From Archangiaceae bacterium (lineage in GTDB: Bacteria > Myxococcota > Myxococcia > Myxococcales > Myxococcaceae): 43,145 nucleotides of DNA. Below are positions 1 to 43,145 of this stretch, one piece after another. Every line of letters begins with the position of its first letter. The first letter of the stretch is position 1. A program made the position numbers and the translations under genes. The stretch lies in contig JAACJQ010000413.1 of assembly GCA_016879935.1 (NCBI GenBank), positions 1 to 43,145 of the forward strand, read 5' to 3'. The notes beneath the pieces were generated by a model that was given only the letters and a program-made list of their open reading frames with translations, had not been told where the DNA came from and did not search any database.

Positions 1-455
1 CGCCCAAGACGGTCTCGAACTTCGTCGGCCTCGCGAGCGGCGAGAAGGACTGGAAGAACCCGGCCACCGGCGAACGGAAGAAGGGCGTGCCGTTCTACGA
101 CGGCCTGATTTTCCACCGCGTGATCGACGGCTTCATGATTCAGGGCGGAGACCCACTCGGCACGGGCACTGGCGACCCGGGCTACTCCTTCGAAGACGAG
201 TGCCAGAAGGGCTGCGCCTTCGAGAAGACGGGCCTGCTCGCCATGGCGAACGCGGGGCCGAACACCAACGGCTCGCAGTTCTTCATCACCACCTCGACGC
301 CCACGTACCTCAACAACAAGCACACGATCTTCGGTGAGGTGGTGAAGGGCTACGACGTCGCCGAGGCGATCTCGAAGGTGCCGAAGAGCCCGATGGACAA
401 GCCCATCACGCCGGTCACGATCACCAGCATCACGTTGTCCGACACGCAGCCGTAA
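1..455 (+). CDS. Peptidyl-prolyl cis-trans isomerase, cyclophilin type (5' end cut off)
   Basis: Cyclophilin-family PPIase that would catalyse cis-trans isomerisation of X-Pro bonds during protein folding. The reading frame is already open at base 3 (PKTVSNFVGLASGEK...), so the real start lies left of the window; the GTG at 87 is internal. Visible signatures are FHRVIDGFMIQGGDP (the active-site Arg/Gln strand), MANAGPNTNGSQFFI and the KHTIFGEV strand, all in the normal order. The insert WKNPATGERKKG is the extended loop seen in many bacterial cyclophilins. It ends 27 bases before a second cyclophilin of very similar sequence, so the two look like a tandem duplication and probably share a transcript. 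Without the N-terminus I cannot say whether it is cytoplasmic or exported. Confidence 0.93.
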   Translation, partial: PKTVSNFVGLASGEKDWKNPATGERKKGVPFYDGLIFHRVIDGFMIQGGDPLGTGTGDPGYSFEDECQKGCAFEKTGLLAMANAGPNTNGSQFFITTSTPTYLNNKHTIFGEVVKGYDVAEAISKVPKSPMDKPITPVTITSITLSDTQP

Positions 456-482
456 GCCGCACCAGGGAGAGGGAGCAGCGAC

Positions 483-1034
483 ATGGGAATGATGGATGAG
501 GCCCGCGCAGGCCACGATCTGTACGCGACGTTCGACACCACGCAGGGCACGATCGTCGTACGGCTCTTCCCCAAAGACGCGCCGAAGACGGTCGAGAACT
601 TCGTCGGGCTGGCGACGGGCGAGAAGCCGTGGACGCACCCCGGCTCGGGCGAGGCCATGAAGGGCACGCCCCTGTACGACGGCACGATCTTCCACCGGTG
701 CATTCAGAACTTCATGGTGCAGGGCGGAGACCCCACCGGCACCGGCCGCGGCAACGCGGGCTACAAGTTCGAAGACGAGTTCCAGTCGGGGCGGCGGTTC
801 GACAAGCCCGGCCTGCTGGCCATGGCGAACTCGGGGCCCAACTCCAACAGCTGCCAGTTCTTCATCACGGTCGCCAACACGGCCTGGCTGAACGGCAAGC
901 ACACCATCTTCGGCGAGGTCGTTTCCGGTCAGGACATCATCGATCGCGTCGCGAACGTGGTACCCAAGGGCCCGGGCGACCGCCCGAAGACGGACATCGT
1001 CATCAAGAAGCTCACCATCTCGAAGACGATCTGA
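483..1034 (+). CDS. Peptidyl-prolyl cis-trans isomerase, cyclophilin type
   Basis: A complete 183-residue cyclophilin-type prolyl isomerase. The core motifs are FHRCIQNFMVQGGDP, MANSGPNSNSCQFFIT and LNGKHTIFGEV. There is no signal peptide (MGMMDEARAGHDLYATFDT), so it is predicted cytoplasmic. The ATG at 483 follows a purine-rich GAGAGGGAG Shine-Dalgarno stretch at a suitable distance; the second ATG (489) is possible but less well placed. It is a close paralogue of the partial gene directly upstream, with which it most likely forms an operon continuing into era. Confidence 0.95.
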   Translation: MGMMDEARAGHDLYATFDTTQGTIVVRLFPKDAPKTVENFVGLATGEKPWTHPGSGEAMKGTPLYDGTIFHRCIQNFMVQGGDPTGTGRGNAGYKFEDEFQSGRRFDKPGLLAMANSGPNSNSCQFFITVANTAWLNGKHTIFGEVVSGQDIIDRVANVVPKGPGDRPKTDIVIKKLTISKTI

Positions 1035-1065
1035 TCGTCGCTCGGGACCCATCGAGGACACCGCC

Positions 1066-2061
1066 GTGCCCACCCGCAGTGGATTCGCCGCGCTGATTGG
1101 CCGGCCCAACGTGGGCAAGTCGACGCTTCTGAACGCGCTGGCTGGCGAGAAGCTGGCCATCGTCTCGCCCAAGCCCCAGACGACCCGCACCCGCATTCTG
1201 GGTGTGGTGACGAAAGAGGCAGGGCAGGTGGCCTTCGTCGACACGCCGGGCGTGCACCAGGCGAAAGGCGCGCTCAACGCGTACATGGTCGACGTCGCGC
1301 TCAACTCCGCGTCGGAGTGCGACGTGGTGCTGTTTCTGGTCGAGGCCGAAGGGCTCGAAGAGGGCAAGGCTCCGGAGATCGGGCCGGGCAACCGCTTCGT
1401 GATGGAGCGGCTCAAGGCCATCAACAAGCCCACGATTCTGGTCGTGACGAAGATCGACCTCGTGAAGAAGCACCTGCTGTTGCCCCTGATCGACCTGTAC
1501 CAGAAGCACTTCTCGTTCGCCGAGGTGCTGCCGGTCTCGGCGCGCAGCGGAGACGGCATTGGCCTGCTCTACGACCGCGTGCTCGCCGCGATGCCCGAGG
1601 GGCCGAACCTGTTCCCCGACGACATGCTCACCGATCAGGCCGAGCGCGTGCTGGTGGCCGAGTACGTGCGCGAGCAGATCTTGAGGCACTGCCGCCAGGA
1701 GATCCCGTACTCCACCGCCGTCATCGTCGAGCTGTTCGACGAGAGCGATCGGTTCACGCCTCCGCCCGAGCGGCCGCAGTCGAAGAAGAAGAAACAACAG
1801 CAGCCCTCGAAGCCCGGCCCGCGGTTGACGGGTCTGGTGCGCATTCACGCGAACATCTACGTCGAGCGCGACAGCCAGAAGGCGATCATCATCGGCAAGC
1901 GCGGGCAGATGCTGAAGACCATCGGCACCGACGCGCGCAAGTCGATCGAGCGCCTGCTCGGCACCAACCTGTTCCTCTCGCTGCAGGTGAAGGTCGAAGA
2001 GCGCTGGAGCGAACGGCACGACACGCTGCGCCGCATGGGCTACTCGGCGGTCCGGGAGTAA
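1066..2061 (+). CDS. era: GTPase Era
   Basis: Ras-like GTPase with a C-terminal KH domain that binds the 3' end of 16S rRNA and assists 30S subunit maturation. G1 is GRPNVGKST (about residues 12-20), G3 is DTPGVHQ, G4 is TKIDL. The KH domain begins near the VEREDSQK-like strand and contains IIIGKRGQMLKTIG. At 331 residues it is about 30 longer than typical Era (about 300); the excess is a Pro/Lys/Gln-rich insert (around residues 225-247, with KKKKQQQ) just before the KH beta strand LVRIHANIYVERD. GTG start, preceded by ATCGAGGACACC. Its stop lies 3 bases before the der start, so the two GTPases are probably translationally coupled. Confidence 0.97.
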   Translation: MPTRSGFAALIGRPNVGKSTLLNALAGEKLAIVSPKPQTTRTRILGVVTKEAGQVAFVDTPGVHQAKGALNAYMVDVALNSASECDVVLFLVEAEGLEEGKAPEIGPGNRFVMERLKAINKPTILVVTKIDLVKKHLLLPLIDLYQKHFSFAEVLPVSARSGDGIGLLYDRVLAAMPEGPNLFPDDMLTDQAERVLVAEYVREQILRHCRQEIPYSTAVIVELFDESDRFTPPPERPQSKKKKQQQPSKPGPRLTGLVRIHANIYVERDSQKAIIIGKRGQMLKTIGTDARKSIERLLGTNLFLSLQVKVEERWSERHDTLRRMGYSAVRE

Positions 2062-2064
2062 CCC

Positions 2065-3522
2065 ATGGCTCGCGGCCCGAAACGTACCCTCATCGCCATC
2101 GTTGGCCGTCCGAACGTCGGCAAGTCGACGCTGTTCAACCGGCTCATTCGCCGCAAACGCGCGATCGTCGAAGACACGCCGGGCGTGACGCGTGATCGGC
2201 ACTTCGCCGACATCGACTACCTCGAGCGGCCCGTCACCTTCGTCGACACCGGCGGCTTCGTGCCCGAGGGCAAAGAGGACCAGATCGAGAAGCTGGTTCG
2301 GCAGCAGGCCCAGGCCGCCGTCGAGGCGTGCGACATCGTGCTCTTCATCGTCGACGGGCGCGTCGGCGTCACCAGCGGTGACGAAGAAGTGGCGCGCTAC
2401 CTTCGCAAGCAGGACCGGCCGATTCTGGTGCTCGTCAACAAGTGCGACGGCCTCAAGAACGCCGACACGATGATGGCGGAGTTCCACCGGCTCGGCCTCG
2501 GTGAGCCGATCGCCGTCGCGGCCGAACACGGAGACGGCTTTCACACGCTCGCCGACGTCATCGACCCGATGCTGCCGCCGCGCTCGCCGCAGCCCGAAGA
2601 AGAGACGCTGGCCGAGAAGGACGCCGACGCTCCGATTCGCGTCGCCATCGTCGGCCGTCCGAACGTCGGCAAGTCGTCGCTGGTGAACGCGATTCTGGGC
2701 GAAGACCGTGTCGTGGCGAGCCCGATCGCCGGCACCACGCGCGATCCGATCGACTCTCCGTTCACGTACAAGAACCGCGACTTCATTCTGACCGACACGG
2801 CCGGCATTCGCCGCAAGGCGGTGATCACCCAGAAGGTCGAAGGCTTCTCGGTGATGGGCGCGTTGCGCGCGACCGAAGACTCCGACGTCGTGGTGCTCGT
2901 GCTCGACGCGAACGAGGCCGGCGTCGATCAGGATCTGAAGATCGCCGCGCTGGCGGAGCAGAAGGGCCGCGCGCTGATCGTCTGCGTCAACAAGTGGGAT
3001 CTCGTGCGTGGCAAGTCAGGCACGCAGAGCCAGTGGCGCGAAGAGCTCAAGTGGTACCTCAAGCACGTCGACTGGGCGCCGATGGTGTTCGTCTCGGCCA
3101 CCGAAGGGCAGGGCGTGACGAAGATTCTCGATCTCGCCCTCGAACTCTTCGAGCAGCAGTACTTCCGCGCCGGCACGCCGATGCTGAACCGGGTGACCGA
3201 TCACATCACCACCGAGCACCCGATGCCGTGGATCGGCGCTCGGGCGCTGAAGATCTACTACGCGATGCAGGTCGGCACGGCGCCGCCGTCGTTCGCGTTC
3301 ATCTGCTCCAACCCCAAGAGCGTGCCCGATCGGTTCGAGCGCTACGTCTCGAACTACCTTCGCAAGACGTTCAGCCTGCGGGTGCCCATGCGCATCTTCT
3401 GGCGTGAGCGCCCCGGTCAGAAGCAACGCGCCCAGGCCGCGCAGGACTTCAAGAAGCGCGCGGAGCACCGCAAGGGCTGGAAGCCGACGAAGAACGCCAA
3501 GAACCGCAGCGAACGCGGCTGA
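2065..3522 (+). CDS. der: Ribosome biogenesis GTPase Der (EngA)
   Basis: Double-GTPase factor for 50S subunit assembly. Two complete G domains are visible: G1 motifs GRPNVGKSTLF (about residue 14) and GRPNVGKSSLV (about residue 196), switch sequences TPGVTRD and AGTTRD, G3 motifs DTGGF and DTAGI, and G4 motifs NKCD and NKWD. A KH-like C-terminal domain follows (FERYVSNYLRKTFSL, then PMRIFWRERPGQ), then a Lys/Arg-rich tail typical of delta-proteobacterial Der. Length 485 is normal. ATG start only 3 bases after era, with GGGAG inside the end of era as ribosome-binding site. Confidence 0.98.
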   Translation: MARGPKRTLIAIVGRPNVGKSTLFNRLIRRKRAIVEDTPGVTRDRHFADIDYLERPVTFVDTGGFVPEGKEDQIEKLVRQQAQAAVEACDIVLFIVDGRVGVTSGDEEVARYLRKQDRPILVLVNKCDGLKNADTMMAEFHRLGLGEPIAVAAEHGDGFHTLADVIDPMLPPRSPQPEEETLAEKDADAPIRVAIVGRPNVGKSSLVNAILGEDRVVASPIAGTTRDPIDSPFTYKNRDFILTDTAGIRRKAVITQKVEGFSVMGALRATEDSDVVVLVLDANEAGVDQDLKIAALAEQKGRALIVCVNKWDLVRGKSGTQSQWREELKWYLKHVDWAPMVFVSATEGQGVTKILDLALELFEQQYFRAGTPMLNRVTDHITTEHPMPWIGARALKIYYAMQVGTAPPSFAFICSNPKSVPDRFERYVSNYLRKTFSLRVPMRIFWRERPGQKQRAQAAQDFKKRAEHRKGWKPTKNAKNRSERG

Positions 3523-3524
3523 CG

Positions 3525-4004
3525 TCAGGCGAGGATCTTCACCTCGTTCTTCGTGTCGGGATCGAACGGCGAGCCCTTCACGTCGACCATGGTCTTCACG
3601 AAGAAGCGCACCTTCTCTTTCGGCCACGACTTGTCCGAGAGCAGCGCGGGAATGTCCTTCTCCATGCTGATGATGAAGAAGTCCTCCTGCGTGGCGCCGC
3701 CCGAGAGCTTGTAGGGGTACTTCAGCATGTCGTCCGACCGCGACGTGTTCGGCTCGGGGAAGACGTCCTGGCCCAGCGTGACCTCTTCGACGCGGCCGTC
3801 AGGGTGCACGAACTCGGCGAGGAACGCGGCCTTCATCGAGAGCACTTCGCAGTCTTTGTCGGCGGTGACGTTGAACTTGCCCTTCACGACGGTGTCGCCG
3901 ATCGGCAGCGTGACCTGGAGCGGGTCCTGACGCTCGATGTCGGTGTGCTGCACCTTGACGCCGTGACCGCCCATGAAGTGCTTGGCTTTGTCGAAGAAAC
4001 CCAT
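3525..4004 (-). CDS. Spo0M/arrestin-like cytoplasmic protein
   Basis: Small soluble protein of 159 residues starting MGFFDKAKHFMGG. The order of features (a short amphipathic N-terminus, KVQHTDIERQDPLQVTLPIGDT, VKGKFNVTADKDCEVLSMKAAFLAEF, then beta-rich sequence to VKTMVDVKG) resembles the N-terminal arrestin-like domain of Spo0M-type sporulation control proteins; this is a pattern match by eye, not a confident family assignment. I chose the ATG at 4004 because GGAG lies 6 bases upstream; an in-frame start 48 bases further up lacks this. Convergent with der (2-base gap) and divergent from miaB. Role unknown. Confidence 0.7.
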   Translation of the reverse strand: MGFFDKAKHFMGGHGVKVQHTDIERQDPLQVTLPIGDTVVKGKFNVTADKDCEVLSMKAAFLAEFVHPDGRVEEVTLGQDVFPEPNTSRSDDMLKYPYKLSGGATQEDFFIISMEKDIPALLSDKSWPKEKVRFFVKTMVDVKGSPFDPDTKNEVKILA

Positions 4005-4072
4005 CTGTCGCTCCAGGAGACTGCGGGTGTGCTCCGAAGACCCGAGGCGCACCGGAGGAGTGCAGGAAAGCT

Positions 4073-4109
4073 GTCAGAGCGGCCCGGTTCGGCCGCCTGA
4101 GTGTCTGAC
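4073..4109. promoter_or_regulatory. Stem-loop / inverted repeat in the region between the Spo0M-like gene and miaB
   Basis: GTCAGAGCGGCC (4073-4084) is followed by the loop CGGTTC, then GGCCGC (4091-4096), a 7-base bulge, and TCTGAC (4104-4109). This gives a 6-bp perfect GC stem extended by a second 6-bp stem. It sits in the 151-bp divergent intergenic region. It could be an operator or a structured leader of miaB; there is no T-run, so it is not an ordinary terminator. Confidence 0.35.
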
Positions 4110-4155
4110 CCGCCCGGGTTGACTTGCCCACCCGACTGACGCGAGAAGCCCCCGC

Positions 4156-5532
4156 ATGAAGCGCGTTTTCATTCACACGTTCGGCTGCCAGATGAACGTC
4201 AACGACACCCTCCGAATGTCGGAGGCGCTGTCGTCGATGCAGTACTCGCCGACGCCCACGGCCGAGAACGCCGACCTCATCATCCTCAACACCTGCTCCA
4301 TTCGAGAGAAGGCCGAAGACAAGATGCTCTCGGCCCTCGGGCGCTACCGGCAGGTGAAGCTGCAGCGTGGCGCGCTCATCGGCGTCGGCGGCTGCGTCGC
4401 TCAGCAAGAGAAGAACCGCATTCTCGAGCGCGTGCCCTACGTCGACTTCGTCTTCGGGCCCGACGCGATTCAGAAGCTGCCCGAGATCATCGGCCGCGTC
4501 GAAGCCGACCGCGTGCGCGTCGTCGAGACCGCCTGGGTCGACAGCGAGTCGTACGTCTTCCCGCGCGCCGACCCGAACACCTCGCGCGGCAAGGCCACCG
4601 AGTTCATCACCGTCATGAAGGGCTGCGACAACGTCTGCTCCTTCTGCGTCGTGCCGCACACCCGCGGCCGCGAGGTGAGCCGGCCGTTCACCGAGGTGCT
4701 GCAGGAGGCCGCGAGCCTCACCACCGTCGGCGTCCGCGAAGTCACCCTCGTCGGTCAGAACGTGAACTCGTACGCCGGCGGCATCTCGTTCGCGCAGCTG
4801 CTGCTCCGCACGGCGCAGGTGCCCGGCATCGAGCGCGTGCGCTTCACCACCAGCCACCCGCAGGACCTCTCGGACGAGCTCATCGAGGCCTTCCGCATCG
4901 AGCCGAAGATCATGAGCCACTTCCACCTGCCGGTGCAGAGCGGCTCGAACCAGGTGCTCGAGCGCATGCGGCGGCACTACACGATCGCGCAGTACCTCGG
5001 TCAGCTCGAGAAGCTGCGCGCGGCTCGCCCCGACATCGCCGTCACGACCGACATCATCGTGGGCTTCCCCGGCGAGACCGACGACGACTTCGAGAAGACG
5101 TACCAGCTCGCCGAGCAGGTCCGCTACGCGGGCCAGTTCTCGTTCATCTATTCGCCGCGGCCCAAGACCGGCGCAGCGATGCGCGAAGAGGAATGGGGCT
5201 CGGTCGCCCACGACGTGAAGATCGCGCGCCTCGAGCGGCTCAACGCCATGCAGAAGAAGATCAGCGTCGAGTTCAACGCGAAGTTCGTCGGAGCGACGGT
5301 CGAGGTGCTCGTCGAGGGCTCCTCGAAGACGGACGCCACGCGCCGCTTCGGCCGCACCAGCCAGAACACCACCGTGAACTTCGACGGAGATGCTCCCATC
5401 GGAGCGCTCGTGAAGGTGCAGATTCAGTCAGCCAGCGCGGCGTCGATGTCGGGCAAGCAGCTCTCGGTCGACTCGTTGCCTGCGGTGATGATCCCCGAGG
5501 CAATGGTCGCTCCCGAGGTGTGCGTCGCCTGA
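4156..5532 (+). CDS. miaB: tRNA-2-methylthio-N6-dimethylallyladenosine synthase MiaB
   Basis: Radical-SAM methylthiotransferase that adds the 2-methylthio group to i6A37 of tRNAs reading U-initial codons. The N-terminal UPF0004 domain has the three auxiliary-cluster cysteines C11 (FGCQMN), C47 (NTCSIRE) and C80 (GGCVAQQ). The radical-SAM domain has CDNVCSFC, i.e. C157-x3-C161-x2-C164. TTDIIVGFPGET and FSFIYSPRPKTGA are typical MiaB segments, and a TRAM domain (EVLVEGSSKTD ... RTSQNTTVNF) closes the protein. The length of 458 is normal. CSIRE and FIYSPRPGT-like features favour MiaB over RimO or MtaB. Confidence 0.97.
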   Translation: MKRVFIHTFGCQMNVNDTLRMSEALSSMQYSPTPTAENADLIILNTCSIREKAEDKMLSALGRYRQVKLQRGALIGVGGCVAQQEKNRILERVPYVDFVFGPDAIQKLPEIIGRVEADRVRVVETAWVDSESYVFPRADPNTSRGKATEFITVMKGCDNVCSFCVVPHTRGREVSRPFTEVLQEAASLTTVGVREVTLVGQNVNSYAGGISFAQLLLRTAQVPGIERVRFTTSHPQDLSDELIEAFRIEPKIMSHFHLPVQSGSNQVLERMRRHYTIAQYLGQLEKLRAARPDIAVTTDIIVGFPGETDDDFEKTYQLAEQVRYAGQFSFIYSPRPKTGAAMREEEWGSVAHDVKIARLERLNAMQKKISVEFNAKFVGATVEVLVEGSSKTDATRRFGRTSQNTTVNFDGDAPIGALVKVQIQSASAASMSGKQLSVDSLPAVMIPEAMVAPEVCVA

Positions 5533-5601
5533 TAGTTTTCACCTCTGTCAGCCGTCGTGGGTCATGCTCTTGCGCATTCACGTCGTCTCGGAGGAACACA
5601 C

Positions 5602-5946
5602 ATGAACCGGAAGCTCGTCGTCTCGGCGCTCACCGCCGTCATCGCGGTCGCTGGTGCCGTCACCTCGCTTCGCGCCGACGCCGGCGGCTCGTTCAACAAG
5701 GGCAGCTGCACGTTCAACGGCAAGAAGCTGTACGGGAAGATTCAGATCGTCACGAGCTTCCCTGACGTGAAGGTTCAGGAAGTCTCGAGCTTCCCCGACG
5801 TGAAGGTGCAGAAGGTCTCGTCGTTCCCCGACTCGTGCGGCAAGTGGCAGTTCGTCACGTCGTTCCCGGACACGAAGGTGCAGTTCGTCACCTCGTTCCC
5901 CGACGTGAAGATTCAGTACGTGAACTCGTTCCCCGGCGCGAACTGA
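5602..5946 (+). CDS. Secreted 7(1) septoil-knot domain protein
   Basis: Mature protein of about 90 residues after a clear signal peptide (MNRKLVVSALTAVIAVAGAV, cleavage near SLRADA-GG). The rest is made of six near-identical strands built on a V-[TSN]-S-F-P-[DG]-x-K-[VI]-Q unit, with Phe at 53, 64, 75, 88, 99 and 110; the period is 11 except 13 across a central DSCGKW. C36 and C79 could form a disulfide. This arrangement (GSFNKGSCTFNGKKLYGKI, then SFPD strands around SCGKWQ) matches the 7(1) septoil-knot family as I know it, a very small, deeply knotted fold of unknown function. The ATG is preceded by GGAGGAACACAC. It ends 6 bases before the protease gene, so co-transcription is likely. Confidence 0.82.
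   Translation: MNRKLVVSALTAVIAVAGAVTSLRADAGGSFNKGSCTFNGKKLYGKIQIVTSFPDVKVQEVSSFPDVKVQKVSSFPDSCGKWQFVTSFPDTKVQFVTSFPDVKIQYVNSFPGAN
5743..5937 (+). repeat. Degenerate 33-bp tandem repeats encoding SFPD strands
   Basis: Six units, each carrying a (G/C)TCGTTCCC-like or AGCTTCCC core (the codons for Ser-Phe-Pro-Asp) followed by GTGAAG, repeat every 33 bases, with one 39-base spacing in the middle. The repetition is explained by the protein fold of the septoil-knot gene rather than by a mobile or CRISPR-type element. Confidence 0.85.
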
Positions 5947-5952
5947 TCGCCC

Positions 5953-8097
5953 GTGCGGCGCCTCGCGGCGGCGTTTCTCTTCTGCGCGTGCGTGACCTCG
6001 AAGCTGGAGGTGACGCCGCGCATCGTCGCGTCTTCGGATGATCCCGAACGGCTGCTCGCCGCGTTTCAGGTGGTGGCCGAGCCGTCGACTCCAGCGCGGC
6101 TCGAGAAGTCACGGGGCGGGAAGGGTGATCTTCGCGAGGTGTACCGAAAGGTCGCTCCGGCAACCGTCATCATTCGGGCTGGTACGAGCTACGGAAGTGG
6201 CGTGATCATCGACCCACGCGGGTTCGTGATCACGAATCACCACGTCATCGCGCACGCCGAGCTGGTCGACCTCAAGGCGAAGGTGCAGGTGCAGCGTGGC
6301 TCCCTCTCGCCCGAGGGCGTGATGGTGCTCGACGAGCAGCCGCTCTCGGCGTGGGTGCTGAAGAGCGACCCGCTGATCGATCTCGCGGTGTTGCAGCTCA
6401 CCGACCCTCCAGCAGGGCTGCCGAGCGTGAAGATCTCGAAGCGAGATCCCGTGCCCGGCGAACCGGTCGCTGCGCTCGGGCATGGTGCGATCGGGCTGCT
6501 CTGGGCGATCAAGGACGGCGAGGTCGCGAGCGTGGGGAAGCTGGCCACCCACCTGGCCTCGCTCGTGGGCACGGACTGTGTCGTCGAGTCTGACGGTGAA
6601 GCGTCGCCCGCTTGCCGTTCTGCCGGAGCGTCGGTCGAACTCGAGCGCAAACGCCTCGAAGAGAAGGTGCCCGGGCTCGTCGTTCAATCGAGCTGTCAGA
6701 TCTCTCCCGGTGATTCCGGTGGGCCGCTCGTGAGCCTCGGCGGTGAGCTGGTCGGCGTGAATGCGTTTCTCAAGACCGACACGCGCGCCGGTGTCGCGAC
6801 CAACTTTCACGTGCACGTCGCCGAGGTGCGCAAGTTCCTCGAGAGCGTTCCCACCGAACCGCAGCGACGAGTTCCTTCACCGTGGGAGCTGGTGCTGCCC
6901 GGCGGCGTCTGGACCGACGTCGACGGTGACGGAAAAGACGACCTCTACACGTCAGGCACCGGGCCGCGCACCGCGTTCGTCGTGAACGCTTCGCAGCAGG
7001 CGATTCCGCCGTCGTTCATGACGCGACTGAAGCCCGACGCGGTGTTGGGGCAGGTGGGCGGTCAATGGATCGGCTGGTTCGATCGTGATCGCGCCGGCAC
7101 CTTCGATCGCGTGATCCTCGGCGGCAAGGTCGGCCAGGCGCTCGAGTTCGATGGCCGAACGCCGGGACGTTTCCTGGGTGCCGCGTCCCTGCTCGATCCC
7201 GATCTGCTGACGCCATCGACGTGGCGCGCGATCGCGAACGAGCTCCAGGCGACGGTCGACTCGACCGAGCTGCCACTTCCGCCCGATCCCCTGGTGGGTG
7301 CGAAGGACTTCAGGCCGCGCGATCTCGACGCCGATGGAAAGCCAGATCTCATCACGGCGCGGCGTGGCGCCGGCTCGGTGGCGTTCATCGACGCGACCGG
7401 CGTGGGCAACCTCGAAGCCTCGACCGTTCGACTCGTCCGCCAGCTCAACCGGTGGTGGATCTTCGTCGGCGAGACCCGCGTCTACGAGTCGATCGACTTC
7501 ACGACGATCGAGCGTGCGTGGCTCCGATCGGGCGGCCTCGTTCCATCGCCTGAGCTGCGCGGAGCCGACTGGCGCGCAGTGGTGCTCTCGAGCTTCACCG
7601 GGCTGTCCCGCGAGCGCGTGGGCCAGGCCTTCGCTGCGATGAACCTGTATCGACCGGCAACTCCCCCGAAGATGTTCCCAATCTTCGGCACGACGCGCGG
7701 CAAGGTGAGCACGCTGTCGGCGCCCAATCTTCCGCTCTCGATCGTCACCGCCTCGGACTCACAGGCGACCACGATCGCGTTCGCGCTCGAGGGCAAGTCG
7801 ACCGAGACCTGGGCGCAACAGGGCTTTCCGGGCGCAGGCTTCCTCTGGTCTTCCAGCAATGGCCAGGAGTGGTTCCAGTTCGACACCGACGCCGACGGTA
7901 CGATCGACACCGTGCTGATTCGTCGCGGCGCCACCCTCGAAGGCCGCCGCATCTCGAAGGACGGCGTCATCACGGCGGCGCCGGAGCTGGAGCAGGGAAG
8001 GCCGATCAAACCAGCGCTCATGAGTGATTCCGTGAGGGCCCAACGGCTTCGAACCCTCGCGACCGAGACGTTCGCTCCGGAGCAAATCGAGCCATGA
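5953..8097 (+). CDS. Trypsin-like serine protease, likely exported lipoprotein, with Ca-loop repeats
   Basis: Predicted envelope protease of 714 residues. The N-terminus MRRLAAAFLFCAC is a short signal sequence with a candidate but non-canonical lipobox at C13. Residues about 65-300 form a chymotrypsin/HtrA-like domain with a full triad: H97 (ITNHHVI), D143 (SDPLIDLAVL) and S255 (SPGDSGGPL). No PDZ domain follows. Instead the C-terminal half contains D-x-D-x-D-G loops (DVDGDGKDD at 322-330, DLDADGKPD at 457-465, DTDADGTID further on), resembling FG-GAP/calcium-loop repeats of a beta-propeller. GTG start. The stop overlaps the next start in ATGA, so it is translationally coupled to the caspase-like gene. 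Substrate unknown; processing of the neighbouring caspase-like protein is a guess. Confidence 0.88.
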   Translation: MRRLAAAFLFCACVTSKLEVTPRIVASSDDPERLLAAFQVVAEPSTPARLEKSRGGKGDLREVYRKVAPATVIIRAGTSYGSGVIIDPRGFVITNHHVIAHAELVDLKAKVQVQRGSLSPEGVMVLDEQPLSAWVLKSDPLIDLAVLQLTDPPAGLPSVKISKRDPVPGEPVAALGHGAIGLLWAIKDGEVASVGKLATHLASLVGTDCVVESDGEASPACRSAGASVELERKRLEEKVPGLVVQSSCQISPGDSGGPLVSLGGELVGVNAFLKTDTRAGVATNFHVHVAEVRKFLESVPTEPQRRVPSPWELVLPGGVWTDVDGDGKDDLYTSGTGPRTAFVVNASQQAIPPSFMTRLKPDAVLGQVGGQWIGWFDRDRAGTFDRVILGGKVGQALEFDGRTPGRFLGAASLLDPDLLTPSTWRAIANELQATVDSTELPLPPDPLVGAKDFRPRDLDADGKPDLITARRGAGSVAFIDATGVGNLEASTVRLVRQLNRWWIFVGETRVYESIDFTTIERAWLRSGGLVPSPELRGADWRAVVLSSFTGLSRERVGQAFAAMNLYRPATPPKMFPIFGTTRGKVSTLSAPNLPLSIVTASDSQATTIAFALEGKSTETWAQQGFPGAGFLWSSSNGQEWFQFDTDADGTIDTVLIRRGATLEGRRISKDGVITAAPELEQGRPIKPALMSDSVRAQRLRTLATETFAPEQIEP

Positions 8098-9866
8098 CGT
8101 CGCTCGAGTGGTTTCGTGAACGCACGGCTGCTCCACGCGCGCTGCCCGAGTTCCCGATCTTCGACGAGGCATGGCTCTGGTACCTGCAGGGCCTGGCGAC
8201 GATCGCGCCTGCGCTCGAGACGGTCTGTCTCTACGCCGAAGACGTTCGACAAGGGCGCTGGCCCGATCGCGTCGAGCCCCAGTTCTCGGCGCAGGGCGTG
8301 TACCTCGCGCTCGCGCAGGAGATGTTGCTGAACCACGGCGATCGCCCGGGGTTCGAACGTGAAGTGACGGTTCTCTTCGATGCGCTTCGCGTCCACGTCG
8401 AGGCAGGCAAGTCGTTGCTCGATGACCCAGTGCTGAAGTCCGTGCCAGCGCTGCAGAAGTACGTCGCGCAGCTCGCAGACGATCAGCGGCTCTTCTCGGC
8501 CGATCTCGAGCGTGGGCGTCGCTATTCGATTGCGCTCCCGCCAGAGGCTTCGGTCACCAACTCGGAGCGGCGCGGGCTGCTGCTCGTGCTCGATCGCCCG
8601 GTCTCGACCCAGTTCAAGCTCTGGGCGCGCCGGGGACACAACGCGCTGTTGCTGCTGGTTCGCCAGACCGACGGCACGCTCGTGGTGTCGGCCGATCCTT
8701 CGCAGCGGCTTCGTCTCGAGTGGCTCGCCGAGAAGCTGTCGAAGCTCGACGATCACCCCTGGTACGCAGGAGAGCGCCACCTCGGAACGCTCATCGCATC
8801 GTCTCGCGATGGCACCACGCTCACGCTCGAGACGATCACGAAGGCGCTCGGCGCGAAGTCGACCCGATCACGTGCGCCTCTGTTCGCCGCCGCCGCCGCG
8901 ATCGCGCTCGTCGGCGCATTGGTCTTGATGCAGCAGCGGCCGACCGAGCCGCCCCGCCGAGGCGCCAAAGGAGAGCCACTTCCTCCGGCGAAGGTGCTCA
9001 ACCTGATGGCCGCGCAAGATGGGCCGCGCTCGTTCGAACCCTTCGCCTTGATCGCGGGTGTCTGCGGCTACGAAGGAGCGCGCACGCTCCACGCGCCGTG
9101 CCGCGACGCGCGCGCCGTTCGTGATCTGCTCACCACGAAGCTCGGCTACCGCCGCGAGAACGTGCTCTTCTTCGTCGATCGCCCCGAGCCCGGTGAACCC
9201 ACCGACGGAGAACCGACCGCCGAGAACCTCAAGCTCGCCGTCGAGCGCTTCCGCTCGCGCTTCCCCTCGGCCGACGAGACCTCGAGCTTCCTCTTCTACT
9301 ACTCAGGCCACGGCGGCTTCGAAGCCGGCGCACGGAAGGACTTCGGCGTGCTCCAACCCGCCGGCTATTTCGAGCGGCCCGATCGACCGATCTCCGAGCG
9401 CGGCTGGGACATGCAGGAGCTCGTCGACGATCTCCGAAAGGGCGTGCCCTCGAAGCACGTGATGCTGCTCCTCGACGCCTGCTACTCGGGCTGGGCGGCC
9501 GGCGCGAAGGGCGAAACCAGGCTCAGCGGCGAGCTGCGCACCTTGTGGAACGAACGCGCCGAAGTCGTGCTCTCGGCCGCCACGAAGGGCCAGCGCGCGT
9601 GGGAAGACGAGGCAGAGCCCGCCGCGTGGCAGTGGGGCGGTCACTCGGCGCTCACGGCGTTCCTCCTCGAGGGCCTCGGCCGGGCACAGGCCGACTCGAA
9701 CGGCGATCACGTCATCACCGACGAAGAGCTCGCTTCGTTTCTCACCACGAAGGTGCCGCAGGCCGTGAGACAGTCCCGGCAGGCGGAGCAGACTCCGCAG
9801 TTCTTCCGCTTCGACGAACACCTGCCTCGCTCGGGTCAGTTCCTCTTCCTGCCCACGGAGCCCTGA
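8094..9866 (+). CDS. Membrane-anchored caspase-like (C14) protease
   Basis: 590 residues. The N-terminal 260 residues are a soluble region I do not recognise (the central part looks beta-rich, around residues 143-200). A single TM helix spans about 262-279 (APLFAAAAAIALVGALVLM). The C-terminal half is a caspase/metacaspase fold: FALIAGVCGY, then FYYSGHGG with catalytic H406, then LLLDACYSG with catalytic C463, then the strand VVLSAATKGQ and a specificity-helix region. DSNGDHVITDEE (534-545) looks like an EF-hand calcium loop. Which side the catalytic domain faces is unclear, because both flanks of the TM are basic. It overlaps the protease upstream by 4 bases and is followed after 1 base by the CsgG-like gene. 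Known relatives act in bacterial cell death or signalling; the role here is inferred. Confidence 0.9.
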   Translation: MTSLEWFRERTAAPRALPEFPIFDEAWLWYLQGLATIAPALETVCLYAEDVRQGRWPDRVEPQFSAQGVYLALAQEMLLNHGDRPGFEREVTVLFDALRVHVEAGKSLLDDPVLKSVPALQKYVAQLADDQRLFSADLERGRRYSIALPPEASVTNSERRGLLLVLDRPVSTQFKLWARRGHNALLLLVRQTDGTLVVSADPSQRLRLEWLAEKLSKLDDHPWYAGERHLGTLIASSRDGTTLTLETITKALGAKSTRSRAPLFAAAAAIALVGALVLMQQRPTEPPRRGAKGEPLPPAKVLNLMAAQDGPRSFEPFALIAGVCGYEGARTLHAPCRDARAVRDLLTTKLGYRRENVLFFVDRPEPGEPTDGEPTAENLKLAVERFRSRFPSADETSSFLFYYSGHGGFEAGARKDFGVLQPAGYFERPDRPISERGWDMQELVDDLRKGVPSKHVMLLLDACYSGWAAGAKGETRLSGELRTLWNERAEVVLSAATKGQRAWEDEAEPAAWQWGGHSALTAFLLEGLGRAQADSNGDHVITDEELASFLTTKVPQAVRQSRQAEQTPQFFRFDEHLPRSGQFLFLPTEP

Positions 9867-9867
9867 C

Positions 9868-12033
9868 ATGCACGCGGTTCTTCTCTCGCTCTCCCTCGCG
9901 CTCGGCGCCGACAAGCCACCTTCGGAGAAGCCGACGCTGGCGGTCATGTACTTCGACAACCAGACCAACGACGCCAACCTCGACGTCATGCGCAAGGGTC
10001 TGGCCGACATGATGGTGACCGACCTCGTGTCGTGGGACGGCGTGACGGTCGTCGAGCGCGACAAGTTCGAAGCCGTCGTCGGCGAGCTCAAGCTGCAACG
10101 CTCGAAGTACTTCGACCAGGCGACGGTGGTGAAGATCGGCAAGTTCCTCGACGCCCGCTACATGCTCGCCGGCACGATGACGTTCAGCGGCGACAAGCTG
10201 ATCCTCGACGCGCGGCTGATCGACGCCGCCGTGAACAAGAACGTCGTCACCGCGCGCGCGAACGGGCCGAAAGACGACGTCTTCGCGGTGGAGCAGGCCC
10301 TCGTCGAGCAGGTCGCCAACGGCATCGAGCTCAAGCTGAAGAACGAAGGCGCTCGTCGAAAGGCGAAGGTGCCCTCACTCGAAGCGCTGCTCGACTACTC
10401 GAAGGCGATCGATCTCACCGATCAGGGCAAGGTCGAAGAGGCCCAGAAGGCGTTCGCCGCGCTCGTCTCGAAGTCGCCCACGTTCCTCATGGCGCGCGAG
10501 CGCAAGGAGCAGGCGGTGAAAGCCCTCGAGGAATACAACAAGCGCAAGACCGAGATCGTGAGCGCCTCTGCGATTCGCGTGGCGAAGGCGGCCGACGAGG
10601 CGCTCAAGCGGGAGAACGACTTCGCGAAGCTGTCATCGTCGGAGCAGGCGGTGTTGCTGTCGATGCGCCGGGTCAAAGGCCACTTCCTCGGGCGAGTGCT
10701 GCGTCAGTACATCTCGAACAGGGAAGGGCAGCTGCGGGTCGTGCTGGTGCCGAAGAAGCAGCAGGCCCTCGAGGGCATGAAGAACCTCTACGCCAATCAC
10801 CGAGCCATGCTCGACGAGCTCGCGCTCTACGGAAAGACGAACGGCAGCGGCCACAGCGGCACCATCACCGCCGAGCTGATGAACGACATCGCCGACTCCC
10901 GGCTCGGGCCCTTCACCATCGAGAGCGAAGAGGCGGCCTTCGATCGCACCATCAGGTTCGTCTTCCTCGGGCGGGTCGACGACGGCAAAGACGCCGAAGA
11001 CAAAGATCAGAACTACACGGTCGCGCCGACCTGGGCCGATCTGTCTCCCGGCGACGCGGCGGCGTTGTGGAAGGAGATCGACGCCCGCATCGATCAGCAG
11101 ATGAAGCGCGCGACCGCCGCCAGCGCGGCCGATCGTGATCGGACGGCGCGCGAGGCCATTCAGGCGATCGAGCGCAAGGCCGAGCTGCTCACGCGACTCC
11201 ACCGCGACGAAGACGCCGTCGGCGCGTGGCAGATGATTCTCGATGCGTTCCCCACCGACAGCCGCAACCCGTGGCGCGAGAAGGAGATCAAGAAGCTCAT
11301 CGGCGGAGAGCACGACTACGAGCGTGACCGCCGTGAGCGCTGGGAGAAGGGGCTCAAGACCTGTGAGGACATGGACCTGCGCGTCGGCAGTGGTGGCGCG
11401 GCAGACGAGCTCGTCAAACACCAGGGCCTCGTCGGCATCGACAACTTCTGGGCGACCGTCACCAAAGCGTGCCCAGCCACCGCGAAGACGCGCGGCGTGA
11501 TGGCCTACATGGCGAAGGATCTCGCGATGGACGCGGCCCGGTACGGCGACTGCGAGCTCTCGAAGAAGTACTGGCGCGTCTACATCGAGATGGATGGCTC
11601 GGTGAGCGACATGCTCGGGTACCACAAGAACTACACGCCCTGGTGCGAGTACGGCGACGTCACGAAGAACGTGTTGTGGATGCGCTTCACCATGGACGGC
11701 GGGTGGACGCCCGAGGTCGATCAGTACCTCTCGTCGGTGAAGTCGTACGACGGCAAGCAGCTCGCGATCTCGGGCCACAACAAGAACAGCTCGGTCGATC
11801 TCTCGCTGTACCTCGTGCCGGAGGGGAAGGGCTGGAAGTGCCGCGACGCCACCTGGCGCACCCGCGACGGCGATCAGGTGACGGGCACGTGCACCGCGAA
11901 GCTCACGAAGGAGGCCGCCGACAAGGGCGACTTCGACGAAGGCTCCTTCTCGGCGACCTTCACCTTCCAGCAGGACGGCCACGGCATGAAGACCGAGCTC
12001 ACCAAAGGCGACTTCCGCGTTCGCCGGCAGTGA
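9868..12033 (+). CDS. Large CsgG-like envelope protein with unknown C-terminal region
   Basis: 721 residues. A short hydrophobic N-terminus (MHAVLLSLSLALGA) suggests export. Residues about 21-155 resemble the CsgG/FlgO-type domain: LAVMYFDNQTND, MMVTDLVSWDGVTVVERDK, YMLAGTM and LILDARLIDA follow the usual pattern of a nucleotide-free Rossmann-like secretin-accessory domain. A TPR-like helical stretch (SLEALLDYSKAIDLTDQGKVEEA) and a long helical, charged middle follow. The C-terminal third ends in a beta-rich part (KQLAISGHNKNS ... GTCTAKL ... FTFQQDGHG) with several Cys. The N-terminal domain is closely paralogous to the gene at 14351. It probably belongs to the same operon as the two proteases upstream. 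It could bind or gate an envelope pore; no function is proven by sequence. Confidence 0.75.
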   Translation: MHAVLLSLSLALGADKPPSEKPTLAVMYFDNQTNDANLDVMRKGLADMMVTDLVSWDGVTVVERDKFEAVVGELKLQRSKYFDQATVVKIGKFLDARYMLAGTMTFSGDKLILDARLIDAAVNKNVVTARANGPKDDVFAVEQALVEQVANGIELKLKNEGARRKAKVPSLEALLDYSKAIDLTDQGKVEEAQKAFAALVSKSPTFLMARERKEQAVKALEEYNKRKTEIVSASAIRVAKAADEALKRENDFAKLSSSEQAVLLSMRRVKGHFLGRVLRQYISNREGQLRVVLVPKKQQALEGMKNLYANHRAMLDELALYGKTNGSGHSGTITAELMNDIADSRLGPFTIESEEAAFDRTIRFVFLGRVDDGKDAEDKDQNYTVAPTWADLSPGDAAALWKEIDARIDQQMKRATAASAADRDRTAREAIQAIERKAELLTRLHRDEDAVGAWQMILDAFPTDSRNPWREKEIKKLIGGEHDYERDRRERWEKGLKTCEDMDLRVGSGGAADELVKHQGLVGIDNFWATVTKACPATAKTRGVMAYMAKDLAMDAARYGDCELSKKYWRVYIEMDGSVSDMLGYHKNYTPWCEYGDVTKNVLWMRFTMDGGWTPEVDQYLSSVKSYDGKQLAISGHNKNSSVDLSLYLVPEGKGWKCRDATWRTRDGDQVTGTCTAKLTKEAADKGDFDEGSFSATFTFQQDGHGMKTELTKGDFRVRRQ

Positions 12034-14316
12034 TCACCGCTTGCGCCACGAGAGCAGGCGCGCCAGCAGCAGCGCTCCGAACACCAGCACCGTGAACACC
12101 GCGGTGTAGATGAGAAACACCTTCCAGCCGCCGGTCGTCCACGGCAGGCCGACGCGCAGCTCCATCTCGTTGAACTGCGCGCCCGAGAAGAAGCCCGTGG
12201 CCATGGTGATCGGCAGGAAGAGCAGCAGCAGCACGCCGGTCGTCTTCTCGAAGCGCTCTTTGCGGTACTCGTCGAGCTCGGCGGTCTGGCTGCGAAGCGA
12301 CTCCACCGTGTCGTGCATGCCGTGCAGCGAGCGCCACGCGTCGTAGCGGGCGTTGATGTCGGGCTCGTCGCTCACCCTCGCGTACCAGAGCGAGTTGGTG
12401 AAGAACATGACGTCGGCCCGCAAGGTCGTGCTCGGCGCCAGCGAGGCCCAGCGACTGCGACGCGATCGCCGCTCGAGCTCACCCATGCGCCGCGTGATCT
12501 CGAACGCCGAATAGCGCTGGCCAGTCGTCAGCAGGAACAACGCGAAGTCACCATCGAGCAGGGGAGGTTCGGCGCGATCTTCGAGTTCGAGCTCGACGCG
12601 GGCACCGCCGGTCGACGTCATCCAGTGCTCGACGTCGCGGTGGAGTTGCACCGTGCGCGCCTTCGTCTCGGACTCGCTGGGCAGGTTCGCCAGGGTAGGG
12701 GCCTCACCGCTGGCGAGCGCGTGAAAGAGCCCCTGCACGCTGCGTGAGCCATCGAGCATCGACGAGCGCGCCCTGTTGATCCGATACGCCCCGAAGACGA
12801 GCCAGCGCGCCTGACCGACCGCGCGGGTGACCTCCGAGAGGGCACGAATGGGCGCGAGCTGATCGAGTTCGTTTCCACCTGCGAGCGCCGACTGCTGCTG
12901 CGCCAGCTCGAACAGCGTCGTCTGCCCGGCGGTCTGCTCGATCCAGAACAGGGCGAGGCGGCTCGGGTACAGCGAGAGCCGCACGGTGCGAGCGCCCGCC
13001 TGCTTCTCGTAGTGGGTCACATCACCCTCGACCGCATCTCCGAGGAACGAGGTGACGACCGACGGCAACAGGCCTGCGTGCGCGCGCGTCCACGAGGTGC
13101 GGGTGAACCCGTGAGACTCCAGGAACGCGCCGTCGAGCGAAGGGTGCGTACGCACCGGCTTCACGAAGATCGTCCGCGCCGACGCGACGTGAATGTTCCG
13201 GCCTACGTGGTACCGCTGCCAGATCGTCTCCCAGACCTGCTCGCGTGAGAGGCGAGTGCCGACGAACGGTGGCGCCACGATCGTCGAGCGCCCCTTCGGC
13301 CACGCGTAACCGTCGGAGTACCAGGGGTCGGAGAGGCCTTCGAGCTCGGCCGGCTGATGCGAGAAGCGCGGCTGGCCTTTCTGTCGCGGCGTACCGTCGG
13401 GTTTGTTCGGCCCTTCGAGGCGATCGAGCGTCATCGCGAGATCAGCGAGCGAGCCCGGGCTCTCGGGTGGAAGCGAGATCGTGTGTTTGCCCCAGGCCTG
13501 CGGCTCGTTCGGCGCGTGCACCGCCATCAACTCGAAGCCGCGGCCGTAGCTCGACGACTGCGCGTCGGGCCGGGCGAGTAATTTCAGCACCGTCACGTCC
13601 TGCGGAGACGAGAGGAAGAGCGCGTCGATGCGCCGGTAGCCCGCGTCGGTGGAATGGTCGAGCGGCAGATCGAGCTGCACCTTCCACGCGCGCGAGAGCT
13701 CGGTTCGATAGAGATCGGCGTCGGCCTTGAGCCGTCTCGTCACCCGCGCCGGAATGAGCGAAGCGGGCAGGGTGGCCAGCTCGGCGGCCGTCGGCTTCAG
13801 GGCGAGCACGTTGCCGATCAACTCGACGAGGTGCTTCGGGCTGCCCGTCGAGCGGAACACGTGCATCGACGCGTAGAACACCGAGGCGAGCGCGCGATCG
13901 TACGGCCCAGCCGACTCGGTGCGCCCCTGCTCCCACTCGCTCACGTACTCGACGAGCGCCTCGGTCGCTTCAGGCCACTTCTTGTGCAGCGCGCGGTACG
14001 TCGCGAGGAACGCCCCCACCGTCACGTCGAACGTCGGCTCGTGCGAGCGAATCGTGAGGGGCAGCGTCGCCGCATCGAGCGCTTCGGCGCTGGCCACCAC
14101 CGCCTCGGTCGACGAACGCAGGTTCGCGCCTCTCCATTGAGGCAGCTTCCAGTTCAGCATTCGCGGGTGGGCAGGCTTGCCCGCCTCGCGGGTGCCGGTG
14201 CCGATGAAGAATTCCTGCGCTTGCGGTTCGTCTCCGGGGTTGGGCCTGACGAAGCTCCAGGTCACACGGCCGGAATCGAACAGGGCCTCGACGGTATTCC
14301 GCAGGGCTGCGTCCAT
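12034..14316 (-). CDS. Large protein with C-terminal CorA-like two-helix membrane domain
   Basis: 760 residues from the ATG at 14316. The C-terminus is CorA-like: a long charged helix (DTVESLRSQTAELDEYRKER) runs into TM1 (LLLLFLPITMATGFFSG, about 694-713), a short polar loop, and TM2 (about 731-751), ending in a basic WRKR tail. In CorA/ZntB proteins the loop starts with GMN, the selectivity motif; here the equivalent segment reads GFFSGAQFNEME, so classical Mg2+ selectivity is not supported. The N-terminal 600 residues are a large soluble domain I cannot assign; one segment (LSDPWYSDGYAWPKGR, then TIVAPPFVGT) recalls large actinobacterial proteins found near conflict systems, from memory only. 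Its stop abuts the convergent CsgG-like gene with no gap. A longer start at 14352 would share its start codon with the divergent gene. Confidence 0.72.
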   Translation of the reverse strand: MDAALRNTVEALFDSGRVTWSFVRPNPGDEPQAQEFFIGTGTREAGKPAHPRMLNWKLPQWRGANLRSSTEAVVASAEALDAATLPLTIRSHEPTFDVTVGAFLATYRALHKKWPEATEALVEYVSEWEQGRTESAGPYDRALASVFYASMHVFRSTGSPKHLVELIGNVLALKPTAAELATLPASLIPARVTRRLKADADLYRTELSRAWKVQLDLPLDHSTDAGYRRIDALFLSSPQDVTVLKLLARPDAQSSSYGRGFELMAVHAPNEPQAWGKHTISLPPESPGSLADLAMTLDRLEGPNKPDGTPRQKGQPRFSHQPAELEGLSDPWYSDGYAWPKGRSTIVAPPFVGTRLSREQVWETIWQRYHVGRNIHVASARTIFVKPVRTHPSLDGAFLESHGFTRTSWTRAHAGLLPSVVTSFLGDAVEGDVTHYEKQAGARTVRLSLYPSRLALFWIEQTAGQTTLFELAQQQSALAGGNELDQLAPIRALSEVTRAVGQARWLVFGAYRINRARSSMLDGSRSVQGLFHALASGEAPTLANLPSESETKARTVQLHRDVEHWMTSTGGARVELELEDRAEPPLLDGDFALFLLTTGQRYSAFEITRRMGELERRSRRSRWASLAPSTTLRADVMFFTNSLWYARVSDEPDINARYDAWRSLHGMHDTVESLRSQTAELDEYRKERFEKTTGVLLLLFLPITMATGFFSGAQFNEMELRVGLPWTTGGWKVFLIYTAVFTVLVFGALLLARLLSWRKR

Positions 14317-14328
14317 TGGTGGCGCGCG

Positions 14329-14334
14329 AGCATA
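14329..14334 (-). promoter_or_regulatory. Candidate -10 box (TATGCT) of the CorA-like gene
   Basis: TATGCT on the minus strand ends 12 bases before the ATG at 14316. The same hexamer stands 9 bases before the gene at 36264, and related TGCTAG boxes precede three other genes here, which supports this start and a very short leader. It lies in the 34-bp gap to the divergent gene at 14351, so both promoters must overlap. Confidence 0.4.
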
Positions 14335-14350
14335 GGGGTAGAACTCGGAC

Positions 14351-15031
14351 ATGACACGGCTCGCGTCGGTTGCAGCGTTCGCACTCGCCACGGTGGCGGC
14401 GGCTCAGCCCGATGGCGGCGTCGAGCGGCCGGTCGTCTCGGTGCTCTACTTCGACGTCGACGAGAAGCTGGGCGACCTCACCATGTTCCGCATAGGCCTG
14501 GCCGAGATGCTGATCACCGATCTCGCGCCGTCGGGGAACATCACCGTCGTCGAACGCGCGCGACTCGAAGACGTGATGGGCGAACTCAAGCTGCAGGCGA
14601 CGAAGAACTTCGATCAGAAGACGGTCGTGCAGATCGGCAACATGATCGGCGCGCACTACCAGATCGCCGGCACCATCTTGAAGCCGTCGAAAGACTCGCT
14701 GCTCATCGAAGCCAAGGTCATCAGCCTGCTCACCACCAAGGTCGTCGTCACCGCGCGTGCCCGCATCACGAGCGACGACATTCTCGACGGGGAGCAGGTG
14801 CTGGTCGCCAAGCTCATCGCTGGCCTCGGCGACGCGGCGAAGCTCAAGCTCGAGTCGCCGCCGAAGAAGGCCGTGAAGCTCAAGCTCGACACCGCGGTGA
14901 AGTACGGCCAGGCGCTCGCCGCGAAGGATCAGAAGGACCCCGGGAAGGCGAAGGGGTTGCTCAAAGAAGTCGTGACCGAGCAGCCCGACTTCATTCTGGC
15001 CCGCATGGATCTCGCGGCGCTGGCAAAGTGA
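14351..15031 (+). CDS. Small exported CsgG-like protein
   Basis: 226 residues with a signal peptide (MTRLASVAAFALATVAAAQ). Residues about 28-160 are CsgG-like: VVSVLYFDVDEKLGD, EMLITDLAPSGNITVVERAR, GELKLQATKNFDQKTVVQIG, YQIAGTI, and LLIEAKVISLLT. The stretch GELKLQ-x6-FDQ-x-TVV-x-IG is almost identical in the N-terminal domain of the 721-residue protein at 9868, so the two are paralogues within one locus. The last 60 residues are Lys-rich with a TPR-like helix pair (AVKYGQALAAKDQKDPGKAKG). It lacks the long C-terminal part of its paralogue. The next gene starts 4 bases after its stop. Confidence 0.78.
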   Translation: MTRLASVAAFALATVAAAQPDGGVERPVVSVLYFDVDEKLGDLTMFRIGLAEMLITDLAPSGNITVVERARLEDVMGELKLQATKNFDQKTVVQIGNMIGAHYQIAGTILKPSKDSLLIEAKVISLLTTKVVVTARARITSDDILDGEQVLVAKLIAGLGDAAKLKLESPPKKAVKLKLDTAVKYGQALAAKDQKDPGKAKGLLKEVVTEQPDFILARMDLAALAK

Positions 15032-15035
15032 GCCC

Positions 15036-16322
15036 ATGGCCGTCGAGCTCGAACCGCTGCTGAACCGTCTGTCTTCCTACGCTCCCCACTTCGGGCGCCT
15101 GCAGGGCGATCTCGAGGCGATGGTGAGCCGTGGCCGTGCCGGTGATTTCAAGGGCGTCATGCAGAACGCCCGCCTGGTGCTCGAGGCGCTGCTGCGCTCG
15201 CTGGTGACCGAAGAACTCAAGCAGACGCCCGGCAAGGCGATGCTCGACGAGCTGATCACCAAGTTCCGCCAGCAGGCGAACCAGGGCGTGGTGCCGACCA
15301 CGATCCTCGCGCACATGGGCACGGTGCAGGCGTGGGGCAACCTCTCGTCGCACGATCACTCCGGCAGTCTCCAGGACGCGGGCGTGTCGGTCGGCCTCGA
15401 CGAGGTCGTCGCCTCGCTCAACTCGATGCTCGCGGTGCTCGGGTGGTTCGCGACCAAGCGCGGCATCGTGCTCGACCCGGCGCTGCGCACGCCGCCGATT
15501 CCCTCCACGCAACCGGGCGCGCCACCAGTGCACCAGAGCTCGAGCGCCGTGCCTGCGCCGGCCGTCGCCCCGAGCACGACCGCGATCGAGCCGCAGACAG
15601 CCGCGACACCTGCGAGCAGAGGTCCACTGCCCCTCATTCTCGGAGCCCTCGCGATCGTCACGGTGCTCGGCATCGGTTTCGTCGCCACACGAAAGCCCGA
15701 GACCCCGACGGCGAAGCCGAACGAGAAGACGGTCAGCATCACGCCGTTCTCGGGGCTCGATGCGCTCTACGCCTCGTGGAAGGAGCCAGTGCCTCCCGCG
15801 GAGTGCAGAAGGGTGGAAGACGCTCCGAAGCTGGCCGCGATCGCGACTGACGCAACGGCGCTGGGCGTCGTCGAGCCGCAGAACCCCGAGGCGGCCTATC
15901 TGCTCGCGCGCGCGACCTACGAGAAAGATCGCTCCCGCCACCCGGCGCTCGACAAGGCGCTCGCGTGCACCAACTTCGCCGCGGCCTCGAACCTGGCCGG
16001 CCGCATCGCGCTCTCGCAGAAGGACTTCGACAACGCGCGCAAGGGCTTCCTCGCCGCCATCGCCGCCGCGCCCTCGTTCATCAACGCCCGCTTCAACCTG
16101 GCGCTCATGTACATCCAGTCGGGCGATCTCGACTCCGCGAAGGACCGGCTCGACAACCTGATCTCCGAGAACCCCGACTTCGGAGAGCCCTACCTCGTGC
16201 GCGCCGGCATCGCGCAGCTCAAAGGCAACGCCGCCGCCGCGAAGCAGGACGCGTGCGCCGCTGCCAAACTCGGCGTCGAGAAGGCCAAGGTGGAATGCGA
16301 CAAGCTCTCTGCTGCGCCCTGA
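15036..16322 (+). CDS. DUF4145/HEPN-like domain, TM helix and TPR repeats
   Basis: 428 residues in three parts. Residues 1-142 are helical, with NARLVLEALLRSLVTEE and, after a gap, AWGNLSSHDHSG; this spacing of a helical LEALLR and a GN-x3-H loop resembles DUF4145 domains of the HEPN superfamily, although the R-x4-H RNase motif is not seen. Residues 150-197 are a Pro/Ala/Ser-rich linker and 198-217 a TM helix (PLILGALAIVTVLGIGFVA). The rest is TPR-like (ARKGFLAAIAAAPSFINARF, LMYIQSGDLDSAKDRLDNLI), most likely periplasmic. It lies 4 bases after the small CsgG-like gene and overlaps the secreted caspase-like gene by 28 bases, so the three are one operon. It may be a membrane adaptor for the caspase. 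Confidence 0.7.
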   Translation: MAVELEPLLNRLSSYAPHFGRLQGDLEAMVSRGRAGDFKGVMQNARLVLEALLRSLVTEELKQTPGKAMLDELITKFRQQANQGVVPTTILAHMGTVQAWGNLSSHDHSGSLQDAGVSVGLDEVVASLNSMLAVLGWFATKRGIVLDPALRTPPIPSTQPGAPPVHQSSSAVPAPAVAPSTTAIEPQTAATPASRGPLPLILGALAIVTVLGIGFVATRKPETPTAKPNEKTVSITPFSGLDALYASWKEPVPPAECRRVEDAPKLAAIATDATALGVVEPQNPEAAYLLARATYEKDRSRHPALDKALACTNFAAASNLAGRIALSQKDFDNARKGFLAAIAAAPSFINARFNLALMYIQSGDLDSAKDRLDNLISENPDFGEPYLVRAGIAQLKGNAAAAKQDACAAAKLGVEKAKVECDKLSAAP

Positions 16323-17557
16323 TGCTGCTGGCCACCTCGGCGGTCGCGGGCACGAAGCGGCTCGCGATCGTCTACGGCCACAACGGCGGTGACGGGCCAC
16401 GAGGCGCGCTGCGATATGCCGAAGCCGATGCCGCGCGCGTGGCGAAGGTGTTCGTCGAGGCTGGCCGCATCGAACCCGCGAACGTGAAGCTGCTCCAGGG
16501 GCGCCCGCTCTCAGAGCTCTTCGCGGCGCTCGAATGGGCCAAGACCGAAGCAAAGGCCGACAAGCAGACGCTGCTCTTCGTCTATTTGAGTTCGCACGCG
16601 ACGGCCGAAGCGGGGTTGTTGCCGGGCGCCGAGCAGGTTCGATGGAAAGAGCTCAAGCGCAAGATCTCCGCGACGGGCGCCAAGGCCCGCGTCACGATCA
16701 TCGATGCCTGTCAGTCGTCGGGGGTGATCGAGACCGCCGCCAAAGAAGCGCCAGCGTTCACCATCGAGGCCGAAGATCTGCTCACCGTTCAGGGCGATGC
16801 GTTCATCACCTCGAGCGCCTCGACCGAGCCGTCGCTCGAAGCAGGCCAGCTGCGCGGCAGTGTCTTCACCCAGCACCTGCTCGCCGGCCTCCGCGGCGCC
16901 GCCGACGTGACGCAAGACGGGCAGATCTCGCTCGATGAGGCCTACCGGTTTGCGTACGAACGAACCGCGGCAGGGGAGAGCGGCCAGCACCCGGGCCTCG
17001 CCGTGCGCCTCTCGGGCTACGGAGACATCGTCGTCACCCGCATTCGCGACGAGGGCCCTGGCGTCGTGGTTCCCCCAGGCATCGAGCGGCTCGTGATTCG
17101 CGATCCCAGCACGCGCGACGTCATCCTCTCGGCTGTGCGCCCTTCGGCGCAGAAGCTGCTCGTTCCCAGTGGCACCTGGCTCGTCGAGCTCGAGCGTGAA
17201 GGGAAACGAAAGGAAGGCCGCCTCGAGGTGCCAGCCCGCGGTTTCGGCTTGGTCGACGAAGACCAGCTCACGGCGCGTGCTCCGACCGCCGGCTTCATTC
17301 GCCTCGACGGCAACCGGCCGTGTCCCGAGATCGCGGTGAAGCTGCCGCTCCCGCTGCTCACCGAACTCAAGCGTCAGCTCGAGCCTTCGCTGCGACAGCT
17401 CTGTACCGAGCGCGAGGTGTCGGGCGCGACTCTGGGAAAGGACGAGCAGGTGATCGTGCTCACACTCGAGGTCGACTCGAAGCTCGTGACCCTCAAGCGC
17501 TCGATCGCGGAGCAGAAGCTGCTCGCCGACGACCTCGCGGCGCTGAAGCAGCACTGA
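16295..17557 (+). CDS. Secreted caspase-like protease
   Basis: 420 residues. I chose the ATG at 16295: it gives a proper signal peptide (MRQALCCALMLLATSAVAG) and has AAGGTGG just upstream, although it overlaps the preceding gene by 28 bases. The caspase-like fold spans about residues 20-250: RLAIVYGHN, then VYLSSHA with the expected catalytic H101, then VTIIDACQSSG with C139. The usual SGH and CYSG are here SSH and CQSS, changes next to but not at the catalytic residues. An EF-hand-like loop DVTQDGQISLDE (about 204-215) parallels the one in the 8094 caspase. Residues 255-420 are a beta-rich, then helical C-terminal extension of unknown function. Predicted periplasmic. Confidence 0.84.
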   Translation: MRQALCCALMLLATSAVAGTKRLAIVYGHNGGDGPRGALRYAEADAARVAKVFVEAGRIEPANVKLLQGRPLSELFAALEWAKTEAKADKQTLLFVYLSSHATAEAGLLPGAEQVRWKELKRKISATGAKARVTIIDACQSSGVIETAAKEAPAFTIEAEDLLTVQGDAFITSSASTEPSLEAGQLRGSVFTQHLLAGLRGAADVTQDGQISLDEAYRFAYERTAAGESGQHPGLAVRLSGYGDIVVTRIRDEGPGVVVPPGIERLVIRDPSTRDVILSAVRPSAQKLLVPSGTWLVELEREGKRKEGRLEVPARGFGLVDEDQLTARAPTAGFIRLDGNRPCPEIAVKLPLPLLTELKRQLEPSLRQLCTEREVSGATLGKDEQVIVLTLEVDSKLVTLKRSIAEQKLLADDLAALKQH

Positions 17558-17581
17558 AATCGCGAACCTGCATCGAAGTCG

Positions 17582-17587
17582 TGCTAG
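17582..17587 (+). promoter_or_regulatory. Candidate -10 box (TGCTAG)
   Basis: TGCTAG ends 12 bases before the ATG of the cyclic-nucleotide-binding gene at 17600. There is no Shine-Dalgarno in the interval CACCTCGACCGC, which is what a leaderless or near-leaderless transcript would look like. Confidence 0.35.
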
Positions 17588-17599
17588 CACCTCGACCGC

Positions 17600-18052
17600 A
17601 TGGACGCTGCCGCCGCACTTCGTGCGAGCCCGCTGCTCTCTGGTTTCACGGACACCGGAGTCGGCATTCTCGCCGGCATCGCTTCTCCGCGGTCCTACCC
17701 GCCAGGAACGCCGCTGTTCGTCGAGAACATGGTGAGCGACACCCTCATCATCGTCGGTGACGGTCGCGTCGCCCTCACCACCAAGAACGACAAGGGCGCC
17801 GATCTCTCGATGGGCGAGCTGGGGCCGGGCGATTGGCTCGGCGAGCTCTCGCTGATCAACACCGGCCAGCGTCAGTGCACCGCGACGGCCGTCACCGCCG
17901 TCACTGCCTTCGAGATTCGGCAGGCCGACTTCCAGAAGCTGATGGCCGTGAAGCCTCAGGCGTGCATCAAGCTGCTGATGGCCATCTGCACGACCTTCGG
18001 CCAGAAGATCATCACCACGAAGGACGCGCTGAAGACCCTCGTCAAGGTGTAG
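17600..18052 (+). CDS. Stand-alone cyclic-nucleotide-binding domain protein
   Basis: 150 residues consisting of a single cNMP-binding (CRP N-terminal-like) beta-barrel and flanking helices. The jelly-roll signatures are YPPGTPLFVENMVSDTLIIVGDGRVAL and the phosphate-binding cassette GELSLINTGQRQCTAT, which retains the Glu and Arg expected to bind the ribose and cyclic phosphate. There is no helix-turn-helix or kinase domain, so it is a sensor subunit or partner protein, not a complete transcription factor. It is separated by 42 bases from the caspase-like gene and appears to have its own promoter. Confidence 0.85.
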   Translation: MDAAAALRASPLLSGFTDTGVGILAGIASPRSYPPGTPLFVENMVSDTLIIVGDGRVALTTKNDKGADLSMGELGPGDWLGELSLINTGQRQCTATAVTAVTAFEIRQADFQKLMAVKPQACIKLLMAICTTFGQKIITTKDALKTLVKV

Positions 18053-18128
18053 CCGCGCAACACGAAAGGGCGCCGGCCATTCCCGCGCGCCCGCCCGTTC
18101 GATGTCGCTCCTTGAACGTCGCGGTGGG

Positions 18129-18141
18129 GTGGGTTACCCAC
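18129..18141. promoter_or_regulatory. 13-bp palindrome just upstream of the exported protein gene
   Basis: GTGGGT-T-ACCCAC is a perfect inverted repeat ending 5 bases before the ATG at 18147. It overlaps the expected ribosome-binding zone, so it could act as an operator or a translation-blocking hairpin. Nothing else supports it. Confidence 0.25.
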
Positions 18142-18146
18142 GAGGC

Positions 18147-19151
18147 ATGCGCGCTTTCGTTCCCGCACTCGCTGCCGTCCTCTTGTCGACTCCGGCCCTC
18201 GCCGCTTCCCAGGGTGACTGGTTCGCCAGCCTCTACACCGGTGAAGGCGTCGAGCTGCGCAACGACGAGCGCATCTTCGCTCTCTTCGCGATCTTCAACG
18301 CGATGGGCTTCGATCAGGGCCCCGTCACCCGCAAAGATCCGATTCCCAAGGTCGTGTACCACCCCGTGCGCCAGGCCGTTCGTGGCCGCGTGATCGGTGG
18401 AGACCCCGAGGTTCGCAAGGCCGCCGACGCGTTCTTCGAGGCCCACCAGGTGCCGCTGCGTCGCTACCTCTCGTACGTCGTCGGCACGGCGCAGCCTCCG
18501 TTTGCCGCGGGCGCGAAGTCGAAAGATCTGCAAGACCTCAAAGGCCTCGAGGCCGTGCTCCAGAAAGCGTGGACCGGATGGAAGCTCGACGAGCTGATGG
18601 GCCAGGTGCAGGCCGAGTACCGCAAGTCGCTCAAGGCGTACCTGCCGGTGCTCGATGGCCCGCTCACGAAGGCCCGCGCGACGCTGAAGTCGGCAGACAC
18701 GCAAGAAGCGCTGCTCGTCGTGAACCTCCTCGACGCTCAGGACACGGTCCGTGCGGTGGCGGGTGAGACCGGCGAGGCGTTCTTGATCGTCGGCCCCTCC
18801 GAGAAGCCGAACGTCGAAGGGCTCGTGCGTGAGTTCGCGCGCCTGTCGATCGAGCCGGCGGTCGCGAAGAAGATCGGCGGTTGGGCGGGTGGGCCCCAGG
18901 TGCTCCGCGAGGCGCAGCTCGCCGGCGCGAACGAGCAGAACGTTCAGGACTACGCCACGGCCGTGCTGACCATGGCCGTCGCCATGCGCTCGATGGACGC
19001 CAACGACGCCGCGTGGGACGCCGCGGCCGCGAAGGGCTACTTCGGCCTCAAGTCCGTCGCCAAGATGTTCGACGACGGCAAGCCGGTCGAAGGCTGGCTG
19101 CTCGACGCGATGCAGAAGGTCGAGACCAGCCGCCCCGGCCCCAAGAAGTAA
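18147..19151 (+). CDS. Exported protein of unknown function
   Basis: 334 residues starting with a good signal peptide (MRAFVPALAAVLLSTPALA-AS), which is why I prefer the ATG at 18147 over an in-frame ATG 45 bases upstream. The mature part is mainly helical and charged (GDWFASLYTGEGVELRNDER at its start) with no motif I recognise: no HExxH, no CxxC and no TPR pattern. It is likely periplasmic. It lies 24 bases upstream of the DedA gene on the same strand and may be co-transcribed with it. Confidence 0.75.
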   Translation: MRAFVPALAAVLLSTPALAASQGDWFASLYTGEGVELRNDERIFALFAIFNAMGFDQGPVTRKDPIPKVVYHPVRQAVRGRVIGGDPEVRKAADAFFEAHQVPLRRYLSYVVGTAQPPFAAGAKSKDLQDLKGLEAVLQKAWTGWKLDELMGQVQAEYRKSLKAYLPVLDGPLTKARATLKSADTQEALLVVNLLDAQDTVRAVAGETGEAFLIVGPSEKPNVEGLVREFARLSIEPAVAKKIGGWAGGPQVLREAQLAGANEQNVQDYATAVLTMAVAMRSMDANDAAWDAAAAKGYFGLKSVAKMFDDGKPVEGWLLDAMQKVETSRPGPKK

Positions 19152-19175
19152 CGCCGTCCCCGGAGTCACCAGCAC

Positions 19176-19886
19176 TTGGAGAGCTTTCTCTTCAATCTCG
19201 TCGGCGGCACCAGTGGCGGGCTCGCCTATCTGGTGGTCTTCGGCATTCTCTTCGTCTGCGGCCTGGGTCTGCCGCTGCCAGAGGACGTGTCGCTGATTCT
19301 GGGCGGCTATCTCGTTCACGACGGCAAGGCGCAGCTCGAGCTGATGATGCTCACGGGCTACCTCGGCATCATCGTGGGTGACTCGATGATCTTCACCTTC
19401 GGCCGGCGCTTCGGCTCGAAGGTGGGCTCGAAGCCAACCGGGTTCTTCGCCCGCATCGTCACGCCAGAGAAGCGCGCCCGCGTCGAGCAGCTCTTCAAGA
19501 AGCACGGCGAGAAGATCATCATGCTCGCGCGCTTCCTGCCCGGCGTTCGCGCCGTCACGTACTTCACGGCCGGCTCGGTCGGCATGAAGTGGCGCCGCTT
19601 CGTGCTCTACGACTCCATCGCGGCGCTCGGGTCTGCACCCATCTTCGTCTACCTGGGCTTCAAGTTCGGCGGCGAGCTCGACACCCTCATCTCGGCCATC
19701 AAGCGCGGCCAGCGCAACGTGCTGATCGCGATGGTGCTGATCGGCGTCGTCGCCTTCCTCATCAGCCGGTGGCGCGCGAAGCGTGAGCAGAAGCTCAACG
19801 AAGACGCACTGCGAGAGAAGCAGCTGTCTGGCGAGCACCCGATCGCGACCGTGCCCGCGACGCCCCCGCCAGAAGCCGTGAAGTGA
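19176..19886 (+). CDS. DedA family membrane protein
   Basis: 236-residue integral membrane protein of the DedA/SNARE-associated (VTT) family, whose members flip or scramble lipid carriers such as undecaprenyl phosphate. Typical features are LPLPEDVSLILGGYL (re-entrant helix with the acidic residue), GDSMIFTFGRRFGSK and the conserved RFLPGVRAVTYFTAG, followed by two TM helices and a charged tail. It starts at TTG (MESFLFNLVGG), with CGGAGTC upstream; no in-frame ATG gives a complete first helix. The stop abuts the convergent MBL gene. Confidence 0.93.
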   Translation: MESFLFNLVGGTSGGLAYLVVFGILFVCGLGLPLPEDVSLILGGYLVHDGKAQLELMMLTGYLGIIVGDSMIFTFGRRFGSKVGSKPTGFFARIVTPEKRARVEQLFKKHGEKIIMLARFLPGVRAVTYFTAGSVGMKWRRFVLYDSIAALGSAPIFVYLGFKFGGELDTLISAIKRGQRNVLIAMVLIGVVAFLISRWRAKREQKLNEDALREKQLSGEHPIATVPATPPPEAVK

Positions 19887-20705
19887 TCAGAGCTTGATCG
19901 TCAGGCCTTCGCGGGCGGCGATGGTGCCCTTGCGGAGCTTCTTCGCGGTCTTCACCAGCTCGTCCATCGCGTCGTCGTTGCGGGTGGGCTCGTGGTGGAA
20001 GAGCACGAGGGTGCCCACGCCCGCGTCGTCTGCGACCTTGACGGCGGTCTCGATGGTCGAGTGGCCCCAGCCGATCTTCGGAGACCCCGCGCGGCCGAGG
20101 TACTCGTCCTCGGTGTACATGGCGTCGTAGATGAAGATGTCGGCGTCACGGGCGAAGTCGATCAGCTGGGCGTCGCGCGCCGTGCCGTGCTCGGTGTCGG
20201 TCGCATAGACGATCGTCTTGCCGCGGCACTCGATTCGGTACGCGAGGTTGCCACCCGGATGGTGCGTCTCGATGGCAGTGATGACGCCTTCACCGATGCG
20301 CGCTTTGTCGCCGGCAGCGAACGGCTGGTAGTCGAGCTGGGCGCGAAAGACCATCTCGGCCGTGACGGGGAAGAAGGGCTGCTGCATCTGCCCCGAGATC
20401 ACGTCTTTCACCGTGCGGCCATCACGCGTCGGCCCGCGAATCACGAAGCGGCTGCGCGGGTCGAAGATGGGCCCGAAGAACGGCAGGCCCTGCAGATGAT
20501 CGTAGTGGTAGTGCGAGATGAAGATGTGGCCCTCGACGGGCCGCTTTGATGCGTTCCCGAATTCGCGCACGCCAGTACCGAGATCGAAGAGCACCAGCTC
20601 GTCACCGATACGCAGCTCGACGCACGGCGTGTTGCCGCCGTAGCGCGCCGTCTCGGGGCCGGGGGAGGGGATCGAACCACGCACGCCCCAGAACCGCAGC
20701 GTCAT
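19887..20705 (-). CDS. MBL-fold metallo-hydrolase
   Basis: 272 residues from the ATG at 20705. The metallo-beta-lactamase fold hydrolase signature HYHYDHLQG binds the two metals, with further ligands in ETHHPGG, ATDTEHG and GHS near the C-terminus. The N-terminus LRFWGVRGSIPSPGP and the YGGNTPCVEL strand are typical of the RNase Z/cAMP-phosphodiesterase-like subgroup that often acts as a cyclic-nucleotide or phosphodiester hydrolase; the substrate cannot be read from sequence. A TTG at 20783 would add 26 basic residues and overlap ribA by 44 bases; it has an AGGTCACC upstream and remains possible. Likely co-transcribed with ribA. Confidence 0.88.
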   Translation of the reverse strand: MTLRFWGVRGSIPSPGPETARYGGNTPCVELRIGDELVLFDLGTGVREFGNASKRPVEGHIFISHYHYDHLQGLPFFGPIFDPRSRFVIRGPTRDGRTVKDVISGQMQQPFFPVTAEMVFRAQLDYQPFAAGDKARIGEGVITAIETHHPGGNLAYRIECRGKTIVYATDTEHGTARDAQLIDFARDADIFIYDAMYTEDEYLGRAGSPKIGWGHSTIETAVKVADDAGVGTLVLFHHEPTRNDDAMDELVKTAKKLRKGTIAAREGLTIKL

Positions 20706-20739
20706 CGCGTGCGGAGGCGTTCGTGCTGACTTCTTCGAA

Positions 20740-21408
20740 TCAGCTCGCCTGGGCTTTCGCGCCGTCTTCGCCGAGGAACTCAATGAGGTGACCTGACCGA
20801 TCGCGCTTCGTCTTGAGGTACTCGACGTTAAGCGGATTCGTGAGGGTCCGCGACGGAATTCTACGGCGCACCGGAATGCCCTCGTCGACGAGCCCGGCGA
20901 TCTTGAGCGGGTTGTTGGTGATGAGATCGACGGACTCGACCCCGAGGCCGCGCAGCATCTCGGCCGCGATGTCGTAGCGGCGCAGATCGTCGGCGAACCC
21001 CAGCTTCAGGTTCGCGTCGACGGTGTCGAGGCCTTCTTCCTGCTGCAGCTTGTACGCGCGAATCTTGTTGCCCAGCCCGATGCCCCGGCCTTCCTGGCGC
21101 AGGTAGAGCAACACGCCGCAGCCCTGCTGGTTGATGAAGTCCATCGCGCGATCGAGCTGCGCGCGGCAGTCACATCGCAGGCTGCCGAACACCTCGCTCG
21201 TGAGGCACTCGCTGTGAATGCGAACGGGCACACCTTCTTTGCTCTTCACGTCGCCCTTCACCATCGCCACGTGCTCGCGCCCGTTGCGGCGGTCGCGGAA
21301 GATCACGATGCGGAACAACCCGCGCTCCGTCGGGAGTGGCGACTCCGAGTACAGCTCGAGGTGCGCGGTCGACTTGCGGGTGGGGAGAATCTTCGTCTCG
21401 GCGTTCAT
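20740..21408 (-). CDS. ribA: GTP cyclohydrolase II
   Basis: First committed step of riboflavin synthesis: GTP to 2,5-diamino-6-ribosylamino-pyrimidinone 5'-phosphate, formate and pyrophosphate. The zinc site is visible in HSECLTSEVFGSLRCDC (three Cys). The catalytic region is YLRQEGRGIGL, followed by DTVDANLKLGF and TNNPLKI. At 222 residues it is a stand-alone RibA with no RibB domain. The ATG at 21408 has GAGGGG 6 bases upstream and is preferred to the TTG immediately before it. No riboflavin riboswitch is visible in the short upstream region. Confidence 0.96.
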   Translation of the reverse strand: MNAETKILPTRKSTAHLELYSESPLPTERGLFRIVIFRDRRNGREHVAMVKGDVKSKEGVPVRIHSECLTSEVFGSLRCDCRAQLDRAMDFINQQGCGVLLYLRQEGRGIGLGNKIRAYKLQQEEGLDTVDANLKLGFADDLRRYDIAAEMLRGLGVESVDLITNNPLKIAGLVDEGIPVRRRIPSRTLTNPLNVEYLKTKRDRSGHLIEFLGEDGAKAQAS

Positions 21409-21508
21409 CAAAACCCCTCGTTCAGAGTGGCCCCGGCCTCACAGCTCCGGGCGCGTTGCTGGTTGCGATGGTCTGATGCTCACCTTGAACAAAGGTTGCA
21501 CAGCCACT

Positions 21509-22714
21509 TCAGGCTCCCCAGGACAGCGGGATGAGATCGACGACAGCGCCCGAAGGCACCTGTGTCTCAGCGGGAGCGATCGAAATCAAGTGGGTGGCCC
21601 CGACCGCGCTCGTAAGTGCGCCAGAAGACTGCGACGAAAGGGGAGTGGCCCACAGCTCAGACGCCCTTCGCTCGACCTGCGCCCGAACGAGATGTCGGAG
21701 CCCCGCAGGCTTCTTGATGGGGACCGAGAGCCTCCCCGGAAGGACGGGGATGGAGGCTGGAAGCCCCTGCATCGCGCGCAGGGCAGGGCGCACGAAGAGC
21801 TCGAAGGTCACCATCGCGGAGATCGGGTTTCCGGGAAGGCCGAAGACCAGGGTCTGCCCCTTCGTGCCCACCGCGAGCGGCTTGCCGGGCTTCATGGCCA
21901 CCTTCCAGAAATCCATCGCGACGCCCAGCGACTCAAAAGCCTCGCGGGTGAAGTCCTTGTCGCCGACTGAGGCGCCGGAGACGGTGATGAGCACGTCGAA
22001 CGAGAGCCCCTTCGCAAAGAGCGTTCTGATCGCCTCGAGCGCGTCGGGGGCGCGCCCCAGAATCGTCGGCTCGCCTCCGCTGAGCTTCACCAACTGGGCG
22101 ATGACGGGCGTGTTGGTGTCGACGATGCGGCCGTTCGGAGCGTCGGTCACCTCACAGAGCTCGTCGCCGCTCGAGGCAATGGCCACGCGGGGGCGGCCAA
22201 AGACCGGAACCTGCGTCACGCCTTGCGCCCAGATCGCGCCGGCCTCACCAACGCCGATCACGCGGCCGGCGGGGAGCACGACGGAGCCTTCGCTCACGTC
22301 TTCGCCGCGATGCCGAACGTTCTGACCGGGCCTGGCCACCTCGTCGATGACGACGACACCGTCGGCGGCGGTGCGAACCTTCTCCTGCATCACCACCGCG
22401 TCGGCGCCGGCAGGCATCGGAGCCCCCGTCATGATGCGCGCGCAGCACCCTGGCTCGACAGGCAGGGAAGGGCGCTGCCCCGCAAAGATGGTCGAGGTCA
22501 CCTTCAACGAAACGCCGGGGTTGGCCACGTCGGCAGCTCGCACGGCGTAGCCATCCATCGCTGAGTTGTCCCAGGGCGGCAGGGTTCGACTCGCCTGCAG
22601 CGGCTCCGCGAGGGCTCGGCCGATCGCAGCGCCGACCTCCACCACCTCTCTGGGCCGACGGGTCGCAAGCGCCAGAACGCGTTCCAGTGCCACTTCAACC
22701 GGGAGCAGACTCAT
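21509..22714 (-). CDS. moeA: Molybdopterin molybdenumtransferase
   Basis: Inserts molybdate into adenylated molybdopterin to form the molybdenum cofactor. Recognisable segments are LPPWDNSAMDGYAVRAAD, GCCARIMTGAPMPAGADAVV, RHRGEDV, the MoCF-domain SSGDELCE and TVSGASVGDKDF, and VFGLPGNPISAMVTFE. 401 residues is the normal length. The start is the ATG at 22714 (MSLLPVEVALERV), with GAGG 7 bases upstream; the same frame is open for about 590 bases further, but that stretch lies antisense to the gene at 22890 and looks nothing like MoeA. Confidence 0.96.
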   Translation of the reverse strand: MSLLPVEVALERVLALATRRPREVVEVGAAIGRALAEPLQASRTLPPWDNSAMDGYAVRAADVANPGVSLKVTSTIFAGQRPSLPVEPGCCARIMTGAPMPAGADAVVMQEKVRTAADGVVVIDEVARPGQNVRHRGEDVSEGSVVLPAGRVIGVGEAGAIWAQGVTQVPVFGRPRVAIASSGDELCEVTDAPNGRIVDTNTPVIAQLVKLSGGEPTILGRAPDALEAIRTLFAKGLSFDVLITVSGASVGDKDFTREAFESLGVAMDFWKVAMKPGKPLAVGTKGQTLVFGLPGNPISAMVTFELFVRPALRAMQGLPASIPVLPGRLSVPIKKPAGLRHLVRAQVERRASELWATPLSSQSSGALTSAVGATHLISIAPAETQVPSGAVVDLIPLSWGA

Positions 22715-22821
22715 GTTGGCCTCGTACCCAGTTCCAGCGGGTTGGGGAACCAGCAACCCCCCGGAAGATGGAGCAGACACCTTTCGATGTTGAAAAAGCA
22801 CAGGAAAATGTGGGGTTTGGA

Positions 22822-22850
22822 TTGACTCAAGAACCACACGTGGGGTAGTG
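22822..22850 (+). promoter_or_regulatory. Candidate sigma-70-type promoter before the Lys/Ala-rich gene
   Basis: TTGACT at 22822-22827 is followed after 17-18 bases by GTAGTG/TAGTGC. The surrounding 22780-22850 stretch is the most AT-rich in the window, and the motif GTGGGGT occurs twice. It lies in the 175-bp divergent region between moeA and the gene at 22890. Confidence 0.3.
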
Positions 22851-22889
22851 CGGTCGCCTCCGCTCGTTTGAGCGCGCAAGGAGACAGCG

Positions 22890-24191
22890 TTGGCAAAAAA
22901 GAAGGCGTCCGCTGCCCGCAAGCCGAAGCCCGCGAAGAAAGCTGCAAAGCCCGCGAAGGCTGCGAAGAAGGTTGCACCTCCCAAGGCGGCGAAGGCCGTC
23001 GAGAAGAAGCCGGCGAAGGCTGAGAAGCCCGCTCCTGCTCCGGTCGAGGCGAAGAAGCCAGAGCCGAAGAAGGCCGAAGCCAAGAAGGGCGACGGCAAGA
23101 AGGGGCCAAAGCCCAGCGCGCCGATTCCGCCTCCCTCGCTGAGCGCGCCGACGCGTCGTGCCGATGGCTGGGCCGGGCCGATGCCCGACAAGCCACTGCC
23201 CCGCGCGACCAAGCTGCCGTCAGAGCTCGAGCCGCTCACCAAACGTGAGATGGAGCAGGTGCTCACCGTCGGCGCCCGCGGCGTCTTCGGCGAAGGCCAG
23301 CTCAAGGGCCGGCTGATCGTCTATCAGGGGTTCCCGTACCTCGAGGTCATCGGCCGCGACAAACGCGAGCTCTGGTTCCTGCTGCAGGGCCCCGATCAAG
23401 AAGTGCTGCCCGCGTACATGGATCACCGCGTGTCGGTGGCCGGCCTCATCAAGAAGCACCACAACTACGGCGGCACCATCGACGTGCGGAAGTACTCCGC
23501 GACGAAGGTCGAGTCGGCGGAGCCGGTGGTCGAGTCCGCTCCTGAAGAGGCCAAGCTGCTGCTCTTCTCGCCCGGCCAGATCGAGACCATCAGCCAGCCC
23601 GGCATGGCCGTCGGTCAGAAGGGCTATGCCACCCTGCGTGGACGCCTCGAGATGAGCGGCGACGAGTTCTATCTCGTCGTCACCAACCACGGCACCCGCC
23701 AGCAGGTCGCCTTCACCATCGAAGGCAAGGCGCAGAAGGGCCTCAAGAAGTACGTCGGCGAGATCATGGTGGCCACGGGCGTCATCGAAAAGATGACGGG
23801 CTGGGGCGGCACCATTCAGGCCGAGGTCTGTGAGCCCCGCGCGCCCGAGTACCCGCCCGTGTCGCGCGACACGATCGAGATCGCCACCGTCGAAGGCGCT
23901 TCGAGCAACCCGAAGACGGCCACGGTGAAGGTGAACCACGGCCTCGTCGTGAAGCTGCCCGAGAAGCAGGGCTACGTGTGGAGCATCGAGCCCTCGACCG
24001 CCAAGCGCCTCTCGCTGCGCGAAGTGAACCTCGACCCGCAGGGCCCCGTGCGTGAGTTCTTCTTCACGCCGCGCAACCCCGGCCTGCTCGACGTCGACTT
24101 CTTCCTCGCGAAGACCCACAACCCCATGCAGGTCTCGAAGCAGTTCCGGCTCACGGTCGACGTGAAGCCCCTCGAGGTCGTGCTGCCCTGA
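22890..24191 (+). CDS. Lys/Ala/Pro-rich tail plus chagasin-like C-terminal domain, function unknown
   Basis: 433 residues. The first 75 residues are a histone-H1-like run of KKxxAxKPAK repeats, very basic and disordered. Residues about 110-330 form a globular region I cannot name, with a repeated motif (GQLKGRLIVYQGFPYLEV and GYATLRGRLEMSGDEFYLVV look like two related beta units). The last 90 residues (VKVNHGLVVKLPEKQGYVW, later FFFTPRNPGLLDVDFFLAK and FRLTVDV) have the strand pattern of chagasin/I42 inhibitors of cysteine proteases, though the NPTTGYxW and GxGG motifs are only partly kept. TTG start, strongly supported by AAGGAG 6 bases upstream. No signal peptide, so it is presumably cytoplasmic and may touch nucleic acid. 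Confidence 0.65.
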   Translation: MAKKKASAARKPKPAKKAAKPAKAAKKVAPPKAAKAVEKKPAKAEKPAPAPVEAKKPEPKKAEAKKGDGKKGPKPSAPIPPPSLSAPTRRADGWAGPMPDKPLPRATKLPSELEPLTKREMEQVLTVGARGVFGEGQLKGRLIVYQGFPYLEVIGRDKRELWFLLQGPDQEVLPAYMDHRVSVAGLIKKHHNYGGTIDVRKYSATKVESAEPVVESAPEEAKLLLFSPGQIETISQPGMAVGQKGYATLRGRLEMSGDEFYLVVTNHGTRQQVAFTIEGKAQKGLKKYVGEIMVATGVIEKMTGWGGTIQAEVCEPRAPEYPPVSRDTIEIATVEGASSNPKTATVKVNHGLVVKLPEKQGYVWSIEPSTAKRLSLREVNLDPQGPVREFFFTPRNPGLLDVDFFLAKTHNPMQVSKQFRLTVDVKPLEVVLP

Positions 24192-24209
24192 GTTTCAAAA
24201 CCTGCGCAC

Positions 24210-24226
24210 CCCGGCGCCATGCCGGG
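24210..24226. promoter_or_regulatory. Short GC stem-loop between the chagasin-like and barrel genes
   Basis: CCCGGC-GCCAT-GCCGGG is a perfect 6-bp stem with a 5-base loop in a 73-bp gap. No T-run follows, so it is at most a weak terminator or an mRNA-processing hairpin. Confidence 0.25.
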
Positions 24227-24264
24227 TCAACCGCGCGAAGCCGAACCCCTTCTGGAGGAAAGCC

Positions 24265-24963
24265 GTGAAGCGACTGTGCGTGGCAGTGCTGGTGACGATG
24301 AGCTCGATGGCGTTGGCGCAGGAGATCGGCACGGAGATCACTCCCGTGACGCCGGGCTCGGGCACCACCAAGCCGGCCAACCAGCCCAACGACAACCCGT
24401 ACGCGAACAACCCGCCGCCCAGCAACACGGGCGACAAGCAGGGTGAAGTGAAGCCCGCCGCGAAGCCGGTCTCGGCTGACGGCATTCTCTCGGCGCAGAA
24501 GGGCGCCTTCGGCGTGCGCGCGACGTTCGGCGGCCAGGGCATCGGGCTCGCCGGTCGTGGCACGGCGGCGGCTCCTGTCGACACGGGCTCGCTCGGCTTC
24601 TCGTACTGGGGCAGCGATCAGTTCACGCTCCTCTTCGACGTGGGCGTGGGCCTCGGCATCTCTGGCGGCGGCGTGCTCTTCGGCTTCGGCGCGACCATCG
24701 GCATGGACTACCACTTCCGCACCTCGGCAGACGCGCTCCGGCCGCTCATCAACGTTCAGGTCGGCATCGGCAGCGGCATCGCTTCTGACATCGGCAACGC
24801 GCTGCAGCTCACCGCGCAGTTCGCCGGTGGCGCCGAGTACTTCTTCAGCCCCAGCTTCTCGATCTCCGGCCGCATCGGCCTGGGTCTGCGTCTTCCCTTC
24901 TCGTCGGGCAGCATGACGCTCACCACGTTCACGCCCGCGGCTGGAGCCGCCTGGTACTTCTGA
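24265..24963 (+). CDS. Outer-membrane beta-barrel protein
   Basis: 232 residues with a signal peptide (MKRLCVAVLVTMSSMALA-QE), a Pro/Asn-rich linker (about residues 25-65, NPYANNPPPSN), then alternating amphipathic strands rich in Gly and aromatic residues (FGVRATFGGQGIGLAGRG, FSYWGSDQFTLLFDVGVGLG, TIGMDYHF), ending in a C-terminal Phe (AAWYF). That is the standard appearance of a small OmpA/OprF-N-like eight-stranded barrel. The GTG start has GGAGGAAAGCC directly upstream. Specific role unknown. Confidence 0.82.
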   Translation: MKRLCVAVLVTMSSMALAQEIGTEITPVTPGSGTTKPANQPNDNPYANNPPPSNTGDKQGEVKPAAKPVSADGILSAQKGAFGVRATFGGQGIGLAGRGTAAAPVDTGSLGFSYWGSDQFTLLFDVGVGLGISGGGVLFGFGATIGMDYHFRTSADALRPLINVQVGIGSGIASDIGNALQLTAQFAGGAEYFFSPSFSISGRIGLGLRLPFSSGSMTLTTFTPAAGAAWYF

Positions 24964-25242
24964 GTCACTCCCGGCGTCAGGCTCGCTCGAGCCCGGCGTC
25001 GGCATCACCGGCTGGCAGTCGCGGAGTTGTTCGAGCGCGGCCGCCACTCGATCGTTATTCTCGATTCACCGCGGCCGGCACTGACTCGCACGCCCGCGGC
25101 GCAGCAACACTGAGGGCCAGCGGATGCGTCGCTCGACAGCGGCGCGATCTGTTGGCCCTTCGTCTTTCACACGCGGGTCGAAATCACGCGGCGCCAAGGC
25201 CGGGAATCTCTTCCTGCGCGCGCCGCTTGTCGGAGAGTCTTT

Positions 25243-28071
25243 TTGGCGATTGATGAAGAGCAGGTTCTGGCCCTGGTGCAGAGCGCCGGGCGGTTGGTTG
25301 GTATCAAAGAGCTGTTGCGCGCGGGGGGCTTGAACCCCGGCGAGCAGACATTGCTCAAGCGCATTCTGCGCGACCTCGTGAAAGACGGGCGCCTCGAGCG
25401 CGACGGGAAGCGCTTCGGTGTTCCCGGCAAGCAGCACGCCCGCAAGTCGGGCCCCGCGTGGGACGCCAAACAGCCTGCCAGCGTTCGGGCGAAGGCCGGC
25501 GTGACACCGGGGTTCCGCAAAGAAGGCGCTGGTCGGAAGGTGAGCGTTCGCGAGGAGCGCCCGCCCCCCGCCACCAGGGGGAAGAAGAAGTTCGAGGAGC
25601 GGACGCCTCGTGAGTTCGCGCCGCCGAAGCCGACAGGCGTGAAGTCGCCGGGGCCGAACCTGATCGAAGGCATCATCAACCACCACCCCGATGGCTTCGC
25701 CTTCGTGCGCGCGCTGACGGGCAAGTCCGAAGACGTCTTCATCCCTCCCGATCAGGCCCGCAAGGCGCTCGATCACGATCGCGTGATCGTCGAGGTCATT
25801 CCCCAGCGCGGTGGGCGCACGCTCGGCCGCATCGTCGAAGTGAAGCGCCGCACGCGCCAGCACGTCGTCGGCACCTACTGGGAGCAGAAGGGCCTGGCCT
25901 GGGTCGAGCCTCGTGAAGCCGAGCTCGGCCTCATCGACGTACCGAAGACGCAGCTCGCGCGGCCAGGCGATCTCGTGAAGGTGACGCTGGGGCTGGCCGA
26001 GAAGGTGCTCCGCGGTCACGAGCACCGGCTCACCGGTGAGGTGTCGGGGTCGCTCGGGTCCGAGGCGGATCACTCGGTCGAGGTCTTGTCGGTCGCGTTC
26101 TCGCGCGGCTTTCAGGACGAGTTCCCCGACGAGGTGATGGCCGAGGCAGACGAGTTCCCGATCGAGCTGACGAAGGCCGACCTCGAAGGGCGGCGCGATC
26201 TGCGCGACATGCAGCTCGTCACCATCGACGGTGAAGACGCGCGTGACTTCGACGACGCGATCTTCGTCGACCCGCTCGATCACGGCTGGCGGCTGGTGGT
26301 CGCGATCGCAGACGTCTCGCACTACGTGACGCCGGGCAGCGCGTTGAACACCGAGGGCCTCAACCGCGCGACGAGCGTCTATCTGCCGGGCCGCGTGCTG
26401 CCGATGTTGCCGGAGCGGTTGTCGAACGGGCTCTGCTCGCTCAAGCCGAACGAAGATCGACTCTGCATGGTCGCCGACATGGAGATCGATCACTCGGGCG
26501 TGACGACGAAGACCGAGATCTACGCCGCGGTGATGAACTCGAAGGCGCGCTGCACGTACACCGAAGTGCACCAGGTGCTGAACGGCGAGAGCGTGCCGCA
26601 CCGGGAGTTCCTCAAGCCCATGCTGCACGAAGCGCATCGGCTGATGAAGGCGCTCAACAAGATGCGGGTCGCCCGCGGCGCGGTGGACTTCGACCTGCCC
26701 GAGACGAGACCCGAGCTCGACGAGCAGGGCCTGCCGGTGAAGCTCGTTCGCCGCGAGCGCTGGGAGAGCCACCGCCTCGTCGAAGAGTGCATGCTGGCCG
26801 CCAACGAAGCCGTCGCCAGGGAGTTCCGCGAAGCCGGCCGCGTCACCGTCAACCGCTTCCACGGCGAGCCTGACGAAGATCGTCTCTCGGCGTTCCTCAC
26901 GCTGTTGGGCGCGTACGGCATCAAGATTCCCTCGGGGAAGATCGGCTCGAAGCAGCTCAACCAGATCCTCAAAGAGCTCGAGGGCCACCCGGAGCAGAAG
27001 GCGCTGCACCAGCTCGCCCTGCGCTCGATGATGCAGGCCGTCTACTCGTCCGAGACCAGCGGCCACTACGGCCTCGGCGCCGAAGACTACCTGCACTTCA
27101 CCTCACCGATTCGCCGCTACCCCGACCTGCTGGTGCACCGTCTCCTCAAGCACTGGTGGAAGACGAAGCGCGAGCTGTCTGACGCCGAGCTGGAAGAGCT
27201 CGAGTCGATGGCACAACACTCGAGCGAGCGTGAGCGGGCGGCGATGCTCGTCGAGCGCGAAGTGAATGCGCTCTACAGCTGCCTGTTGATGAAGGACAAA
27301 GTCGGCGAGTCGTTCGCGGCGACGGTCTCGTCACTGGCCGAGCACGGCTTCTTCGTCGAGCTCGACGATCTGTACGTGGAAGGTCTCGTCAAAGGCGAGA
27401 CCGTCTACCCGGACTTCGAGTTCGACCAGTCGACCTACCGCATCAGCTACAGCAACGGGCGCGAGGTGAAGGTCGGCCTCAAGTGCACGGTGACGCTGGC
27501 CGCGGTGAACCTGTCGAAGAAGCAGATGGACTTCGTCGTCGAGGGTTTCGCCGACGAAGAGGGAGCGCTCACGCCATACGCGGCGAACAAGAAGCGACCG
27601 TCGAAGGGCAGGGGAGGTGGGGGGCGCAACGAACGGTTCGAGCGTGGACCCAGGCGTGATGCGCGAGACGAGCGCCCTCGACGAGACGAGACGTCGCAGT
27701 GGGAGAAGAAGGCGCCCGGCCGTGCAGACGCTGGCAAGCCGTGGGACCGTGCCGAGAAGCCCGCGCGCTTCGAGAAGCCGGCTGCACGGTTCGAAAAGCC
27801 CACCCGTTTCGAGAAGCCCGCTGCCCGGCACGAGAAGCCTCGGTTCGAGCAGCCACCCGTTGCCGACCAGGAAGAGCGTCGCGCGCCGACCGAGCCCTCC
27901 GAAGGGGGAAAGCCGTTCGACCCCCGGGCCGTGCTCGACCGTCTCTGGAAGGAGCGGGGAGGGAAGCCCACGGCAGCGCCTTCACGGTTCTCGTCGAGTC
28001 GCGACGACGATCGCGGAGGAAACAGCCGAGGTGGAGGCCGGAACGATCGCGGCGGCGGACGTCGTCGCTGA
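25243..28071 (+). CDS. rnr: Ribonuclease R
   Basis: Processive 3'-5' exoribonuclease that degrades structured RNA. Domain order: an N-terminal winged-helix (residues about 1-65), cold-shock OB folds (about 130-300), the RNB catalytic domain from about 325 (VTIDGEDARDFDDAIFVD, the metal-binding Asp cluster) to about 660 (HFTSPIRRYPDLLVHR), then an S1 domain from about 688 (AATVSSLAEHGFFVEL). Residues from about 782 are low-complexity: Gly/Arg-rich, then six or so repeats of a (A/T)RFEKP unit, and a final GGGRNDRGGGRRR. At 942 residues it is longer than E. coli RNase R (about 810) because of this tail. TTG start with CGGAGAG upstream; the AIDEEQ N-terminus fits the family. Confidence 0.96.
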   Translation: MAIDEEQVLALVQSAGRLVGIKELLRAGGLNPGEQTLLKRILRDLVKDGRLERDGKRFGVPGKQHARKSGPAWDAKQPASVRAKAGVTPGFRKEGAGRKVSVREERPPPATRGKKKFEERTPREFAPPKPTGVKSPGPNLIEGIINHHPDGFAFVRALTGKSEDVFIPPDQARKALDHDRVIVEVIPQRGGRTLGRIVEVKRRTRQHVVGTYWEQKGLAWVEPREAELGLIDVPKTQLARPGDLVKVTLGLAEKVLRGHEHRLTGEVSGSLGSEADHSVEVLSVAFSRGFQDEFPDEVMAEADEFPIELTKADLEGRRDLRDMQLVTIDGEDARDFDDAIFVDPLDHGWRLVVAIADVSHYVTPGSALNTEGLNRATSVYLPGRVLPMLPERLSNGLCSLKPNEDRLCMVADMEIDHSGVTTKTEIYAAVMNSKARCTYTEVHQVLNGESVPHREFLKPMLHEAHRLMKALNKMRVARGAVDFDLPETRPELDEQGLPVKLVRRERWESHRLVEECMLAANEAVAREFREAGRVTVNRFHGEPDEDRLSAFLTLLGAYGIKIPSGKIGSKQLNQILKELEGHPEQKALHQLALRSMMQAVYSSETSGHYGLGAEDYLHFTSPIRRYPDLLVHRLLKHWWKTKRELSDAELEELESMAQHSSERERAAMLVEREVNALYSCLLMKDKVGESFAATVSSLAEHGFFVELDDLYVEGLVKGETVYPDFEFDQSTYRISYSNGREVKVGLKCTVTLAAVNLSKKQMDFVVEGFADEEGALTPYAANKKRPSKGRGGGGRNERFERGPRRDARDERPRRDETSQWEKKAPGRADAGKPWDRAEKPARFEKPAARFEKPTRFEKPAARHEKPRFEQPPVADQEERRAPTEPSEGGKPFDPRAVLDRLWKERGGKPTAAPSRFSSSRDDDRGGNSRGGGRNDRGGGRRR

Positions 28072-29025
28072 TCAGCGCATGTGCTCGGTGGCGGGCAGAT
28101 CGGCGCCCGTCATCGGCTTGCCAGACAGCCGCGCTCGCATGCGGTTGAAGCCTTCGGCGTGCCACTCGAAGAACTTGGGCTTGCTGTTCAGCTCGGTCGC
28201 GCGCCGTCTCCACTCGCTCTCGGCCGCGTCGAGCTCTGCCAGCGTCGGCTGGCCAGAGCCCCGGCCCGTCAGCTCACGAAAGATCCACGGCGAACGAATC
28301 GCGCCACGCGCGATCATCACGCCGTCGCAGTGCTGCAGCAGCCGTTGCGCGGAGTCGAGCGACATCACGTCACCGTTGCCGATGATGGGAATCGTGGCGC
28401 GCGCCTTCACTTCGGCGATCGCCTCCCAGTGCGCAGGGGTCGACGATTCCTCGCGCGCATGACGTGCATGCACCGTCAGCCCGTCGAGCAGCTCGTTCGC
28501 GAGCTCGACGATCGGCAGGTACACCTTCTGATCCATCTCAGGCCGATTGAGCCCGAGGCGGATCTTCGCAGTCACGGCGCCGATGGGGAGCGAGGTGCGA
28601 CCCTTCCAGGCCCGCAGCACCTCGAAGATCGCGCGCAACTTGTTCTTCCGCTTCAGCAGGGCGGGGCCGGCGCCGATCTTGATCACCTCTGGTGACGGGC
28701 AGCCGAAGTTCAGGTCGACGGCGCGCAGGTTCTTGAAGTGCGGATGCGTCGAGGCTGCCAACGTGTCGAGGTTCGTCAACGCCTCTTCGAGCTCGACTTC
28801 GTTCACGACCATCAACTGCACGCCGGTGGGCACGTCGCCGTCGAACGAGTCGATCAGATCGATGGTGCTCTTGTTGTTCCGCACGAGGCCACGCGCGCGG
28901 ATCATCTCGGTCCACGTGAAGCCGGCGCCGAGTGACCAGCACAGCCGTCGATGCGCCGCGTCGCTCACGCTCTCCATCGGAGACAGAATGAACGGTGAGG
29001 CCAGCTCGAGGCTGCCCAGCTTCAC
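28072..29025 (-). CDS. dus: tRNA-dihydrouridine synthase family protein
   Basis: FMN-dependent TIM-barrel enzyme that reduces uridine in the D-loop of tRNA. SPMESVSDAAHRRLC is the FMN-binding start (usually APMxGVTD). LNFGCPSPEVIKIGAGPALLK contains the proposed catalytic Cys (C109), followed by AKIRLGL, LTVHARHAREE and PIIGNGDV, then GVMIARGAI. 317 residues is normal. The start is GTG at 29025, overlapping the end of mutS2 by 4 bases (GTGA), so it is translated from the mutS2 message. The subfamily (DusA/B/C) is uncertain. Confidence 0.9.
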   Translation of the reverse strand: MKLGSLELASPFILSPMESVSDAAHRRLCWSLGAGFTWTEMIRARGLVRNNKSTIDLIDSFDGDVPTGVQLMVVNEVELEEALTNLDTLAASTHPHFKNLRAVDLNFGCPSPEVIKIGAGPALLKRKNKLRAIFEVLRAWKGRTSLPIGAVTAKIRLGLNRPEMDQKVYLPIVELANELLDGLTVHARHAREESSTPAHWEAIAEVKARATIPIIGNGDVMSLDSAQRLLQHCDGVMIARGAIRSPWIFRELTGRGSGQPTLAELDAAESEWRRRATELNSKPKFFEWHAEGFNRMRARLSGKPMTGADLPATEHMR

Positions 29026-31433
29026 GCCAGCACCACCACCGTCACGCCGTCTCCGCCTTCGGGGCCGTCACCAGGGCGGAAGCTCTTCGCGTACGGAGAC
29101 GAGCGCAGGTACTCGCGGATCATCGCCTTGAGCGCGCCGGTTCCGTGCCCGTGGAGCAGAATCGCCGCGGCCTCACCGTCACGCGAGACGCGATCGAGGA
29201 AGCGCTCGACCTCGCGCATCGCGTCTTCGGCCCGCTGACCACGCAGATCGAGCGTCGGGCTCGCCAGCGTCATGGGCTTCGCCGCGGTCGCTTCGGCGCG
29301 TTTGATCTGCTCCTCCCTCTTCCCGGCAGAGGAGGGAAATCGGCTGGGCGTCACGGCGCTCTTCTTCGGTGGCAACAGCTCGGAGGAGGGGACCCGCATG
29401 CGCAGTGCGCCCATCGTCACGACCACGGCGTCTTGCGAGACGTCGACGATCTCGACCTCTGCGTCGAGCGAGCGGTGACGTGCCTTCGCACCGACCTTGA
29501 TCTCCAGCGGAGCGAGCTCCTCGGGCCCCGACTTCAGCTCGGTGCGCACGTGGCGCTCGGCGACCGTCTGCTCGTTGATGCGCGCGCTGATCTCGGCAGC
29601 AGACTCCTTCGCCGCCTTGAGCGCCTTGTCGCTGCGATCGGTCTCGAGCCGCTCGACGAGGGCGCGAATCTGGGTGCGCGCGTACTCGAGCTCGGCTCGC
29701 AGCGACTCGCGAAACTTGAGCTCTTCTTCCTTCTTCTTCCGCTGAACTTCGGCGAGCTGCGCTTCCGCGTTGGCCTTGAGTTCACGAGCTTCACGCGCGT
29801 CGCGCTCGGCCTGATCGCGCTGGTCCAGCATCTTGCGACGCTCGTCTTCGGCCGCCTGAAGGGCCTTGGAGAGCGCTCCCCCGGCGTTCTCGGCGAGGTG
29901 GGTGGCGCGCAGGCAGATCGCCTCAGGCAGACCGACACGCCGCGCGATGTCGATGGCCGACGAAGCACCAGCGGCGCCGAGCTGCAGTCGATACGTCGGC
30001 GCCATCTTCTTCGCATCGAACCCGACCCGGCCGTTCACGAACCGCGGGTCGAGGTGAGCGAGCGCCTTCAGCTCTTCGAGGTGCGTGGTGACGAGCACCA
30101 ACGCTCCCTTCTCGAGCAGATCCTCGAGCACGGCCGTCGCGATCGCCGCGCCTTCCCGCGGGTCGGTGTCGGCCGCGATCTCGTCGATCAGCACGAGCGC
30201 GCCCTTCTTCGCCGTCGAGACCACGCTCTTGAGCACGGTGACGTGTGCCGAGAAGGTCGACAGGCCCTGCTCGAGGTCCTGCAGGTCGCCGATGGCCGAG
30301 TGCACCTGGTTGAAGAGCGGAATCGACGAGCCGGGGTCGCAGGGAATCGGCAGGCCGGCGCGCACCATGAGCGCACACAGCCCGATGCCGGTCAGCGTGA
30401 CGGTCTTGCCACCCGCATTGGGGCCCGAGACGACCAGCGCCCGTGCACCCTGCGAGAGATCGACGTCGTTCGCGATCACCTGATCGCCCTTGAGCACCAG
30501 CCGCGGGTGCCGCAGGCCCTTCACGTTCAACGGGCCGTGGGCGGGATGCACCGTGGGCGTCGTCGCGTGCAGATCGAGCGACAGCACCGCGATGGCCTCG
30601 AGCTCATCGAGCTCCGACGCCGCGAGCAGGCCGTCTTCGATCTTCGCCGCTTCACGCGAGACGAGCTGCGACAACTCCATCAACACCTTGCGCTCTTCTT
30701 CGAGCACCACCGAGTTCGCGATGGCGAGTTCGTTGCCGACGCCGATCAGCTCCTGCGGCTCGACGAAGAGCGTCTGGCCCGACTGGCTGGCATTGTGGAC
30801 GATGCCCTCGACCTCGCGCTGATGACTCGACAGCACGGGCACGACGTAGCGATCGTTGCGAACCGAGTAGTAGCCCTCGCGCAGGTTCGTCGCGAACTTC
30901 TCGTCGCGGAGCAGATCGTCGAGGCGCGCTCGAATGCGCCGGTGCAGCCCACGCGCACGTTCACGGGCGTCACGCAGCTCGTCACTCGCGCGATCGGAGA
31001 TCTCACCGCTCGCCTCGAAGCTGCGATCGAGCCGGGTCGCCAAGCGACCCAGCAGCGGCATTCGACGGCCCAGAGCGGCGAGCCCCGGCACCTTCTCGCG
31101 GCGCTCCTGCAGGACTTCGTACGCACGCTCGAACGCGAAGAGCGCCTGGCAGATCGCCATCAACTCGCGAGGCTCGAGCATGCCCGCCTTGGTCGCGCGA
31201 TCGAGCGACGGGCGCAGATCGATCAACCCGCCGATGGGGAGGGAGAGCGGCTCCTGCTTGAGCCGGGTGGCCTCTTCGACGAGCTCGAGGCTCGCCAGCA
31301 CTTCGGGAATGCCGTCGAGGAAGGGGCGGGCGATGCCACGCGCCTTGCCCACCTCGGTGCGGCAGCGCGAACCGATGGCAGCTCGAACGTCGTCGAAGCC
31401 GAGAGAGGTGAGGGTGCGATCTGAGACGTCCAC
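29022..31433 (-). CDS. mutS2: Endonuclease/recombination suppressor MutS2
   Basis: MutS-family ATPase with a C-terminal Smr nuclease domain, acting on branched DNA and, in some bacteria, on collided ribosomes. The Walker A GPNAGGKTVTL (about residue 335), Walker B GALVLIDEI and STFSAHV signature are intact. A long coiled coil (about 510-620, with AEDERRKMLDQRDQ and QRKKKEEELKF) is the MutS2 insertion. The Smr domain covers the last 76 residues with LDLRGQRAEDAM and LLHGHGTGALK. GTG at 31433 has GGAG 6 bases upstream; GTG at 31445 would add four residues but has no ribosome-binding site. Upstream gene of the dus pair. Confidence 0.95.
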   Translation of the reverse strand: MDVSDRTLTSLGFDDVRAAIGSRCRTEVGKARGIARPFLDGIPEVLASLELVEEATRLKQEPLSLPIGGLIDLRPSLDRATKAGMLEPRELMAICQALFAFERAYEVLQERREKVPGLAALGRRMPLLGRLATRLDRSFEASGEISDRASDELRDARERARGLHRRIRARLDDLLRDEKFATNLREGYYSVRNDRYVVPVLSSHQREVEGIVHNASQSGQTLFVEPQELIGVGNELAIANSVVLEEERKVLMELSQLVSREAAKIEDGLLAASELDELEAIAVLSLDLHATTPTVHPAHGPLNVKGLRHPRLVLKGDQVIANDVDLSQGARALVVSGPNAGGKTVTLTGIGLCALMVRAGLPIPCDPGSSIPLFNQVHSAIGDLQDLEQGLSTFSAHVTVLKSVVSTAKKGALVLIDEIAADTDPREGAAIATAVLEDLLEKGALVLVTTHLEELKALAHLDPRFVNGRVGFDAKKMAPTYRLQLGAAGASSAIDIARRVGLPEAICLRATHLAENAGGALSKALQAAEDERRKMLDQRDQAERDAREARELKANAEAQLAEVQRKKKEEELKFRESLRAELEYARTQIRALVERLETDRSDKALKAAKESAAEISARINEQTVAERHVRTELKSGPEELAPLEIKVGAKARHRSLDAEVEIVDVSQDAVVVTMGALRMRVPSSELLPPKKSAVTPSRFPSSAGKREEQIKRAEATAAKPMTLASPTLDLRGQRAEDAMREVERFLDRVSRDGEAAAILLHGHGTGALKAMIREYLRSSPYAKSFRPGDGPEGGDGVTVVVLA

Positions 31434-31607
31434 GGAGTTCTCCACGAAGCACAGCCGCCGGGCTCATAGCCGCACCCGACCCCGCCCGCGACGTGTTCGC
31501 GAGGCGCGTCCTGACCGGGTGGCCTGTTCAGCGGGGCGGCAGGCAGGCCTCTTCGGCTGCGCCAGGGGAGCCATCGAAGTGGAGGCCGGACGCGTGTGAC
31601 AGCTTCG

Positions 31608-31613
31608 TGCTAG
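31608..31613 (+). promoter_or_regulatory. Candidate -10 box (TGCTAG)
   Basis: TGCTAG ends 10 bases before the GTG start at 31624, in the same arrangement as at 17582 and (as GGCTAG) 32335. Confidence 0.35.
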
Positions 31614-31623
31614 GGGCGGGCGC

Positions 31624-32304
31624 GTGATCGGCTTCGTCGCGCTCATGCTCGCCGCCGCGCCCCATCAGGCCCGCCTCGCAGACGCACTCGAACTCGAGAA
31701 GCAGGGCGCCGACGCGCAGGCCCTCGAGAAGCTCGAGGCGCTCGTGGTCACTGACCCCACGTGGGATCTCGCCAGGCTCGAAGCGGCCCGCGTGCGCTTG
31801 AAGGTCGGGACCGAGCTGGAGCGTGCGAGCTGGCATGCCGACATCGCGCGCTCACTCGCTCCTGAGAACCCCCGCGCGCACTACCTGTGGGCGCTCGCGC
31901 AGGACGAGAACGGCAACCCGGTCGAAGCGACCCGCTCACTCGAGGTCGCGCTCTCGCTTCGTGCCGATTTCCCCGACGCGCGTTTTCGCCTGGCCGGGCT
32001 GCTGTCTGCCCAACGTCGCTGGCCAGAAGCCGTCATCGCCTGGCGCACGTATGTGGAGTCGATGCCCGCAGCGACGGGGGCCCGCCTTCAGTTGGCCCAG
32101 GCCCTCGAACAATCGGGCGATTTGAAGGGCGCCGAGACCGAGCTGCGAGGCTTGCTCAAAGTCGAACCCTTGCGGCCCGTCGCGACCCGTCGCCTCGCCG
32201 ACCTGCTGGACAGGAGCGGCCACCACGACGAGGCCAGCCGCCTCAGGCGATCGCTCGAGCAGCCGGGACGAACGCTGCGCCCGTTGAAGCCGTCTGCTCG
32301 CTGA
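31624..32304 (+). CDS. TPR-repeat protein, probably exported
   Basis: 226 residues. The GTG start gives a short hydrophobic N-terminus (MIGFVALMLAAAPHQARLA) that could be a signal peptide. Tandem TPR units follow (ALEKLEALVVTDPTWDLARLEAARVRL, PRAHYLWALAQDENGNPVEATRSLEVAL, ARLQLAQALEQSGDLKGAETEL, RRLADLLDRSGHHDEASRL), with the alternating small and aromatic residues typical of the helix pairs. No catalytic domain. It probably serves as a protein-interaction scaffold in the envelope, followed by a second TPR protein 45 bases downstream. Confidence 0.78.
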   Translation: MIGFVALMLAAAPHQARLADALELEKQGADAQALEKLEALVVTDPTWDLARLEAARVRLKVGTELERASWHADIARSLAPENPRAHYLWALAQDENGNPVEATRSLEVALSLRADFPDARFRLAGLLSAQRRWPEAVIAWRTYVESMPAATGARLQLAQALEQSGDLKGAETELRGLLKVEPLRPVATRRLADLLDRSGHHDEASRLRRSLEQPGRTLRPLKPSAR

Positions 32305-32334
32305 CGCCTTCGATCTTCCGCGATCCGTCGAATC

Positions 32335-32340
32335 GGCTAG
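32335..32340 (+). promoter_or_regulatory. Candidate -10 box (GGCTAG)
   Basis: GGCTAG ends 9 bases before the ATG at 32350; AGAGG lies between them, so a ribosome-binding site is present here as well. Confidence 0.3.
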
Positions 32341-32349
32341 AGAGGCGAC

Positions 32350-33798
32350 ATGAATCTCCGACTGGCCGCTGGGGGGCTCCTGTTGGTCGCTGGTTCCGTG
32401 TTCGCCGCGGAGCCACCCGGTCTCACCGCTCCGACCGGCGAGGTGCTCAAAGAGCTGCGTCGCATCGAGAGCGCCGCCTGGCACGGGCAGGTCGACGTCG
32501 CGCGAATCGAGCTGCAGAACCTCGCGAAAGATCGCCCGAATGACCCGATGCTGCGGGTCTACGTCGCGTGGTGCTCGATGCCCACCGACGACGCGTGGAA
32601 CCAGCTCAAGAACGTCTCGCAGATCTACCCCGATCTCTCGTGGGTTCACTACGGCATGGGCCGCATCTACATCGGGTGGAAGATGCGCGACCTCGCGAAG
32701 ACCTCGCTCGACAACGCCCTCAAGAAGGACCCCAACTTCTACCCCGCGATCATCGCGCAGGGCGACATGGCACGGTTGAAGGACGAGCTCGACGAAGCCG
32801 AGACGAAGTACCGCGCCGCCCTCGCCATCGCCGACGACGCCGAAGCCCATGCCGGGCTCGGCCTCGTGCTGATGAAGAAGAACAAGCCAGACGACGCCAG
32901 GCCCGAACTCGCGAAGGCGATCGCGCAGTGGGCCGATCAGCCTGCGGCGCTCCGTGAACTCGTGAAGCTGCAAGAGGCCGCGAAAGACCCCGAGCTTCCG
33001 AAGAACCTCTCGCTGCTCGCCGATCTCCAGCCGAAGGATCGCGAGGTGCGCCGGCTCGTCGCTCAGCTCAAGTACGACGCCGGCGACAAGAAGGGCGCGC
33101 TCGCGGAGTACGAGAAGCTGCTCAAGCTGGGCAACCCCGACCTGATCACCGCGACGCGCATGCAGGCGATGTATCGCGAGGTGAACGACGCCGAAGGTGA
33201 AGAGCGCGCCAGCCTGCTCATGTCAGGCCTCGACAAAGAGGCCGTGCCGCCGCTCGTTCGCATCGCCGAACTGAAAGAGGCCCGGAAGGATCTCGACGGC
33301 GCCGAGAAGACGCTGCTCGAGGCGCTCGAGCGAAAGCGCGACCTGCCCGACACCTGGTACCGGCTCGGCAAGGTGAGCCTCGCGAAGAACCAGCCGATCT
33401 TCGCGCTCGATCGCTTCCGCCGTGGCGGCGCGAAGTCGGGTGAGCACAGCGACGACTGCAAGGCCGAAGCGAAGAAGCTCGAGGAGTCGTTCAAGCTGCC
33501 CGCCAAGCAAGCGAAGGGCTCGGTCGATCACATCTACGGCATGGTGGCCAAGACGCTGGAGGACTTCTACTTCGTGCGCCGCAAGGCCAACCCGAAGCTG
33601 AAGGGCTCGCTCAAGGTGCGCGTGAAGGTCACGGCCGAAGGCGTGGTCGAGACCTCGGAGGTCGTCGAAGACACGCTCGGCGACGTGCTGCTGGCAGGCC
33701 ACGCGGTGTTCGCGCTGCGTGACGCCGAGTTCGAGATGAAGCGCCGCGAGCCCGTGTTCGAGTTCGAGCTCGGCGTTCCCGTGAAGAAGGGCAAGTGA
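32350..33798 (+). CDS. TPR protein with AgmX/PglI (TonB-like) C-terminal domain
   Basis: 482 residues with a signal peptide (MNLRLAAGGLLLVAGSVFA-AE). Residues about 40-380 are TPR-like helix pairs (WVHYGMGRIYIGWKMRDLAKT, AEAHAGLGLVLMKKNKPDDA, LKYDAGDKKGALAEYEKLL). The last 90 residues (NPKLKGSLKVRVKVTAEGVVETSEVV, then GDVLLAGHAVFALRDAEFE and FEFELGV) follow the AgmX/PglI C-terminal pattern, a TonB-C-like module seen in myxobacterial gliding and adhesion proteins; the usual Cys pair is not present. The stop is followed after 1 base by the NamZ-type gene. Likely periplasmic. Confidence 0.8.
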   Translation: MNLRLAAGGLLLVAGSVFAAEPPGLTAPTGEVLKELRRIESAAWHGQVDVARIELQNLAKDRPNDPMLRVYVAWCSMPTDDAWNQLKNVSQIYPDLSWVHYGMGRIYIGWKMRDLAKTSLDNALKKDPNFYPAIIAQGDMARLKDELDEAETKYRAALAIADDAEAHAGLGLVLMKKNKPDDARPELAKAIAQWADQPAALRELVKLQEAAKDPELPKNLSLLADLQPKDREVRRLVAQLKYDAGDKKGALAEYEKLLKLGNPDLITATRMQAMYREVNDAEGEERASLLMSGLDKEAVPPLVRIAELKEARKDLDGAEKTLLEALERKRDLPDTWYRLGKVSLAKNQPIFALDRFRRGGAKSGEHSDDCKAEAKKLEESFKLPAKQAKGSVDHIYGMVAKTLEDFYFVRRKANPKLKGSLKVRVKVTAEGVVETSEVVEDTLGDVLLAGHAVFALRDAEFEMKRREPVFEFELGVPVKKGK

Positions 33799-33799
33799 C

Positions 33800-34981
33800 A
33801 TGGCCGTGCGGTTCGGCATCGACGTCTGGGTGAAGCAGAAGTTCCGTGCGCTGAAGGGGCTTCGAGTCGGAGCCATCGTCAACCCCACCAGCGTCGACGC
33901 CTCGTTCCGGCACCTGGTCGATCTGCTGCACGACGCTCCGAACCTGACCCTCTCGGCGCTCTTCGGCCCCGAGCACGGCATTCGTGGCGAGGCGCAGTAC
34001 ATGGTGGCAGTCGGAGACGTCGCGCGTGATCGCCGCACCGGCGTGCCCGTGTACTCGCTCTACGGCAGCACCTTCGAGTCGCTCTCTCCGAAGCAGGCGT
34101 GGCTCGAGAACCTCGACGCGCTCGTCTTCGACATTCAGGACGTCGGCGCGCGCTACTACACCTACATCTACACGATGGCGCTCGCGATGAAGGCGGCCGC
34201 GAAGGCGAAGCTCCCGTTCTTCGTGCTCGATCGCCCGAACCCCATCGGCCTCGACGTCGTGCAGGGCAATCTGGTCGGCAAGAAGTTCCGCTCGTTCGTC
34301 GGGCTCTACGAGCTGCCCAACCGGCACGGCATGACGGCCGGAGAGATCGCGTCGTTGCTCAACACGACCGAACGGTTCGGCTGCGACCTGCACGTGGTGC
34401 CCTGCGAAGGGCTGAAGCGCTCGACGACCTGGGCGCAGACCGGCCGCGACTTCATCTCGCCGTCGCCCAACATGCCCAGCCCTGCGACCGCGCTCGTGTA
34501 CCCGGGCATGTGTCTGGGCGAGGGCACCAACGTCAGCGAAGGCCGCGGCACCTGCAGGCCGTTCGAGCAGTTCGGCGCGCCGTGGCTCAAGTCGCACGAG
34601 GTCGCGGAGTCATTGAACGCGCTCCACCTGCCTGGCGTCGTGTTCCGCCCATGCTCTTTCACGCCCACCTTCGACAAGTTCCAGGGCGTCTCGTGCGAAG
34701 GCGCGTTCCTTCACGTCACCGATCGCAGAGCGTTCGACCCCTTCGTCACAGGCATCGCCGTGTTCCAGACCTGCCGCACGCTCGGAGGCAAGGACTTCGC
34801 CTGGCGCGCCGACGCCTACGAGTTCGTCGACGACATTCCCGCGTTCGATCTGCTCTGCGGCACCTCGAAAGTGCGCGGGGGGATTGAAGCTGGCTGGCCA
34901 CTGGAGAGAATCGTGGCGGGCTTCGCGTCGGAGCTCCGGCCGTTCCTGGCCGTTCGCGAGCAGCACCTGCTGTACGGTTGA
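33800..34981 (+). CDS. DUF1343 / NamZ-type exo-beta-N-acetylmuramidase
   Basis: 393 residues of the DUF1343 family, characterised members of which (NamZ) remove N-acetylmuramic acid from peptidoglycan fragments. Family segments are intact: LRVGAIVNPTSVD, SALFGPEHGIRGEAQ (with the acidic residue expected at the active site), VFDIQDVGARYYTYIYTM, FFVLDRPNPIGLDVVQG, NRHGMTAGEIA, SPNMPSPATALVYPG and EGTNVSEGRGT. There is no signal peptide at the chosen ATG (MAVRFGIDVWVKQ), so it would be cytoplasmic and act in wall recycling rather than outside. One base after the TPR gene, hence co-translated. Confidence 0.92.
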   Translation: MAVRFGIDVWVKQKFRALKGLRVGAIVNPTSVDASFRHLVDLLHDAPNLTLSALFGPEHGIRGEAQYMVAVGDVARDRRTGVPVYSLYGSTFESLSPKQAWLENLDALVFDIQDVGARYYTYIYTMALAMKAAAKAKLPFFVLDRPNPIGLDVVQGNLVGKKFRSFVGLYELPNRHGMTAGEIASLLNTTERFGCDLHVVPCEGLKRSTTWAQTGRDFISPSPNMPSPATALVYPGMCLGEGTNVSEGRGTCRPFEQFGAPWLKSHEVAESLNALHLPGVVFRPCSFTPTFDKFQGVSCEGAFLHVTDRRAFDPFVTGIAVFQTCRTLGGKDFAWRADAYEFVDDIPAFDLLCGTSKVRGGIEAGWPLERIVAGFASELRPFLAVREQHLLYG

Positions 34982-34993
34982 GCCTGTCAGCAC

Positions 34994-35674
34994 ATGGCGA
35001 ACGCGATCGGCATCTTCGGTGACACGGGCGGTGATCTCGGGCTCTTCGAGTCCGCGCTCCGGTTCTTGTCCGATCGGGGGGCCAAGCGCTTTCTCTTCGC
35101 GGGCGGCAAGTACGACGATCTCGACGAGTGGCTGCGCACCAAGCGCGACGAGATGCGCGCGCAAGCCGACTACTCGAACGGAGACTTCCTCGAAGACGTC
35201 TCGCGCTTCCTGCTCGGCCTCGAACAGAAAGATCGCCCGGCCGCGTTCGGAACCGCGTGGGAGCTCGCGCGGGCGATCGAAGAGATCATGCGCATGAAGG
35301 ACAAGGTGCTGCGCACGCCCGAGAAGGGCAGCCTGCAGTACCAGGACCCCTCCGTGCCGCGGAAGGCCGTCGACATCGTGGGCGACGTCCTGTGCTGCGT
35401 GGTGCACGACAAGAACGACCTCGACAAAGAAGACATGGTGAACGCCGCGGTGCTCGTGCACGGCAAAGAGGCCGAGCCCAAGGTCGTGCAGATCGGCCCG
35501 CGCTTCTTCATCACACCCGGCCGGGTGAACGGTGGGCCGAAGTCGACGGTGGCGATGCTCGAGCTCGTCGACAAGCAGCTCACCTTCTCGGCGTGGACGC
35601 TCGACGGCAAGACGTTGATCGACAAACAGCCGATCGTGCTGAGCGCCGGCAAGACGAAGCTGTCGGTGAAGTGA
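34994..35674 (+). CDS. Degenerate calcineurin-like phosphoesterase homologue
   Basis: 226 residues. The N-terminus (IGIFGDTGGDLGLFESALRF, then FLFAGGKYDD) matches the start of YfcE-type metallophosphoesterases, where D-x-H and G-D bind metal. Here the first motif reads GDTGG without His and the second reads AGG without the Asp in place. A later segment (RFFITPGRVNGG, then VAMLELVDKQLTFSAWTLDG) resembles the conserved C-terminal NPGS-x-YA-x-L strand. I read it as an MPP-fold protein that has lost catalytic metal ligands; it may be a binding or regulatory protein. Its stop overlaps nadD by one base. Confidence 0.62.
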   Translation: MANAIGIFGDTGGDLGLFESALRFLSDRGAKRFLFAGGKYDDLDEWLRTKRDEMRAQADYSNGDFLEDVSRFLLGLEQKDRPAAFGTAWELARAIEEIMRMKDKVLRTPEKGSLQYQDPSVPRKAVDIVGDVLCCVVHDKNDLDKEDMVNAAVLVHGKEAEPKVVQIGPRFFITPGRVNGGPKSTVAMLELVDKQLTFSAWTLDGKTLIDKQPIVLSAGKTKLSVK

Positions 35675-36216
35675 TGAAACGAATCGCGCTCATCGGCGGC
35701 TCCTTCAACCCACCGCACGTCGGCCACCTGATGGCCGCGCTCTACGTTCGCACCACTCGCGCCGTCGACGAGGTCTGGCTGGTGCCAGCCTTCAATCACC
35801 CCTTCGGCAAGGACCTCGCGCCCTTCGACGATCGCGTGCGCATGTGCGAGCTGATGGCCGAAGACTGCGGCCCGTGGCTTCAGGTGAGCCGCGCCGAAGG
35901 GCAGGTGGGCGGGGAAGGGCGAACCATCGAACTGCTCGAGTGGCTGTTGCCCCAGCACCCGAACACGCGCTTCGAGTTCGTGATCGGCAGCGACATTCTT
36001 GCCGACCTCCCGAAGTGGAAGGCGTGGGAGCGGATTCAGCAGCTCGTCGATGTCGTCGTGCTCTACAGGGCGGGCTACCCGGCGCCCGAGGCCGTTGGGC
36101 CCCCGATGGCTGAGGTCTCGTCGACCGAGATTCGCAAGGCGCTCGCGGAAGGACGCCGCCCCGACCACCTGGTTCCGCGTCGGGTGCTCGACTTCCTCGA
36201 GCAGCAGCGCCGCTGA
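35674..36216 (+). CDS. nadD: Nicotinate-nucleotide adenylyltransferase
   Basis: Converts nicotinate mononucleotide and ATP to deamido-NAD in NAD synthesis. GGSFNPPHVGHLMAA (residues 8-22) is the nucleotidyltransferase (T/H)xGH motif, EVWLVPAFNHPFGKDL is the NadD-specific substrate loop, and VSSTEIRKAL is the C-terminal ATP-binding ISSTxIR motif. 180 residues is a normal length. TGATG overlap with the gene upstream indicates coupled translation. Confidence 0.95.
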   Translation: MKRIALIGGSFNPPHVGHLMAALYVRTTRAVDEVWLVPAFNHPFGKDLAPFDDRVRMCELMAEDCGPWLQVSRAEGQVGGEGRTIELLEWLLPQHPNTRFEFVIGSDILADLPKWKAWERIQQLVDVVVLYRAGYPAPEAVGPPMAEVSSTEIRKALAEGRRPDHLVPRRVLDFLEQQRR

Positions 36217-36248
36217 GGGTCGGGTGGTGTGAGCGGGCAGGGCTTCTC

Positions 36249-36254
36249 TATGCT
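36249..36254 (+). promoter_or_regulatory. Candidate -10 box (TATGCT)
   Basis: TATGCT ends 9 bases before the ATG at 36264, with no Shine-Dalgarno in between. It is identical to the hexamer before the CorA-like gene at 14316. Confidence 0.35.
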
Positions 36255-36263
36255 GCGCCGCCC

Positions 36264-37514
36264 ATGAAGCTCACCCGACGCGAACTCGGCCTCGCGGCCC
36301 TCGGAGCTGCAACCACCGCGCGCGCCCAGATGACCCGGCCCGCAGCCTCGCGGTTGATCGTCTTCTTCACCCCGAACGGCACCGTGCCAGCGCGCTGGCG
36401 CCCGACCGGCACCGAGACGGCGTTCTCGTTCGGAGCGGGCACCGTCCTCGAGCCGCTCACTGCGCTTCGCGACAAGCTCGTGGTGATCGACGAGCTCGAC
36501 TTCTTCGGTGCCGACAACCACGAAGGCGGCATGGCCGCGATGCTGACCGGCACCGAGGGCTCGAGCGGCGAGTCGCGGGGCATGTCGCTCGATCAGTTCG
36601 TGGCCGCGCGGCTGAACGCGGCGACGCGCTTCCGTTCGATCGAGCTCGGCGTCGCCACCAGCGCGTGGGGCTCCAGCCGCCAGACCCGCATGTCGTATTC
36701 GGGCCCCGGAGCCCTCGTGAGCCCCGACGACGATCCCTCCGCGGTCGCACGGCGGGTGTTCAACGTGGGGGCAGGCTCCGGCTCCAATCGGCTCGACCGC
36801 AAGAAGGCCATTCTGCGGCTCAATCGCGGGCAGCTCGATCGCATGCGGGCGATCGCTCCCGAGAACGAACACGCCAAACTCGACGCCCACAAGAGCGCCC
36901 TCGACACCCTCGAGGCTCGGCTGGTGGCGCCAACGGGCATGTGCGGCGTTCCAGCGATTCCGATGGGCCTGAGGCCGCAGCAGAACGACGCGTTTCCGCA
37001 AGTCGGCGCGCTCCAGATGGATCTGCTCGTCGCCGCCCTCGCGTGCGACGCCACGAAGGTGATCTCGCTCCAGTGGAGCCACACGGTCAGCCCGATCGTG
37101 CCGACGTGGTTGTCCCTGAACGAGGCGCACCACGAGCTCTCACACATGGCCGACTCCAACGCGGCTGGAGTCGATCGGTTCATCGCCGCCGAGCGGTGGT
37201 TCGCGCAGCAGTTCGCGACGCTGGTGAGCAAGCTCGAAGCGACGCCCGATCCCAATGGTGGTGGGTCGCTGTTCGACACGAGCCTGGTGCTCTGGTGCAA
37301 GGAGATGGGCGACTCGCGTGCCCACGTCTGCCGCAACGTTCCGATGGTGTTGACGGGCAAGGCGAACGGAGCGCTTCGCCTGGGCCGCTACCTGCGCGTC
37401 GCGGGCGAGCCACACCAGAAGCTGCTCGTCAGCCTCAGTCACCTGATGGGCCTCGACAACGAGACCTTCGGTGATCCCACGAAGAGCCGTGGCGCGCTCG
37501 CGGGGGTCGCATGA
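36264..37514 (+). CDS. DUF1552 domain-containing exported protein
   Basis: 416 residues of the DUF1552 family, which is nearly always paired with DUF1592 proteins in Planctomycetes and Myxococcota. The N-terminus MKLTRRELGLAALGAATTARA has a twin-arginine-type signal. Typical segments are RLIVFFTPNGTVPARW, VVIDELDFFGADNHEGGMAAMLTG, SLDQFVAARL, DLLVAALACDATKVISLQWSHTV, AHHELSH and VLWCKEMGDSRAHVCRNVP. Biochemical activity is not established for the family; several conserved His/Asp suggest a metal-dependent (alkaline-phosphatase/sulfatase-like fold) enzyme. It overlaps the next gene in ATGA. Confidence 0.9.
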   Translation: MKLTRRELGLAALGAATTARAQMTRPAASRLIVFFTPNGTVPARWRPTGTETAFSFGAGTVLEPLTALRDKLVVIDELDFFGADNHEGGMAAMLTGTEGSSGESRGMSLDQFVAARLNAATRFRSIELGVATSAWGSSRQTRMSYSGPGALVSPDDDPSAVARRVFNVGAGSGSNRLDRKKAILRLNRGQLDRMRAIAPENEHAKLDAHKSALDTLEARLVAPTGMCGVPAIPMGLRPQQNDAFPQVGALQMDLLVAALACDATKVISLQWSHTVSPIVPTWLSLNEAHHELSHMADSNAAGVDRFIAAERWFAQQFATLVSKLEATPDPNGGGSLFDTSLVLWCKEMGDSRAHVCRNVPMVLTGKANGALRLGRYLRVAGEPHQKLLVSLSHLMGLDNETFGDPTKSRGALAGVA

Positions 37515-39412
37515 AGCGGCTCCTGCTCACGCTGGCGCTGGCCGCCTGTGAGGCGAAGATCGACGCTCCGGCGCCGCCGATGCCAGTCGACGACATGAAG
37601 CCAGTCGACTGCGCCGTGGCGCCGCTTCCCGGTCGACGACTTCGCAGACTCAGTCGGCCCGAGCTGGTTCGCAGCACGAACGAGCTGGCCGCAGCCTCGG
37701 TCGTCTCGGTGCAGGCCCTCGCGTCAGACCTCGTGGTGGACGGCTTCGAGACGTCGGCCGAGAAGCTGAGCGTCGGCGTGCTGCTCGCCGATCAGCTCCA
37801 GACGATGGCGGAGTCCGTGGGCGCAGCCATCGGTCAGGCCCCCACGCGGTTCGGAGGCTGCAACATGCCGACGGATGCCTGTCGCGACGCCTTCATCCGT
37901 GCCCTCGGTTCAGCGGCCTTCCGAAGGCCCGTCGATGACACGCAGCTCGCCGAATACCGCTCGATCTACGAATTGGCGCGATCCGACGGACACGGCCCTG
38001 CTGCGGCGCTCGTGGCCGAGGCGATGTTGTCGTCACCCTTCTTCCTCTACCGCCCGGAATTGGGCTCACCAGCAGGGGAGGGCCAGTGGGCACTCTCCGA
38101 CGACGAGCTCGCCAGTCAGCTCTCGTACTTCCTCACCGGCGGCCCACCCGACGCCCAGCTTCGCGCCGCGGCTGACGCGAAGATGCTCCACGAACCGGCG
38201 CAGCTCGAAGCCCACGCCACACGCCTGTTGCAGGGCCATGACGGCCTCGGCGGATTCGTCGACGCGTGGCTCGAGCTCGACCGCCTCGACACGCTGCCGA
38301 AAGAGCCCCCGGTCTTCACGCCGGCGATTCGTGCGGCCATGCGCGAAGAGGCCCGTCGGTACTTTGCGCAGGTGCTCGAGAGCGGCGGTTCCTGGCAAAC
38401 GCTGCTGACGGCCCGGTACGGCATCGTCGATCGGCAGCTCGCCGCGTTCTACGGGCAGCCGGCACCGACGGGGGTGACGTTCGAGAAGGTCGATTGGCCA
38501 GAAGGGCGCCGAACGGGGTTGCTGACCCTGGGCGCGCTTCTCGCGACGCACGGCAAGCCGTCGGGCTCGTCACCAGTTCATCGAGGCGCCGTCATTCGCG
38601 CCCGCATGCTCTGCCAACCGCCGCCACCTCCGCCGCCCAACGTGAACGCCACGCCGCCTCCTGAACAGGCTGGGCGCACGACCCGAGATCGTTTCGTCGC
38701 GCACTCGGCGAACCCGAGCTGCGCGGGGTGCCATTCGATGCTCGATCCACTCGGGTTCGCGCTCGAGCACTTCGACGGCATCGGGCAGGAGCGAGCGCTC
38801 GACAACGGGCTGGCGATCGACGCCACCGGGAAGCTCCTGGCGACGACACCAGCCGACGCCACGTTCGACGGCGCGAGGTCCTTGTCCGAAGCGATCGCGA
38901 ACAGCGAAGAAGGTCGCTCGTGTTTCGTGACGCAGGTGCTCCGGTTCGGCATGGGCATGTCGGGCGCGCGAGATCCATTCACGTGCGTGGGCTCGAGCGT
39001 CGCGAACTCCATGACGCCTACGACGCCACTGCGAGACGTGGTGCTGGCGCTGGTGAAGGCCGATGGGTTTCGGCTGCGCGCCGGAGCGACGAACGGCGTT
39101 CAACCGATGCTGCCTCCGCCCGTGCTCACCATGCCCATGCCGCCGACGCCGCAGCCCATGAACGGCCTCCAGGTGACGCGAACCACGCAGTCGTCGTGGC
39201 CGACGGGCTATTGCGATGACGTGACCGTGAAGAACGTCGGCACCGTGGCGACTGATTGGGCCGTCGAGTTGGCCGTCGAAGGCACCATCAACAACGCCTG
39301 GAACACGCAGTTCACCGCATCAGGCTCGAACGTTCGTTTCGCCGGCGTTGCCTGGAACTCGCGACTCGAACCCATGGCGAGCGCGGCGTTCGGGTTCTGC
39401 GCCATGAAGTGA
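37511..39412 (+). CDS. DUF1592 cytochrome-c-like protein with C-terminal CBM2
   Basis: 633 residues, apparently a lipoprotein (MKRLLLTLALAAC-E). The order of modules fits DUF1587/1595, DUF1592, DUF1588 and DUF1585: RRLSRPELVRSTNEL, FRRPVDDTQLAEY with SSPFFLYRPELG, then GGRR-type THGKPSGSSPVHRG, SCAGCHSMLDPLGFALEHFDGIG (C404-x2-C407-H408 haem-c motif) and the TQVLRFGMGM end. After a Pro-rich linker (about 532-552), residues 553-633 are a family-2 carbohydrate-binding module: SSWPTGYCDDVTVKNVGT, WAVELAVEG, NAWN, VAWNSRLEPMASAAFGFC. The three binding tryptophans (W563, W597, W615) and the C568-C630 disulfide are kept. Partner of the DUF1552 gene through a 4-base overlap. A cellulose- or chitin-targeted redox or hydrolytic role is inferred. 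Confidence 0.88.
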   Translation: MKRLLLTLALAACEAKIDAPAPPMPVDDMKPVDCAVAPLPGRRLRRLSRPELVRSTNELAAASVVSVQALASDLVVDGFETSAEKLSVGVLLADQLQTMAESVGAAIGQAPTRFGGCNMPTDACRDAFIRALGSAAFRRPVDDTQLAEYRSIYELARSDGHGPAAALVAEAMLSSPFFLYRPELGSPAGEGQWALSDDELASQLSYFLTGGPPDAQLRAAADAKMLHEPAQLEAHATRLLQGHDGLGGFVDAWLELDRLDTLPKEPPVFTPAIRAAMREEARRYFAQVLESGGSWQTLLTARYGIVDRQLAAFYGQPAPTGVTFEKVDWPEGRRTGLLTLGALLATHGKPSGSSPVHRGAVIRARMLCQPPPPPPPNVNATPPPEQAGRTTRDRFVAHSANPSCAGCHSMLDPLGFALEHFDGIGQERALDNGLAIDATGKLLATTPADATFDGARSLSEAIANSEEGRSCFVTQVLRFGMGMSGARDPFTCVGSSVANSMTPTTPLRDVVLALVKADGFRLRAGATNGVQPMLPPPVLTMPMPPTPQPMNGLQVTRTTQSSWPTGYCDDVTVKNVGTVATDWAVELAVEGTINNAWNTQFTASGSNVRFAGVAWNSRLEPMASAAFGFCAMK

Positions 39413-39495
39413 TTCCGCGGGTCGGCCCGGCATGGGAACCCTGTCAGCCAAAGTTGGTCGGAGCCCGAAATGCGTTCGTGGCAGTGTGCCTCGCC

Positions 39496-39963
39496 ATGGA
39501 CGCACAACAGTGGATGCTGCAGTTCAAGCAGGTGCACGAGGCCGCGAAGAAGAACGGCACCGACGAAAAGCACCGCGCGATGAAAGAGGAGCTGGCGAGG
39601 TCGCTCGTGCAGGCCCAGGGCTTGTCCGTTCCCGAAGGCCAGGCGCATCGAAAGACCTTCCGAATCGCGCAGGCCTGGCAACTCGAGGTCAACGGTATCT
39701 ACAAATGCCTGACCCGCGATGTGTCTGGCGGCGGTTTCAGCGCGCTCGTTCCAGGCAATCTGTCGGTCGGTGAAGAGGTTCAGTTTTCGCTTCGAATCGG
39801 CGCAGGCCAGGAGCCCGTCACAGGCTCCGCGTCGGTCGTCGCGGCGATCAAACAAGCCGGCAACTCGCGTGTGTCGTTCACCATCGTGTCGATGCCCAAA
39901 GCCGACGTCGATCGATTCGAAGACGCCATCTACGACTGCGTCCTGAGCCGCTACGCACGGTGA
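39496..39963 (+). CDS. PilZ domain protein (predicted c-di-GMP receptor)
   Basis: 155 residues. After a helical N-terminus (MDAQQWMLQFKQVHEAAKKNG, about residues 1-45) a PilZ barrel follows: RKTFR provides the R-x3-R motif and DVSGGGF the D-x-S-x2-G motif that together bind c-di-GMP. The C-terminus ends in a helix (VDRFEDAIYDCVLSRYA). No enzymatic domain. The frame is open further upstream, but this ATG gives the compact domain without unrelated Arg-rich sequence. A GGDEF protein lies convergently 116 bases away. Confidence 0.85.
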   Translation: MDAQQWMLQFKQVHEAAKKNGTDEKHRAMKEELARSLVQAQGLSVPEGQAHRKTFRIAQAWQLEVNGIYKCLTRDVSGGGFSALVPGNLSVGEEVQFSLRIGAGQEPVTGSASVVAAIKQAGNSRVSFTIVSMPKADVDRFEDAIYDCVLSRYAR

Positions 39964-40006
39964 GAACCAACCAACCACCCTCGGAAACCACCATGACACC
40001 ACTTCG

Positions 40007-40022
40007 CATAATGAGCGTTATG
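40007..40022. repeat. AT-rich inverted repeat CATAA-N6-TTATG
   Basis: CATAA (40007-40011) and TTATG (40018-40022) flank TGAGCG in the 116-bp convergent gap. Its low GC contrasts with its surroundings. It might be a terminator remnant, a recombination-site scar or a protein-binding palindrome; too short to decide. Confidence 0.3.
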
Positions 40023-40079
40023 TAACCTCAGGACGATTGGTTTTCTGGGTCTGGTGGCGTCGATTTCGGACCGAGATCA

Positions 40080-40913
40080 TCAGGGCCGGTTCGACTGCTT
40101 CATGGCGTACATCGCCTCGTCCGCGCGGTGCAGCAGCGCCGAGACATCGGTGGGTCCCTCCTCACCGCTCGAGGCGACGCCGATGCTGCAGCGAACCGCC
40201 CACTGACGAGCTGACAGGGCCTTTGCCAGGGCCAGGAGCAGCCGCTCCACCGCCAGCTTCGCGGCCGCGGCGTCGGAGCCTGGAAACACCACCCCAAACT
40301 CGTCGCCGCCGAGCCGGCCCGACACTTCTCCACTTCGAAGCGCGGAGAGAACCCCGCCCACCGCGCGGAGCACGTCGTCACCGGCTGCGTGCCCGAAGGT
40401 GTCGTTCACGGCCTTGAAACCATCGAGATCGAGCACTGCGACCGACAACTGCTGCCCATGCCTGGCGCAGCGGCGGAGCTCTTCGGCACACCGCTCTTTG
40501 AACGCCCGTTGGTTCAGCAGCCCCGTCAACCCATCGAGCCGCGCCAGGGCCTCGGCCTGGCGATACAGATGCCGGAGCCGCGCCAACAAGACGATCGCCC
40601 CCACGTACACCAGCAGCCGATCGAAGGTTCGCCAGAACAGAATGAAGGCGCCGTCGGCGATGTGCACTCCGGCCATCACATCGACCATGCCGCTCGCCGC
40701 GGTCGCCACGATCAGCACGGGAACGGAAGGCCACAAGCCGTGCCTCGCCGCGACCACCGCAATGGGCACGACGTGAAACACGGCGAGGCTGATTCGCGTG
40801 TCCGTCCACGCGTCTCCGAGGCCGATGACGGTGACAGCGAGCAACGCGGCAGCGACGTCGACCCACACAGCGACCTTCGGCATACGACTGGTGCGCAGCA
40901 GATTCGGTGCCAC
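40080..40913 (-). CDS. Membrane-bound GGDEF diguanylate cyclase
   Basis: 277 residues. About four TM helices fill the N-terminal 110 residues (VDVAAALLAVTVIGLGDAW, LAVFHVVPIAVVAAR, VPVLIVATAASGMVDVMAG, LLVYVGAIVLLARL). The GGDEF domain follows: LDGLTGLLNQRAF, LDLDGFKAVNDTFGHAAGDDVL, and the catalytic GGDEF at 202-206. At the inhibitory-site position five residues upstream the usual R-x2-D reads R193-S-G-E196, so feedback inhibition may be weak. I chose the GTG at 40913, with GAGGG 6 bases upstream, over the ATG at 40883. It probably makes c-di-GMP for receptors such as the neighbouring PilZ protein. Confidence 0.9.
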   Translation of the reverse strand: MAPNLLRTSRMPKVAVWVDVAAALLAVTVIGLGDAWTDTRISLAVFHVVPIAVVAARHGLWPSVPVLIVATAASGMVDVMAGVHIADGAFILFWRTFDRLLVYVGAIVLLARLRHLYRQAEALARLDGLTGLLNQRAFKERCAEELRRCARHGQQLSVAVLDLDGFKAVNDTFGHAAGDDVLRAVGGVLSALRSGEVSGRLGGDEFGVVFPGSDAAAAKLAVERLLLALAKALSARQWAVRCSIGVASSGEEGPTDVSALLHRADEAMYAMKQSNRP

Positions 40914-40986
40914 GCGGTGCCCTCTTGCTCCAAAACGAAGTTCAGACGGTTGGCTGCTGCTGTGGGTCGTCCCGCCCCTCGAGGCC

Positions 40987-41007
40987 GGCGTGGCGCGGGG
41001 CCACGCC
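40987..41007. promoter_or_regulatory. 8-bp perfect stem-loop between GGDEF and sulP genes
   Basis: GGCGTGGC (40987-40994), loop GCGGG, GCCACGCC (41000-41007), in the 149-bp divergent intergenic region 56 bases upstream of the sulP ATG. It could be a shared operator or 5'-UTR hairpin; no T-run follows. Confidence 0.3.
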
Positions 41008-41062
41008 TGTGGCGAGATTCCGCGTGCCGTGACACATCCGAACACCGGAGGACTGACGCCCC

Positions 41063-42910
41063 ATGGGCCGCACCCGCCTCACCGATTCCACGGCGCATGT
41101 TCCGATCTCGTCACTCCCGGCCGCGGCGTTGCGCGCGGTGCTGCGTGAAGGCTACGGCGGGCGCGAGCTTCGTCGCGACGTGGTCTCGGGGTTCCTCGTC
41201 GGGGTGATCGCCCTGCCGCTCGCCATGGCCCTCGCGATCGCCGTCGGAGCACCGCCCCAGCAGGGGCTCTACACCGCCATCGTCGCAGGCTTCTTGACCG
41301 CCCTGCTTGGCGGCTCCCGAATTCAGGTCGTCGGCCCGACAGCCGCCTTCATCGTCGTCCTCGCGCCGCTGTCTGCGAGGTTTGGTCTGGGCGGCCTGTT
41401 CGTCGCCGGCATGCTTGCGGGCTTCATGTTGATCGGCGTCGCGCTGCTACGCCTTGGGCGACTGATCGAGTTCATTCCGTTTCCGGTGACGACGGGCTTC
41501 ACAGCGGGCATCGCGTGCGTGATCGCCGTGCTGCAGCTGAAGGACTTGTTGGGCCTCGAGCTGAAGTCGAACCCGGAGCACTTCTCCGATCGAATCGTCG
41601 CCATGTGGGAGGCGCGCGCCAGCGCGAACCCGGCCGAGCTCGCGATCGGCGCCATCACGCTCGTGCTCTTGCTGCTGCCACGCTTGCCGAAGGCCCCACC
41701 GTGGCTGACGAAGGTGCCGGCGCCGTTGATTGCCCTGCCTGCGGCCGCGATCGTCACCGCGGTCCTCCATCACTTCGTCACGGGCGTCGAGATCGACACC
41801 ATCGGCAGCCGGTTTCACACCCTGGTCGACGGCGTGCTGGTCGATGGCATTCCGCGCGTTCCACCCCACTTCCTCCTGCCGTGGTCCGCGCCCTCGGCCA
41901 CCGGAGAACCGATCGGGTTCGATCTGCAGACCATTCGGGCGCTGCTGCCGACCGCCTTCACGATCGCGGTACTCGCCGCGATCGAGTCGTTGCTCTCTGC
42001 GGTGGTGGCCGATGGCATGGCCCGCACCCGGCACGACCCAGACGCAGAGCTGCTGGCGCTTGGCATCGCGAACGTGGTGACCCCCTTCTTCGGCGGCATT
42101 CCGGCGACCGGAGCGATCGCGCGTACCGCGTCGAACTTCAGATTCGGTGGTCGGTCTCCGATCGCATCCATGGCGCACGCACTCACGGTGTTGCTCGCGA
42201 TCGTGCTGCTCGCTCCGGCCGTTCAGTACCTGCCGATGGCGAGCCTGGCGGCGCTGCTCTTGTTGGTCGCGTGGAACATGAGCGAGGCGGAGCACTTCAT
42301 TCACACCGTGCGGGTGGCGCCCCGCAGTGACGTCGCGGTCTTGTTGACCTGCTTCGTGCTGACGGTGGTGTTCGACATGGTGATCGCGGTCACCGCGGGC
42401 GTGTTGCTGGCGTCGATGCTCTTCATGCGTCGCATTGCCGTGACGACCGAGGGCAAGTTCGTCGAGGCCGGCCTGCCCGTCGCCCTGCCCGAAGGCGTCA
42501 CGCTCTACGACATCAACGGCCCGCTCTTCTTCGGCGCTGCCGAGCGCGCGATGGGAGCGATTCGCGCCATTGGCGACCACGTGAAGGTGGTGATCTTCCG
42601 CATGGAGCAGGTCGATCACGTCGACGTGACGGGGCTGGTGGCGTTGGAGTCGGTGCTCGACGAGCTCGGCCGCCACGGAATCAAGGCAGTGCTCGTCGGC
42701 GCGCCGCCGGCAGCGCTCGAGATGTTCACGAAGGCAGGCCTGAAGCCCGTCGAGGGGAAGCTGGCGATCTGCCGCACGCTCGATGAGGCGCTCACGCTGC
42801 TCGGAGCACGGGTGCATCACTATCGACGCACCCGGACGGGACCAGTGCGCGTTCACGTGATGGACCGCCACAAACGGGCCGCCGCGCACTCCCCTCGCCC
42901 CGTCGACTGA
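41063..42910 (+). CDS. SulP-family anion transporter (SLC26-type) with STAS domain
   Basis: 615 residues. The membrane part (about 30-450) has the SulP start DVVSGFLVGVIALPLAMALAIAVGA, the QGLYTAIVAGF and VVGPTAAFIVVLAPL segments, GFTAGIACVIAVLQ, and the late IESLLSAVVADGMARTRHDPDAELLALGIANV signature. A cytoplasmic STAS domain follows (about 475-585: VTLYDINGPLFFGAAERA, VVIFRMEQVDHVDVTGLVALESV). The sequence resembles DauA-type C4-dicarboxylate/sulfate transporters; the substrate cannot be fixed. ATG preceded by ACCGGAGGACTG. The last 10 residues and stop are encoded inside a 122-bp tandem repeat, so this C-terminus may be recent. Confidence 0.92.
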   Translation: MGRTRLTDSTAHVPISSLPAAALRAVLREGYGGRELRRDVVSGFLVGVIALPLAMALAIAVGAPPQQGLYTAIVAGFLTALLGGSRIQVVGPTAAFIVVLAPLSARFGLGGLFVAGMLAGFMLIGVALLRLGRLIEFIPFPVTTGFTAGIACVIAVLQLKDLLGLELKSNPEHFSDRIVAMWEARASANPAELAIGAITLVLLLLPRLPKAPPWLTKVPAPLIALPAAAIVTAVLHHFVTGVEIDTIGSRFHTLVDGVLVDGIPRVPPHFLLPWSAPSATGEPIGFDLQTIRALLPTAFTIAVLAAIESLLSAVVADGMARTRHDPDAELLALGIANVVTPFFGGIPATGAIARTASNFRFGGRSPIASMAHALTVLLAIVLLAPAVQYLPMASLAALLLLVAWNMSEAEHFIHTVRVAPRSDVAVLLTCFVLTVVFDMVIAVTAGVLLASMLFMRRIAVTTEGKFVEAGLPVALPEGVTLYDINGPLFFGAAERAMGAIRAIGDHVKVVIFRMEQVDHVDVTGLVALESVLDELGRHGIKAVLVGAPPAALEMFTKAGLKPVEGKLAICRTLDEALTLLGARVHHYRRTRTGPVRVHVMDRHKRAAAHSPRPVD

Positions 42911-43145
42911 CCTTCGAGTTGATCGGCAGCTACCGCGCCAGCTCGTCAGCCAGGACGTAGGGCGCGGCCTTGCGCTCGGCGATGCGTGCCGCGAAGTCGA
43001 TCGCCGCGCACTCCCCTCGCCCCGTCGACTGACCCTTCGTGTGGAAGGCCGCTCCCGCGCCAGCTCTTCAGCCAGGACGTAGGGGGCTGCCTTCCGCTCG
43101 GCGATGCTTGCCGCGACGTCGTACGCCGCGCACTCCCCTCGCCCC
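42881..43145. repeat. 122-bp tandem repeat, running off the window edge
   Basis: GCCGCGCACTCCCCTCGCCC begins at 42881, 43003 and 43125, so the period is exactly 122. Units one and two (42881-43002, 43003-43124) share identical blocks, including CAGCCAGGACGTAGGG, but differ at roughly 20 positions; the third copy is cut after 21 bases. The first unit contains the stop codon of the SulP gene. Read on the minus strand each unit encodes a similar peptide (IAERKAAPYVLA-D/E-ELAR), with a TAG ending it in unit one only. It could be a duplicated 3' end of a convergent gene to the right, or the edge of a longer array. Confidence 0.88.

What the first reader, a model, noticed from the sequence alone, without database searches (positions are those of the whole stretch)
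37511..39412. DUF1592 haem-motif protein fused to an apparently functional CBM2
DUF1552/DUF1592 pairs are functionally unexplained. Here the DUF1592 partner ends in a cellulose-binding-type CBM2 with all three binding tryptophans (spacing 34 and 18) and the disulfide. This ties the pair to polysaccharide binding, perhaps oxidative attack.
Basis: partly seen in the sequence, partly recalled or inferred. Interest (0 to 1): 0.66.

Follow-up and report, generated by a model that had tools for sequence, protein, structure and literature searches.

The report
Haem protein with cellulose-type binding domain
A myxobacterial surface haem protein of poorly understood function really does end in a cellulose/chitin-type binding domain, and it belongs to a widespread two-gene module whose relatives are needed by Cellvibrio to grow on insoluble cellulose, which makes the unexplained partner gene (DUF1552) directly testable.

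Summary
Window 37511-39412 encodes a 633-aa putative lipoprotein with DUF1587-1595-1592-1588(CAGCH)-weak 1585, then a CBM2 at 555-631. The DUF1552 gene sits upstream with a 4-nt overlap. It is not an assembly join: the DUF1552/X132-CBM2 cassette recurs in 28 loci, and the C-terminal CBM2 proteins form one clade (31 of 32 tips, support 0.96). W563, W597 and W615 match the binding tryptophans of Cellulomonas Cex, and the modelled domain superposes on CBM2a (Z 11.3, 1.4 A over 82). The CBM2 is a short variant lacking the last segment; its Cys pair (C568/C630) is not the canonical CBM2 disulfide.

"Functionally unexplained" is partly out of date. The DUF block is CAZy X132, present in Cbp2D, which Cellvibrio japonicus needs on insoluble cellulose. 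In Cellvibrio mixtus I found Cbp2E-like, Cbp2D-like and DUF1552 genes side by side. DUF1552 folds like sulfatases/alkaline phosphatases.

An LPMO-donor role is unlikely: this genome has no AA10, and 8 of 15 carriers in the family lack it. In the same 8 genomes this is the only CBM2.

Best reading: a surface-tethered redox module acting on cellulose- or chitin-like polymer, new in variant rather than in kind. Substrate and chemistry are unproven.

The parts
36264..37514 (+). DUF1552 (HXXSHH, PF07586) protein, 416 aa, N-terminus MKLTRRELGLAALGAA (Tat-like); stop overlaps the next start by 4 nt (ATGA)
   Evidence: Pfam 218 bits; AF2 model pLDDT 91 with alkaline phosphatase/sulfatase-superfamily fold, Z 16.9 over about 260 residues; adjacent to X132 in all 28 C-terminal CBM2 loci
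37511..39412 (+). X132-CBM2 lipoprotein, 633 aa
37538..37549 (+). lipobox LAAC (residues 10-13): putative lipid-anchored Cys13
   Evidence: sequence itself; similar LSAC motifs near the N-terminus of homologues
37643..39070 (+). X132 block: DUF1587-DUF1595-DUF1592-DUF1588-(weak)DUF1585, residues 45-520
   Evidence: Pfam; the same order follows the X183 domain in a Cellvibrio mixtus Cbp2D-like protein
38720..38734 (+). haem c attachment motif CAGCH (C404-H408) in DUF1588
   Evidence: no other His/Met column is universally conserved across 135 X132 sequences
39071..39166 (+). Pro/Met-rich linker, disordered in the model (530-549 pLDDT < 50)
39167..39409 (+). C-terminal short CBM2 (residues 553-633) with W563, W597, W615 and Cys pair C568/C630
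   Evidence: Pfam 49 bits; superposes on 6qfs/3ndy/1exg, Z 11.3/11.4/9.4; conservation

Best explanation
The gene pair makes a cell-surface, polysaccharide-tethered redox module. Shown: a 633-aa protein carries one CxxCH haem-attachment motif in an X132 block and a C-terminal short CBM2 with the cellulose/chitin-binding tryptophans, and its gene overlaps by 4 nt that of a DUF1552 protein predicted to have a sulfatase/alkaline-phosphatase fold. Inferred from sequence: it is lipid-anchored through Cys13, the haem is covalently bound, and DUF1552 is exported by Tat. Inferred from families and context: CBM2 holds the X132 haem against insoluble beta-1,4-glycan (cellulose or chitin), where X132 with DUF1552 performs or supports a redox reaction on the polymer or its ends. 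Electrons pass to or from cytochromes or quinone, since relatives carry these as fused or neighbouring domains. It works in the class of Cellvibrio Cbp2D but not as an obligate LPMO electron donor. Inferred with least support: the X132 haem is catalytic rather than a simple electron carrier, because no distal His or Met is conserved.
For: CBM2 with three binding Trp and CBM2a-like fold. Conserved DUF1552/X132-CBM2 cassette in 28 loci with no third gene shared by all. C-terminal CBM2 clade 31/32 tips, support 0.96, with N-terminal CBM2 fusions lying outside it, so CBM2 seems recruited at least twice. In eight family genomes this is the only CBM2, including single-contig G052. X132 equals the Cbp2D C-terminal block, and a C. 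mixtus locus has Cbp2E-like, Cbp2D-like and DUF1552 genes in a row, with a 7b21 (cbp2D X183) hit of E 1e-18. cbp2D/E mutants grow poorly on insoluble cellulose, worse than the lpmo10B mutant (PMC12542752). Redox partners in relatives: GSDH + cytochrome c + CBM26 fusion, YceI + X183, cytochrome c and b/b6 genes beside a Sphingobium pair. AA10 is absent here and in 8/15 carriers, Fisher p 0.34. Conserved Tyr180, Tyr314, Arg138, Arg358, Glu183 but only H408 as a universally conserved His.
Against: No binding, haem loading or activity measurement was found for this protein or any Myxococcota relative. The genome has only one GH9 and one GH5 match at family level and no AA10, so it is not an evident cellulose degrader. 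The short CBM2 with a moved disulfide may bind something else. X183 domains of Teredinibacter did not feed an LPMO (PMC10916295).
Confidence: 0.5

Rival explanations
1. X132 is an electron relay of a sugar or oligosaccharide dehydrogenase system: sugar oxidation happens elsewhere (PQQ/GSDH or DUF1552) and X132 passes electrons to cytochromes; CBM2 only places it near the food.
For: Pseudoalteromonas fusion CBM26-GSDH-cyt c-X132; Sphingobium pair beside cyt c and cyt b/b6; PSCyt genes mirror GH genes in Verrucomicrobia (PMC5615132).
Against: No GSDH-like domain in this protein and no third gene shared by all 28 loci; no conserved distal haem ligand as expected of a carrier.
Confidence: 0.2
2. 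It is an electron donor for lytic polysaccharide monooxygenases, as proposed for Cbp2D.
For: Cbp2D X183 reduces AA10 and activates cellulose cleavage (PMC8981238); 7 of 15 carriers have a strong AA10.
Against: No AA10 in this genome (95% complete) nor in G004, G009, G010 (only a weak partial match), G046, G050, G052, G058; association p 0.34. P0001 has no X183. Teredinibacter X183s failed to donate (PMC10916295).
Confidence: 0.08
3. The CBM2 is an adhesion or targeting device to a cell-surface or prey polymer (chitin, peptidoglycan, exopolysaccharide) and the DUF1592/DUF1552 pair acts on a substrate unrelated to polysaccharide.
For: Eleven other DUF1592 genes in this genome lack CBM2; few cellulases; a NamZ muramidase gene lies upstream at 33800-34981.
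Against: Different CBMs (CBM2 twice, CBM26; LamG, CBM6, PA14 in PMC5615132) are repeatedly attached to the same block, and Cbp2D mutants have a cellulose phenotype.
Confidence: 0.2
4. Assembly error or chance fusion.
For: Draft genome of 445 contigs.
Against: Same fusion and neighbour at 72% identity in another assembly and in 28 loci.
Confidence: 0.01

Closest known systems
Cbp2D of Cellvibrio japonicus (CBM2-X158/YceI-FN3-X183-X132)
   Same: Shares the X132 block (DUF1587/1595/1592/1588 with CxxCH) and a CBM2; the Cellvibrio mixtus homologue also has DUF1552 next to it.
   Different: Here the CBM2 is C-terminal, short and has another Cys pair; no YceI, FN3 or X183; putative lipid anchor; DUF1552 lies upstream; no Cbp2E-like CBM2 gene (this is the only CBM2 of the genome) and no AA10.
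X132 proteins TERTU_3803 / TERTU_2913 of Teredinibacter turnerae (PMC10916295)
   Same: X132 with CxxCH; TERTU_3803 also carries CBMs.
   Different: They carry X122, X183 and (TERTU_3803) PF08450-X173 domains, all missing here.
PSCyt3/PSD proteins of Planctomycetes and Verrucomicrobia (PMC5615132)
   Same: Same family of PSD/PSCyt3 domains; some carry CBMs; next to conserved unknown genes.
   Different: CBMs listed there are LamG_3, Bac_rhamnosid_N, NPCBM, CBM6 and PA14, not CBM2.
CBM2a of Cellulomonas fimi Cex (1exg, 6qfs)
   Same: Fold (Z 11.3, rmsd 1.4 over 82 for 6qfs) and the three binding Trp.
   Different: About 20 fewer C-terminal residues; Cys pair C568/C630 in place of the N/C-terminal disulfide.
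Alkaline phosphatase/sulfatase superfamily (for DUF1552)
   Same: Predicted fold, Z about 16-17 over 240-270 residues.
   Different: 8-15% identity; no significant sequence match in the PDB and weak profile match to sulfatases; catalytic residues not shown to be kept.

Membership tests
CBM2 (PF00553) | Score over Pfam gathering cut-off | tested here: met
   49.4 bits against 24
CBM2 (PF00553) | Three binding aromatics of type-A CBM2 at the right positions | tested here: met
   W563/W597/W615 align with the three Trp of 1exg; surface exposure in the model not computed (no coordinates available)
CBM2 (PF00553) | Canonical disulfide near N- and C-terminus and full-length domain | tested here: not met
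   Ends 3 residues after C630; profile match 3-82 of 101; Cys pair at other places. It is a short CBM2 variant
CBM2 (PF00553) | Binding to crystalline cellulose or chitin | not testable with these tools
   needs protein
X132 / PSCyt3 module | DUF1587-1595-1592-1588 order with CxxCH | tested here: met
   DUF1585 only below cut-off
X132 / PSCyt3 module | Covalently bound haem | not testable with these tools
   motif only
Cbp2D type | CBM2 plus X132 in one polypeptide | tested here: met
Cbp2D type | X158/YceI and X183 domains | tested here: not met
   no YceI or cytochrome c domain found in P0001
DUF1552/DUF1592 pair | DUF1552 gene adjacent | tested here: met
   36264-37514, 4-nt overlap; conserved
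LPMO electron-donor system | AA10 LPMO in the same genome | tested here: not met
   no PF03067 match in G000, genome 95% complete
Alkaline phosphatase/sulfatase superfamily (DUF1552) | Fold | tested here: met
   predicted model only
Alkaline phosphatase/sulfatase superfamily (DUF1552) | Metal ligands and nucleophile | tested here: inconclusive
   profile alignment too weak to place residues; invariant H86, H290, H294 seen

The most novel reading that the evidence does not exclude
X132 plus DUF1552 is a new, LPMO-independent redox enzyme system that attacks insoluble polysaccharide directly: X132 provides a catalytic haem without distal His/Met ligand, DUF1552 is a repurposed sulfatase-fold subunit, and interchangeable CBMs (CBM2, CBM26 and others) choose the polymer.
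Probability: 0.22. Interest if true: 0.88.

Novelty: new variant of a known kind. Interest (0 to 1): 0.55.

Why it matters
The pair is abundant (12 DUF1592 and 14 DUF1552 matches in this genome alone), yet the few papers found that mention it call its function unknown. The evidence joins three separate literatures: Planctomycete/Verrucomicrobial PSCyt3 genes, CAZy X132, and Cbp2D of Cellvibrio, whose role in growth on insoluble cellulose has been shown genetically. It shows that DUF1552 is a near-constant companion of X132 that the Cbp2D papers read here do not discuss. If true, deleting the DUF1552 gene beside cbp2D in a genetically tractable Cellvibrio would test its role. A haem-based, LPMO-independent attack on cellulose would be a new way to open crystalline polysaccharide.

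Tried and rejected
Sorangium as source genus: guessed from genome size, dropped when the same-genus genome G004 proved to be Myxococcaceae MAG Prado148 (L120 and G004:C569 share contig length and gene coordinates). N-terminal haem domain of the long homologues as X183: not supported; its profile did not hit 7b21 or the Teredinibacter domains. LPMO donor: see rivals. E. coli YceI as a bridge to X158 structures: too divergent. Viral contigs: no relatives. Fold of X132 alone: not tested, because the whole-protein search returned only CBM2-like matches and no further structure job was allowed. Idea that DUF1552 His86 replaces the sulfatase nucleophile: suggested by the LTG-like motif, but the profile alignment did not place it.

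Full report
OBSERVATION. The ORF at 37511-39412 (+) is real and complete: 633 aa, start MKRLLLTLALAAC with a lipobox LAAC. Pfam gives DUF1587 45-105, DUF1595 124-183, DUF1592 195-315, DUF1588 334-429, DUF1585 451-520 (below cut-off) and CBM_2 555-631 with 49.4 bits. The single CxxCH (C404-H408) is in DUF1588. Upstream, 36264-37514, lies DUF1552 (218 bits) with a Tat-like N-terminus; the two genes share ATGA. The tryptophans are W563, W597 and W615 (34 and 18 apart), plus W583.

IS IT AN ARTEFACT? No. A 72% identical protein with the same layout exists in a second genome of the genus (G004; the same contig as L120, Myxococcaceae bacterium Prado148). In the family searched, 15 of 59 genomes carry X132 with C-terminal CBM2. 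Among 28 loci compared, only the X132-CBM2 gene and DUF1552 are shared by all; in the part of the output that was printed, other clusters reach few loci or are shadow frames. In a tree of 135 X132 domains the C-terminal CBM2 proteins form one clade, 31 of 32 tips, support 0.96.

THE CBM2. It aligns with the Cellulomonas Cex CBM2a (1exg) with all three binding Trp. The AlphaFold2 model (pLDDT 89.8) superposes on 6qfs with Z 11.3 and rmsd 1.4 over 82 residues, and on 3ndy with Z 11.4 and 1.6 over 83. In 29 C-terminal CBM2s, W563 and W597 are invariant and position 615 is aromatic in 27. The group lacks the last part of the domain and has a Cys pair (C568, C630) in 29 of 29. Canonical CBM2s on the same module elsewhere have neither feature. 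Chitin-binding CBM2-like domains (2rtt, 6bt9) match about as well as cellulose-binding ones, so the ligand cannot be told.

IDENTITY OF THE HAEM BLOCK. Branch et al. 2021 (PMC8981238) describe C. japonicus Cbp2D as CBM2-X158-FN3-X183-DUF1587/X132. A named genome scan gave a Cellvibrio mixtus genome, and a search of it a locus with three genes in a row: CBM2-YceI (367 aa, Cbp2E-like); 1121 aa CBM2-YceI-X183-DUF1587-1595-1592-1588; and DUF1552. Its X183 region hits 7b21 (cbp2D) at 1.3e-18 and its YceI region hits 2x34 (X158) at 1.4e-21. So X132 is the DUF1587/1595/1592/1588(/1585) block, and Cbp2D-type loci also carry DUF1552. The C. japonicus gene itself was not in hand. A wheat-straw metasecretome had already listed a Cellvibrio CBM2 'DUF1592 domain-containing protein' among proteins unique to the biotin-labelled (biomass-bound) fraction (PMC6004670).

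OTHER FUSIONS. The same block with DUF1552 beside it carries PKD-CBM26x3-GSDH-cytochrome c in Pseudoalteromonas, with similar giant proteins of about 2140-2370 aa, seen only as X132 plus CxxCH motifs, in Colwellia, Catenovulum and Cellvibrio. Thiothrix-type bacteria have two or three N-terminal CBM2. A Sphingobium plasmid has DUF1592-DUF1552-cytochrome c-cytochrome b/b6. PMC5615132 reports LamG, CBM6, PA14 and others in Verrucomicrobia. Repeated and independent pairing with glycan-binding domains is the best evidence for a polysaccharide role.

PARTNER. DUF1552 is predicted with high confidence (pLDDT 91) and matches sulfatases, phosphodiesterases and alkaline phosphatases (Z up to 16.9 over about 260 residues), though sequence profiles see no such relation in the PDB. 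Invariant residues include H86, H290 and H294. Whether they form a metal site is unknown.

LPMO TEST. AA10 is absent from this genome and strong AA10 matches are absent from 8 of 15 carriers; 7/15 carriers against 13/44 non-carriers have one, p 0.34. GH9 is associated (7/15 against 5/44, p 0.007), but genera are not independent data points. In eight carriers the X132 CBM2 is the only CBM2. An obligate LPMO-donor role is thus unlikely; this agrees with Cbp2D/E mutants being worse than lpmo10B mutants (PMC12542752) and with Teredinibacter X183s not donating (PMC10916295).

HAEM. Over 135 X132 sequences (chosen to contain CxxCH) no other His exceeds 78% and no Met exceeds 74%, while Y180, Y314, R138, R358, E183 and E419 exceed 95%. 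This hints at a haem without a standard sixth ligand; it is inference only.

CONCLUSION. A new variant (short C-terminal CBM2 on a minimal lipoprotein X132, DUF1552 upstream, in Myxococcota) of a known kind (CBM-linked X132 redox proteins). Most likely role: redox work on cellulose- or chitin-like polymer at the cell surface (0.5). Substrate and chemistry remain open.

Noticed in passing
L167 (Cellvibrio mixtus) 4730-10483; L166, L168 likewise: Cbp2E-like, Cbp2D-like and DUF1552 genes in one row; the Cbp2D papers read here do not discuss DUF1552 as a partner.
   Followed up: yes
L162 (Cellvibrio sp. 79) 3751-10176: A GH5 cellulase fused to CBM2 and YceI lies next to a CBM2-YceI-dihaem-X132 protein and DUF1552.
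   Followed up: partly
L059 3910-11734 and L062-L073: Giant proteins; the Pseudoalteromonas one is PKD-CBM26x3-GSDH-fn3-cytochrome c-X132 followed by DUF1552, suggesting a starch counterpart; similar-sized ones in Colwellia, Catenovulum, Cellvibrio.
   Followed up: partly
L060 5773-9919 (Sphingobium plasmid pMSHV): DUF1592-DUF1552-cytochrome c-cytochrome b/b6 gene row after a TonB receptor: a possible electron path.
   Followed up: no
L077, L079, L080, L095, L097, L099: Two or three N-terminal CBM2 plus up to four CxxCH motifs on X132 proteins of Thiothrix, Thiobius, Methylococcus and relatives.
   Followed up: partly
L120 15507-17279; L135 8878-10518: X132 paralogues with DUF1552 next to them but without CxxCH, so some family members may work without haem.
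   Followed up: no
L017-L029 (long homologues), N-terminal region: An extra N-terminal CxxCH domain (CPDDxEFFRTxxWEPV...C.xCH) with no match to X183 or any solved structure.
   Followed up: partly
G000:C27 (L174 4937-7324 and 11031-14206): The only GH9 found in this genome, with a lipobox-like start, lies about 4 kb from another DUF1592/DUF1552 pair.
   Followed up: partly
window 5953-12033 (+): Three tightly packed genes: trypsin-like protease with FG-GAP, caspase-like protein, CsgG/LpoB-like protein.
   Followed up: no
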